This document shows, piece after piece, positions 1 through 64,000 of a stretch of DNA of 64,000 nucleotides (position 1 is the first letter of the stretch; each line of letters opens with the position of its first letter). Source of the stretch: Owenia fusiformis (Eukaryota > Annelida > Polychaeta > Sabellida > Oweniidae). Below the pieces are notes generated by a model. The model saw only the letters and a list, made by a program, of their open reading frames with translations. It did not search any database and was not told the DNA's origin. The stretch is from positions 16,930,348 through 16,994,347 of the forward strand of contig CAIIXF020000006.1 of the NCBI GenBank assembly GCA_903813345.2, written 5' to 3'. Made by a program: the position numbers and the translations under genes.

Positions 1-705
1 TAAGTTATAATGATTTTATCAATGGCAACTATATTATTTTGTGTTTAATTGAATAGACTTCATTTCCCTGAAAGTACAAGCCAAAATCATTCGTATTTAC
101 AAAGTTATGTTACAAAAGCTGGGTGGCATTTTTGTGTAGAATCCATTTGTGTCTGCAAAGGAATGGACATTTACAACATTTAGGCCTAGAGCAAATGTTG
201 TAAAGCTAATAAAATTTGACCCACTTGGGCTACACATCTGAAATTTCTCAAGGTGCTTTTGCATTATGTCTACTTTAATATGCCAAAGGACAAGTCTATA
301 TGTTAATAGACAAACAAGTTATGCAACGTAAGGTGGGTGTCATTTCTTTTGTGTCACCCTGTACAATTCTCAAACTGTATACATCATTTTTCATCATAAT
401 CAGGATAGGCCCCATGTGCATCTAACCACGAAACTATCTCATATTACCCTCAATCCATCATGCATGTTCTCATACTACAAATGTGTAGCCTAAAATTATT
501 AATTAATAAAAAGGCTTCAGACTAGAAAATAATCACATGCTTCATTAGGAATAAGATGTGTAGAAGATATTGCCTCTGGGGTCTGGTTATCATATTGATA
601 ATTACAGTGAAAATGAGATATGGTTAGGATTCAGAACAAAATCTATTTTATTCCATAATAACATGTTTTCCCTGGGAAAATAACAGGGAATAAAAGTGTT
701 ATTTG

Positions 706-808
706 AAAAATCCCGTATCAGATCCCGTATCAGCCAAAATCCCGTATCAGATCCCGTATTGGATCCCGTATCAGCAAAAATCCCGTATCAGATCCCGTAT
801 CAGAAATA
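706..808. repeat. Minisatellite of the 12-mer ATCCCGTATCAG
   Basis: The 12-mer ATCCCGTATCAG and close variants occur about eight times. They are arranged as a higher-order unit of two 12-mers plus a short A-rich spacer, repeated three times. It is not coding. Confidence 0.85.
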
Positions 809-1041
809 TTCCCGGTAATTTCTCTTGAGTTTTACGCTTTTCGTCTAGCACATCTCTACAGGAAGTAAAAATATCGTTTGGAAAATTGAAATTATTATCA
901 TCTAGTTTACGTCTATTACTGTGACAAAGGTCTATTACTGTGACAAATATGTCTAGGTATGCAACAGAGGATGTTGATGACTTCATTAAAATTGAAAAAA
1001 AATATTATGAAATAAATAGGTTATTGATGGTCGTGATGGAC

Positions 1042-1177
1042 TATGGATTTATTCCTTGAGAAAATATGATATTGGCCTCAGAAAATATCATATTCATTGA
1101 CACTCGGGCTATCACCCTCGGTCAATATGATATTTTCCTTGGCCAATATCATATTTTCCCTCGGAATAAAATCCATA
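1042..1177. repeat. Foldback (inverted) repeat
   Basis: The left arm begins TATGGATTTATTCC and the right arm ends with its near-complement GGAATAAAATCCATA. Within both arms AAAATATGATATTGGCC and its complement recur, so about 53 bases on each side can pair around a loop of about 30 bases. It resembles a foldback MITE; no clear target duplication was identified. Confidence 0.75.
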
Positions 1178-1291
1178 TTCCATCCCTCCCATTAAATAAC
1201 CTCTATATATTGAGTTATATTTCTAGTATCCACTTAAAACAAATCTGAGTGTATTTTTATGGTAAAAATATTTACAAATTGAACTTGAATA

Positions 1292-1384
1292 ACAAGGCAT
1301 TAACATGCAAAATGTCACCACCTGCCATTTGTTACAGGTGTCAAACGCCACCAATAAAAAAGTTGGAGTTTATAATGTCACCAT
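1292..1384 (+). repeat. Dispersed repeat, ACAAGGCATTAACATG family, copy 1
   Basis: It starts ACAAGGCATTAACATG, continues AAAATGTCACCACC, and later has AAGTTGGAGT. The same order of blocks recurs at 4711, 6735, 10672 (truncated) and 33340, so this is a multicopy short element, SINE- or MITE-like. Superfamily unknown. Confidence 0.75.
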
Positions 1385-2934
1385 TTAAATTACTCTTGAT
1401 TCTCAAATACTGCCCAGGGTACTATACAGCATATACATGACAAGAATATTGTTCCTCAAATATTACCCTTTGTTCTCTTTGATTGCATGTACAACCTGAT
1501 TGAATGTTGAGATTCGCCTAAAAATAGACAGGCCCATCCTTCAAGATAGGGTTTCATTGCTATAGCAGCTATGAAAAGAATTGAAATACCCTTGGATCAA
1601 GGATGAGATACATCTACATCTACATCTGACATGTCTTACACTCATCATATTGAGAGATAAAGAGATGAACTATTTTTAATGAATCATTACTGCTAATCAC
1701 TGTAATCAGACATGACACTGTAATACATCGATCCATTATTTAACAATACTGTACACAGATTCAAGATATAGGTGATGATTAGAAATCAATAACATATGCT
1801 GAAAACACATTTTGTAAACTTGAGACGAATGGAATAATTTGAGAGAATACATGAAGTTAATTAGAACACAGTGATCTCCCCATAGTTTCTCAAAATCCTA
1901 ATTTTCTCCCCTGGGTTTCCATTTCAAAATCCTAATTTGATCTGTTTTAGTCAAAATATATATACATGTAGTTTCACTGGCAATTTTTCTGTTGGCTATT
2001 TTAGATAGTTCCATTCAAAAATGAACAAAATCTATAATTGGTTTTGTAATAATGAATCACACTATTAGACTATATATTTCAATAAATTATAGACATGTAC
2101 ATGTAAACATTTGAAGATTCTGAAAACATTGTTGTTCAAATAACCATGTAACAATTATAAAATATTTCAATTTGAATAAATACCTTTTGTAAAATAAATA
2201 CATAATATGAATATATACATTTACCATATACAGATATAGTGTATCAATATTATTAAGTTAATAAATACTGGTAAATAACATCTAGTTACTTGTAAATATT
2301 AAGTATTGTTTTAATAGAACACATAAGACATGAATAGAATCAATAATAAATCAACAAGATCTGAACATGACATGTATTTACATAATATGAGAAAAGGACC
2401 TTGCACAGTCATTTTAAATCTTATGGAGCCAGTTTAAGGTTTTTAAAACAGAAATGATTTCTCTCAGATATGACACACTGAACAATCACATTTATCAAAA
2501 GTAGAAATATGTTAGTTCTCTGATATGATTCAACTAAATTCACAAGAGCAACTTAAATTGCACTGCAGAGACATCTTTTTAAATTTGCTTGTCAAAATTC
2601 CATCTTGATACGATGTCATGAAAAAATATATAATATTAAACCATATAGCAGCATAATTATGATAAAAAGTTATTTGAAATCTGGATATTTTGTGGCTGCC
2701 TTCTTAAATTAAATTCCAAGTGAATACTATGCCCAGTGAGTTTGTTTCTGAAGAGGCATGTTTAAAGCTGATCCAGAAGATAAATTAAAACTAAAAAAAT
2801 CAAATAAACCTATCAGTTGCTTAATAACAGCAGCTTTGCTCTTTGTGTGTCCTCTCCATTTATAAAGATAATTATTTCTAAATTACCTTACACTATCTTC
2901 CTATAGTAGGTTAACACACTACAATTTTAGAATT

Positions 2935-3205
2935 CACTTGGTAACCTAGAGTTAGGCACTGATCTAGAACTCATACAGTGACCTAGAATTTTTACAGTGA
3001 TTTAAAAATCACAGCGATGTAAAATTCATAAAGTGATCTTGAACATATAAAGTGATCTAGAGCTCACAGTCATCTAGAATCATCTAGTGATCTTGAGCAC
3101 ATCCAGTGACATAGAATTAAAAGTGATTGAGAACTCACACAATGATCTTGAAGTAACAGATAGAATTCATAATGAACCTATACAATGACAGAGTTTTATA
3201 GTTCA
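2935..3205. repeat. Degenerate tandem repeat of about 21 bp
   Basis: Imperfect repeats of a unit like CAGTGATCTAGAACTCATA run for about 270 bases just downstream of the HORMAD1 stop codon. They probably fall within its 3' UTR. Confidence 0.6.
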
Positions 3206-3281
3206 CATGGTGATCACATGTTCATGCTGCTCCAACAGCTTGTTGAGAATGCTGCCTGATCGAACGGTACATTGTTCTATC

Positions 3282-6200
3282 TCAGACTATAATAGCCTTG
3301 GACGTTATGCTTGCCTTGCGACGTTTCCTCCCTCTCTTGGTGGGGCTCATATCTTGCGATTGGCTGTTGCTGATCTCAAACTCCTCCTACATAAGAAATC
3401 GATGTAAAATACTGAAATTGTTTTAACTGCAGCAATTGATTCTTTCTATTTGTTGCCATCTCAATATCGGTGCCTCTTTTGGAATATAAGGAGGACAAAG
3501 TTACCTAAATAGCATTAGTTCGATTCAGTTTCATCAACACTAAAACAGGTGCATGGTCAAGTCAGGTATATAGTAGAAGCATACAGAAAGGAGGAGGAGG
3601 AATCATTTATTCCTTTTAAGGGATTAACTGTGTGTCAATACGCAACATATTGATGCAAGAAAAATTAAAAAAGCAAGGATGGAAGGGGTTGAAAATCAGG
3701 AAAACATTTCAGAGAAAACATGTGGGTGGGTTGTTTGCATCTACCCTGTCTCAAAGTCGAAATTATTTTATCATCTCTAGAACAGATTTTCCTGGAGGTA
3801 ATGCATTCGCCTAACATATGCACCTTTTTAAATCCCCAGGAAATGGCCAAACTCAAACATATGACTGTCCAAAATCTGTTGCGCTAACTTCCCTCCTCCT
3901 TTACCCAAATTTGATAGAAATTAATTCAGTCTTTTTTAAGTTATTGTATATAATCTAAATTGTTCAGTAAATACAATTTTATGTATAATATGGGTGTTAA
4001 TGGTACATTAAATTAGAAATCAGTATTAATCTAAAATTATCTAGGTGAAATTGTTAATCTTACCCCCTCAATGGTTGACACGGTTCTCTTTCTTTTCCCA
4101 GCAGATTTCTTTTCTGGACCATCTCCCTTCTCTGTCACCTGAAACAGTTTTCAATACATACATGTTCTGTATAGTATTCTTACAAATACTACACAGTACC
4201 TCTCAATAATCTCCAGGGGAAGATGATAAGTTCCAGTTAAAGGCCCCGTGAAAAGTTTGAAAAGCTTTGTTTAACCACCCAAATATTATTTGTCATGACA
4301 TGAAATGACTAAATGAGTAAATACATAATTGATGTATAATAGTAATACTAAGGTAAACATTCCCCTGCCGGGTGCTTATATATTGTACATTTCGGGGGAG
4401 CAGCATATTGCCCCAGTTAGCTGGATCGCACACACTCATGCAGGTAGGTTTGGTATCTCCCTAAGATTTATGTTGTTTACACCACAACAGTGCCAGGATA
4501 AATGAAAATTATAGTAATGGTTTTTGCCATCAGGGCATTTAAACAAGTACATGTAATTTATGAGAGAAAAGACATTTGATTTTACAAATTGCTTTGAGTA
4601 GGTAATTAGCTAGATCTAGGTCACAGTAGTATAGGTACCTGTACCATGTCTTCACATGACTGTATTGCACTGAAGCCTATTGAAATGAACACCTTTATAA
4701 TAAAGGGAACACAAGGCATTAACATGCAAAATGTCACCACATGCAATTTAATTTGTTACATATACCAGATACCAGAAATGACCGCAAAACACCATTCACA
4801 AAAAAAGTTGGAGACTATTACAATATATATGTCAACACTTCTGATGGTGACATTATTTCCATTTCTATTTCTGGACATCCCATTATATATTATCTGAAGC
4901 TGTTAATGTGAAGTTTTGAACATCTCTCAATATGAACAATTACTAGAGCAAGTTCCAGCAGTGTTCACTTTAGACAGGTTTTACTGTTCATAATTATTTT
5001 ACTGCTTGTAATCTCAACTGAAAATGAAAACTTACTTGAGGTATATCACACTCATCTTTATAGTGGTCTTTTCATTTACAATATCAAAGTGGCTATTTGC
5101 TGACAAAACATCAAATGTATATAAATCAACTGAACATAATCATATGACACAGGATAACAGTCTGATTGACAGAGCTATTTTAAGTAAGGCTAAAATGTAC
5201 CAGAAGACATGGGAAACTAGCACAAATGTTGAAACAGCTGTTATATGTGGAAGTGATGACAACACTTCACTTTCAGGTTATGAAGAAGATGACCGTGACA
5301 ATGACTTGATCATGTACAGTGAATGTGGAAAATGTGGAAGTGGAACCCTCATTGCAGTATTATCTAGAGCATGCCACGAGAGCAAGGTGTATCATACAAA
5401 ATACACAATCCCGTTACCTGAAGATGATGTGCTGTCTACAGTTGAGCTCAAGTTAAATTATGTCAGGGAAACAATCTTAAAGAAAACAAGACCTTATATT
5501 TTCACTGGGCATTCATCTTTTATAGATTTCAAAGAAATCGGGCTACAACAGCCCATTTATATCGACCTAGTTCGTGATCCAGTCAATAGATGGATATCAC
5601 TGTTCTACTACATGCAACAAAGTAACCATCACAAGGGGCAATATCCTAAATCGGTGGATTATTGTATTAAGCTTTGGATAACAGAAACCTGGTGTTATAG
5701 ATCAAAAGACATTGTCAAATGCTTACAAAATAGTCCATTTAAAGGATGCAAATATGGAATGGTTACTCCAGCCTATAAACGCTGGTTCACTGGGAGGTAC
5801 ACTAACTCAACTACATGGTCAATAGCAAGAGCAAAACATAATATAGAACGTTATTATAAGTTCATTGGCCTTACTGAACATTTTAATGATACCTTAAAAG
5901 GACTTGAAATAATTATTCCACGTTTTAAACAAGGAATTCTCACAGACGTGTATAGAAATACAACGAATAAAAATGTAGGTCATCACAACCCCAATCCCAG
6001 AAATTCAACATTGGTGTTAATGAAAAAGTTATTAGTTGATGATTATGATATATATGAGTTCATACGTCAACGATTTTACATTCAATTAAAATGTTTAGGA
6101 ATCAGATGATTAAAATTACATATCATTTCTGAACTATTAAGCCAGACTGACATGAAATAGAAATGAAAGTTCTGTTTTTAATTTTAATTTTGAAAGTCCA

Positions 6201-9200
6201 ATTCTATGGAATTGTAAATGCAGACAGAAATAAAAGGCAAGAAATTGATTGGAAATTAACTAAATTAATTGGAAACCATGTCCAATGACATTGAGCAAGC
6301 GACAGCCGACAGATAAAGCAAATTAAAACATGTATCTTTCTCTGCCATCTTGAAAAATGCCAATCAGTCAGGTACATGTATGTGATTTTGAAAACCAGTG
6401 AGACCTCGGGATTTACTTTTATTTGCCAATGGATAAGGAGACCATTGTGTGGATTAAGGAATTGAGCAATTTTGGTAAACCTAGCACAAAATAAATGATA
6501 TGTAATATAATATAAGCTTACCTGGTGCTGTTGTTCATCTTGAAGGATCTCTTTGGTAGATTTCTTTTTATGGCCTGACAATGTAATCCCTTCAGTCCTG
6601 GTTGCTAGACTTACAATCTTAAATAAAACATCAAAGAGATATAAACACTCGTTGAATTCTTCCAAATTGTCATTCAATGTTTCTCAAAGGATGAGGTCAG
6701 GTTTAAATCTTTTTGAATGAGAAATATATTTTAGACAAGGCGTCAACATGCAAAATGTCACCTGCCATTCATTACAGATGCCAAACTCCAAACGCTGCTT
6801 TTCCAAATGCCAACCGCCATACACAATCCACAGAAAAGTTGGAGACTATCACAAAATGTCACCACTTGTAGTGGTGACATCCAAAATAAGTAGGGCCCAT
6901 GCATTTACAGTAACTCATAAAAAAACTAAAGGAGCACAAATATGACTTTACACGTGTATCTGATGCTTCACAGTGACATAATTCTTACATCATCAACTGT
7001 TGCTTTCCCTTTAGATTTCTCATTAGTATTTCCTTTCTTGATTGTTTGTTGATTTTCTGGCTCAGGTTGGGCCTCAGGCTCCACTCTCTGTTGGTTCACT
7101 GAAGATTTGTTGAAGTATTTGGGTAGACCTTCCTTCAGAATCTTGTCTCTATTAACTATCTTACCCAGTCTTTAATATAAATAATTGCACATAACAATAC
7201 CACTATGCTTCAGATCAATTAAAAATAAACTATATGTAGATCTAGTTTATATAATTTAAAATAAGGTGAAATAGTGGAATAGGTAAGGAAAAGTGACCAC
7301 TCCTTAAAGAGAAGCATTTCCTAATCGATTAAGAAATTTTGGAGACTTTAGATGATAGTTTAGCTTTATGCAGTGCAGTATGTATTTTTATCAGTTCATA
7401 TATTCTATCTTTGTTTTAATGAAATTTTTTGAAGACATGAAAGTCAACAAATCCATTTCAATATACCGTTTTCCTTTGGTGGGATTCTTGATAAATCCTT
7501 CCTTTTCCAATCTGTTCAGTAATCCTGTAGCAACAGTCATTTCAACACCAAGTCTACGGGCAAAGCTTGGCTGCAATACACGGGACATCTCTGTACATGC
7601 CATCAGGGCTCGTCTCCATAAGCACATTGCCTGTAATAAATTACTGATGTTTTAGAAAGTCATTTCAACACCAAGTCTACGGGCAAAGCATGGCTGCAAT
7701 ACACGGGACATCTCTGTACATGCCATCAAGGCTCGTCTCCATAAGCACATTGCCTGTAATAAATATAAATAAAGAATAACAAATGTTTTAGAAAAAGTCA
7801 TTTCAACACCAAGTCTACGGGCAAAGCTTGGCTGCAATACACGGGAAGTTTGTTAGTGGAAGTTTGTAATATTTTCAATAACCAGCATCCAAGAGCTTAC
7901 CTGAACTCCTAAAGAGGATAGGCCACTAAGTTTTATATCTGTTGGTTGTAAGTCTGCATCATTTGGCTGCAAATATAATATAAAGTACAATAATACAGGC
8001 AGATAAAAGTTTGTCAAATGGTATCTCTTTATGTGTTCATGAAACAATTTTTTGATCAACTAAAATCAAAAAGTTTAATTTCCCTAAAAGACCATGAATT
8101 AAAGGTACATTGTATTCAGTAAATAGGTAGGGTAAAGAGTTTCTCAAAGTCGTTTAATCTTGTCCAAGTAGCAATATTTTGTTATTTCTATCGCTCAGAA
8201 TTCCTTTAACTTACAATCCAAAAGTTGACAAATATGTTTGCCCTTTCCTGATTGTGAATGAACATTGTTAACTTGTTTTGTATTTTGCCCTCCATTACAA
8301 AGGTTTAGATTTATCAAAATAAACAATTATATAATAAAAATAAAAAACCTTACATCAGCACATGAGTTGCAGATATGTCTTTCTGGAGCATCTTCTTCTA
8401 ATGTGATGAGGAAACAAACTCCATGTTGCCAATAGTGACAGACTGCACAGAGAATCATCAGACCATCATCCTATAACAGAGGTACATCTGGGTGTATATT
8501 TCAGATTGTTTTTCTATCAGTGATATCATTGGCATTCAATAGAAGCCCATGGTGATATTTACTTTAATTCACAGAAACTAGATGGGGAGGGAGGCTTTTC
8601 ATAGCATTTTCTCATTTTCAAAATATGTTGCTTATTGTTTCTGAATTTGAACACATATTCAGTAGACGAATAGTCTGTCCTAAACTTCATAAAATATGCA
8701 AAGCTTATTCCCATTGCATGTGTTATACATTCTGAACATTTATGCAGAATCATTTAATTGCTATGCATTTTTAGGAAGAACGTATCTGCACAAATATATG
8801 CTGACCTCATTGCATCCACAGGGACATTGTACACCAAGGTCTTCCGTTAAGTCTTCGTTGTAATCCTGGGAACCTGTCGTGTCTACAGCTTGGTCAGTTG
8901 AACCTTAAAACATAGGAAACAACAGTGTGCATTCATATCAGAAAATACATGCACTATGCAGTCTCAATTTAATTTTTTGCATTTTTTTTCAAATGAACAT
9001 CTAATCATTCAGAATTGTATTATTTGACCTAAAATGTAATTTGATGATGCTGAGTAAACTTGTAATCCTTGTGTTTAAATGTACTAAGTATTAAAATTAT
9101 GCTTAAACATTTTTTAAATGCAATTTCATATTCTGAACACAAATATCTCTGCTACTCTCATATCTCCCCAAACAAGCAGCAGTCAGGATTTTCCAATATC

Positions 9201-12200
9201 ATGATATCTCCTGGCTATTATATGTGAACCCATAAGACAAACACTGACTAATTAGTTGGCCCGGCTTTCACAAGAATTAGTTGCCCTCACCTTCACAAAA
9301 TAACTATGAATATACCTGGTAGTTGGGCAGATGTATGGAGCCCTGAATCAGCTCTTGCTGGGGTGGCTCGTCTTTGACTGAGTTTTGTGTCGCCAAGTTT
9401 CACAATCTTCTTCCCCTCTGGTGTAATGCTGGGTACCTTGGTAAGAAAAGTTATCAAGAATTTTTTGCAATGTTAGTAGTTTTTGCAAATGTCATAAAGA
9501 ATTAGCCATTGTACTTGCCTAATATGGAGAGATTTTTATTTTGCTTCAGGCAAAATCATGATCTTTAAAAACATTCAGATTGTTACTATTTTAGACCATT
9601 TTAACTTCAGGTCTTATTATTTTAAATTGAAAGTATGTTACAGACAAGAAGCTAAGATATGGTTTGTCGTGAAAAAGGAGCTCATATACCTGAGATTAAA
9701 ATGAAGGTTTGCCATAGAAGTTTAGATCTTAGAGTTTGAAATGAAGGTGTTCAAGACAAGAATACTAAATCTTGTAGAAATGAGATTTGCCACAGATATG
9801 ATCATCTATGATACCTGTTGTTCATTGTCTTGGTCCATAGGAGACCCTGACACAGGACTTGGGCCCTCTTCTGGAGAATTTCCTAGTGTTGGCTCAGCAC
9901 CAACAGAGGGCTCTGGTGGTTGCTGGGCAATAGTTTCAACAACAACATCTTGGTTTGCTGGTTCAGTTTTTTCTCCAACATCCTTGGTTTGTTCACTTTG
10001 CTCATCTTGCATCTCAAATTGTTTCCCGTCAGTTTTGATTCTCAGTTTGACAGTGTGGAAAGGTGTATTGACATCCCCGACCTTGATGTTCATTGGTTCT
10101 TCGTCAAATCTGAAGCCATCAACGTCACATGACTGGAAACCTGGGGGTTCGTATTCAGCAGGAGTGACTGAAACATATTCACTGAATGATATAGTAAATG
10201 TTCCAACACAATAAACACATTTTTATAATTTGGAAAGACAGGTTTTGCATTTCCTATTTGCATTTTTTAAAACTAATAATTTTGCTTTCAAATGTGTGAA
10301 TGTTAAACTGACCATCATCAAAATAGAGTAGTTTCATTGACATAATGACATCATCAGGAAGAGACTTGAGGGTCTGCGTAAGCACAACTATTGTCCTCAG
10401 CAATCTGATTGTCGCCTTTTTTGTCTCAGCAGCAGAGAAAGCACTAGAGATCTTCTTGTCATTCCTGGAAAAAAGTTAACAATTACATTTTATTATTTAC
10501 ATACATGTGATTTAATTTTATTAAAGATTAGAGCATTTAAATCATAGGTGATACTTAATTAATCCATATATAACTTTAGGCCAATGACTTGTGTTTATTA
10601 GCTTACTAAAAGTGTTATTACCCTTCCCCAAATAAAATAACTTCAGCTTTAAAAATGAAACGTCTAAATATACAAGGCATTAACATGACAAAATGTCACC
10701 ACCTAGTTGCTCACAAAATTATGAGTTCAAACTTGCAGATGATTTTTTTTTAAATTGGTCAATTTGAAGTAAGTTGAAAAAAGAGCTTTTTATCTTGAGA
10801 ACGTCAGTGAAGGTCTAGTCTTAAATCTAAAAAATAATATGAGATTATAATTATATATATTAACTACAAGTTACCTAATTACAATATATGTAAAATAAAC
10901 AAATACATTTGGCTACAACCCAGTCATTCGTTTGCCGCAAAACAACAGCCTTTACCAACATATGTAATGATACTTTAGAGTAAATCGTGAAATATAAGGC
11001 GTAAATGTTAGATGTCTAATAATCGTTTTTCTAATAGCATGAAAGGTGAGCGGCCAATCATGCGATGCCATAGATAGGTAGCTGCTCTGGGCACTGTACT
11101 CCCTGTACTAATGGCTTTTGGAAGAAATTTTAGACTTGAAAAGGGGTAGCTGCTCGAGGCACTGTACTACCCGCGGGGTGATTTAAAAAGGTAGCTGCTC
11201 GAGGCACTGTACTACCTGGATGTTCAAGTACGAATATCATTTACTGTCGAACAATCAGATAAGGATGCCGTTCGTAGGCAACCTTGCATCGGTGATAACG
11301 GGATAAGATAGTGCGCTCGGACTCCTATCTTCGGATCGCAGTTATCCGGCCTGAATGCAACACGTCGTGTTGTGATACCTGAATGTTTGACGTTAGAAAG
11401 ATCAATGAGAGAAGTCAGATAGATAAATACATTGATCCTTCGATATAACTGAATTCGTGTCTTGAAGATGTAAATACGATATAATTACATTTGTAAATGA
11501 ATGTAAATGAAAGATGGCCTCAATTAATTAGGTGTTGTGGTGGGGAGGTTGGTGGTTAGCTGAAAAACTAAACAGGTGTCTTTGTGTTAGAATGTTTCCA
11601 ACACGAAGGCACCTAAACGAATGAAGGGGGCGGAGTTAGATTAACAGATATAGTTTCACTGTAAGTGTCTCACACTGACCATCGCTCGTTCTCAGCGTGG
11701 TGGGAGGAGCTAAAGTGTTGACTTTCATAAACCACAATTATTTCCATACTATGCTAATTATTTTGGAAAAAAATCAGCCAGTCTAAACAGTATTTGTTAA
11801 GTTATTGGAAGTTTTTAGAATTAAAAAACTGTGGGGGAAAATGCATTAATGAAGAAAGGAGACACATGTTTGTACTCAACAAGAAACTATAAAAGCATGC
11901 CAACAAACAAACAAACAAGAAAACAAGCAGTGAACAGTTTGTCTTTACAAGAGTCACCTGTAGATATCAACCCCACTTTGGTTATCTGTGTAGGAAAACT
12001 TGAAGGTGTATGACTCTATAACAGTCTAGAAGTAAAGCAAGGCGGAATATATTCACACATCAAAGAAATAACCATGCATCAAATCCTGTCTCTCCCCCAG
12101 AAACGCTAGCTACTTCCCAATCACATCTGTATTTGGAGGGAGGATACACAAGGGCTTGATGCAAGACTGTGAGGGAATTTAGTATAATGCAGCAAGGAGT

Positions 12201-15200
12201 AAGAACACTGTTACACATTTTGTTATATTTGACGTTGTTTGTATAAGTATCTTAGATACAGGGTGTGACATACTAGTAAGCACTGGTTTGTTCAACTTGT
12301 TCAATGATTTTAATATAGCCACTTGTTTATATAATGTATGGACGTTTTGTTAAAAGCCTTTGTGACGAAAGACTTGATGCAAGAATATTTTACAGGAAAT
12401 GTCATGATCTGTAACCATAGGCATTTCAGGATTTTGTAATTTTTAGTGCCTATACTTTAGGATTTTCATGTTTTCTAATATTGAAGTTTTGGAGGATCAT
12501 TCTGGTATTATGAATTAATTGGAAGTGCTCTAATTCAGAGATTTCAATGTGGGGAGAACACTGAATGGTATGTTAATTCAATTTGTACTGTGAAAAGACT
12601 GAATGTAGAAATATCGTAAATTGACCAAACTATGTTTACATAAAAAAAAATGTTTACATAATAATCAGGGTATTCAAATTAGAATGAAAAAGAGCCAATA
12701 TAAGTCACACAAGTAAAATGCAAGAAACTGAGCTACCAACAAACACAGGAATTGTAGCAAATGAAAATATAAAAAGCACTGGCAATTTCATTAGATAATG
12801 CACTTACATCTGGGTCATTTGGATCAACATATATCCCAACAACTAGCATTCTCAACTGAAAAATAAAAAGTATACATATATCAATTTGATAATTTGCATC
12901 TTTCCTTTTTACACTTCAACATCTTTATATTCTACTTCTATTCATGTACAAGTACATGGTGCAAGTACAGCCTAAAGAATGCCTCGGTAGGTTCCATCAA
13001 GTTGTGTAGGGCATTTTGATGCGGACATGTTGAAGATCTGATTCAATTCTGGGAAGGTCACTGAATATAAACATTGACAGAGATCCTCGACTAAAGTGGG
13101 GTACTTTTTTAACTTTTGGTATGGCAATGTACCCTAATTTTAGGATTTTAGGATCTGGTATGAGATCAATCCATAATGACGCCAATCTATAGCATATACA
13201 GTACTTACATAATGTTTGTCAAGTGCGTCGAAACACCCTTTGACCCACTTGATCACTTGGCAAGCCCCAGCACATGTACTGTCATGTCGTAGTATCTTCA
13301 GGTTTAAATCTGAAAACAACATATTTGAACAAATGTTACTCAGAGAGGATTGAGATGCTAAAATTAAGTCGACTGAATTAACAAGAAAAAATACATCTAA
13401 TTTATTCTAACCACCATTCTCTAATGGTTAATGTTAATGTACAGTGTAACAAAAATTAGAAAATTAAGAACAGATCACTTTATAGCACTGAACTACTTAA
13501 TCACAGTGAAGGCATTAAAATATTTATTTCAAAATGGCGGAACGGCATTTTGAAAGCTGACACGTGTCGTGTTGCATTCTGGGAGCCAATCCACATTGCA
13601 GCGATAATAATAATTTTTTTTATCGTATGATCTGTAAAATGAAGCCCTCTGATTGGTCAGTTCTTGTGCTGTACCAGTCTGTATTGCTACTGAGATTGTC
13701 CGCATTGATCATCTCAGTCGCAATACAGAAAAAAAAATATTGGTACGGAGGGGACATTCTCAGTAGCAATACAGAGGATCACACGATAAAAACGTTAAAG
13801 AATGATTTGAAGTGCAATACAGGATATATTCTGTCTCGATATTCTGTATTGGCACTCAACTTCATCTCGTTCCAAACTCTTTATTCGATTTTCACACTTT
13901 TGTATTTGATTACAACCATTGATATTCCACTCTATTAAAATAATTCGAAACACGTAATAAATTTGTTTGTTTTTACACATTTATATTTGATTTATGTTCC
14001 TATATATGCGGTAAATGCACTTGTATAGCCAGTTTATGTTATTCAGTGTTTGGTAAAATATCACATATTTAAGTCCATGTACACACATGAACAAAGACGG
14101 TTGACACATATATTTAGAACACGCATCAAATAAAAATACACTTTAGAACCAAACAATGTTCATTTACCGAACAATCATAGAGTACAAAATAGCAAGGACA
14201 TAAATTATAGTGACTTACCCCACATAATTAATGACATGTACTTTCGCATAAAATTATGTGGGGTAAGTCACGTGAGTGACGTACCCCACATAAATGACAC
14301 ATGCTGCATGTACGCATTAAACCATTCGGTAAATCACGTGACCAGTGACGTAGAAATTATTTCAAAATGGATGAAACAAGCGAGGAAAAAGAATTTGAAT
14401 ATGATTCATATCCACCAGGGAGGAAATTGAGAAGTTATTAGATCATTGCAACAGGCATGAGGCTACAAGCGATCCTTTCTTAATAGAAGATACGAATCAC
14501 ACCAGAACTCTTTGAATATATAGATGGCGCAAGTCACATGGTCATGTGACTTACCCCACATCAAAACAGTGAACATTGGTTTATATAACAGTGTAGACGC
14601 AATGGTTTATTAATGGATGGTCCGTCAATTGACGGATCATTGTTTCAATTTTTTTATCATCCGTTAATTAACGGATAAAGAAAACCCGTTAATTTGAATT
14701 GGAAAACGGCAAAATAAAAGACTGGGTCAGTTATTTATGTCTTGGAATTTAATTTACTGCTGTGGAGAAAAACCAATTACATCCGACGAATGTGCTGCAT
14801 ACAACGCATGTTTTCCATGTGTGCTTTTACATTTCTATGTGTGCTAAATATTTTACAGCCTGTCAAAGACAGCTCAGTCAATATGGTACAACGAAAATGG
14901 GACTTCTGCGCATGTTAAAATTTTTCGTCAAAACTCAACTTTTGTTCAAGTTGATACGATTGTCTTTCGAACTAGAGACTTACCTCATTCGAAAGATCAT
15001 AAAAGACTTTATCTATACTGAAAATCTTAGATCCAAACATAGTAGAATACGCCGTCAGTCCGCATTTGATTTTTTGAAGTGAGTTTCGTAGATCGTCAGA
15101 TTTCTCCGACTGATATCGGGTTATCTCAAACTGGTTCGTTTATAAATACCAATTTCTTTACCGTTGTAAGGCGCATGCGCAAAATTGATTTATAAACCTT

Positions 15201-18200
15201 ATTGGTTGATGGTTTTTCTTCTGCGCATGCGTGAAGTCTGATGAACACTTATGACGAAGACCGGAGCAAACATTACTAGCTCTCAAACGAAATTCCAAGA
15301 TTCAGGTCATTTCGCCGTGTTTGCTAAGCGTGTATACGTGAATGACAGGCTGTTTTGAGTAGATCGGGTACCTGTTTTAGACACAACATTGATTTAGCTT
15401 GACATTGATGTGCACATTGGCACTTTTGAGCATGTTAATACAAGTTTTTACACTCTTAGCACGAGACGGGTTTTCGGCGAAAAATCTGTTATCTGATTCA
15501 CTCGATTATCGTATGGATATGTATTTCTGCTGACATTTCAACACCACATCACATAGAATTACGATGCAGAATGATAATAAAACACAAAACAACTACTAAA
15601 TTCCACTTGTTATTTCACAGGAGGTAAAAATGCAAACTGCCTAGATTCTTTGTAAGGGTCGTCAGACATCGGATTGGCCGCCATATTTGAAATGAAAATA
15701 TCACTAAATAGAGGTCTGCGCATGCCTCAACATTTCGACTGAGCTGGTTGATTCCAGCATGAAAATCTCTTCATCATCATGCATTATTTTAGGAGTGTAA
15801 TTCAGCCATACATGTATGTCTGGCATGTACATATGTGTACGCAATAAAAATGATTCGCATGTTTATTAGTAAATAATAGTTACATTGAGTTCAGGATTCC
15901 ACGCTATAATAACTTAGAAATACAATCTTATATTTAGGCCTAGAACTTCACCGTTCATTCACGATAAAAAAGGAATATGTTACGCTCTGAGGACCAATAT
16001 GTAACATCAAAAAGATAAATAATACATATAAATATAATTAATTCTAACATTGGCGACGGCATTTAAAGCGGTCATACTCCCTATTTTAATTCCAATGCAT
16101 GTGTATTGCACCCCATCATATGTCAATATTGCCTTTAAAGTTTCTTTTTTACGATAACTTTCCGTATTTCTGTTGTAAGAAATTTGTGTCCCAAGAAAGG
16201 AATGTACTCTACGTATTAATGGACTGTCTGCCATGGATCATCGCAGAATTTTAGAATTTTCCTCATCTTAGGAAATAAAAAATTGATGTTAATTTACGGA
16301 CTGCAAAACAATCATTCCCTGACTCATTTTACATTTTCATTTTTCTATTTGTTATCTACAGACAAAGCAAGAAATGAAAAAACAAAAGCGATTACGACAT
16401 TGGTCGTTCGACAGACGATATTAAATGTAAGATCGGCTGAAACTACAGTAAATCTATTTTCAAACCTTACACCATGACAAGTGGTCAGGATGAGATCTTT
16501 TTTTGTGTGCACTTCTAGCTCACATTGGTAGTTATTATACTGCTCAGCTAACTCAAAATATACAATAAGTTCAGACGAAGCGCAGTACACAGGATAAACA
16601 CCAAAACAAACAATTTTGATAGGGAGTGAGTGGTTTAAGGTTTGCAATTAGATGTACTGTAATTTCTGGCTTTTACATCCAATATAAACCACCCTCCGAT
16701 TGTGATGCATCTATTTTAAGCTTTTACATCCAATACCTGCCCTCCTGATGGGTTGTCTTTTTTGGCAAATAATGTAACTAGTTTCATCAGATAACATGCA
16801 ATGTTCGCTTTAGAAAAATCTTTTAATATTTGCTATACATCTGGCCATAGATTTAGCCATTACTTATTGAATTGATCTATAGTTTTCTCCCGAGTTTTCT
16901 TCTGCAAATAGAAACATTAAAATTAGACCCCTTCTAAATCTTGTGGAATTACATACTTATAAAACTTACCTTGAAAGACCCCCTCTAAAGCTTCTCATTG
17001 GCTAATAAGTCTGACCTTCTGACCTAAGCCTGTATCTCATTATCATAAATTATGAATTAGACCCGTCTTCGATTATTTTATTTATCATTATTCATTTAAA
17101 ACATATATTTCTCATTAAATATAAAAACAAATTAATATAATTGTTCAAGGACATCGCAGAAGACATTGTTTGCATCATAAATTCGAAGAAAATTTTGATA
17201 TTTTTTCTTCTTCCTGTGATATTCCGTTCAATTTTGAAGTGAACTCTTATTTTAGTGGAATGCAGTCTTGAGCCGACTCATCAAATATAAATTTGATTTT
17301 ATTGTTCAAGAAAAAACGAAGACAAGAGAATTAATTCATTCAACGAGCTTTTCAATAAGTCAGATTAGAAGATTTTACTACGAAATTCACAACTCATGTT
17401 ATACTTAGAAAGTAAATTGGCAACATCTCAATTATTTCAATAGTTATAAAATTGACACTGCCTTGTGCGATTGCATTGAGAATTACTATTTTAATATAAT
17501 CTAAACTTTTCATTTTGAAGGAATTCGATAGGAACCTTTAGAAAATACATTTTACATCAACGATAAAAATAAATACGCAAATATAATGACTCCGGGACTA
17601 TGACAAATGTGGAATGAATGCATTCATAGCTAAAGTCCAATGAATAAATTTGGCATATATTTAGGTGAAAAACACTACAAAACAAGAATGAACTTTGGGT
17701 TTGTTCCCAAGCAGTAATTTCGTCTTGATACAGCGTGAATACACAAATTATACAAAATTTTATTATGGAAAGGATATATTCTAAAATGGGGTTTATAAAA
17801 TAATGATTTAAATGACCAACAAAAGACCAGGCCGGGTTAATTTCTTAAAGATCTAATAGCAAAGGTTTTGCAAAAATAAATCAATGTAGTATAAAACAAA
17901 TGTATGTATTATGAAGAAATAAATATATAATGAAAAAAATAGATATGTGTTTGTAATATTGGTATAAACTTAAGATTAAAAAGTGTCACTATCTCTTTCA
18001 TTTTTCAACAAATATAGGCTCACGTGACATGTGACGCGGGGCAGTCAATTTTGATCTATCGTAGACCATATCAGTATCAAATTACTGATTTTTCAACCTC
18101 GTCTTGCGAGGCCATTTTGATTTGAAACATCTTGAATTTGGTGTCAAAATGAAGCTGGTCACGCCCACTTTCAGAGTTATCAATGAATCATTTACTACGA

Positions 18201-20260
18201 CTACTATATTCATTTAGGAGGCGTGTAAAGTTAACCAATCAGAAAGACAATTGTTCCATATATGGCAGTTCATTAACATATTCAGTGTTTACTACTGCTT
18301 TTCACGTCATGACAACACGAGTAGTAACCAATCAAGATGCCGTATTTTATCACGTGAGTTCAGAGTGACACGCACGCGACATGTTGTCTGGGGTGATCGC
18401 GATGTTGAACAATTTCTTCTCGGAATTTGTCCAGAGAAATCAGCGATTCTAAATTAAGGTAGGATCTGCCATTTTTTCCTGTACAAGTTATAACTTATCT
18501 CTATCGAATCCTAAAGTTTTGGAAGAAGATATGAAGCGTAGGTTTAAAAACGAAGCGATTAATTTGACGATCTGATTTTGCAATTTGCAATGGCCAATTT
18601 ACTGCAAGTCCAGTGCATGTATTTGACAAGAGATAGCGCCAAGTCTGGTATCTAAATGCTTGTTAAGCCACTCAAAAACAAGATCCATATCTTCTAAATT
18701 TGATAACTTTGCAGAAAACCTGTTTTCATATTCTGTTTTCCGCGTCTAGATTCAAACTGAGTATGATAATAGGATCGCTGGAATCTTCAGTCAATGGCAA
18801 CGGGTCTTCATTCCAGAACTCACATTTTTAGTTGATTCTCCGTCATAGTTCTTGTTTAAAGTCCCCATATCTGCTCTCTTACTGCCATACTTGCACACAT
18901 TTCCCCTCCTTAAATTGTCTTCATTCAAATTACACCCTCTCGCCGATTTATATAGTCATTTCCCAGAACCCGGGAATCAGAATCGCTGATGTTTGCCATA
19001 TTGAACATATTATATGTACTGTAATATCTGTACATTGACTGCTACGCGTTATGGTCACGTGACTAGCGCGATACAGGAAAAATGGGGAATTTCGAAACAA
19101 CAATTTTTGGGCACTTTTATTGCAAATTTCAGGTATTTATAAAGTGTTTGTGGTATAAAATATAATCCACAGACATAAATGAACATCCAAACTACATATT
19201 TCATTAAGTTTTGGAGCCTTTTTTGCTCTTAAATCAACATCTTTAAACAAGTGAATCGTCTTCCCAGGATCGTCTTATTCCAGTCAGTTAAATGTTCGTG
19301 CTATTGAACAAGAAATAATCTGACATGTCTAATACTATCACTGTACAAGCTAGTAGCTGTGAAGTCCATCTCATGTACGGATGAAACATTGCAACATATT
19401 GGAGTTTAAATATTCTATACGCAACTATCTCAGTGTAACTGGTCCCTGGCCTCGGCCATGCTGGGCGATAATAAAGGACACCAAGGACACCCGTCAATTG
19501 ACGGACGATTCAGAAACTGACAGAACATGAATCAAATTACAGGTACCCGTTATTTGACGGATGAAACGTCAAACGAAGTATTTATATTGGCATGCGCATT
19601 TGGGAAATCTTTCTATGAACGGCCCATCCGTCAATTGACGGACCATCCATTAATAAACCATTGCGTCTACACTGTATAAAAGCATTTGGTAAGTCACGTG
19701 ACTTACCCCACAAATTAATATGTTTACCCAATACGAATGGTACTTAATATGTGGGATAGTAGGTACCATTTGTTGAAACTGGTTTTGTTTATGTTCGGTT
19801 TAGCTTACTCCGTGGGGTAAAAACCGAAGATATTAATGTTACGAATATTGATGCATTAAATACACTATAGCCTGTAAGCTGTAATGTTACCTTCAAGGCA
19901 GCGATCTCCAAATGCATTCTCTGGAAAGATGGCTCTGAGGTATGTTATGTTGGACACTGCAACTGCCAAGAGTTTCTTAACAAACAGTGCAGACTGTTGC
20001 TCTGTAACTGTCTCTGAGGGAAATATTGTTGACCACTGGAAGTGAAATTAGGATCATATTGGAAGAATAACACAATTGAGGGGGTGCAATAAATAGTTGT
20101 ATAGTTATATTGAGGCAATAAAGCAGTTTTGTTTTGGTATACATAATACATGCAGTGCATGTGCATGATTACTAAAATCCAAAATGTGATATTTATTGTT
20201 CGAATTACTTACTGTTCCAGTCTTCTCTTGGGGACGGGTCATTTGTTGAGTGGCTGTCAT
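3282..20260 (-). CDS. HORMAD1: HORMA domain-containing protein 1-like, complete, 16 coding exons, 645 aa
   Basis: Meiotic chromosome-axis protein that promotes double-strand breaks, synapsis and checkpoint signalling in the nucleus. Coding exons in transcript order: 20260-20213, 20035-19891, 13309-13209, 12855-12808, 12025-11958, 10464-10313, 10167-9815, 9436-9316, 8903-8806, 8470-8354, 7966-7901, 7630-7467, 7169-6989, 6617-6522, 4138-4064, 3386-3282. All boundaries are AG/GT and all phases match (1938 nt). The HORMA domain covers about residues 22-240; it contains [37 protein letters not shown] and [14 protein letters not shown], close to vertebrate HORMAD1. A PHD finger follows (C372, C374, C386, C389, H394, C397, C412, C415), then a winged-helix-like segment (about 440-510). 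The C-terminal [15 protein letters not shown] (620-634) resembles the mammalian closure motif. It is 250 aa longer than human HORMAD1 because of the PHD/winged-helix module. The start is the first ATG of the first coding exon. HORMAD1 versus HORMAD2 orthology is unresolved before the vertebrate split. A large transposon sits in intron 2 and an antisense gene in the intron 6521-4139. Confidence 0.93.
4711..4865 (+). repeat. Dispersed repeat, ACAAGGCATTAACATG family, copy 2
   Basis: It has the ACAAGGCATTAACATGCAAA start and AAAGTTGGAGACTAT internal block, and ends in GGTGACATTATTTCC. It lies 160 bases upstream of the sulfotransferase ORF, within the HORMAD1 intron. Confidence 0.7.
5024..6109 (+). 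CDS. Uronyl 2-O-sulfotransferase-like protein, intronless, 361 aa
   Basis: Predicted Golgi type II membrane enzyme of the Sulfotransfer_2 family, which moves sulfate from PAPS to C2 of uronic acids in glycosaminoglycans. A short cytoplasmic end is followed by a hydrophobic anchor (residues 7-26). The 5'-phosphosulfate-binding segment reads GKCGSGT (102-108), matching the UST form GKCGS rather than the PKTAS of heparan sulfate 2-O-sulfotransferase. FTGHSSF (160-166) places H163 at the catalytic histidine position of the family. RDPVNRW (184-190) is the 3'-phosphate-binding segment. The C-terminal third aligns by eye with UST, including [15 protein letters not shown]. Length is close to UST (about 400 aa). 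The whole frame is open without introns and lies antisense inside a HORMAD1 intron, suggesting a retrogene or one of the expanded intronless invertebrate copies. The ATG chosen gives the expected membrane anchor. Exact acceptor specificity cannot be read. Confidence 0.88.
   Translation: MKTYLRYITLIFIVVFSFTISKWLFADKTSNVYKSTEHNHMTQDNSLIDRAILSKAKMYQKTWETSTNVETAVICGSDDNTSLSGYEEDDRDNDLIMYSECGKCGSGTLIAVLSRACHESKVYHTKYTIPLPEDDVLSTVELKLNYVRETILKKTRPYIFTGHSSFIDFKEIGLQQPIYIDLVRDPVNRWISLFYYMQQSNHHKGQYPKSVDYCIKLWITETWCYRSKDIVKCLQNSPFKGCKYGMVTPAYKRWFTGRYTNSTTWSIARAKHNIERYYKFIGLTEHFNDTLKGLEIIIPRFKQGILTDVYRNTTNKNVGHHNPNPRNSTLVLMKKLLVDDYDIYEFIRQRFYIQLKCLGIR
6229..6234 (+). terminator. Possible poly(A) signal of the sulfotransferase gene
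   Basis: AATAAA lies 120 bases after the stop codon. In an AT-rich genome this hexamer is common, so support is weak. Confidence 0.35.
6735..6882 (+). repeat. Dispersed repeat, ACAAGGCATTAACATG family, copy 3
   Basis: A diverged copy (ACAAGGCGTCAACATG start, AAAGTTGGAGACTAT inside). Its end ATGTCACCACTTGTAGTGGTGACAT is a perfect-looking short inverted repeat. It lies in a HORMAD1 intron. Confidence 0.7.
7537..7850 (-). repeat. Local tandem duplication of the HORMAD1 winged-helix exon (one full and two partial copies)
   Basis: The 5' part of the functional exon 7630-7467 is repeated upstream in the same intron. A second copy spans 7753-7652 and a third, shorter one 7850-7797; the shared block starts at 7537, 7660 and 7798. 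The second copy has a strong acceptor (TTTATTACAG) and the same frame as the real exon, but after the residues RRLGVEMTF it meets TAA with no donor site. If spliced in, it would end the protein before the winged helix is complete and remove the C-terminal motif. The real exon carries the full continuation [14 protein letters not shown]. Confidence 0.88.
8354..8903 (-). other. HORMAD1: Two HORMAD1 exons that together encode a PHD finger
   Basis: Exon 8903-8806 ends with VQCPCGCNE, and exon 8470-8354 continues [19 protein letters not shown] and later ICNSC. This gives a C-x-C...C-x2-C-x4-H-x2-C...C-x2-C zinc pattern with the GLMI-C-x-x-C-x-x-WQH signature of PHD fingers. All eight ligands are present, so the domain looks functional. 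Confidence 0.88.
10672..10706 (+). repeat. Dispersed repeat, ACAAGGCATTAACATG family, truncated copy 4
   Basis: Only the 5' block (ACAAGGCATTAACATG then AAAATGTCACCACC) remains, inside a HORMAD1 intron. Confidence 0.65.
11077..11216. repeat. Three spaced copies of a 27-bp motif
   Basis: GGTAGCTGCTCGAGGCACTG followed by TACTACC occurs at 11145 and 11190, with a diverged copy at 11077. Spacings are 68 and 45 bases. The ends GGTAG/CTACC can pair. The function is unknown; it sits in a HORMAD1 intron. Confidence 0.7.
11294..11346. repeat. Imperfect hairpin
   Basis: GATAAC...GATAAGATAG pairs with CTATCTTC...GTTATC around a loop of about 13 bases. It is GC-richer than its surroundings. It may be the core of a foldback element that includes the 27-bp repeats just upstream. 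Confidence 0.5.
13527..13603 (-). promoter_or_regulatory. Inverted copy of the HORMAD1 promoter segment within intron 2
   Basis: About 75 bases here are nearly identical to the reverse complement of 21602-21677, including AACGGCATTTTGAAAGCTGA, CACGTGTCGTGTTGCATTC and TGGGAGCCAATCCAC. The copy keeps the CCCAGAATGC-type motif (13573-13584) and a CCAAT box. It could be a displaced promoter piece or two copies of the same dispersed element. Confidence 0.7.
13612..13800. mobile_element. Foldback MITE-like element
   Basis: The left arm TTTATCGTATGATCTG and the right arm end ATCACACGATAAA are inverted copies. TCTGTATTGCTACTGAGA appears on the left, with its complement twice on the right. The left arm carries about 45 extra bases. 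No coding capacity. Confidence 0.65.
14210..14271. repeat. Perfect 20-bp inverted repeat with GTGACTTACCCCACA motif
   Basis: The arms 14210-14229 and 14252-14271 are perfect complements separated by 22 bases. The motif GTGACTTACCCCACA recurs at 14557 and 19697 (and with GTGACG at 14277), on both sides of the 5.1 kb transposon. It therefore probably belongs to an older element into which that transposon inserted. Confidence 0.8.
14368..14517 (+). pseudogene. Frameshifted acidic ORF fragment, probably transposon-derived
   Basis: A frame starting [18 protein letters not shown] is interrupted by a one-base shift and continues as [19 protein letters not shown] before a stop. The acidic start resembles the N terminus of DNA-transposon proteins, but I do not recognise the family. 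It lies between the GTGACTTACCCCACA hairpin and the 5.1 kb element. Confidence 0.4.
14589..19674. mobile_element. 5.1 kb non-autonomous DNA transposon, CAGTG termini, hAT-like
   Basis: The two ends are a 49-bp perfect terminal inverted repeat beginning CAGTGTAGACGCAATGG. TATAA lies directly outside both ends (14584-14588 and 19675-19679), consistent with a 5-bp target duplication, though AT-richness weakens this. The palindrome CCGTCAATTGACGG and variants recur inside both ends (near 14621, 14650, 19491, 19545, 19627), typical of subterminal transposase-binding repeats. The 5 kb interior shows no recognisable transposase. It holds several GCGCATGC-containing pieces and, near 18040-18460, a CpG-bearing promoter-like segment (CCAAT, GTCACGTGAC-type boxes) followed by a possible donor AAG/GTAGGA. 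It fills most of HORMAD1 intron 2. Confidence 0.8.
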
Positions 20261-20290
20261 TGTTCAGTGTTCAGCATCAGACAAGGAAAT
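20261..20290 (-). other. HORMAD1: 5' UTR part of the first coding exon of HORMAD1
   Basis: On the minus strand TTTCATAG is a usable acceptor ending at 20291, followed by 30 bases before the ATG at 20260. This implies at least one upstream non-coding exon; the likely candidate ends at 21434. Confidence 0.55.
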
Positions 20291-20622
20291 CTATGAAATA
20301 GAAGATATGACTTTGAAAATTAGATAAACACCCCACATTATGTATATGCATTGAGACAAATAAGGACATAATGAGAAAACAGACTTGATAAATGATTATA
20401 TGTGTCAGGAAAGATAATTTCTGATACAGGGTGAAGATTAGAGATGGAAATCTCACAAAATATTATTTTGCTGAAATCATGGCAGAAAACGCACTTTTTC
20501 AGACAAAAAATGCCAGACAGTCGAGAATGCCTCAAGTACCTCGTCACTAGGCCTGGATAGTCTCATTGCAAGCTTAAGCTACCTACAGCTAGATCCCAAG
20601 CCATCTAGATCACATTTACATA

Positions 20623-20838
20623 TAAATGACTCAGATCTGACAAAGGCATCTCATATCATAGTGCTTCAAGTTCCTGTAAATGACTCAGATCTGACATAAG
20701 AATCTCATATCATAGTGCTTCAAGTTCCTGTAAATGACTCAGATCTGACATAAGCATCTCATATCATAGTGCTACAAGTTCCTGTAAATGACTCAGATCT
20801 GACATAAGCATCTCATATCATAGTGCTTCAAGATCCTG
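20623..20838. repeat. 54-bp tandem repeat, four copies
   Basis: A unit starting AAATGACTCAGATCTGACAT occurs at 20623, 20678, 20732 and 20786 with very few differences. It lies in the HORMAD1 5' UTR intron. Confidence 0.92.
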
Positions 20839-21069
20839 TGGCCGATTCATAATCATATATGTGATTCGATCTGAACCTTGTCTTGTTTTATATTGCATTG
20901 TATAGGACAGTGTAGCATAACAAAGTGCATTGCATTTGCATTCCCACATAAAAATAAACTTACAATGAAAAATCTGTCCGTCTAGAAAATCTTCAGGGGT
21001 TAACCCATCAACCTGTCGACTGAATATTTGATAAAAATTTGGCCTATTTGTAGGATCACACAAATCCTT

Positions 21070-21275
21070 TGTGAATGAATGTTCCGCAAAATCCCCCAAA
21101 ATTTGGTGAATAATCTATTTGGTGAATATCCCGCAAAATGACTCACAAATTTATGTAGGCTATGATAAAGGCCACGAATTCCCCGAGAATTTTGGTGAAT
21201 GTACCGCAAAATCCTGAGAATTTAGGTGAATGTCAGCGAATTTTGATTTAGGTGAATGTCCCACAAAATCCTGAA
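21070..21275. repeat. Degenerate tandem repeat of about 30 bp
   Basis: Variants of GGTGAATGTCCCGCAAAATC followed by CTGAAAATTT recur about six times. It lies in the HORMAD1 5' UTR intron. Confidence 0.65.
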
Positions 21276-21433
21276 AATTTGGTATAAGAATCTGTCCCAA
21301 GTGAAATCTTCGTGGGTTCACAGTACTGGACAATGGACTTTACTGGAACCTGCGATAGGCCTACAGTGGGGGACATAAAGAATTACAAAAGCTATGGAAA
21401 TTACATGCTGTCTCACATGTAATAAATTCTTAC

Positions 21434-21600
21434 CTCAGTGTATTCAGTGCTCTATTTTCTCCGTCCTAGTAAGTCCAGATATAGTGGAATTTGTGTCCAT
21501 AATGACAAATAAGAACTTCAAGATTTGAAGTGGAATTCACATGTTAATGCCAACTCTTCAAATGTTGAGGTGATTTTGAAGCTTGCCCGATTACGCAGTC
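21434..21600 (-). other. HORMAD1: Candidate non-coding first exon of HORMAD1
   Basis: On the minus strand TACACTGAG/GTAAGAATT is a strong donor at 21434/21433 and would join to the acceptor at 20291/20290. The upstream limit is not visible; I place it near the shared promoter. Confidence 0.45.
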
Positions 21601-21601
21601 G

Positions 21602-21743
21602 CAGCAAGGTGGATTGGCTCCCAGAATGCAACACGACACGTGTCAGCTTTCAAAATGCCGTTCTGCCATTTTGAAATCTGTCACAAGTAAATAAGGTTAC
21701 CTGATGTTGCATTCTGGGAGTCAATCCTCCTTAGATCACAAAC
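21602..21743. promoter_or_regulatory. Bidirectional HORMAD1/ROPN1L promoter with inverted ZNF143/Staf-like motifs
   Basis: Two inverted copies of TCCCAGAATGCA lie at 21619-21630 and 21708-21719, in ATTGGCTCCCAGAATGCAAC context with a CCAAT box. CCCAGAATGC is the core of the ZNF143/Staf site common in animal housekeeping and bidirectional promoters. The position fits: HORMAD1 runs left from about 21.6 kb and ROPN1L right from about 21.7 kb. Transcription factor assignment is inference. Confidence 0.6.
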
Positions 21744-21802
21744 ATGGCGATATTCATGAAAACATTCGTTCAATTTGGTAGGGATTTATCCATCATTTGC
21801 AG
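21744..21802 (+). other. ROPN1L: Candidate first exon of ROPN1L with an upstream ATG
   Basis: TTTGCAG/GTATGAAG gives a donor after 21802. An ATG in good context (AACATGG, 21744) opens a frame through the donor. If joined to the ROPN1L acceptor at 23805/23806 this frame is not that of ROPN1L and would run over its start as an overlapping upstream ORF. The exon's 5' limit is unknown. Confidence 0.35.
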
Positions 21803-23805
21803 GTATGAAGCTTTGGATTCATTTATTGTGCTACTTAAAGTGAATGGGAATTATTTTTCTACCACTTGGGAGAGTTTGAGACACGCAACTTAGAATTTAG
21901 CTCATTGTGACAACTTTTGAGGGTTGAGATTTATTTTTGTCCCCCACTTTAGCCTACAAAAGAAAAACATCACAAGAAATCATAGACTGTCAGTGTGCTA
22001 AATAATCTTTATGAAAACAACCGATATGTTACCTGGTAAAAATTCCCTGGACTAACTTCCTGTGTGAAACGTATTTGCGAAACTGCGTCCGAAGTAAAAT
22101 GTGGCGGGAAAGTTCAAATATTGGAAGAAATCAGACGAGTTCTTACTACGTTGACAACACGTTAAAACAGTAAGTTCTGCCAATGAGATTGTATTGATAA
22201 TATGCTACACAATAATAGTGTTTTGTATATATACAGTCAAATGGATTATAGCGTGTATAAATGCCAAAAATTAACTTAAAAGGATGATTTTAAAAATATT
22301 TACTTTCCAACAAAAGTACGTCTAGATTCCAAACTAAGCTGAAACGAAAAGTATCAGAGAGGTTTTATTTGCAAGCTAAACAAATACAGACTATGTTTTT
22401 ATTTTTCTTCAAAATTTGTCATTCAAATATTTCAACGTGAAATTTTACATGAGTATCAACAAAACTACAATAAAAGCTAATCATTTAGTGAATACATAAA
22501 CAAAGTTCTGAGAAAGTTTGTGTGCTTGCGAAAACGGAAGTATTATCTGCGCAAATAATCTGCGCAGTAGGTTGCCAGACAACAAACTAAACAAGTGCAC
22601 GGACATTTACAAATTTCAGTAGTTTTTCTAATAAAACTACAGCAAAACAAAAGTCAAACGACTTAAAGGTAAAATGATTTACTTCTTATGATTCCGGGTA
22701 TATAATATAGATAAAAAGATGCGTCTTTTGTAATAGCAATTTCTTGCTAATAGTTTGAACTGAAGAGGGAAATTTTCTGAAGAACTGAGAAGTCGACATC
22801 ACATTTTGTTTTCATTTGACATTCAGAATAGGCTAAACGACAGTTGTGAAATTTACATTCTTCTTCCTAGCACTACACAAGAGCATGTGAACTATCATGG
22901 GCTTTCATGTCTAGTTGAAAGCCCATGGAACTACAGTGTATGGATAAACTTATGTACAGGGGTGTAGCCATGATTTACAAAGGGGGTTCTATTTTTCCCG
23001 GCTGGAGTTTTTTTTACATGAAATGGGGTGGGGGAGGTTCGAGGCAAAGGGGGCTTGCACGACAGAAAACGATTTTAACAAACTTGCCAAAATTACAGAA
23101 TATAGTTTGTGCATCATCAAGTAACAACAGTTTGGACCTAAATAAAGCCGAGGATTCATTTGAACGAGCCCCACAAACTCCCTCTTGCTACACCCAGACA
23201 GTGTATTTTGTCTACCAAATATCTTTAGACAAGATAATTTACTTCTCAGCTCCCATCGGAATAATGGTCCAAAGCTAAGTGACATATGTCAAATATCAAG
23301 GAGGTGACGACCTTTCAGTTTCTTTGTTTTGAAACATTTATTCACTTCTATTGGGTCTTGTTCTATGGATGGCTCTGAAAAGCTATTGAATATTGTCAAA
23401 TGGAAGTGAGATATGCAGTGGTTGGCACCAAAATTATTCTACCCTCTACCAGTTTCAACCTAGTCAACCTTATTATTTATCAATCAACAGATCAATCAGC
23501 CTTGTCTTTTATTGTAAAAAGCATGCAGTATTTTTGTACCAATGGGTCGATCTGGAAATCTGCATAATCCTATATAATTATAATCCAGATCTTGTTCTAT
23601 GTTTCAACTTTGAAAGTGCTCCCCTGTGTGAACCCTGTTTCATAAATCATCATTGTTCTATACAGGAACATCTCATCTTTCAGATGGCTGTCAAGCCTTG
23701 GGCCTAGGCCTTCTTATTTAAACTCAGCAAAAATAACAGTAGCCAGATAGCCAAGTTGTGTAATACTTTATGTATTATCATGAAATATATGTTAACTCAT
23801 TGCAG
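21803..23805. other. Presumed ROPN1L 5' intron
   Basis: AT-rich, without recognisable coding sequence apart from the repeat at 22955-23205. The acceptor TCATTGCAG abuts the ROPN1L ATG. Confidence 0.45.
22955..23205. mobile_element. Short repeat with AGGGGTGTAGC...GCTACACCC ends
   Basis: The left end ACAGGGGTGTAGCCATG and the right end CTTGCTACACCC are imperfect inverted copies, and the left part is G-rich (GGGGTGGGGGAGG). This is typical of a small DNA element. The open frames across it on both strands look incidental. Confidence 0.5.
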
Positions 23806-26800
23806 ATGCCGCAGCCTGATGAGCCGTACTACTGCTCACAGCAAATACAAATTCCCCCTGCTCTTCCTGACATCCTAAAACAGTTTACAAAAGCTGCCAT
23901 AAGGACACAGCCTAAAGATGTCCTCGGTTGGTCTGCAGCATACTTCAGAGCATTGGCTAATGGTGAGACACCACCAGTTAAAGAGAGACTTGAGATGCCA
24001 GTTGCAACACAAAAAACAGACACTGGTCTAACCCCAGGATTACTTAGAATTCTCAACAAACAGGTATGTAGAGGAATATTCTTGAAGTGAAGTTTAGTGC
24101 AATCTCAGCATAATTTTGTTTAGTATGTAGTTGGTAAAAAGTCATGTTTTTTATTTAAACTGTGAAATTAGAATTAATTTGAAGTAGAATTAAGGTGAAG
24201 ACCTTTTTCCATAAACTAATTAAAGCTCTTGTGAAAGTTGTACCAAAACCCCGAAAATTATCATGTACATGTGGTTTCAGCTTGGCCCCAGAAAGACAGT
24301 AGACCTAAACATAATTGAAGAGAAGTGGAAAGATCTAGCTCTACCTAAAGAACAGTTTGATGAGCTAGTGAGAATAGGTGGCTTTGGAGGAACCATCGAA
24401 TGGTTGAGATACTTTGCTCTTGGTTGCTCAGCATTAGGAGAGGTGACATATTACTGATTATTCCACAGTTAACATGATATTCATAGGATAACATGTCAAA
24501 ATAAAAACGGTATTTTTGTAATCAGTGGTAAAATATGACATTTTTGACAAATTTTCACTAAACGGTGTTTTAGCCATGACATACGGCGCCCTTTGCTATG
24601 ATTTTTGCTACTTCAGACTCAAAACAAGGCTAAGTGTCAACATCGCTGGATCGTTTGGAAAATTCGAATTAAATCACTTAATTTCCGACGATTCTGATGA
24701 TGACTTTAACTATGGAATAAAAAGAACATCCTATGATTTACTCGTGATATGATTTTAATCCACTCATGGATATTGATATCTGCACTCTCTCACTATGCTC
24801 CCTCGTGCATAGAGGTCGCAACGGTACTGAAAACCAGTACCGGTAACCGTCACGCTAATAACCGTACCGTTACCGAAATACCGGTAAAAATATGTAAGAT
24901 AAAATGCCAATGCGCTGCCACCCCCACTTTGTTCCTAATTTTCTCCGTAGCTTTATATGCATACATGGTGCAAGACCGACTTGAACCCATACTGATGAAC
25001 TTCACGAAATAGTATGTAACTATCTTACGAATCAAGATGTATTTTTAGTTTTAAATTAAATGTACACATTTCAAACCATTTCTCAACTGTATCAATAGCA
25101 AGCGACGTGCAGTATACATGGGGGTGGGGTAGGTAAAATAGATTTTAACAAAATATTATCCTGGTGTGGCGAGTTTGGCTGAAACATATCATGCTATTCC
25201 TGCGTCATCCGTGTCAAGTGAACGTCAGTTCAGTGCAGCTGGCAACACCATCACTTCCAAACGGGCACGACTTCAACCTGAGGTTGTCAATTCCTTGTTG
25301 TTCGTAAATGACTATTACAAACATAATTCAGTTTCTGGATCTGACGTTGACACTACAACTACACCGGAACTGCCAAACACAGTAACTACAACCAAATCTG
25401 AGCCTGAGCATGAAGCTACTACACCGAACTGCCAAACATGGACATCACACCTGAACTGCCAAACATGGAAATCACACCTGAACTGCCAAACATGGACATC
25501 TAAATGTCTATGTAAATGTACGCATCGTGAAAGTGGAAATTAAACGAAATATTTAAATAACCGACGTGTCTTTTATTTCCCCAAGGATTATCGTCGGTTA
25601 ACTGGTTAATAAGTTCAATACCGGTAAATGCTCAATTCCGTACCGAAACCGTATAACCGGAATTACCGTCAGCCTCTACTCGTGCAGATATATCCATTCA
25701 TATTACTCATAAATCATAGGATATCCTATATTTATAATGTTCTTCCTGAAACAACCATATTTAAGTATATCTAAACATAAAAAAAATTAAAATTGGTGAA
25801 AATATTATAAAGGTACAATCAGATCTCATACCTTTCCTAAAATTGTGTGCAATATTTCATCTCTGACTTCCAAGGTGGTTTTAACACACCGGCACCTTGG
25901 GGCCAAATGCTTATTTTTTTGTCATATTACTTTGAGGTGTGTCATGCATTAAGATTTTCACAGAACCAAAACAACAGGGAAAATTAATGGAAGAAAATCG
26001 AAAAAAATCCCAGTCCCCTGCTGCTAAAAAAAACCATGCATAGGTAGTACATGTTCCTTGCAATTGTTAACCCTTATATATCTGATTCTACCTTTAATGT
26101 GCACCATCCTCTCAAAAGGAATAAAACATGACATACTGGGCTATTCATCTTCTTATTCAGTTGAATCAGGAATTCAGGATGTAGTACTCTCTTGATGTTT
26201 CACTACTCTGTACATCTAAAGGAATTAATATTAAGAACTTGAACCATTTTTCAAATGCACCAATCGACTGCTTTTACTCTCTAAGAAGTCAATTCAGAAA
26301 TAAAAAGGATAACAAATAGTGAATATGATAGTATAAAACATGGAAAATTTCTATAGACCATTATCCACCAATAAATTATACATCAGCTCTATGTACAGCC
26401 TCATTCCATGAGTTCATTTCATAACTAAGCTGTGTGGAATGAAACAATGGTGCATGTATTCAATTAATACAAATGAATTTGGTACAATGGGTAAGAATTT
26501 GCAGGATTTCATCAACATATATTGCACAAGAGCATTCAATATATTTTAATGGTTTGAATGTGTTTTCAACTTCAGTGAATGTGAATACATGTACTAGAAT
26601 TTCTCATTGAAATGTGTTTCACTCATTTAGGCAAGCACTTGATATGCACAACTAGCCACCTAAACCTGTACAATAAAAAGCACAGCATTTTAGATTTTTA
26701 GTTATTTTTATTTATTGTAGAACATCACAGATGCCATGAAGACCGTTTGTGAGATCCTAACTGCAGATCCCGATGGTGGTCCATCCAGAATTCCATTCCC

Positions 26801-28523
26801 CTTGTTTAAAGACCTTTACACATATCTAGCTAAAGTTGATGGTGAAATCTCACAGGAACACATTAATGAAGTCACATCACACCTGCAATATTATGTGTAA
26901 GTAGTGCAAACTTATATAGTTTAAGCTCAGTCACATTTGCTATACAGGGGCGAATGGTGGCCATTGCTTCACAAAATTGATATAGAAAATCTTCATTGTA
27001 CAGCTTATCCCTCTATTTTATGCTGCATAAATCTATAGATTTTGGGAAGCTACAACCAACGTAGCCTTGCCCAAGTTTTTTTTTTTTAATTATCTGATCT
27101 TGAATTAGTACCGCCTTGTACAATTTAATACATCACCCCTGATATTACATGTATTATGATAAGTTATTCAGCGTTTTTTTCCTACGCGTATTTGTCAGGG
27201 GTATCGCGAAACCATATTATTGATATTTGTCTGGATACAACGTGTGACTTCAGGCTGATTGACCAATCAAAACGTTATCAGGTTTACCTATAAACAAAGC
27301 AAACTATCCGTCTTCGACTTGAACTTTTCAATGATCTGATCAAGTATATCTTCAGAGTTACAATATATTCTGTAATTAAATATACATTGGAATGTAAGCA
27401 GTCATTAATATAAATTAAATCATGCGATTTAATGTTGATTTAAAATCTGAATTCGCTATGAAAATGCACGAAGACCTAGTCTATGATCTGATTCAGTGAT
27501 TGATCTGAATCTCATGTTTGATCATTTCAGCTATTTTTCCAAAATTTCTTGTTGAAATCTTCTCACTTCCGGGTGTCCGATTGATATTAATCTGATAAAA
27601 TATTTGTATTTTCATGATGAATAGTGTAAGATTTGTTCGTGAAAAGTCCCGTGAAAAGTGTACCGTTGTTTTGACTGTGCAAAATAATGAGCTAACGCTG
27701 CAGGGCCATCGTTGATTGGTCAATTTACCGACATAAACATTAGGTCAGTGAAGCATGTGGCTTTCTCCTTGGTACAAAGCGGTCATAATAGAAATCAAGA
27801 TAAGTAAAAGAGACCGACTTGGGCAAGGCTACAACCATATATCAAATGTGACTAAGACATTGGTTATGGAACTTTATTGGATTCTGTATTTGACCAATTA
27901 CATAAATTATATTGATTTTGTTACACTGTCTATTAATTAGTTATAGTTACAAGTTATACTATAGTCAGGCATTGAGCTTAGGTTCTGAGAGCAGTTGGTC
28001 AAAATGGCATTACGGACCAGCTGCCATGTTATTTTCCTATGCCTACCAAAAAAATCAACTGGTCTCAGTGATCTCCCCAGCATTAAAACAAGTGGGCACA
28101 GCACCCGCCTGAGATTTTGAAAATAACCTTGCACCCACCTGAGAATCCATTTGCACCGACTTGAGAAAAATCCTGTGGAGATCATTGAGTCTGTATCAAA
28201 AGTAAACTAGTAGATGACCAGTGGACCAGCCCTTAGCTCAAGCCCTGATTATAGTTTACTAATTGTTAAGAAATAAGGTTTAAGATGACTAGATTTGATC
28301 GATAATATACCCTACTCTTTGTGAGTGCCATATTTTATACAAATTGCCAATGATTTCAAATGTTTTTTCAGAGTTAAAATAAGAATATAACTTTCACTTT
28401 TGGAGAATAATAAAGACATAATGTCACTTAATTTTGCTTATTTTCTGTAATTGCAGGGATAAACAGGAAGGATATGTTCAACCAAGAAACTTCACCAGTC
28501 CAGATTGCCCAAAGTTGTCGTAA
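23806..28523 (+). CDS. ROPN1L: Ropporin-1-like protein, complete, four coding exons, 220 aa
   Basis: Axonemal/fibrous-sheath protein with an RIIa-type dimerisation-docking domain that binds A-kinase anchoring proteins; it corresponds to radial spoke protein 11 in motile cilia and sperm flagella. Coding exons: 23806-24063, 24281-24442, 26721-26896, 28457-28523, all AG/GT with consistent phases (663 nt). Residues 12-47 (IQIPPALPDILKQFTKAAIR, then TQPKDVLGWSAAYF) are the RIIa domain and nearly match vertebrate ROPN1L. Exon 2 has EEKWKDLALPKEQFDEL and ALGCSALG; exon 3 has CEILTADPDGGPSRIPF; both are family hallmarks. It is 10 aa shorter than human ROPN1L, mostly at the C terminus (ends NFTSPDCPKLS). 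The ATG immediately follows a splice acceptor, so the 5' UTR is spliced. It is head-to-head with HORMAD1 and convergent with SNRNP70. Intron 2 contains a hAT remnant and intron 3 two further elements. Confidence 0.94.
24810..25678 (+). mobile_element. hAT transposon remnant with 8-bp target duplication
   Basis: The ends read TAGAGGTCGCAACGGTA and, inverted, TAGAGGCTGACGGTAA. CTCGTGCA is duplicated exactly on both sides (24802-24809 and 25679-25686), the 8-bp target duplication of hAT elements. CCGGTA/TACCGG motifs are frequent near both ends. Only 869 bp remain, so it is internally deleted and non-autonomous. It lies in ROPN1L intron 2. Confidence 0.93.
25166..25543 (+). pseudogene. C-terminal fragment of hAT transposase
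   Basis: YHAIPASSVSSERQFSAAGN and TITSKRARLQPEVVNSLLFV are the hAT C-terminal dimerisation region, which ends these transposases. Everything upstream (catalytic core, BED finger) is missing, so the first Met is not a real start. The tail has a short repeat (NCQTW three times). The terminal repeats on each side show it belongs to the element 24810-25678. Confidence 0.9.
27061..27832. mobile_element. MITE-like element with 16-bp terminal inverted repeats
   Basis: GTAGCCTTGCCCAAGT (27061-27076) is a perfect complement of ACTTGGGCAAGGCTAC (27817-27832). The 772-bp element is non-coding and lies in ROPN1L intron 3. Target duplication unclear; superfamily unknown. Confidence 0.75.
28066..28187 (-). 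mobile_element. Short CAGTGATCTCC-family MITE, copy 1
   Basis: Ends CAGTGATCTCC and GGAGATCATTG are inverted; GGTCT (28061-28065) and AGTCT (28188-28192) flank it as a near-perfect 5-bp duplication. It contains the same GTGGGTGCA-type repeats as the copy at 47086-47291, in the opposite orientation. Confidence 0.75.
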
Positions 28524-29355
28524 AACATGGACATAACTTATCAATTACAATACTATGATTTTCTTTATCATCACATTTAATATCCATGTTGAACTCAGTA
28601 AATGAGATTAAATGAGAGCAAATATTCACTTATGATTTTCTCTATCATTACATTCAATATCCACATTGAATTCAGTTTTATAATATGCAAGAACATTATA
28701 TTCCCACATGTGGCGTCTGGACATTCATTCAATTGTAAATCTCAGAGTTACTTTCTATGTTTCATTTTAGACCAAAGTCTCTATTATTCATTCAATTATA
28801 CACATTATATCAATAATGGTGTTGATCTACATCTTCAAGTAGATATTGGGAACTGACATCAAATTATTACAGCTGCTTGGCATCTATGCAGTTACTGTAC
28901 ATATTATACTAAAATTAGTTTCTACTGAAGTACCACTGTATGAAGTGGATGATTCGAATATTACTTCTACAAAATCAATATCACATTTTTGTTATATACT
29001 TTTTGCTCAATGTAAAGATATTTTTACATGTTGAACTAAAAGGAGTAAAGACAATCTAAACACAGAGCTGACAAGTAATTACAAATATCTTTGTCATAAA
29101 GTGAATAATGACAGGTGATTTTAGTTCATGTATTGATTTAGCCATGCTGTATTTTATTGCCTACCAGGCCCTAAATCATTTAGGTTTAATTTATTTAATT
29201 TTTAACATAATCATAAATGATTTGAAAAATTATTTTTCATGTACGAATTGGCCAAATTGAAACAGTTCTCTACTTTATCTTTCACCAGTTTCATTCCATT
29301 TACATTTTATAGAAATATAAAATGTTTCTTTGTACATATGTATATTTTATGTATT

Positions 29356-29361
29356 AATAAA
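29356..29361 (+). terminator. ROPN1L: Possible ROPN1L poly(A) signal
   Basis: AATAAA about 830 bases after the ROPN1L stop. Other hexamers are possible, and the choice is weak. Confidence 0.3.
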
Positions 29362-29618
29362 TATATAGTCTAATGGTTAAAAATAAGGTTTTTTATATAG
29401 TCTAATGTTGAAAAATAAGATTTGTTATTGATTTTATGCATGATATTTATAAAGAATATTTCCATTATCACTTGGAAAACTCTAATTCTAATTTGACCTT
29501 ATAATTTTGACTCAATTGTTGAAAATGTTTATTTATTACCATGATTTACATAAACACTTGGACAAACCCCACGGCAATAAGTTTTTTGACTAAGTGTCTT
29601 CATGAGACAAGGGCGTTA

Positions 29619-29791
29619 CAATACCCGGGAATTAATTGGTTCGTACATTACATGTTTGTGTGATAGCGCCCTCTGCAGGCCACTGCGCTTATTAGGCTAT
29701 AGTAATAAAATTGGATAATCACATTTATGCGTGTGCGCGCAGCTCATCCAATGAACGAAATGCCACTTCCCGCTGAAATCACCGGGTATTG
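29619..29791. mobile_element. MITE-like element, CAATACCCGG termini
   Basis: CAATACCCGG at the left and CCGGGTATTG at the right are perfect 10-bp inverted repeats around a 173-bp, GC-richer interior. Target duplication not clear. Confidence 0.6.
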
Positions 29792-29977
29792 ATTTTTCCC
29801 TTGCATGAGATACATGTATGTTTTGTTAGATTTTCATAAATGTCTCATGAAGTGGAATAGCTGATTTTATTCTGAATGATAATTTTAACTAAGTTTCTCA
29901 CCATATACAAACGCAATGAGTGATAATGGACTGGACAGGTTCAACTGTTATTTTTGAATTTGAATTACCCATAACTA

Positions 29978-30294
29978 CACAGGGTACACACCAAATTAAG
30001 CGTGACAGTTGCACACGTGAGGTACTGTACAACACAAGAGAGATGAAATGTGAGCAAACAGCTATTTTCATCGTTTCAGAAATAAAGATGTGGTCTAGTT
30101 TTATATGCACTGTATATGTCTGTAACAACATCCTAGACAGTGAACTTGATGGTGAATTTCATAGTTACGTCTACACATTTGACAAGATCTTTCTTGAACG
30201 TTGACAACAACTGTTTGCTCATATTGCATCACCTGGGTGTTGTACCGTACCTAGCACGTTCAACTGTCATGCTTCATTTGGTACGTACCCTGTG
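29978..30294. mobile_element. Foldback element with arms of about 88 bp
   Basis: The left arm (29978-30064) reads CACAGGGTACACACCAAATT ... GAGCAAACAG. The right arm (30205-30294) reads as its reverse complement, starting CTGTTTGCTCATATTGC and ending CAAATGAAGCATGACAGTTG in complement. About 140 bases separate the arms. Confidence 0.8.
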
Positions 30295-31752
30295 AACTAG
30301 AGAAACAGGTCTAGTTAGCAAGCTTAACAACTTCAAAATTTTTTTCGGCTCGCACCATCCATTGTGGTCTATTCTAAACATCCCTAAAGTGCATACTTTA
30401 TTAGGGAATCTAAATATACCACATGTACATGATGAATAGTGTATATACCATTTTTTCCCAAAATCCGCTCATTGAATAATTAACTTCACCAATTTATAAC
30501 ATATCACAAATATTTGGGGAAATATATATGAGATCATAAAGAATAGATTGGTAGGTCAATTGTACATGTTGCTTACAATTTTGTCACCCCTTACAGATCT
30601 AATGCTGCCTTTAATATCTGTTTTCATATCAAATTTGAAATCAATGATATCTTTGAATGTTTGGAAGCGCCAGAATATTTTATAAAAAATTTAAAAAAAA
30701 CTCTTAGAATATGCATTTGTCATATTTTAGGGGTCAGCGTAAAAATGAATTTTGCTAAGCGGCCTTGAAATATTGACCTGGACATTATGTTTGGAGGAAG
30801 TTGATCAATGTGGTAATGAATACTTGGTCACAAATAATGAGGAACAAAATAATTAAACAGCACATTGATAATGGCAAGGAGAGTGAAGGTTATCCACAGA
30901 ATAATTCATTTGGTTTTAAATGTTTATTTACTTATTACTATACATATGATTCATTTATACACATAATTTAGGAAATAAAAATCCAGATCCTTTTAAGGTT
31001 TAACCTGAATCCAGAATGGGAAACAATAGTTTACACATAGAGTACAATGTATATGATTTACTGTGAAATGTACTAAAAGCAGGGATGTAGAAAATCAACA
31101 AAAATCTTGACATTAAATACCAACATTTTTGACAATAACTGTATGCAAATCATTAAAATCTCTTAAATGATACAATTTCAAAATTGTTTTACTACTAGTA
31201 GTTATATTATGTGGTTTTCATCTTTTGAGGAAAATAAGTAGAAAACCATTAGCTGATTTTAGCAGTAAATGGGAATGACTCTCAAATCTTTATCAAAAAT
31301 AGCCTACAGAATATATAATTTATTATTTCAAGCATAAAATTAATATTTCAATCGGCCAACCATAAAATATAATTCAAGTTTCACATGTTCTACACTGAGA
31401 AGTGAAATGGTTATAAACAAGCAACATTTTTGTCAACATTATTCAGAGTAATTACATTAATTAAATTCGACAGGATGTAAGTGTAGTGAACAATCCAAAA
31501 TGGTTAATGTGCTATATAGAAACATGACAGTTCAACCCAACGTGACACTGATATGAAATCAATTAGATTTGTCTTGTACAGTATTCTTTACATAGCCAGT
31601 ATGTTGAAATCTGAGGTCATTGTCCAAGAATGTGATCGGTGTCTCATTTTCACATTTTGCTCAATGTCATTGTGATGTTACAGAACTACTCGATTATGCC
31701 CATCATAAGTCACTCTGATGAAATAACTACCTCATTGAGATGTCATAATTGT

Positions 31753-34700
31753 CTACATGTCCTCAACTGAGCCGTACTCATTGATAGGCTCTTCAGTTCC
31801 ATACTCATTATAACTCTGATTCTGTTCTGCATCTCCAGCTGGTTCAGCCCCCTCTTCATTATTTAATTCCTCTGCATGCTCATTCTCCTGAGGGACACCA
31901 TTGGGTTGTTCCACAGGATCACCACCATAGTGAACATCCATGTTGGGCTCAGATTTAATAACAACATTATCAAAATCAATTGGGCCATCTCCACCTTCAT
32001 TGGGGATACTCTTCTCAGCCTTTTCGCGTTCACTTTTACGGCTCTTGCGATCACGCGATCTGCTACGCTTGCGATCTCTGCTTCTACTTCTGCGACTCCT
32101 CTTGCGGTCTTTGCTTCGACTGCGTTTTCGATCACGTGACCTGCTTCTGCGAGATCGTTTTCTGTCCCGACTCCTACTGCGTCTTCGTCGTTTCTCACCC
32201 TCAACTTTGACATCGGAATCTTCTGTAAGTATGAACATATCTCAAATGAATTCAAACTAATGTATGCATCAAACATTTGTGTAACTCATAACAATGCTCA
32301 GACCAGTATGGCCAAGTTAACTTCTGCAAATTATTTGAAATGAAAATTAAACTGGACAAGGTGATAAATGTTGCACTGGAAATTCAAAGTGACCGCCTTG
32401 TTTAACCAGCATGCTCAAAACTTCAGATCTTGGATACCTCTTGCTCTTGAATCTCAAAATTTCAAGTTTAATGGATGAATGGTTTTCTTATCTTTGCTTG
32501 TAAGGGGTGGTTTGGGTCTATGATCTCCATGAAGAGATTTATTGTGCCATCTGCCCATACATCCATCACGCTGGTACTCAACTCAAATGCACTGGTCCAT
32601 TTTGGTGACAAAATATTGGAACCTCAAAGGTACGACTTTTCTTTTTTCCTTATTCCATGCGATATAGGCAGAAATCCCACAAAATTTTTATCACAAATGT
32701 GTGTCAGTATCATATGTTCAAGAAAATGTAGATGTTTGTGGAAAAATAGTTCAGAAGACAACAGAATCGTTGCTTTAATACCTCAGAACTGTTACGTAAA
32801 TGGAACGGGTTAGAAGCGCAGATCTTAACCGTTTTTCATAAGTGAGGTATTAAATCGAAGATTCTTTTGTCTTCTGAATTATTTGTTTGCAAACAAGTAA
32901 ATTTTCTTAGACATATGATACTGACACAAGTTTGTGATAAAAATGTCGTGGGAATTCTGCCTAAAACTCGTGAAATAAGTAAAAAATTCACATCTTTGAG
33001 GTACCGACATTTTGTAAGCGTAATTGGGTAGAGTAACAGTGCATCAGGACTATATATTTTGGTTTTCAAGTGTTATGTTTAAGCTGACACAAAATATAAT
33101 ACACTTAATCTTACCAAGACCAGGCTCAGTCTTGATCTGGATTCGATCTCTGCTCCTGCTACGTCGTCTGCGCTCCCTACTCCTGCTACGTCTGCGTCGA
33201 CGGTCTCGACTACGACTCCTAGACCTCCTCCTTCTACCACCTGGACTACCAGACCGACTCCTGGTGGCAAAACAAATAAACAAATTAAATACATTGTTGT
33301 AACAGGAAAATTGATGTTGCTTAGTATGGCATAAAGAATACAAGGCATTAACATACAAAATGTCACCACCATTTGTTACAGACACCAACTGCTGATTACC
33401 AACCAACCAATTTCACCATAGCCAATTCTATTTTATATTTCTCCCCAATAAAATAATGAGTCAAAAGTATGAGAAAACTTATTGATGATGGATTACCTTT
33501 CTCTAGCGTTGTCATCACGTCCGGAGAATCTTGTGTTGACATCAGCGCCACCTTTCCTTGTTCCACCCAAACCACCTCCTGCAAACAAAACCGGAATATT
33601 GCAGAATGAGGAAATAATATCCATTGAGAATAGGAGCTCTTAAACTGTACTGAGTCATTAGATAACACGAGTTTGAGTTCCCGATGTACAAATGACCACC
33701 TAATTTACTAGCACAGTGGGAATAGAACTCTTGTGAAGGCATTATTCGACCTCTATTGTAAACCAGTTGAAAAATTAAGAAAACTGGGCAGTTCTGATAT
33801 TGCAAACATGTATATATATTTTATTTACCTAGTCTCCTTGGCCTCCATCCCTTCACTGTTCGAGACCTTTCAACATCTACAAGAACTCTCCTGCCATCTA
33901 TCTTCTTTCCATCAGCATGCTTGTAGGCAGCTAAAAATAAAATAAACCATGAACAAAATTGACCAGTTATTGAAAAACTGCACTTTGAACCAGACCGCTT
34001 ATGTATACAGATCAATGGAGTGTAGGATGGTGTGGCCCATAGTACAGTTGCATTGGTAGCTCAATAAAAAGCCTGGGTTACCACCCCAAGCTAGATACAG
34101 CAACTTACATCGTCAGCTCCTTCTGCAACCATCACTTACCAGATCAATACCTGACAACCAGGGCTGATTCTCACTGACACTAGTTAGAAAATGTGACAAA
34201 TGTTGATTGTAGCCTTTCAATAGTGCTGTTCAATTATAAATTATTTTGGCGAATTTTGATTTTTCTGACCAGAGTCTGTAAAATTCAGCCCATGTCCAAC
34301 AGACATTATGGTTGATGTGCAAATAACAAATCAATAAACTACACTACAACGCAGAAAGGTTTATATCAGGTTGCCATGGTGACACAACATACTTCCTGTT
34401 CCTGTAGAAACAAGCTGCTCTCCCATCCATCTATACCTACCTATGGCAACAATATTTCATGGCAAATTTGGGTTATATTTATTAGAAGATTATATTAGAT
34501 ATGACATATTTATATAGACATTAACACAAGACAAGAATAATATAAAATGTTCCTGCAATGATGAAATCCACAGCTCAGCTACATCTTCTTTCTTCTGTAT
34601 ACCTACCCAATGGTGGAGTGGGACGAAAACAACATGAATTCAGAAAAATGCAATATCTTTCCAGTACAAAGGATAGTCCCCAAAATAAATCGAGAGGTTG

Positions 34701-37700
34701 AATCTGGTTTTTGAAGCAATGCAAAGCACTGTCATAATTGAATGTTGTTTTGGCCCCGTTTCCATGTACCATACATTATATAATACAAGAATTACATTCA
34801 TGTTTACCACTTACGCCAAACTTATCTGATAAAGGACCTTGTAATCAATCTGAAGAGCAAACCCGCTGCATTTTGGACACCAATATTACCTACCCGGTCA
34901 TAGGCTTACCTGAGTTTAACAAACAAATTTAGTGAATCTCTTTTAATCAAAGAATTGTGATTCTATAAAAATATTGTTTTTTTCAGCCATGCATTTTTTG
35001 CACAAAAAATACTGATTACAAAAAGAATGAATCTATAACAAAAATAAATTTGAGTTTTTTGTATAAAATACTGAGAAATTAATTTTCCCTGATCCTGGAT
35101 ACCTGCCATTTTGGATTATACCTGTTATTTGAGGGAAAGCACCTGTTATTTTGAAGATGTTGTCTCTGTTCTTTATCCGAGTATGCCAGTAGTTGGACAA
35201 ACAGACAAAAGAAAACATAAACCTGATATAAAACCAAGTTTAAGTTATTATCTGACTGCTTGGTCCAACATTTACTTACCTGGCTTTAATTTTCAATTTT
35301 GATTTCTTTCAATTTAATTTAAATAATTCTCTTTAATTAAATTTAAGTTAGTCCATTTAAGGTGAAACAAAATTTGAACAGTCTTAACTATAAGTGTTAT
35401 TTGAAATTGATATTCCCCAATTCTTTAATTTCACATGAAAAACTTACTATTCCATGATTTTTTCCCAAATTTGAATTCATTTCATACAAGGTTTATTTTA
35501 CCGAACAAACCACCTGTATGATTTAATAAGTTATCAATAGCAAAAAAGTTTTGACATTATTGGACCAAACTTTCTTAAAAATTGTCAAGTCTTATGAAGA
35601 AAAACCTCCCCAACATTTCAGAAAGACTTATATTTAATTTTATGATAACAAGAATTTAGTTGGAACATATTTAGGGGCTGAATTATTGTGATCAACGAGA
35701 CAGATATCCTCTATAAAAACAAACTCTTTTTCACTCATTTTGAACATTTCATTGATATAAAATCTAACACTGATAAAAGAGGGCTCTACTATCAAGTTAT
35801 TTGACAAAACACTGAAGATGAGACTAATTACGACTTGGCTCAACACTGAGAAAGAATTTTCATACCATTGAGAAACTTATGAAAAATCCGGTGACAAAAC
35901 AGTAGACCAGTGAATCTTATACCAGTAAACCATGAAAAACGAACGACCCAGATAAGTTGGCTTGTGTTATAAAGGGCGATAGGATTTGAATATATGGGGT
36001 CATTGGCTTAGTCTTACCAACCCACCTATATACCAACCTATCCAAATATACAATGTTTGCTCAAACAATACGTCATTGAGAGGAACGCAAGTAGCGTTTA
36101 CAGCTCAGCTCACGATTCTCTGAAGTAAGAAACAAGAGCTTATGTTAATCATGTATCTTTAATAACTTGTATATGTGCGTACTGTGTAACATAGTTTCCT
36201 TACCTGATGCACTGCCTAATAGCACATCAAGATGCATATCAACATTTTTTCTGAGAGCTGCCACTGCACATTCTAATGCAGAATCAAAGAAAGCAAGATC
36301 AAATCATTCAAATTAACGAATTGAATCACAGCACTTCTTTGGACTGAACACCAGTCTGAAGACAGTACAGTACATGATAGGAACAGTCATGCATCAAGCT
36401 GATCACTTGTTATTGAAACCATGTACATGTATATGTATTATGTAGTCTGTTGTTTGAATGCAACTTGATTGTGACTTAATGTGTATAAACAAGGAATAGG
36501 AGATCCACTTTGGACTTAAAATGTTATTTCTCTCGTTTTTCTTGTAGAAGCATTTTTCCCTTAAATAAAAAACTGTAAATAAAAACACCAGGTGAAAATT
36601 CTATGTCATATAATTTCTCATAAATGTTTGCTAACCATTCCAATTTCAGCCATTGAAACAACCAGTGGAACATTCCAATCATCAACACATCATTGAATAT
36701 ACACAAGGTCACCATTATTAGGCAGTGTCAACCTTTCAGACTGCGTTAATGAAAATGTTCATACTTGTGAATACAATTTTACCAAACTATTCCAATACAC
36801 AATCTCCCTCCCTGCCAACTAGGCAGCTTGTTTATCAAGAAACACAGTTAGTACAGGCTGATATAGAAAACATTTCAAAATGTACATTTGTGATACATTC
36901 ACACTATTCAGCCTTCAGTTTTACAGGGTGATATTATAAATATCATACAGAATGTAAGACAAATGCACGGCGGTTTTCTGCTGATTGGTCTACTTACAAT
37001 GCATGTCTCGTTCATGTTCATACTCTACGAAAGCGTAACCTCGAGGTTTCCCCGTCTTGGTGTCTTTTAATAGAGCTACTTTCTTCACTGGCCCATATAC
37101 CTCAAACTCTCTCCGCAGTTTAGATTCACTTGTGTCATAGTTCTAAAATAATCCCATATGGTCAATTTAGAAACGATTCATAAACATCCAAAAGTTGGGG
37201 TAAAATTGATGAATATTAATCAAAAGCTGGAAATGTTAGAAATAGCTCACTGGATATCAAATTCAGCAAATTCTTTAGCCTATTGTGAACTTGTATTTTT
37301 CAAACAAGATTTTTAATTTCGATTTCTTCAAGAGGTAATTCTATTTGACATATATTTGACAATAATTTAAGTATTTAACAAAGAGAAGTTCATATAAACC
37401 ATAACTATTACATATAAATCAATAAAATATGTGCTAGCAATAGTCTTGCATCATCCTGCTGTGCTCCTACCCATTATAACAGAGTGTCTGGGGATGGAAT
37501 AGATGGCACTGGTGGATCTGGGGGGGGGGGGGGGGGCTGGGGGCTCAGGCCCCTCCCCCTTGGGTGGGCCCAGAAAAAAAATTGGGTCCAAAAAAGGCCT
37601 TATTTGGAATTTTAGGCCAAAATTTGGGCCCACTTTTCGGTTTTAGGGGCCCAAAAATTTTTGATGTTTCTTTCCCTGAACGAAAATTTGGGCCCCCCCC

Positions 37701-40700
37701 TTGTTGGTTCCCAGATCCGCCCCTGGATGGGGTGATAGGAAGATTTGGTGCAAGACTACTAAAAGTCTTGCATATCACCTAATACTCTTACTCAGACAAG
37801 CTCATCTTTCCTAAAGTTTTAGAAAGTATTTCAAAGGGAAGGGCAGAAACATGATGCAAGACAAGCAATATTTTTTTCTGATTTTGGGATGTGATGTAAA
37901 ACTAGATTTTGTTCTTCAGTTCTGAAATTACAGAGATATATAGATGTCTCTGTAAAACTTTGCTGAAGGTTTGTGTACCTGGATTGTAAACAGCGTCAGT
38001 ATGGACAGCTGAGCTGTATATGCTACCAGGTATACATTCCCTATAAACATACACAATTCCATAACTACTTACAATTCGAGCAATGAAAAGGGTCTTGAAA
38101 GCATCTTCTGTCCCCCCTGGTATGTTGTTAGGGTCCCCTGCAAAACATAACATAAATATTATATAATTGATCAATCAATCTGTCACACACAATCTATAAG
38201 TTCAGAATGCTTCTTCGATATCAACAAGGCAAGGCACATGGTAAATAATATCATCCATAAAAATCAAAAATGGCCACCTTATCCCCTCGATCAGTTCTAG
38301 ATTTTCATACCAAGAAACATCGCTGAAAAACTTTAAAAAAAACTTCTATTATTTGTGCAGTTTGTCTGGAGATGCAACAAAAATGAACTCAAGTACTGGT
38401 TTTGTGGGTTATAGTGATTGTTTGGCAATATTTTTTTGTTTTCCTGATATTGCTGATATTTGGTAAATGAAGTTAGACTACATTTTGTTCTTCAGTTCTG
38501 AAATTACAGAGATGTATAGATGTCTCTGTAATACTTTGCTGAAGGTTTATGTACCTGGATTGTAAACAGCGTCAGTATGGACAGCTGAGCTGTATATGCT
38601 ACCAGGTGTACATTCGCTATACGAAGAAAGATTTATCAATGAATATAAAATCTTCCAACTGCTTTTATTCCAAATTGCTAAGATGTGAATAAAAAACAAC
38701 AACAAAGAGGTTTTTGAAGATTAGTAGTTTAGTCGAAGTATCGTGTTCATTGTCAGAACTGCTCAATCTGCTGTCAAAATTTTATTGATGGCTACTGGAG
38801 AAAAATACAACAAGGAAGTATGGCGATTGGGGTAGCATTCTTGAAAACAATACAATTCAAAAAATAAAACCTTTTATATTCAAATAATGTTTCGCATCAG
38901 ACAGAAAGAAAGTATTGCTGTTCCTAGGACTTTAATGTCATTTGAAGTTACCATGGAAACCAAACCTAAGATAGGATTAATGACACTGACAAAAACTTAC
39001 ATTTTGAGCTAGTAGAATTATTGTTTACGTCGAAAAAGATAATTGATAATAATTGATGATGTAAACTAATGGAATTATTTGAACAAGATGATGAGGGAGA
39101 AGGAAATGTTGCTATAGAAACTAGAAGGTTCCCTCATGTCTGAGGCAGCGTAACCTTGTCGTTATGACCAATAATCCACATCTGTGGCCACGCGTTATTG
39201 ACAGAGTGCAAGAGGGCTCTACGAAATTATTATTGCTTAATGTTCATTTGGAGTAGTCGTATAAGTGGAAGGAAACATTTTCTTTCTTTTCATTCTCTGT
39301 AAAATCGATGTGATATACTGCTTTTCGTTATTATACAGAAATCTCTCTTTAAGGATATATAATTCCATGACATTTTCAGAAAAATCTTTGGGGACCTAAC
39401 CTTTTCAGAAACATATTCTATGCTCAAGAATATTACAGACCATTGTGATCCATAATGATCCAAATCATTGTGATCTATAATGATCCAGACCATTGTGATC
39501 CCTAATGACCCAGACGACTGTGATCTATTATGATCCAGATTATTGTGTCCCATCATGAATGACCATTACTCATGCATCACTGTGGATCTTGCTTTAATCC
39601 TCTCTCTAACACAAGATTAGCAGCTGATGTTAGCTGTCAATCTAAACTCGTTCCACAAGGGCTGACGACTAAAAAACTCAGACAATTTACACAAAAATCA
39701 ATAGCAGACAAGTTATTATTTAATATTAGGTATGATTACTGTACTTACACAGGGCCAGATCTTGTTCAAGTTTGTAGGCAACTTGTTCGGCACGTTCCTT
39801 TCTCTGCAAAAAAGACAATCAAAATTGGTTTTCGTTGGGAATTACTCAATCGAAAAATTTAATTCCAAGAAACAATTGAATCAGTTAGGCTTGTTCAGTT
39901 CCCTGTGTTAGACTGTTCCTTATTCAACTTGATTGGGAATATATAGTTTATGAAGCACAAACTCAGATAATAACAAGACACACAGTGTTTTATATCCCAG
40001 TTTGAAGAGCAAAATGGCTACCATGTAGGTTACCCAGCATGCCCAAAACCTAATCAAATCTTGGGACAAGTCTGCTTCTTACACCTGTAAAAATTTCAAG
40101 TTGAACGGATAAGCGGTTTTCCTAAAATTCTGATGACAAGATTTGTGCGATGCCCGTCCAGCAGCACTTTTTCAGAGTGTGATAATAATCAATAGCAATA
40201 CAAACATCAACAAAACTATTCAATAAACAAAACATGAACCTGTTCAAGGAGATCTTTGAAGTCTTGATAAAACTATACGACTGGATGGCTAATCTGAAGT
40301 GAGATGTTATTTGATGAAATAGAGTCTAGAAAACATAGTAGCACTGTAGGCAGAATACCTTATCTTTTGATTTATCATCTTGGAAGTACTTTATACTAGT
40401 CAAACAGTTATCCAAGCATATACAATCCCACACCATTCAACCATATACAAAATCACATCCAAAGTTTAAAACGTTGTTATGGTGATGTCTATAAGCAGAT
40501 TTCTTCATAAAATATTGATAAAATAAACATGTTTCTTATTTTCTTACTTTTGTACGTTATTAAGGTTTGAGTATCATATATCATAACTTATTTCTTGTTT
40601 ATTCCTCTGTATGCTTCATTTAAAACATGATCAGTTCTGCCATTTTCATTACCACATGTTCTACAGTTACTAAACTGAGGCAAAACCTTTTGCTCTGTAG

Positions 40701-43700
40701 CTGGAGATACTGTACTCCCGTTTTTTCGCATGCGATTTAGTTTTGTGCATTCTGCGATTGTGGTTAAATCGCGAAAATTAATCTTTGCGAAATTGTCAAT
40801 TAAATCCCCAGGAATTTGTGAAGTTTTTTATTACCTGGGACTTCATTGAATTTCATGTTTTGTCAAATGTATGTCAAGTGTTATTAGGCGATAAATGGGG
40901 TAACAATGCCTGTTACAGTGGCTTATTTGATCCAAAAAAATTACGATGTAATAGAGGTTAAGGTGCAGCGTGTCATTGACTAAGATGACACAGTAGTATG
41001 TGCATTGGTGAAATTCGCCAAATTTAATTGCAGTGAAATCGTGTTTTCTCAAAATTCACGAAATTAACCAAGAGTAAAATATGTAAAATTTTGGCAACAT
41101 TCACATTTCAAGGTTTTTGAACATGAGAAAAATTGCTCCAAAATGTAATTCGCTTCAGAGAATTACTGCCTCTGAAAATCAGAGAGTGATTTACAATGGG
41201 GGTGTATATGTTTTACTTAGTCTGTTTTGCTCAATAGATTGATGTTATTCTTATACTTTATTATTCTCATGTGACTGTATAAACCAATACATTTATGTAA
41301 ATATCATGTTATTCAAATTTTATCAAAGTGCCATTATCTATCACTATTATTGTTAAAGTAAGGCACAGGGTGAACAATATCATACCTCAAAATTGGCCAG
41401 AGACTAATCAGTTCTAGATTATACTAAGAACATTGCTAAAAATTTGAATCAATCCCTCTAGCAGTTTGTCTTCAAATGTGCATATTAGAAAAGTTAAAGG
41501 TCACCATCATCCCACAAAGCTGCCATCCATATTATAACTTTTTTAGGTATGATAAAAAGTTTATCATCGTGGTGGATATCACAAATCCACTGGGTGTTGG
41601 TATATTTGGTTTCCAAATTTTCATAGTATTCTTCCTTTAAATATAGATTTCCTGTTTTTATTTTGTCTCTGATTCTATAATTACGCATCTGAGTGATATA
41701 TATGATGAAGTTAATCAAGGAGTCATACCATAATCCTAAATAATAATAGTACATAACGATCTACCTATTAAGATTGCTCACTTTTAATGAACAAGACACC
41801 AGGCAATAAACAAAGATTAGGTAAATGTTAAAGCTGCCTGAGATTAAAACACATGAATAGATCAAGGAATTAATTAACTCTGTTAGATTTATAGCAACAG
41901 GTTCGAATCTACCCGCAAATACGAAACTAAAGTGGTCACAGGCTGAGAGTGAAAGAATTCACCGAGGAAAAATAGAGACTTTGTTACACAAAGAAAATGC
42001 AATTATCATCAAGAACCTACCCACATAATTAAATATAAACCATGCTTTATTTCAAATCTTATTTTCTATTTGCTACTAAGTAAGATATTCATGGTCAATG
42101 AGTGAGACAAGATTAAAACTGACAATGACTGGATATCATGATTTTAAATGCATTAGATGTCTTTCAATGGTAATTCTAGATAATCCTGCCATGATACTAT
42201 GTTTATTGATATTCCTCCTGCGATTTTGTCTAGTCTAACGGCTAATGAAATAATCAACACACTTCAGATGAGATGTTTCAAATTTGTAGTAATAATGTTT
42301 TAAATCGGAAGCAAGGGACTAGATAGACTAAATGGAAATAAGATTTGAGGTTCCCAGATTTAAAGGTTAACAATTCGTTTCGGTTGAACTGGATACTGCC
42401 TCATGCCACAATAACTTGCATGTTTTCAAAAGTGAACTTTTTCAATAAATGTCACAAACTGTTTTTCAAAAAGTCATGACAAGTACAAGTAAAGTAAGGC
42501 ACAGGGTGAACAATATCATACCTCAAAATTGGCCAGAGACTAATCAGTTCTAGATTATACTAAGAACATTGCTAAAAATTTGAATCAATCCCTCTAGCAG
42601 TTTGTCTTCAAATGTGCATATTAGAAAAGTTAAAGGTCACCATCATCCCACAAAGCTGCCATCCATATTATAACTTTTTTAGGTATGATAAAAAGTTTAT
42701 CATCGTGGTGGATATCACAAATCCACTGGGTGTTGGTATATTTGGTTTCCAAATTTTCATAGTATTCTTCCTTTAAATATAGATTTCCTGTTTTTATTTT
42801 GTCTCTGATTCTATAATTACGCATCTGAGTGATATATATGATGAAGTTAATCAAGGAGTCATACCATAATCCTAAATAATAATAGTACATAACGATCTAC
42901 CTATTAAGATTGCTCACTTTTAATGAACAAGACACCAGGCAATAAACAAAGATTAGGTAAATGTTAAAGCTGCCTGAGATTAAAACACATGAATAGATCA
43001 AGGAATTAATTAACTCTGTTAGATTTATAGCAACAGGTTCGAATCTACCCGCAAATACGAAACTAAAGTGGTCACAGGCTGAGAGTGAAAGAATTCACCG
43101 AGGAAAAATAGAGACTTTGTTACACAAAGAAAATGCAATTATCATCAAGAACCTACCCACATAATTAAATATAAACCATGCTTTATTTCAAATCTTATTT
43201 TCTATTTGCTACTAAGTAAGATATTCATGGTCAATGAGTGAGACAAGATTAAAACTGACAATGACTGGATATCATGATTTTAAATGCATTAGATGTCTTT
43301 CAATGGTAATTCTAGATAATCCTGCCATGATACTATGTTTATTGATATTCCTCCTGCGATTTTGTCTAGTCTAACGGCTAATGAAATAATCAACACACTT
43401 CAGATGAGATGTTTCAAATTTGTAGTAATAATGTTTTAAATCGGAAGCAAGGGACTAGATAGACTAAATGGAAATAAGATTTGAGGTTCCCAGATTTAAA
43501 GGTTAACAATTCGTTTCGGTTGAACTGGATACTGCCTCATGCCACTATAACTTGCATGTTTTCAAAAGTGAACTTTTTCAATAAATGTCACATACTGTTT
43601 TTCAAAAAGTCATGACAAGTATTTACAGATTTAACTGACTCAACTGCAGTATATATCTTACCTTTCTTTCTTTGCGTTCATCTTTGGTTTCTACTCTAGT

Positions 43701-43724
43701 TGGTGGTGGTGTGTCTTTAGGGTC
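31753..43724 (-). CDS. SNRNP70: U1 small nuclear ribonucleoprotein 70 kDa, 5' partial, eight constitutive exons seen
   Basis: Core U1 snRNP protein that binds stem-loop I of U1 snRNA for 5' splice-site recognition in the nucleus. Coding exons in transcript order: 43724-43662, 39803-39749, 38137-38073, 37142-36998, 33930-33829, 33578-33497, 33260-33115, 32222-31753. All are AG/GT with matching phases (1128 nt, 375 aa plus stop). Exon 1 here starts [20 protein letters not shown], the family's region before the long helix. The RRM has RNP2 TLFIARI and RNP1 [10 protein letters not shown], followed by [20 protein letters not shown] and the glycine-rich [14 protein letters not shown]. The C terminus is RS/RD/RE-rich, then acidic with KSEP, ending NEYGSVEDM. 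Human U1-70K is 437 aa, so about 60 N-terminal residues (family start MTQFLPPNLLALF) are missing and were not found up to 64000. The gene runs convergent to ROPN1L. Confidence 0.95.
32606..33016. mobile_element. Foldback element with diverged arms of about 180 bp
   Basis: The two arms (about 32606-32813 and 32838-33016) are inverted copies: both strands translate to similar strings ([14 protein letters not shown] on plus, [14 protein letters not shown] on minus). This is the signature of an inverted repeat rather than of two genes. It lies in the last SNRNP70 intron. Confidence 0.8.
33340..33412 (+). repeat. Dispersed repeat, ACAAGGCATTAACATG family, copy 5
   Basis: ACAAGGCATTAACATACAAA then ATGTCACCACCATTTGTTAC. 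It lies in the SNRNP70 intron between exons 33497 and 33260. Confidence 0.7.
36204..36263 (-). other. SNRNP70: Candidate 60-nt cassette exon of SNRNP70 with an alternative stop-introducing acceptor
   Basis: Between exons 37142-36998 and 33930-33829 the minus strand has a pyrimidine tract, the acceptor TGTGCAG/TGG and the donor GCATCAG/GTAAGG. The exon is 60 nt with phase 1 at both ends, exactly matching its neighbours, so inclusion would add 20 residues ([20 protein letters not shown]) inside the RRM. A second acceptor nine bases upstream (GCATTAG/AA) would join T with AA to form a stop at once. In vertebrates an alternative exon of U1-70K carries stop codons and triggers decay. It may be intronic chance. 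Confidence 0.5.
37482..37735. mobile_element. Small G/C-skewed repeat with a 17-G tract
   Basis: The left side has CTGGGGATGG and GGATCTGGGG followed by 17 consecutive G (37520-37536). The right side has a run of nine C and CCCAGATCCGCCCCTGGATGG, so the ends are inverted copies. It is non-coding, in a SNRNP70 intron. Confidence 0.55.
37866..38045 (-). repeat. Local duplication, copy 1, with an exon-like 62-nt core
   Basis: About 150 bases are repeated at 38426-38621 with few differences. On the minus strand 38040-37979 is bounded by TTTATAG and GTACAC. Inserted between exons 38137-38073 and 37142-36998 it would read GMYTW and then stop. Confidence 0.75.
38426..38621 (-). repeat. Local duplication, copy 2, with an exon-like 62-nt core
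   Basis: The second copy lies on the other side of exon 38137-38073. Its 62-nt core (38616-38555) differs from copy 1 at two positions and is bounded by CGTATAG and GTACAT. Because 62 is not a multiple of three, inclusion would shift the SNRNP70 frame. Confidence 0.75.
39438..39560. repeat. Tandem repeat of about 25 bp, five copies
   Basis: Variants of ATTGTGATCCATAATGATCC follow each other in a SNRNP70 intron. Confidence 0.8.
41355..43626. repeat. 1136-bp tandem duplication, nearly identical copies
   Basis: Copy 1 is 41355-42490 and copy 2 is 42491-43626, head to tail. I saw only two or so differences (e.g. CACAATAACT against CACTATAACT near the end, and CACAAACTG against CACATACTG). Both start AAAGTAAGGCACAGGGTGAA. 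Each contains the same 86-codon minus-strand open frame (41494-41754 and 42630-42890) of unknown nature. The right edge is 36 bases from SNRNP70 exon 43662-43724. Confidence 0.93.
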
Positions 43725-43739
43725 CTGAAAATATACAAA

Positions 43740-43803
43740 CAACAATTTTGAGACACCTCATAGAAACAACAATTTTGAGACACCTCATCGATACAACAAT
43801 TTG
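43740..43803. repeat. 27-bp tandem repeat, about 2.4 copies
   Basis: ACAACAATTTTGAGACACCT and the following bases are repeated directly upstream (in transcript sense) of SNRNP70 exon 43724-43662. Confidence 0.8.
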
Positions 43804-46800
43804 AAGCTCCTCGTAAAATATACCTAATCATAAAAAAGTCCAGGGAGACTTGTAAATCCTGCATCCTTATTGATCTTAAAGTAAAAAAAAGAAGAATTCA
43901 ATTTAAAATGTTCGATAGACATGCATTTACATTATAACAGATCTTATATTAACTATTTATCAATTACAAAAAAATAGTTACAATAAAAACAGAGTCAAAA
44001 TACAATGTAGATCCGCATGGAAAAGAAAGATATAAAAAGTTATGGACTCCAGCAGATAACAAAAATATTTGTATCTTTATTAATCTGAATAATTTATGGC
44101 ATGGAGGGGATTCAGTTCTGTAAGGAAAAAACCAACCTACTCCTGTTAGAATATAACTGTCTTTGAGAGACATGGACTGAAGCCAGGGAATGAATGGATG
44201 TCAGCACTTAGTAAACATAGCATAGTGGAGAAATAATTCGTGGAAAGAAAACAAACTGATGAAATCAATGAATCTGCTGCTGAAAACTGATAGAAAAATC
44301 AGGTTATTCAAATCCAATCCTACACTGCTTTGTTCACTGTAGGTTTTTTCTTTTAAAGCTATTCAAACTTTCGGAAACCTAATTTTCCAACTAAATACAC
44401 AAAATTAACATCTATCTGGGCACTTTGCTACTTGGCTTTGAGCATAGAAACTACCATTTTAAAGAGAATCTTTTTAAATAACAGAAACCCCAGTTTTACA
44501 GCCAATAAAATGGAATCATTGTCAATAAGCAGCTCAACACCATCTCAGTACGTGACAACAATTATTAGACAGCAAAGGTAACCTAGATTTAAAAATATCC
44601 TAAAATATCCTATAACCAAATCTGCCAGACTTTCAATGTTTTCTTTGATATCACGCCTCATGCAACAAGAATCTAGAGTTTCAAGCTTCTAAAGATTTCA
44701 AAATATTTTTATCATAAAATGATTTCAGAGTATTTTAGGAAAGGAAATCTAATATGGAACACCACGACTTCAAAGTTATATTCATTATTTGATCAACTTG
44801 ACCTACTAGTACGTGAAGTTCCCATCTGCATTTGACGGAGCTCCCTTTATTTGGCTGAGTCAGTACTCTGCACTCAAGGAAGGATCAGAAAGTCTAAATC
44901 TTAGTCCTCTTGATTGTAATTATGAAAGTAACTCAAATCATATACAAGAATTATTAGATCAATTTCCCCATATCAATATTATACATAATTCAACATGATC
45001 AACCTGAAAGCATTACTCCATAGATTAGTTCAATGTGCATTGATTGCCAATTATACATGAAGATAGCCTCATTGAGAACACATAAAGGAATTGAAAGTCA
45101 TGTTTATGGTACTTCTCAAAGTTTGAATTAGTCAATAAATTATGCTCAATCTGTTTGAACGAGATTCCTGAAATCAAATAAGTTCTTAGATCAGCATAAT
45201 CTAAAATGTAGCTTACCCTGGATGTGTCTCATCTATTAAACACTACAACTCAAATTAAACCAAAAATCCTCAATGTTCAGAGATTTACAATCAATTCTAT
45301 CACAAATCAACTGTCACTCAATAATTCTGCCCTATGCCACACTTTAACTTCACTGCCATTTAAATATTGCTTCATCCTATTTTAAACCATTTCTATGTTT
45401 TATAGAGGTTGTTTTTTATCCCTAATGTTGCCCTTTGTGCGTTTTTAACTGGTTGATTTGTTTCACATTGCAAGATGAACCTGAGCTAACATAAATGTTT
45501 CAGCAATCAAACCCAATTTGTAAAACATGTAGATATAGCAAAGTAGGTTATGGCAGCTTATAAATAAAAATTTCCAAAAATGCCAAGAAGCCAAAAACCT
45601 TTCAAATATCTGTTTTTAGAAGTAACATCTGATATGTTTATGAAAGGCAAGGTATGTTTTATTATCCTTGTTTAAAACATTGTCTATGCAAGAGAATTCC
45701 TCAGCCTTTCTCGGTATACAATGAAATCTATGTTTGGGATATTTCTTGATTATTACAACTTTCTGCTTCATTCTTAGCATAATTGCTTTTACAATATTTG
45801 AGTACATGTTGTATCAAAATTCACAAAATTTTCTTTTCGGGTTAGCAACCATCTTGTTGTGTTATGTTAGTCCCAGGGTTAAATACTGATGCAGGATCTC
45901 AAGTGTGGAGATTTGAGAATGAAGACCAATGATCCAAGACAACATCTGATTAGTTTCAAAACAATCCTTAAAATATCTTACATTTTTTCTTCATACACCT
46001 TTTAAACCACCAAAGTGTAATAGTATGTTTCAAGAGTACCTTAGCACATCAAATACATATCTATCACCATATTTTATAATTTACAATACATGAATATCAT
46101 ATTTCACTTATATTGAGGACACACAAATGGTACATTTCTAAGAAATTAATCAATGTGGTGACAGTTTCATATTTCATAACTCTATGTATCAGAGAAATAA
46201 TTCCACTCAACAACGATGTCATTAACTATGAAATCACTTGTCGTACCGATTAATCAAATTAATTCCTGATTTTGGATTGGATCCATATTTCTAGAAATCT
46301 TGCAAATTGGCAGATAAAAATTAGATAAACATCTCAATAGGAATGATATAACATGTCAATATTGACTATTAATGATCAACTACAACTAGCTTATAAGTTG
46401 AGGTAACAATATTACTTTGGAAAGTACCCCTCACTATAAGTGTCTTCTATGATCACAAGACTACCTATATACAAAATAACAGTTTTTCGCAAATGAATGA
46501 AGTAGAGGCATTTGCATATCGGAAGCAAACCATCTAACTTGTGAGACAATGCAAGGAAACGGGCGCTTCATAAAAACAACTTATATGGAGAGGGTTAGAA
46601 TAACCAAGACAGAAGTAATATTTTGAGCTAGGCTTTATATTTATGGGGCTTATACAATGAAGGCTTATCACAGAGGCATTGAAGATATTACCTATAGACT
46701 ACAAACACATGCCATCACAGCACATCTAACTGAATAATAAAATAAAAAAATCAGAAGTGAACATTTTTCAAATATTTACCTGACAGAAATTTCGGAAGGA

Positions 46801-47085
46801 TTATTTGAAAGACATAACAAAGAAAAGATAAAAAAAAATTGATTCGTAACACATGGATTATTTTGAATCAATATTTTATTGCTTCACCTACTCACTACCT
46901 CCATATAGGAGATTTAACGTAATACAAAGGTGAGTTTGCCAGGTGAGTTCGCCAGGTGAGTACAATCAATTTGTTAATTTCATTACAAACGGTGCATGCT
47001 CAATGTTCATTGTAAAATATTTTTGAGTAGTCTAGCATTCAAAAACAATAAGCCCTATCAGACTCAAAGATGAGCTAACAATATG

Positions 47086-47291
47086 CAGTGATCTCCACAG
47101 GATTTTTTCTCAAGTGGGTGCAAAATTTTCATTTTCACAATTCAGACCAAAATTGGTCAAAATATGCCCATTTTTCATTATTTTTCTCATTTTCAAGTGG
47201 GTGCAAATGAATTATCAGGTGGGTGCAAGCCTATTTTCAAAATCTCAGGTGGGTGCTGCGCCCACTTGCTTTAATGCTGGGGAGATCACTG
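47086..47291 (+). mobile_element. CAGTGATCTCC-family MITE, copy 2
   Basis: Terminal CAGTGATCTCC / GGAGATCACTG inverted repeats are flanked by ATATG on both sides (47081-47085 and 47292-47296), a perfect 5-bp duplication. The interior has repeated GTGGGTGCAA blocks shared with 28066-28187. Confidence 0.85.
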
Positions 47292-47718
47292 ATATGTATT
47301 GCCATAATAACAATGAACCGGCAAATATGTCATACAAAATATGTTGAGCATGCAAGGCAATAATGAATGGATGAACTTGCCAATCACATTTAATCAATGA
47401 CTACATGATGCATTGTACGACACTGTCTCACAATGGCGCCTTATAACCATATTCTTGCTAATATTTTTGTTCTGCATATAAAAAACATTTTGATTGAATT
47501 CTCAGTGAGCTGACTGAAGTATGACTTAATGCAGCCTTATCCCACCTTAAGTGCTTTATATGATTATGTATATTAGCATTGTATGACTGCAATGTAAAAC
47601 CAACACCCAATGTATACAACTCTTGAAAACTATATACAGCTCCTGGATAGCATATACAACTCCTGGGCAGCGTATACAACTCTTCGACTCGAAATATAAA
47701 CCGCTCAATTTAGATTTA

Positions 47719-47892
47719 GGGTGGGATAATTATAGGATATCCTATGATTTTGAGCAATATCATTTTTATCTACGAGGTGGTGTTGATATCTGCACGAGAG
47801 AGCAAAGCGAACGAGTGCATATATCAATATCACCGAGTAGATTAAAATGATATTCTGAAAAAAAATCATAAGATGTTCTTATTATCCTACAC
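47719..47892. mobile_element. Foldback element, GATATCTGCAC family
   Basis: Left GGTGTTGATATCTGCACGAG and right GTGCATATATCAATATCACC pair around a short GAGAGCAAAGCGAAC loop; the outer parts (GATAATTATAGG... / ...TTATTATCC) pair imperfectly. It is related to the element 24724-25742. Confidence 0.75.
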
Positions 47893-47976
47893 TAACAAGG
47901 AGTGTACTAAATGTATAATATCATTGCAAAATAAATTTCATGCCAAATAGAGTCAATTTGGCGGGAAATCAACAAG

Positions 47977-48074
47977 CGGAGTATATTGTCACAATATTCT
48001 CCGCATATTGGGGTTTCTGCAGTATATCGTCACGATATCCTCCGCCCGGAGTATATCATCACAATATCCTCCGG
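47977..48074. repeat. Three palindromic CGGAGTATAT...ATCCTCCG units
   Basis: CGGAGTATATTGTCACAATA then TTCTCCG and two variants follow at about 48020 and 48047. Each is a near-palindrome, and together they form a compound hairpin. Confidence 0.7.
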
Positions 48075-48137
48075 TTATTCATTTTGCCAATAAATATCAA
48101 ATTTATCTTTTGATGTTATTATACATTTAGCACATTA

Positions 48138-48240
48138 AGTGTAGGATAATAAGATCATATAATGATTGATTCTGTATATCATATTCTCCCGTGAGTATAT
48201 AAATATGATATATAGAATCAACCATTATATAACCACATAA
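48138..48240. repeat. Imperfect inverted repeat
   Basis: ATAATGATTGATTCTGTATA and TATATAGAATCAACCATTAT are inverted copies around CTCCCGTGAG. It is adjacent to two other hairpins, suggesting a nested cluster of foldback elements. Confidence 0.65.
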
Positions 48241-51036
48241 TATGTACTTGTACCATTAAATTCATAAAATATATAAAGAGGGGATCGTGCCATTTTAATA
48301 ACAAGTTGACATAGAGTCACCAGGAGTGAGTTACATGAAGGTGATATTGATATGACCTAGTTGGTGAACTCATCATTCATAGCAGACTCATTGCACAATG
48401 TTTCTACAAATGAACCAATAGCAAATCCACTTATCAAAAAATGTATTTTTCAAAATCATTCCAAAAGAATCCTTATTAAATGCTACAAATAACTTGTGTA
48501 CTCTTTAAAACACACATGTATATATTCATAAGTGATACACCATGCATATATGGGTTTGTATATCACTAAGCCAACAATGTCATTCGTACTCCAGTGAAAT
48601 TACCAATATCATAAATGAACATATACCCTAATGTTGCTACATATTCCTTGGGTATGCATGGGATCACCACAGTGTAACACATATAATAGAGATGTCTCTT
48701 GAATTCTTATAATAATGTGACAACACTTGGGATGTAGAGAAATTCAATCTTCCTGAAATACCTCTTGTGTCTTATGGCATCCATATTACCATAGTAACAG
48801 ATGATATGATATGACATCGGAATTATCATCGTTAATAGGCATAAGCTATTTGTTACAATTACCAAAATTTTCAAGAAAACTTTTCAGTGTAGAAAACATT
48901 ATAAAGCCTCGGTCGCATTAGCTCTAAGGTGGGCATATTGCAGCCGTAGATTCACAAAATTGATATAGAAAATCGACATCTTTCCTTTATCCCTATATTT
49001 CATGCTGCATATTCAATTGTACCTGAGGCATAAGCATCTTACGTAGATTTGAAGTTTCTCATCAGAAAAATGATAAAAAAAACAGAAGATTCCTGTTATA
49101 AAGAGGGATTGATTAGCAGTTTATTACATGTCTAATGTCAACTTTCAGTAGAGGAACATGAGAAATATCACTTCTACCAGATTATGCCAATATCTGTAAA
49201 TAGATTTTACACTACAATGGAAATTAAATAGCAATCACAAGAAAATTATTTCATTGTAAAACCTTGATTTTTACTCATTTGAGCATTCTTTAAGCAGGAA
49301 TAAAGAATGATTTTGCATCTGTTAGGATGTGAAATGTGGAGATACATAACCTTGACATACATTAGTTTTGCAGAAAGATATGGCATCTACTTTTGATAGT
49401 TTTTCTTTTCAAAGGTTATCCTATGTGCATTTTCATCACATTTACCATTATCAAAAAATGACGATATTATAATATATATCAACATTCTATTTGCAATGAC
49501 TATGAGCACACCGTTTCTTAAGAAATTTAAGCAAACCAAGCCTGCTATTGAGGCGTACAATTCAACATGTGGATGATAAGATGTTTCTATCTATAGTTCA
49601 GTTTCTGTCTCTGGTTTTGTCATTATCACAGATATAAATCATCAGCTACATTTCCTTATGTTGTGCTTGATTGAATTATCTGAAATATTATTAATGTAAG
49701 AAAGAATTTCCATCAGGAATCAATATGAAGAGCCATAGAGATATATGTAAAGTAAAAGTACAGTTCTATTAGGTAACCAAGGCATAATGAATATGAAATA
49801 AAAAACTGATTTATTTGTTTTTTGTTCAATATTTGCAAGGGATGATACAGATCTAATTGAATCATTCTCGATTTGTTTGGTGTATTTTATAAGGAAATGG
49901 TTTTTGCATTATTTATTCCACTTCAAATATTTCTCTGGAAGATTGTCTAAGAGTGCAAGTTTTTATATGAAATCTATGAATGGATCTATGGAGAAATAAT
50001 GTTATCGATGGTGATGCCACAAAAACAGCATTGATCGCTAAATAACTCATTTTTCAATTGTTCAAGTTTGTAAAAGGTCACGTAAGAGCGCCACAAAAAA
50101 ATATGGCAAGTCTTTCAACCAAATGATGACATTTAAAATTTGACAAAAATATTATTTGTATGTAAGGAAGATGAAATCAAATCTGTTTTCTATCTATTCT
50201 TGGTCTACATACATAAATGCATTTTCCAAAGATAGATTTTAAGTGACAAATGGGCAATAAATTTATTACTCTCGTTGAATCTAATAGTAACTTCTAGTTA
50301 ACAGATCATTAAGTCAAAGCATTCCTATGGACTGTTTATTGATCACATGTATAGATTCACAGATTCTTATTGGCTGATGACACTTCAAAGCTACAAGAAA
50401 CCCCAAAAAATGATGATCATGGAAACTTGCTTGTGCCACTCCTAAGAAAATCAATAAAGGCTTTGATTGACATCAAATACATGGGTGTTAAAACACAAAT
50501 ATACCATGAGCACATGCTTTGAGGATCCGCGTTGTTTGAACCTACCGCCGAGCACACTTATACATTAAGACCCGTTACACAGTCATGATACCACCGAGCA
50601 AGCTTATTGCATCATCGGGTCTGCTTTACCCCCGTGAAATACATGATATTTTTTTCGTTGCCATTTCTGTTTTTTTCTAAAAGCTGGTTCTTCCTGTAAA
50701 ATGAGTAGTATTACAAAACTTAGAGGTCTTACACCTTATGAGTTAATATCAATAACACCTTGTCTTGGATACAAGTTATACTCCTAAGCTCATTTTCTTA
50801 CAAGAATACAATCAGATCTGTGTATTTATGAGCTAAGAAAAAGATTCAGGGGTATTAGAAAGAAATAGGAGGAATGATAAGCTGGAGAATAGCACAACAA
50901 CGGGTCATGACCACATTTAAGATGCACTTAACAAAGCATAAATCAGTTTGCCTACTAATAATACTATTCCCTGAGCAGAAAAACATTCTTGGAAAAATAA
51001 GCAAAGGTACACATTTATACTGGCGCATTTCAAGTG

Positions 51037-51240
51037 CAGTAAAACCTGTTTATCCAAACTAAGTCCTAATTTGAACACCTTTAAATGTGAACACCTTTTT
51101 CAAACCCATTTTTCGATCTGCCTTTTATAACTTATGTTCAAAAACCTTGAAATTTGAATATCTGCAAATCTAAACACTTCTGGCTGATCATGGCAGAGTT
51201 TGAATGAGACAGGTACGGATTAGACAAGTTTTATGGTATT
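51037..51240. mobile_element. pogo/Tigger-like MITE remnant
   Basis: The left end CAGTAAAACCTGTTTATCC and the right end GGATTAGACAAGTTTTATGG are imperfect inverted copies of the CAGTxAAACCTGT terminus of Tigger/pogo elements. No transposase remains. Confidence 0.5.
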
Positions 51241-54200
51241 TAGAATTCACAAAATGAAAAAGTTACTGAAACAATATTACAGGAAAACGCCTATGAGGAA
51301 TAACCTTGAATTATATAAGACTGATCATATACAGATTCATGGCCAATATGAGAATCTGTAAGATTGTAATATGGATATAATAACTTTTAGATATCTATTC
51401 ATCAGTAAATAAGACCTCTAGGAGGCAGACTATGGAGGATGTTTAGGTATCAAATCAAAACAAACAGGATCTGCTCAGAGTAACTGCGTCTTCCTTTCAC
51501 AAGTCACGTTCTAATAAGACATGTTCTTTCCATTATGTCTGACAAGAACACATCACCTACAACATTTTACATAAAATATATGGTTGACTCATTTTAGAAA
51601 ACAACTACGAATACAAAGTTGTTAACTGAAACAAAGGAAATATATAAAAGTGCAACTTTGGGAAAATATTTCACCTTATCAACAACATTTCAACCTTTAC
51701 CAGATTATATCATAAACCATTATTATTGGAATCTACCACTTTGCTCATACTACATTATATAATTTTTAAACATTCTGAAAAGTTGAGTTGATCTATCATA
51801 TCAGTTTCCTCATGAGTTGCTCAACAGAAAGTCTGAATTTTGTTCAGTAGTTTCATAAACAATATTGCAGTCACATTACATGCATACGTACATATATAAC
51901 CATCAACATCATACACTGTAATCAAAAAACTTGTAACCAGGAAGTTCATCCACTTTGTTACATTGAAGTTCCACCAAAGTAACCAATTGTGGAACAGTGA
52001 CGATGATTAGGTAATGGGAGATAAAAGGCTCAGATTCATTGAAAATATAATTTAGAATTGTAGATGTCATATTATTACTAATCAGTATTGACTTTCATTT
52101 AGTGTGTGACATATTACAATATAAAAGACAATTCATCACATCAGCATCAATTTGAGTTGATTTTATGCATAAACAGCCAATCTCTAATAGTGTAATTTTG
52201 CTAATACACACCTGTAGTTTCTCAATTACGACATCTTTGATGGGCTCTTAAGATATATGGGGCGGGACGTGAACATGATATGGGTAAAACCAGAAAAGAA
52301 CTGAACTCTGCAGTTTGCAAACAAACCCAATGCTAGAACAAATTAAGGTCAGTTATTCAGCCAGGGTAAATAGACATAAATAAACCCAGGTAATAATATG
52401 TACATCAAATGTATAGGACTAATTAACAGACAGATTTATCTCTGTCTTGCAAAACAAGACGAGTTATGGCTTGTTTTCAAATACCCCATCTGTAAAATAT
52501 CTGGTTCATTTCGTTCAACTGACTCAGATACATATAATAGTAATATAATATAAAGGCATGCATGAGAAGGAATTCAGGAATACCTGTGCTGTGGAAACAA
52601 CCTATAAAAGGTAAGTGAAATCTCAGGAAACAAAATAAAATTGCTAAATTATCAAAGAATTCTCATTTAATCATTTTGTCCAAAGGCAGTGAGGGCTTGG
52701 TACATATTTATGTATGATCATTTTCGCTGAACTAAAATTTGGCAAAATTAAAATATATGAGTGTAGAATAACATACATGAAATCCAAAGATTTTAGGATT
52801 CAGATTACTCAGCTGAATGTTACAGAGGAAGAGAAGATAAGAAGTAAACTTAAAATCCAGTTTTCCATAAAAAACAGAGACACCCCCCCTTCCTTAACTA
52901 CGCTCTCTCTCTTATTCTGGAGTAAAGAGAAAGAGGGTATAGGGTCTGCATATAACTACATGTATTTACAATTTTACAAAACTAAAAGGGTTAAAATGTA
53001 ATATTGTAACAGATCATAGCAATTAACAGCAAAACTCATCTTGCAAGAATGTTACACCGGCAATTTTGATGAAGTAGAGCATGTTACAATAAACATGAAC
53101 AACAAATGTTTCATAAAACACACTAAATGTAACATAAAACACAGCTCATCAACAAATGAGGTTAACACATCCCAAATACTGAACAATTTTATGAGAAATG
53201 CTGCACACATATTTCAATTTGTCAGACTTTAATTTTTAACTGCATGTAAAATGATCAGCTACTATACAGGGAAGGACAACTGTACATAAATCTCACTTCC
53301 ATTAAATCGGTCAATTTCACAACTGGCCATGTTTTCTTGTGGTTGTGCATCAACCTGTTCATATTTTTAAGGTAGATGGAAACTGGGAAAAAATCCATAC
53401 CATTTCTTTGATTCCTGCAGGTTCACGCAAGCATCTGAACACAAACAATCTGACAGACACCTTGCCATTAAATAATTCTTGCTCGTCAAGCCTTTTCACC
53501 CTAAAATTTGATGAAACATTGAAATTCCTCATGTTTTCATAGGTTTAATTAAGAAGCCTGCGTGTCTTAAAATGTATTTGAGGCATCTTCCACTTTATTT
53601 CACATTCAAAAGCAAGATCAAGATGAAAGATTATTTACAAGAGTCTAAATGCATCCATCACTGAGGCTTCATGTATTTACCTGGCCATTTTACACCAAGA
53701 ATTATCCATGTCAAGGGCCAGGTTGAATTTGATTAGTAGAGAATATGTATAAGCATAAATGTAATGAGAAAACCTTCTAGATTTGGTGCTGAAGTCAATG
53801 TCAAACTGTGAGGATAAAACTGGCTGTAATATTTTACCTTCAAAGTGGATATAGCAAAGAGAGTATGGAACATAAGTAGAAATTGGAGAAATGACATGAG
53901 ATATTACCTAACATACTAAAGGTGAGGACTGTTTTTACACTATCTTACAAAAATGTATTTTTTCTTTAGACCATATCTAATAAAAGGTAACATTCTGTGG
54001 AAAGCCTACTTAGAACTCACTTGATCTAGAACTGCTAAAACGGCAGTTAAATCACATGCAATATTGTATTAAAACAGCATTAATTCTTGGAAAATGTCTA
54101 TTCATTTCCACGGGAAGATTCATCACAATTCTAACTATAATCTGGGGATGATCTATGTGAGTATATCAAAGCTATCATTTATAATCATTTACTGCCTCCT

Positions 54201-56658
54201 GACAGCCTGATTGCTGTGTGGGTTGGGTTATATTGAAGAAATAGGAGTGGTAGGCTCGAATCTTTGAAATAAACATTCACTCTCATGTCAGGGTATCAAG
54301 TTCCTTGTAAAACAGATTTTCTAGAATTTAGATGAAGTAGGAATATGTTGGTGACTCTGACATTTCTTTTTAATTAAGAGTGTCATTTTTATCTACTTTA
54401 CAAAGGACTAAGTAGGTCTTTTTAGAGCCAGCTTTAAATCTTTGAGAAGTGTCACTTATTGAAAATTTGAAACTTGCAACAAACTGATTTGCACCGAATT
54501 AACTTTTTGGAAAGTCATGAAAATGATGTGTATTTGAACATTTCATGATCAGAATAAGTAGAATTAAATGAAAACCTTACACAAAAGAAAATCCCAGTAG
54601 GAACACTGATAAACTAATAATCCTAATAAGGTTTATGCTAATTCACCTTAATACCTCTTATTATATGCCTGATATGCTGACAAGTCAGCTAACTGTTATA
54701 TAACTCTAAGGAACGATAAATCACTCAGCAAAATTTGAAAAACATAATGAGGTGCTATTCCATAGTTTCAGAGTTTTCAATATTATCTCCCATGGTCTTA
54801 AAGCTGAGCTAACAGGGTTCTTGTATATTAAGTAGTCAATGCTATAGACAATGATAGGACCATGTCTTATATATAATTCTACATCTTAAGTATATTCATG
54901 TAGTCTTACATTCTCTCACTATTTCTTCATCTCATATCAAGATAATAATAATGAAAAAAGAAAAACTTTAGCAAGATGATGATGATACCAGTGTTCATCA
55001 ACGAACATTTACATTTTTTTATGTGTCCCCTAGGCTTTGTAAACATATTGTAGTAATGTTATTCAAGGATACATTCTAAGCATCTAGCATCATGCCTTGG
55101 GGAGTAATACAAGTTGGTTATTTCCACATCACATCTTCATCAAAATGCTCTCAACAATAATCTTTTCCCTAAATCTAAATTCTGATATAAAAATGTAGTA
55201 ATATGTGAGGCAAAATTATATATGTGAGGCAAAGTTATGTTCAAATGAGGTATATTATGTTCTGATACTCGTTACATGAAATGAGGTGTCATGGTTTATC
55301 ATGATGGGTATATTGTTATATTCGGACTTCATTTATATGAAAAATGCCTCAATAAATACGTTGTTTCTGAAAAGTTTTGGTAAGGCACTTACCCCGCCTG
55401 CCTCATTTCTGGCTACGCCCATGGTAGTTATTTTTAGTTTATCTTTACCCTGACATCTTATCCTAGTTACGACCAAGGGAATATTTTCTGTCTATTAAGT
55501 TTATGGTAAGACTAGAGGATGTACTTTTAACACAGGCAGAAATTAACTAAGGTATGTACTAAAGGCTAAACATTTACATAGTCTAGGTCATTTTAAGAGA
55601 AACATTCTTGTAAAAAGTGAGTTATAAGCAATATGAATCAGAAAGTTTACTATATTTGTAAAAATTAACTGACTAGCTTCTACTATTTAGGCAATCAAAT
55701 TAAATAATTGACTGATGTATGAGAAGGTTTCAAGAATGTCTGACAGACAGTTATCCCTCATTTATCACGATCATAACTTTAATGTGGCATGATATTCTGG
55801 GTTACTCTACCCCTCTACACAATTTCCCTTTATTGACAATATTTTATCCAATTTAATGCATGCTATTAGTGTCAGGGAATGTACTTTATGTAACTTAACT
55901 GTATTGTTAGATATTAATGAAGCACTGATTGAAGTCCTGCAACACGAAGGGCAACACTAAATCCCCCAAAAATATGAAAATAATCAAAATAACACGATCT
56001 ACTACAAATCATTTCCGCTGATAAAAAGTTAGCCAAAAATGACATCCAACCCTAGATACAGTCTAGCAATAACTGTGTTGATAAGGTTTCTGTATCATGA
56101 TTCTGGTTTTAAATTCTTTAACTCAACTTGTCCTTATAAATATGTGTGCACCATAAAATACACCAACTTTTTGTAAGATTTATATTTTCAAATAGCTAAA
56201 AAGAAAATGTGCTACGATTCCTTTGTGACCTAAATTTGTTCATATATGATTCATAGTTGTAACTTTTTAGAAACTATGAGCATGGACTAAATGAAGAATT
56301 ACTCACAAACCTGTCAAGACCCTAGGAAATATTGATCAGAAACTAAAGTTTACACTAAGCCTCTGGATCAGACAACTCTTGTGAAGGTTAACAAGTTATT
56401 TTTGCATGTAACACAATCATAAACGGTTTATGTGTTAAAGAAATGATCAATGTGTCTTGAAAATACATCAGATTTATGGGAGTGAACTATTAGAAAGTAC
56501 AAAGACTACAAATGGGGTGAACTGTGAAAAGTTCAATACAAAATTGGAAAGATTGGTTGAAATACCAGAGTATGAGTTTTGCATGATACCCATGAGTTGA
56601 ATCATGAACTAGAATTAGAAACATTTGAAAAGTAAACCTCAAAAATTCCTGATGGTAT

Positions 56659-57738
56659 CAGGGTTCGAACTTAACTTTTTAGACTGGTATTGAAAATAGT
56701 TACCTGACATTTTTTCTAGGTAACTAAATTCCAAAGTAAGGTAGTTTTTTTTACCGGTTGAAAAGATTTCGATAGACACAGTTTTCCTTGACACTAAAAA
56801 CAAATCTATCGATCTGTTGATCTCAAGTTTATTATAGTTTACAAAATAAACCCTCCCCCTTTAATATGACATTAAAATAAGATATAAAAAGAACTGGATC
56901 ATACAGGACTATCCTTCTTTCCAGAATGATAGATATAGATATATTTGCCTCAAAAAATAGTATTTTTCTGACTCAAAAGTAAATAGAATTAGCTTTAAAA
57001 GACCTTAGAAGAATGTTTCAAGTCAATCAATTCAGAGAAAAGATGTTGTCTTATGAGAACATAAACATTGGTAGTCATGTGATCAGACCAAATTATAATA
57101 GACCAATCATGTTGTTTCAACATTCAAATTTAAATTTCCCACTATAATAAACATTCCTAAGTGGCTCAAAGTGAAGGGTCAATCTGCTTAATTTATGCAG
57201 CTGTTGCGTTTGAGAGTTTCCCTCCCCAAGATTTTATTTTTTTTATTTCAAATCTACATTGTGAAATGGGAACTGCAAACTGCAAACTTTATTGAAGGGG
57301 GTATGCTTATTGAAAGCAATTACTAGTATTTTTCTCAATAGATGTCTCCCTCACTCACTAATCAACAGGAAGTTAGCAATCTTCAAAAAGTATCTTAATA
57401 ATACGGTGATTTTACCTGAAAATTGCCGATTTTTAAGACTTTATTTTAGAAAAATAAGAAACTGTATGGTAAGTAAACACTTTATCTTATGTTTTGAGAA
57501 GTTATAGCCTAAAAGTTGAAGTGAAAGAGGACGAAAAGTGCCAAAGAAAAAATGTTTTATCACGGCAGCATATTTTCATTCTCAGCATTTTTTCAATTGA
57601 GAAGTTGAGTTGACGATTGTATAGAGATCTTCCCATAAACCAGGAAACTGTTTTCGTTACTTGGGCATGTTGCTAGGTAACGATTTGAGAAAATGAAGGA
57701 ACGAATCGTTACTTCCGCAACGCTAATTTCGAACCCTG
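56659..57738. mobile_element. 1.1 kb non-autonomous element with CAGGGTTCGAA ends, hAT-like
   Basis: CAGGGTTCGAACTTA at the left matches the complement of TAATTTCGAACCCTG at the right. ATGGTAT is duplicated outside both ends (56652-56658 and 57739-57745), seven identical bases. CAGGG termini with a 7-8-bp duplication fit hAT. No transposase is recognised; GGTAAC/GTTACC boxes occur near both ends. Confidence 0.75.
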
Positions 57739-57887
57739 ATGGTATATCATGTAACTAGAATATCCACTTTTTCTAAGACATTCAAAGATTTAAGTTAGGC
57801 CGAGAAAATATCTGATGGCATATCATGTAACCCGAATATCCACTTTTTCTAAGACATTCAAAGATTTAAGTTAGGCAGAGAAAAATG
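57736..57887. repeat. 76-bp direct tandem duplication
   Basis: CTGATGGTATATCATGTAAC and the following bases (to 57811) are repeated from 57812 with a few changes. The first copy begins at the end of the element 56659-57738. Confidence 0.85.
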
Positions 57888-59361
57888 ACATGTAAAATTT
57901 CCTTTGTGCTACACCCCTTGAAAATAAGAAAAGGAAAATTGGTATAGATTGACCATCTGGTCAAAATTGTAAAGTGAGACTTACATCTCCAGAACAAAAA
58001 TCTCTTTGAGAATACTGGTACCTATTAAAGAACTGTGACATAAGACATGTTTTAGCCAATCCCTTGATAGTCAACTGCAGACCAATGCAGATCAAAAATG
58101 GAACATGTTTGGTTCAATTAACAATGGTTTAGAAAAGATACGAGGTTATTCTGATGAGTTGACACAAAGCATAAACCACCAATGAAGCAGAAAATGAATT
58201 CCATTTAGAAGTTAAACAGATTTCTGTAGGAATCATTAATGAATTACACGAGTGTCATTTAAGCCTAATCAGATTTGTACATTTTCTTTGGCTGTTTATT
58301 TTACAACTGAAAACCAGCTAAAAATACAAGAGGCAAAAAGCTGCTGTGAATAAAAACATAACTTGATGTTGAAGTGGATATCGCCAGATTTGTTACCCTA
58401 CCCTCTAGTTTACTTTAGAGGGACTAACAGGATAATGTGGAGCTTTCCTTAGACCAGTAAAATACCTCTCAAAACAAGGATTTCATTAGAAAACAAAGAA
58501 TGAAAAAGCAAAACATTTTGAAGATCATAGTTTTAACATGGAAATAGGTGCAATTCTCCTCAAACAAAATATATTTTAGGTGAAAAATGAAGAAATTTTC
58601 CCTGATAGCACTGCTAATGAAATCCCTAAAAAGTAATTTGTTCCGTCTTATATTGAGAGTTTTTCTGATTGTTATATTCTGATCCTCCACAAGACAAGAT
58701 GACAGTAATACAAAATGTTTCAAAAGTATTTTCTATGAGTAAGGAAATGTGATCAAATCCCTAATGAATTATCAATGTATCTAAAGCAACATTCCCATTA
58801 TGCAACATCCTCCAGATCTTCAGCCTCAGTCTATTCTTTCTTTTTAGGAGATGGATGAATCTAAGAAAGTCAATTGGAATGTCAACCGAGCCTCTCCAAT
58901 ATACTGTAAAAACAAAGAGAAGAGTCCTTGAAGGAATTAACTCATCTTATAGCTTTTTATGAAGAAATCAAAACTTTTTCAAACCGTTTCTTTTATGCCT
59001 TACCCAAACAGGCCTTTCATTTGAACCAAAAAAGAACCTCCCAAGAGGAACTGTGGGTATTTAGGTTATGATCATTTTAAGGCTAGAAGCCACTTCAGAT
59101 TCTGGTTTTGTTACTGCGTTTCAACACATGTCAGCAAGCTTTATTTAGTTTGCTTCATAAAACAAACTTTGATAATTCATAAAGCAAACTTTCAGAGGAA
59201 TTACACATGGACTGCATAAGATATAGCAGGTAAGAGCTGAAAGATTTTGCACTTTTTTGTATGTGTAATGAGCTGTTTGATCAGGATGGTATCATAAAGG
59301 AAACTAGAAACCTCTAGTTGACAGGTTAGGGTGATCTTACAACAAATTGGTTCAGCTTTCA

Positions 59362-59536
59362 AGATTACACTCACATATGAATGAAAATCACAACTAATGT
59401 GCAATGACTACACTCACATATGAATGAAAATCACAACTAAAGTGCAATGACTACACTCACATATGAATGAAAATCACAACTAACGTGCAATGACTACACT
59501 TACATACGAATGAAAATCACAACTAACGTGCAATGA
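59362..59536. repeat. 43-bp tandem repeat, four copies
   Basis: TGACTACACTCACATATGAA and the following bases repeat with period 43 and only a few substitutions. Confidence 0.92.
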
Positions 59537-62211
59537 CAAGCAACTCAGTAAACCATGGATAATATGGACATACATGTACTATATATCTAGACCTAGCTTA
59601 TCACATAGGTGTTCATATTAGGATTTTACTTACTCCAGAAATAAACAAGACGAGCTGACAACTGTTGCAACAAGATTTATGGCTATTTTAAACTTCTATA
59701 TTTAGATTTTACAGCATATTAAAATTCTATCAGCCACAGTATTCTTAATGTTCCTTAACTCAGATCCTACTGGAACTGAAATAAGAATTTGAGATTTTAC
59801 AGACCACGGCAAAAAAGCAAGGTCAAGGTCACGGGTGTACGTTTAATTTTTAGACCTCATGAGGACTTCCATCTTCATCTTTGATGATGAGTTCATGTTT
59901 ACCAAGACTGATAATATAACAAGCTTGAATACATTCATCTTTTAGAAGCCATAGAAGCTTAAACAAGCCAATTATAAGTGATTAGTAACCATATCGTGAT
60001 GACAATTATTCCAAAGCAATGAGAACATTACATTCTATAGAGCTAAAAATACAATCAATGCCAATCACAACTCCGATGCATTAAAAGAGCGCAAACTATC
60101 AGAATGAGTTACTCATCACATCTTTCTGTACTGCTTCTAATATTGTCTCAACACTAAATAAGAGCTTTTTATGACTCAAAAATAGGAAACTGAACATAAT
60201 TTCTAATGGAGTCTTCTTTGTGGTCAATGCTACTAATGATCTTGACATATTACTCTAAGTATTTTTTGAAACAATGAACTAGAGCTGATTTATTTCTCTT
60301 CTAATATGACAATACTTCTAAATATAGCAGCCTGTTGTAGGAGGAGATAATATAAGTCTTAGAGTAAGTTTAAAGCAAAAATATGCTATCATTAACAGTA
60401 TTGTAAAATATGTATGAAGGAAGAAATGTAAACCAGACTTGCCAAATAACGCTCCAAAAATACATTTCAAGCAGAACAAACAGGAACTACGAAACTGTTT
60501 GGAAATACTTTGTGACCTACTAAATCAAAATGCTGTTTGAGAATATATCTTTGAGGTTTCAATCACACTGTTCAACCTCTGACTAGTTCCTCATTAAAGA
60601 TACGTTTGGATGATAAAATTCATAAATAAAGATATTATAAAGCTTTGAACATCCAAGAGCCTTGGTATATGTGAACTTTTATCAATTTCATAGCTTGAAA
60701 TAAATCAGATTTTTCATAAGTTGAAAAGGAATCAATCAAATTACAACCTACACCCCATATAATAATACAGCTCTTAACTTCTTTGAACAATTGTCAGACA
60801 TTCACTTAATAGTTCCATTTTCACCATGTGCATACTTGGTATGTGAAACACCCATTATCGTTTAAATAATAGAATATAATTCATTCTTGGGTTGCTATTA
60901 AAGGAAATTGTTTTACTCATTCCAAAATTAATGCTTTATGCCCTAAATATGCACGTAAATCTAGTTTCACAAATTGTTTTTTACAATCCATTTTTGTAAA
61001 GATAGGTTGTATAACAATGGTTTCTTAAAATGAAGTAGAAATATGTTCCTCAATGGGAACTCTGAAAAGAGGGTAACTCAATGTTGATTGGGGTATGATA
61101 GGCTCCTTTAAGGGGAATCAGGATGTACAATAGGTTCCTAAATGAGGATCAAAGGAAATTCAATGGGTTTCTCATGTACCTGATTTCATAGTGGTGTGAT
61201 ATACTCTACATAAAATATTTTATTGAAAGCATAAAATGCATATAAAGTGATCGGGATTAGGCCTTGCTTTGATATCTACAATTCATTCCCATGTTTCCTT
61301 GTGGCTATCTCTCATAACATATGTATACACACCTGTCTAGACATTCTACCTTTGATAACATACATATATTTCACCAGATTCCCTTCAAAATTCCAAAACT
61401 ACCTATATCTTTATTTTCTCACTTTAAGAAGAAGATCAATTTTAAGGCTATTTTCTGCATTTTCTTTTATTCCAGTCATTTAAACTTTTTTCACATTTTA
61501 CATAACCTATGAGATCACCTATAGATATGTACAAATGCCTTTAGCTGACCTAAACTGCTGGCTAAACTATGAAAACACACAAGATAAACACATCTTTTAG
61601 CATCAATTTTGTTCAATAATCCTGGTGCTATTTTTACTTGCTTGCTATCAGCCAAATTGGTACATTAGAGGGTTGTTTGGAACAAAATGTAAAAATTGCA
61701 AAATTTAGAGATTAACCAACTGGTTTTTATTATATGACGTTTGCAAAATTGAAACTAAATCATGACGTTCATGCTTTAAATTTGAATAATTTTAGGAATA
61801 TGATAATCATCACATATTTCTATCTTGGAAGGAAGGGCATTGTTTCCCATGATGCTATTTAGGTATTCAGTCTGCAAAGTCATAACTGAAGGTCAGCTTG
61901 CAATAATAAGTCTGCATAAGATATATCACAGAATAATGTTGTCATAATGAATGATGTCATTTGGCATAGAATATCAATTAGGTGGGATGAATGGCCTAAA
62001 AACAAAAAGAATGATGAGATCATATGAATGTGACATAATAGTAATGTACTAATAATATATCGAGTGTGTCTGGTGTGCCCAGTTTACAAAATATGCCATG
62101 TATATCTATTATGCCTAGTATATATAAAAAATATATGCCAAGTAAACATAGTATGCATGAAGGATATTGATGTCAATACCAGAATATTAGCAGATTCCTA
62201 GGAGAGCAAAG

Positions 62212-62394
62212 TAAAACCTGTCTAAGTGAACACCTCTCTCTACTTAACACCTGTCTCGAGTAGTCCAGTAAACACCATTCCTCCACACATACTCTATTGA
62301 CTACTGTACAAATTACCCTCTCTGCAGTGAACACCTACCAAAACTGAATGTTTTTTCTTGGCAAAAAAATCTTCAATATACATAGGTTTTACTT
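62212..62394. mobile_element. pogo/Tigger-like MITE remnant
   Basis: AAGTAAAACCTGTCTAAG at the left and ATAGGTTTTACTT at the right are inverted copies; the interior has repeated GTGAACACCT. The piggyBac element appears to have inserted at the TTAA at its right edge. Confidence 0.5.
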
Positions 62395-62396
62395 AA

Positions 62397-63094
62397 CCTT
62401 TAGCAGACCACCGGCGACCGCGTCCGCCCATTAAAATTTACCGCCAGAATCCACCGGCGGATCCGGACAACACAAATCTAACTTTTGAAAACTTTACTTT
62501 TTCCCGCCATTCTTATGATCCAATTAGATTGCCCGATTTATTCAGTCCTTAGTAGGTGACTTCCTGTTGACCTAGAAATGGCGATGTTTCGAAAAATATT
62601 TCTCAATTCAACAATTTAAACAGTGTTTAAGTCGTTTTTAGTGAACAAATCGTACAAAATGCCGGCCAAATACGATCACAACGAAAATGTGGAGGAAACG
62701 GATTGCGATTTCGAGCTCTTTAGGCTCTTGGAAGCCGATAATGGCCATCGAAAATAGAAACTAGAATATTTTCTGAACTGAAAAGAAGAACATTCGATCG
62801 CTGCAAATTCAGTTTTGGATTCTGACCAGACGTTGAATCTCCCCAGGGGCGAAACGGCGGATTCCGGAGGAGTATTCATGGTATATTTATGCCCAGTCGT
62901 GTTTATGTACGAAAAAAATTCATGAGAAAATTTTTCTCATGAGCCAGGCTAGTGTATCTTCCCTTTGTGAAAATTTTATCCAGATTCATTCAGTAGTTAT
63001 TAAGATATTAATTATTTAGTCCAGACATATCATTTTTGAAAAATAAGTCAGATGCGTGGGATATATTTGCTGAAATAAGTCAGAGTGCAGAAGG
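62397..63094 (+). mobile_element. piggyBac transposon remnant flanked by TTAA
   Basis: TTAA lies on both sides (62393-62396 and 63095-63098). The left end CCTTTAGCAGACCACCGGCG and the right end (inverted) CCTTCTGCACTCTGAC share the piggyBac-type CCTTxxGCA start. CACCGGCG repeats follow inside the left end. At 698 bp it is internally deleted; only a short N-terminal reading frame remains. Confidence 0.88.
62659..62757 (+). pseudogene. Truncated N terminus of a piggyBac transposase
   Basis: A 32-codon frame starting MPAKYDHNENVEETDCDFEL lies where a piggyBac transposase begins and has the acidic start usual for that family. It stops right after HRK, and no DDE core follows. Assignment rests mainly on the terminal repeats and TTAA. 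Confidence 0.6.
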
Positions 63095-64000
63095 TTAATT
63101 TATTCTGCCAACCCTTTAGAATGGGTCTAATGTAAATGTAATAGATTGTGAGGGGGGGGGGTTAACAGACCATGCATGACTAAGGAAGAACAAAAAGATT
63201 AGATACCAGATGAAAAAAGACATTGCATTGATAAGACTTATATGTAAATACTCACCTACAGTGTGTACATTTACAACACTACATAATGTGTGAATGATCT
63301 TAAATCAAGCAGTATGTTCACCAGAGCCATGCATCTAAATTGAGTTATTTCGATTTGAAGGCATCTCTGCAAGCAAGGTGATTATCTTTCTTCTATTTCC
63401 AAATCATCACAGAAGACAAATTTGATCCCACCACTATGGAATTGAGGAAAACATAGGTATTTAAGGTAATATAACTGACGTGATCTTGTTAACAGAAAAA
63501 CAAAACTCAATACCACAGAATAGCATAACAGATAGCAAAGATCCCAAGAGCTACTAATTCTACTCCTTTATAAAAGGGGATATTTAGATACAAATTTAAG
63601 ATAAAACAAGGGGAGGTCAATATATAAACCAATCCAAGGCATCATTTTACCCTCGTATATTCTTTGTAAAATACAATTTCTACTGCTCTGAACTTAAGTC
63701 ATCAAATCATCATTATGTTCAAAGCTTCAGTGATAGCAGATCAGCTCAGGAGAACAGTAAACAGCAGCTAAATCTTGTCTAAGTCAGCTAACTCTCAGAC
63801 CTCCTCCTCACTGATCTAATGCCTCGTTTCTTTGTTTGTAGTTTTACATACACGCCAGCATTTCAAAATTTTAATGGTTTTTCTGAATTATATGCAGGAC
63901 TATTATGATTAGAGGAAATATATGGAGTGAAATTGTGAAATCCAAAACATACAGGGACGGGTCAGCATCCTGGATTCTGACTTTAAAATTGCCTGTGTAG

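Follow-up and report, generated by a model that had tools for sequence, protein, structure and literature searches.

The window, a 64,000-nucleotide stretch of the Owenia fusiformis genome (contig CAIIXF020000006.1), carries on its minus strand, from position 20260 to position 3282, a gene for a protein with a HORMA domain and a zinc finger module. The gene was rebuilt from the raw sequence. This gave 16 exons with an open frame of 645 aa (Table 1), in which all 15 introns follow the GT-AG rule and the phases are compatible. The length is identical to that of the 16-exon, 645-aa protein proposed in the first-pass annotation. Exons 1, 8, 14, 15 and 16 were placed by splice signals and open frame alone, and the start codon in exon 1 was likewise chosen from the sequence. 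In the predicted protein a HORMA domain is followed by an acidic linker, a complete module of a PHD finger and a winged helix-turn-helix (PHD-wHTH), and a basic tail.

Table 1. Exons of the HORMAD gene and partial copies of exon 12, in window coordinates.
Feature	Positions	Strand	Content and basis
Exon 1	20213..20260	-	ATG, residues 1-16, donor GTAAGT; start chosen from sequence alone
Exon 2	19891..20035	-	HORMA domain begins; gene model, PDB sequence and Pfam matches
Exon 3	13209..13309	-	HORMA; gene model, PDB sequence and Pfam matches
Exon 4	12808..12855	-	HORMA; gene model, PDB sequence and Pfam matches
Exon 5	11958..12025	-	HORMA; gene model, PDB sequence and Pfam matches
Exon 6	10313..10464	-	HORMA; gene model, PDB sequence and Pfam matches
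Exon 7	9815..10167	-	HORMA ends, acidic linker begins; gene model and PDB match
Exon 8	9316..9436	-	Linker; splice sites and open frame, homology not used
Exon 9	8806..8903	-	Linker and first PHD zinc ligands C372, C374; alignment to crystallised modules
Exon 10	8354..8470	-	Remaining PHD: C386, C389, H394, C397, C412, C415; pocket D379/D380, M383, W392, A406
Exon 11	7901..7966	-	Connects PHD to wHTH; alignment
Exon 12	7467..7630	-	Winged helix-turn-helix core including R479; alignment
Exon 13	6989..7169	-	Wing (K497), module end at residue 515, then tail; alignment
Exon 14	6522..6617	-	Tail; splice sites and frame alone
Exon 15	4064..4138	-	Tail; splice sites and frame alone
Exon 16	3282..3386	-	Basic C-terminus, putative closure motif, stop codon
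Partial copy of exon 12	7658..7764	-	Tandem copy of exon 12 start, splice acceptor kept, in-frame stop after 33 codons
Second partial copy of exon 12	7782..7846	-	Shorter tandem copy

About 360 bp upstream of the ATG, at 20623-20839, lies a tandem repeat with a 54-bp unit (4.0 copies, 95% matches). Intron 14 contains an uninterrupted frame on the plus strand (5012-6109; 365 codons from stop to stop, 361 aa from the ATG), which is related to heparan sulfate 2-O-sulfotransferase (E 1.6e-18; Pfam Sulfotransfer_2, E 2.9e-05). A Pfam scan of further open reading frames covered 10 of the 17 listed ORFs of at least 95 aa. One of the ten gave a match, the C-terminal dimerisation region of a hAT transposase (25142-25543, plus strand, E 4.3e-13). 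Two open frames on the minus strand (31753-32241 and 33050-33412) are rich in RS dipeptides and resemble an SR-type splicing protein; neither has a Pfam match at E up to 0.01. No tRNA was found in the window and no Rfam family matched at its gathering score.

HORMA domain and PHD finger

The protein begins with a HORMA domain of the meiotic type, as the first-pass annotation had stated. Pfam model PF02301 matches residues 31-225 (E 4.3e-61), and in a phmmer search against PDB sequences residues 12-250 match the HORMAD1 chain 8j69_A (394 aa, E 2.5e-72), which we take to be mammalian HORMAD1. The chains of Caenorhabditis elegans HIM-3, HTP-1 and HTP-2 were also matched. The similarity to 8j69_A is confined to this single stretch. 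With the PHD-wHTH segment as query, 42 distinct PDB sequences were matched at E up to 1, and 8j69 is not one of them. HORMA is thus common to both proteins, whereas no PHD-wHTH was detected in 8j69, in agreement with the earlier proposal that the module is absent from mammalian HORMAD1.

Residues 370-417 match the PHD_5 model (PF20826, E 7.4e-09, 36 bits, cut-off 27), while the generic PHD model PF00628 stays below its cut-off (21.3 versus 24 bits). The eight zinc ligands, whose identities were taken through alignment from the text of PMC12365614, are all present. They form a C-C-H-C set (C372, C374, H394 and C397) and a C-C-C-C set (C386, C389, C412 and C415), so that the complete eight-ligand finger described in the first pass stands. 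The alignment also reveals the residues of a lysine pocket: a tryptophan (W392), a residue of the M/L type (M383), a small hydrophobic residue (A406) and acidic residues (D379/D380). Pocket positions II-IV were read by alignment against the text of PMC12365614 and are not derived from a structure.

Winged helix and match to crystallised modules

The match to two crystallised modules, both named HORMA domain-containing protein in the PDB, runs from the PHD finger directly into a winged helix. Residues 370-515 match entry 9myp with 61% identity over the module (phmmer, E 6e-58), and residues 370-514 match entry 9mug with 43% identity (E 2.7e-29). From construct length and residue numbering, compared with the text of PMC12365614, we take 9myp to be the chromatin-binding region of Hop1 from the starfish Patiria miniata (XP_038051536.1) and 9mug that from the blood fluke Schistosoma mansoni. 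The alignment to 9myp contains one single-residue gap, near the wing. The same gap occurs in the alignment to 9mug, and 9mug itself has in addition a three-residue insertion between PHD and wHTH. The winged-helix segment of the earlier annotation is thereby borne out, although in Pfam only a sub-threshold MarR match was obtained (15.6 versus 24.6 bits). A structure prediction for exon 12 alone gave two helices at modest confidence (mean pLDDT 77.7, pTM 0.40) and adds little.

The alignment spans the exon junctions 9/10, 10/11, 11/12 and 12/13. As homology is continuous across these junctions, chance or mis-splicing as the origin of the module is ruled out.

The module shares its zinc ligands with both crystallised proteins. 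With the starfish protein it also has the pocket residues W, M and A in common; the fluke protein has V, not A, at pocket position III. In the starfish protein three DNA-binding arginines were mutated in the published work: R463 (here R479) and R477 (R494) are conserved, and R480 is replaced by lysine (K497); the codon of R494 is split by the junction of exons 12 and 13. The replaced residue, R480, is that of the published starfish nucleosome mutant R480A. The canonical DNA surface thus keeps its basic residues, though of the two arginines mutated in the fluke protein R389 corresponds to T474 (H in starfish), and R407, in our numbering, aligns with K493. Judged from the alignment, strict conservation does not extend to these fluke positions of the surface.

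C-terminal tail and partial copies of exon 12

Residue 515 is the last one aligned with the animal modules. The tail beyond it (residues 516-645) is basic, with 26 K+R against 19 D+E. With regard to an HTH-C extension it was compared with Pfam models and PDB sequences, and at E up to 0.1 it yielded neither a Pfam match nor a matching stretch of a PDB chain. When the last 40 aa were searched for a closure motif, the single match was a meaningless one at E 4.5, and 8j69 was not recovered. The passages of PMC6349405 that were consulted offer no closure-motif consensus.

Both partial copies of exon 12 lie in intron 11, just upstream of the exon, spaced by 123 and 138 bp, within a repeat array at 7535-7846. 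The nearer copy has two differences from exon 12 in the first 96 exon bases, after which the sequences diverge. A recent duplication within intron 11 is the simplest reading. That the copies act as a poison or alternative exon, giving a protein of about 472 aa that has HORMA and PHD but lacks a full winged helix and the C-terminus, and thereby tuning the chromatin binding of the axis, we regard as highly improbable.

Discussion

The locus very probably encodes a normal-looking animal meiotic HORMAD (HORMAD1/Hop1 family) of the holozoan PHD-wHTH type, which would work by the mechanism proposed from its relatives. By analogy with these characterised relatives, the HORMA domain would wrap closure motifs, both those of the axis core protein and those in HORMAD tails, and the protein would thus be loaded onto the axes of meiotic chromosomes. 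The PHD pocket (W392, M383, A406 and D379/D380) would contact the histone H3 tail, and the winged helix would contact DNA through R479, R494 and K497. Together these contacts would load the axis on nucleosomes, where the break-forming machinery may be recruited.

For the starfish module, PMC12365614 describes nucleosome binding in EMSA, which is lowered by each of the mutations W376A in the PHD finger and R480A in the wHTH. According to the same text, no binding to peptides of histone tails was detected, and nucleosomes with H3K4me3 were bound about as well as unmodified ones, so that the mark was not strongly preferred. For these reasons the contact with the H3 tail is, even for the relatives, in part a matter of inference. 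On balance, the Owenia module should work like the starfish one, with a canonical DNA contact of the winged helix and a contact of the PHD finger to the H3 tail.

The first-pass annotation had compared the module with that of Saccharomyces cerevisiae Hop1. The analogy holds for the architecture, as yeast Hop1 shares the HORMA and PHD-wHTH layout (PMC10907721), but probably not for the mode of binding. In yeast Hop1 an HTH-C is added, the lysine pocket is poorly conserved and DNA alone is contacted, through a non-canonical surface, as described in the texts of PMC10907721 and PMC12365614. The module might nevertheless bind nucleosomes in the yeast manner, through a DNA surface common to PHD and wHTH and without histone contact. 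The shared layout would fit this, as would the loose superposition of the fluke and yeast modules (5.3 Å over 128 residues; PMC12365614) and the absence here of some DNA-surface arginines of the animal structures. Yet W, M, A and D of the pocket and the majority of the basic residues of the starfish protein are present, and the P. miniata mutants favour the canonical surface (PMC12365614). Moreover, no yeast Hop1 chain was found among the 42 PDB sequences matched by the module, nor among the best 60 of the 95 PDB sequences that a profile built from the three animal modules matched at E up to 10, which is weak evidence as yeast Hop1 chains may be lacking from the PDB copy searched. Given the poor conservation of the pocket in yeast and the use of another DNA surface there, we consider a yeast-like mode improbable.

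The partial copies adjoining exon 12 might also suggest that transcripts skip the PHD-wHTH exons, which would then be relics in a gene for a mammal-like working protein. However, every splice site is intact, and the 61% identity to the starfish chain together with the retention of all zinc ligands suggests selection, so that the probability of such skipping appears very small indeed. Least credible, to the point of being negligible, is a decaying or chimeric gene in which separate HORMA and PHD genes were joined by chance. Nothing was found in its favour: the 645 codons contain no stop, phases are compatible throughout, and the domain order is that of published animal HORMADs (PMC10907721, PMC12365614).

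A HORMAD of the starfish type, the reading we prefer, has precedents. In a survey of 149 meiotic HORMADs (PMC10907721, 2024), PHD-wHTH without a clear HTH-C was reported for 36 from opisthokonts, including Fungi and Metazoa, and predicted structures were presented for a sea urchin, Strongylocentrotus purpuratus, and for Nematostella vectensis. According to the phylogeny in that text, the PHD finger was gained in the opisthokont ancestor and lost in Vertebrata and chromadorean nematodes. The placement of PHD-wHTH at the opisthokont root with loss in vertebrates supports the earlier suggestion that the annelid gene retains an ancestral module. Novelty of the architecture, in contrast, has to be given up: it has been published for many animals, two animal module structures have been solved, and the starfish module has been found to bind nucleosomes (PMC10907721; PMC12365614, 2025). 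The Owenia gene thus joins a group that has already been described. The questions that it raises are those already posed in PMC12365614. It provides one clean additional example of an animal PHD-wHTH HORMAD, in agreement with the published loss of the ancestral module in mammals.
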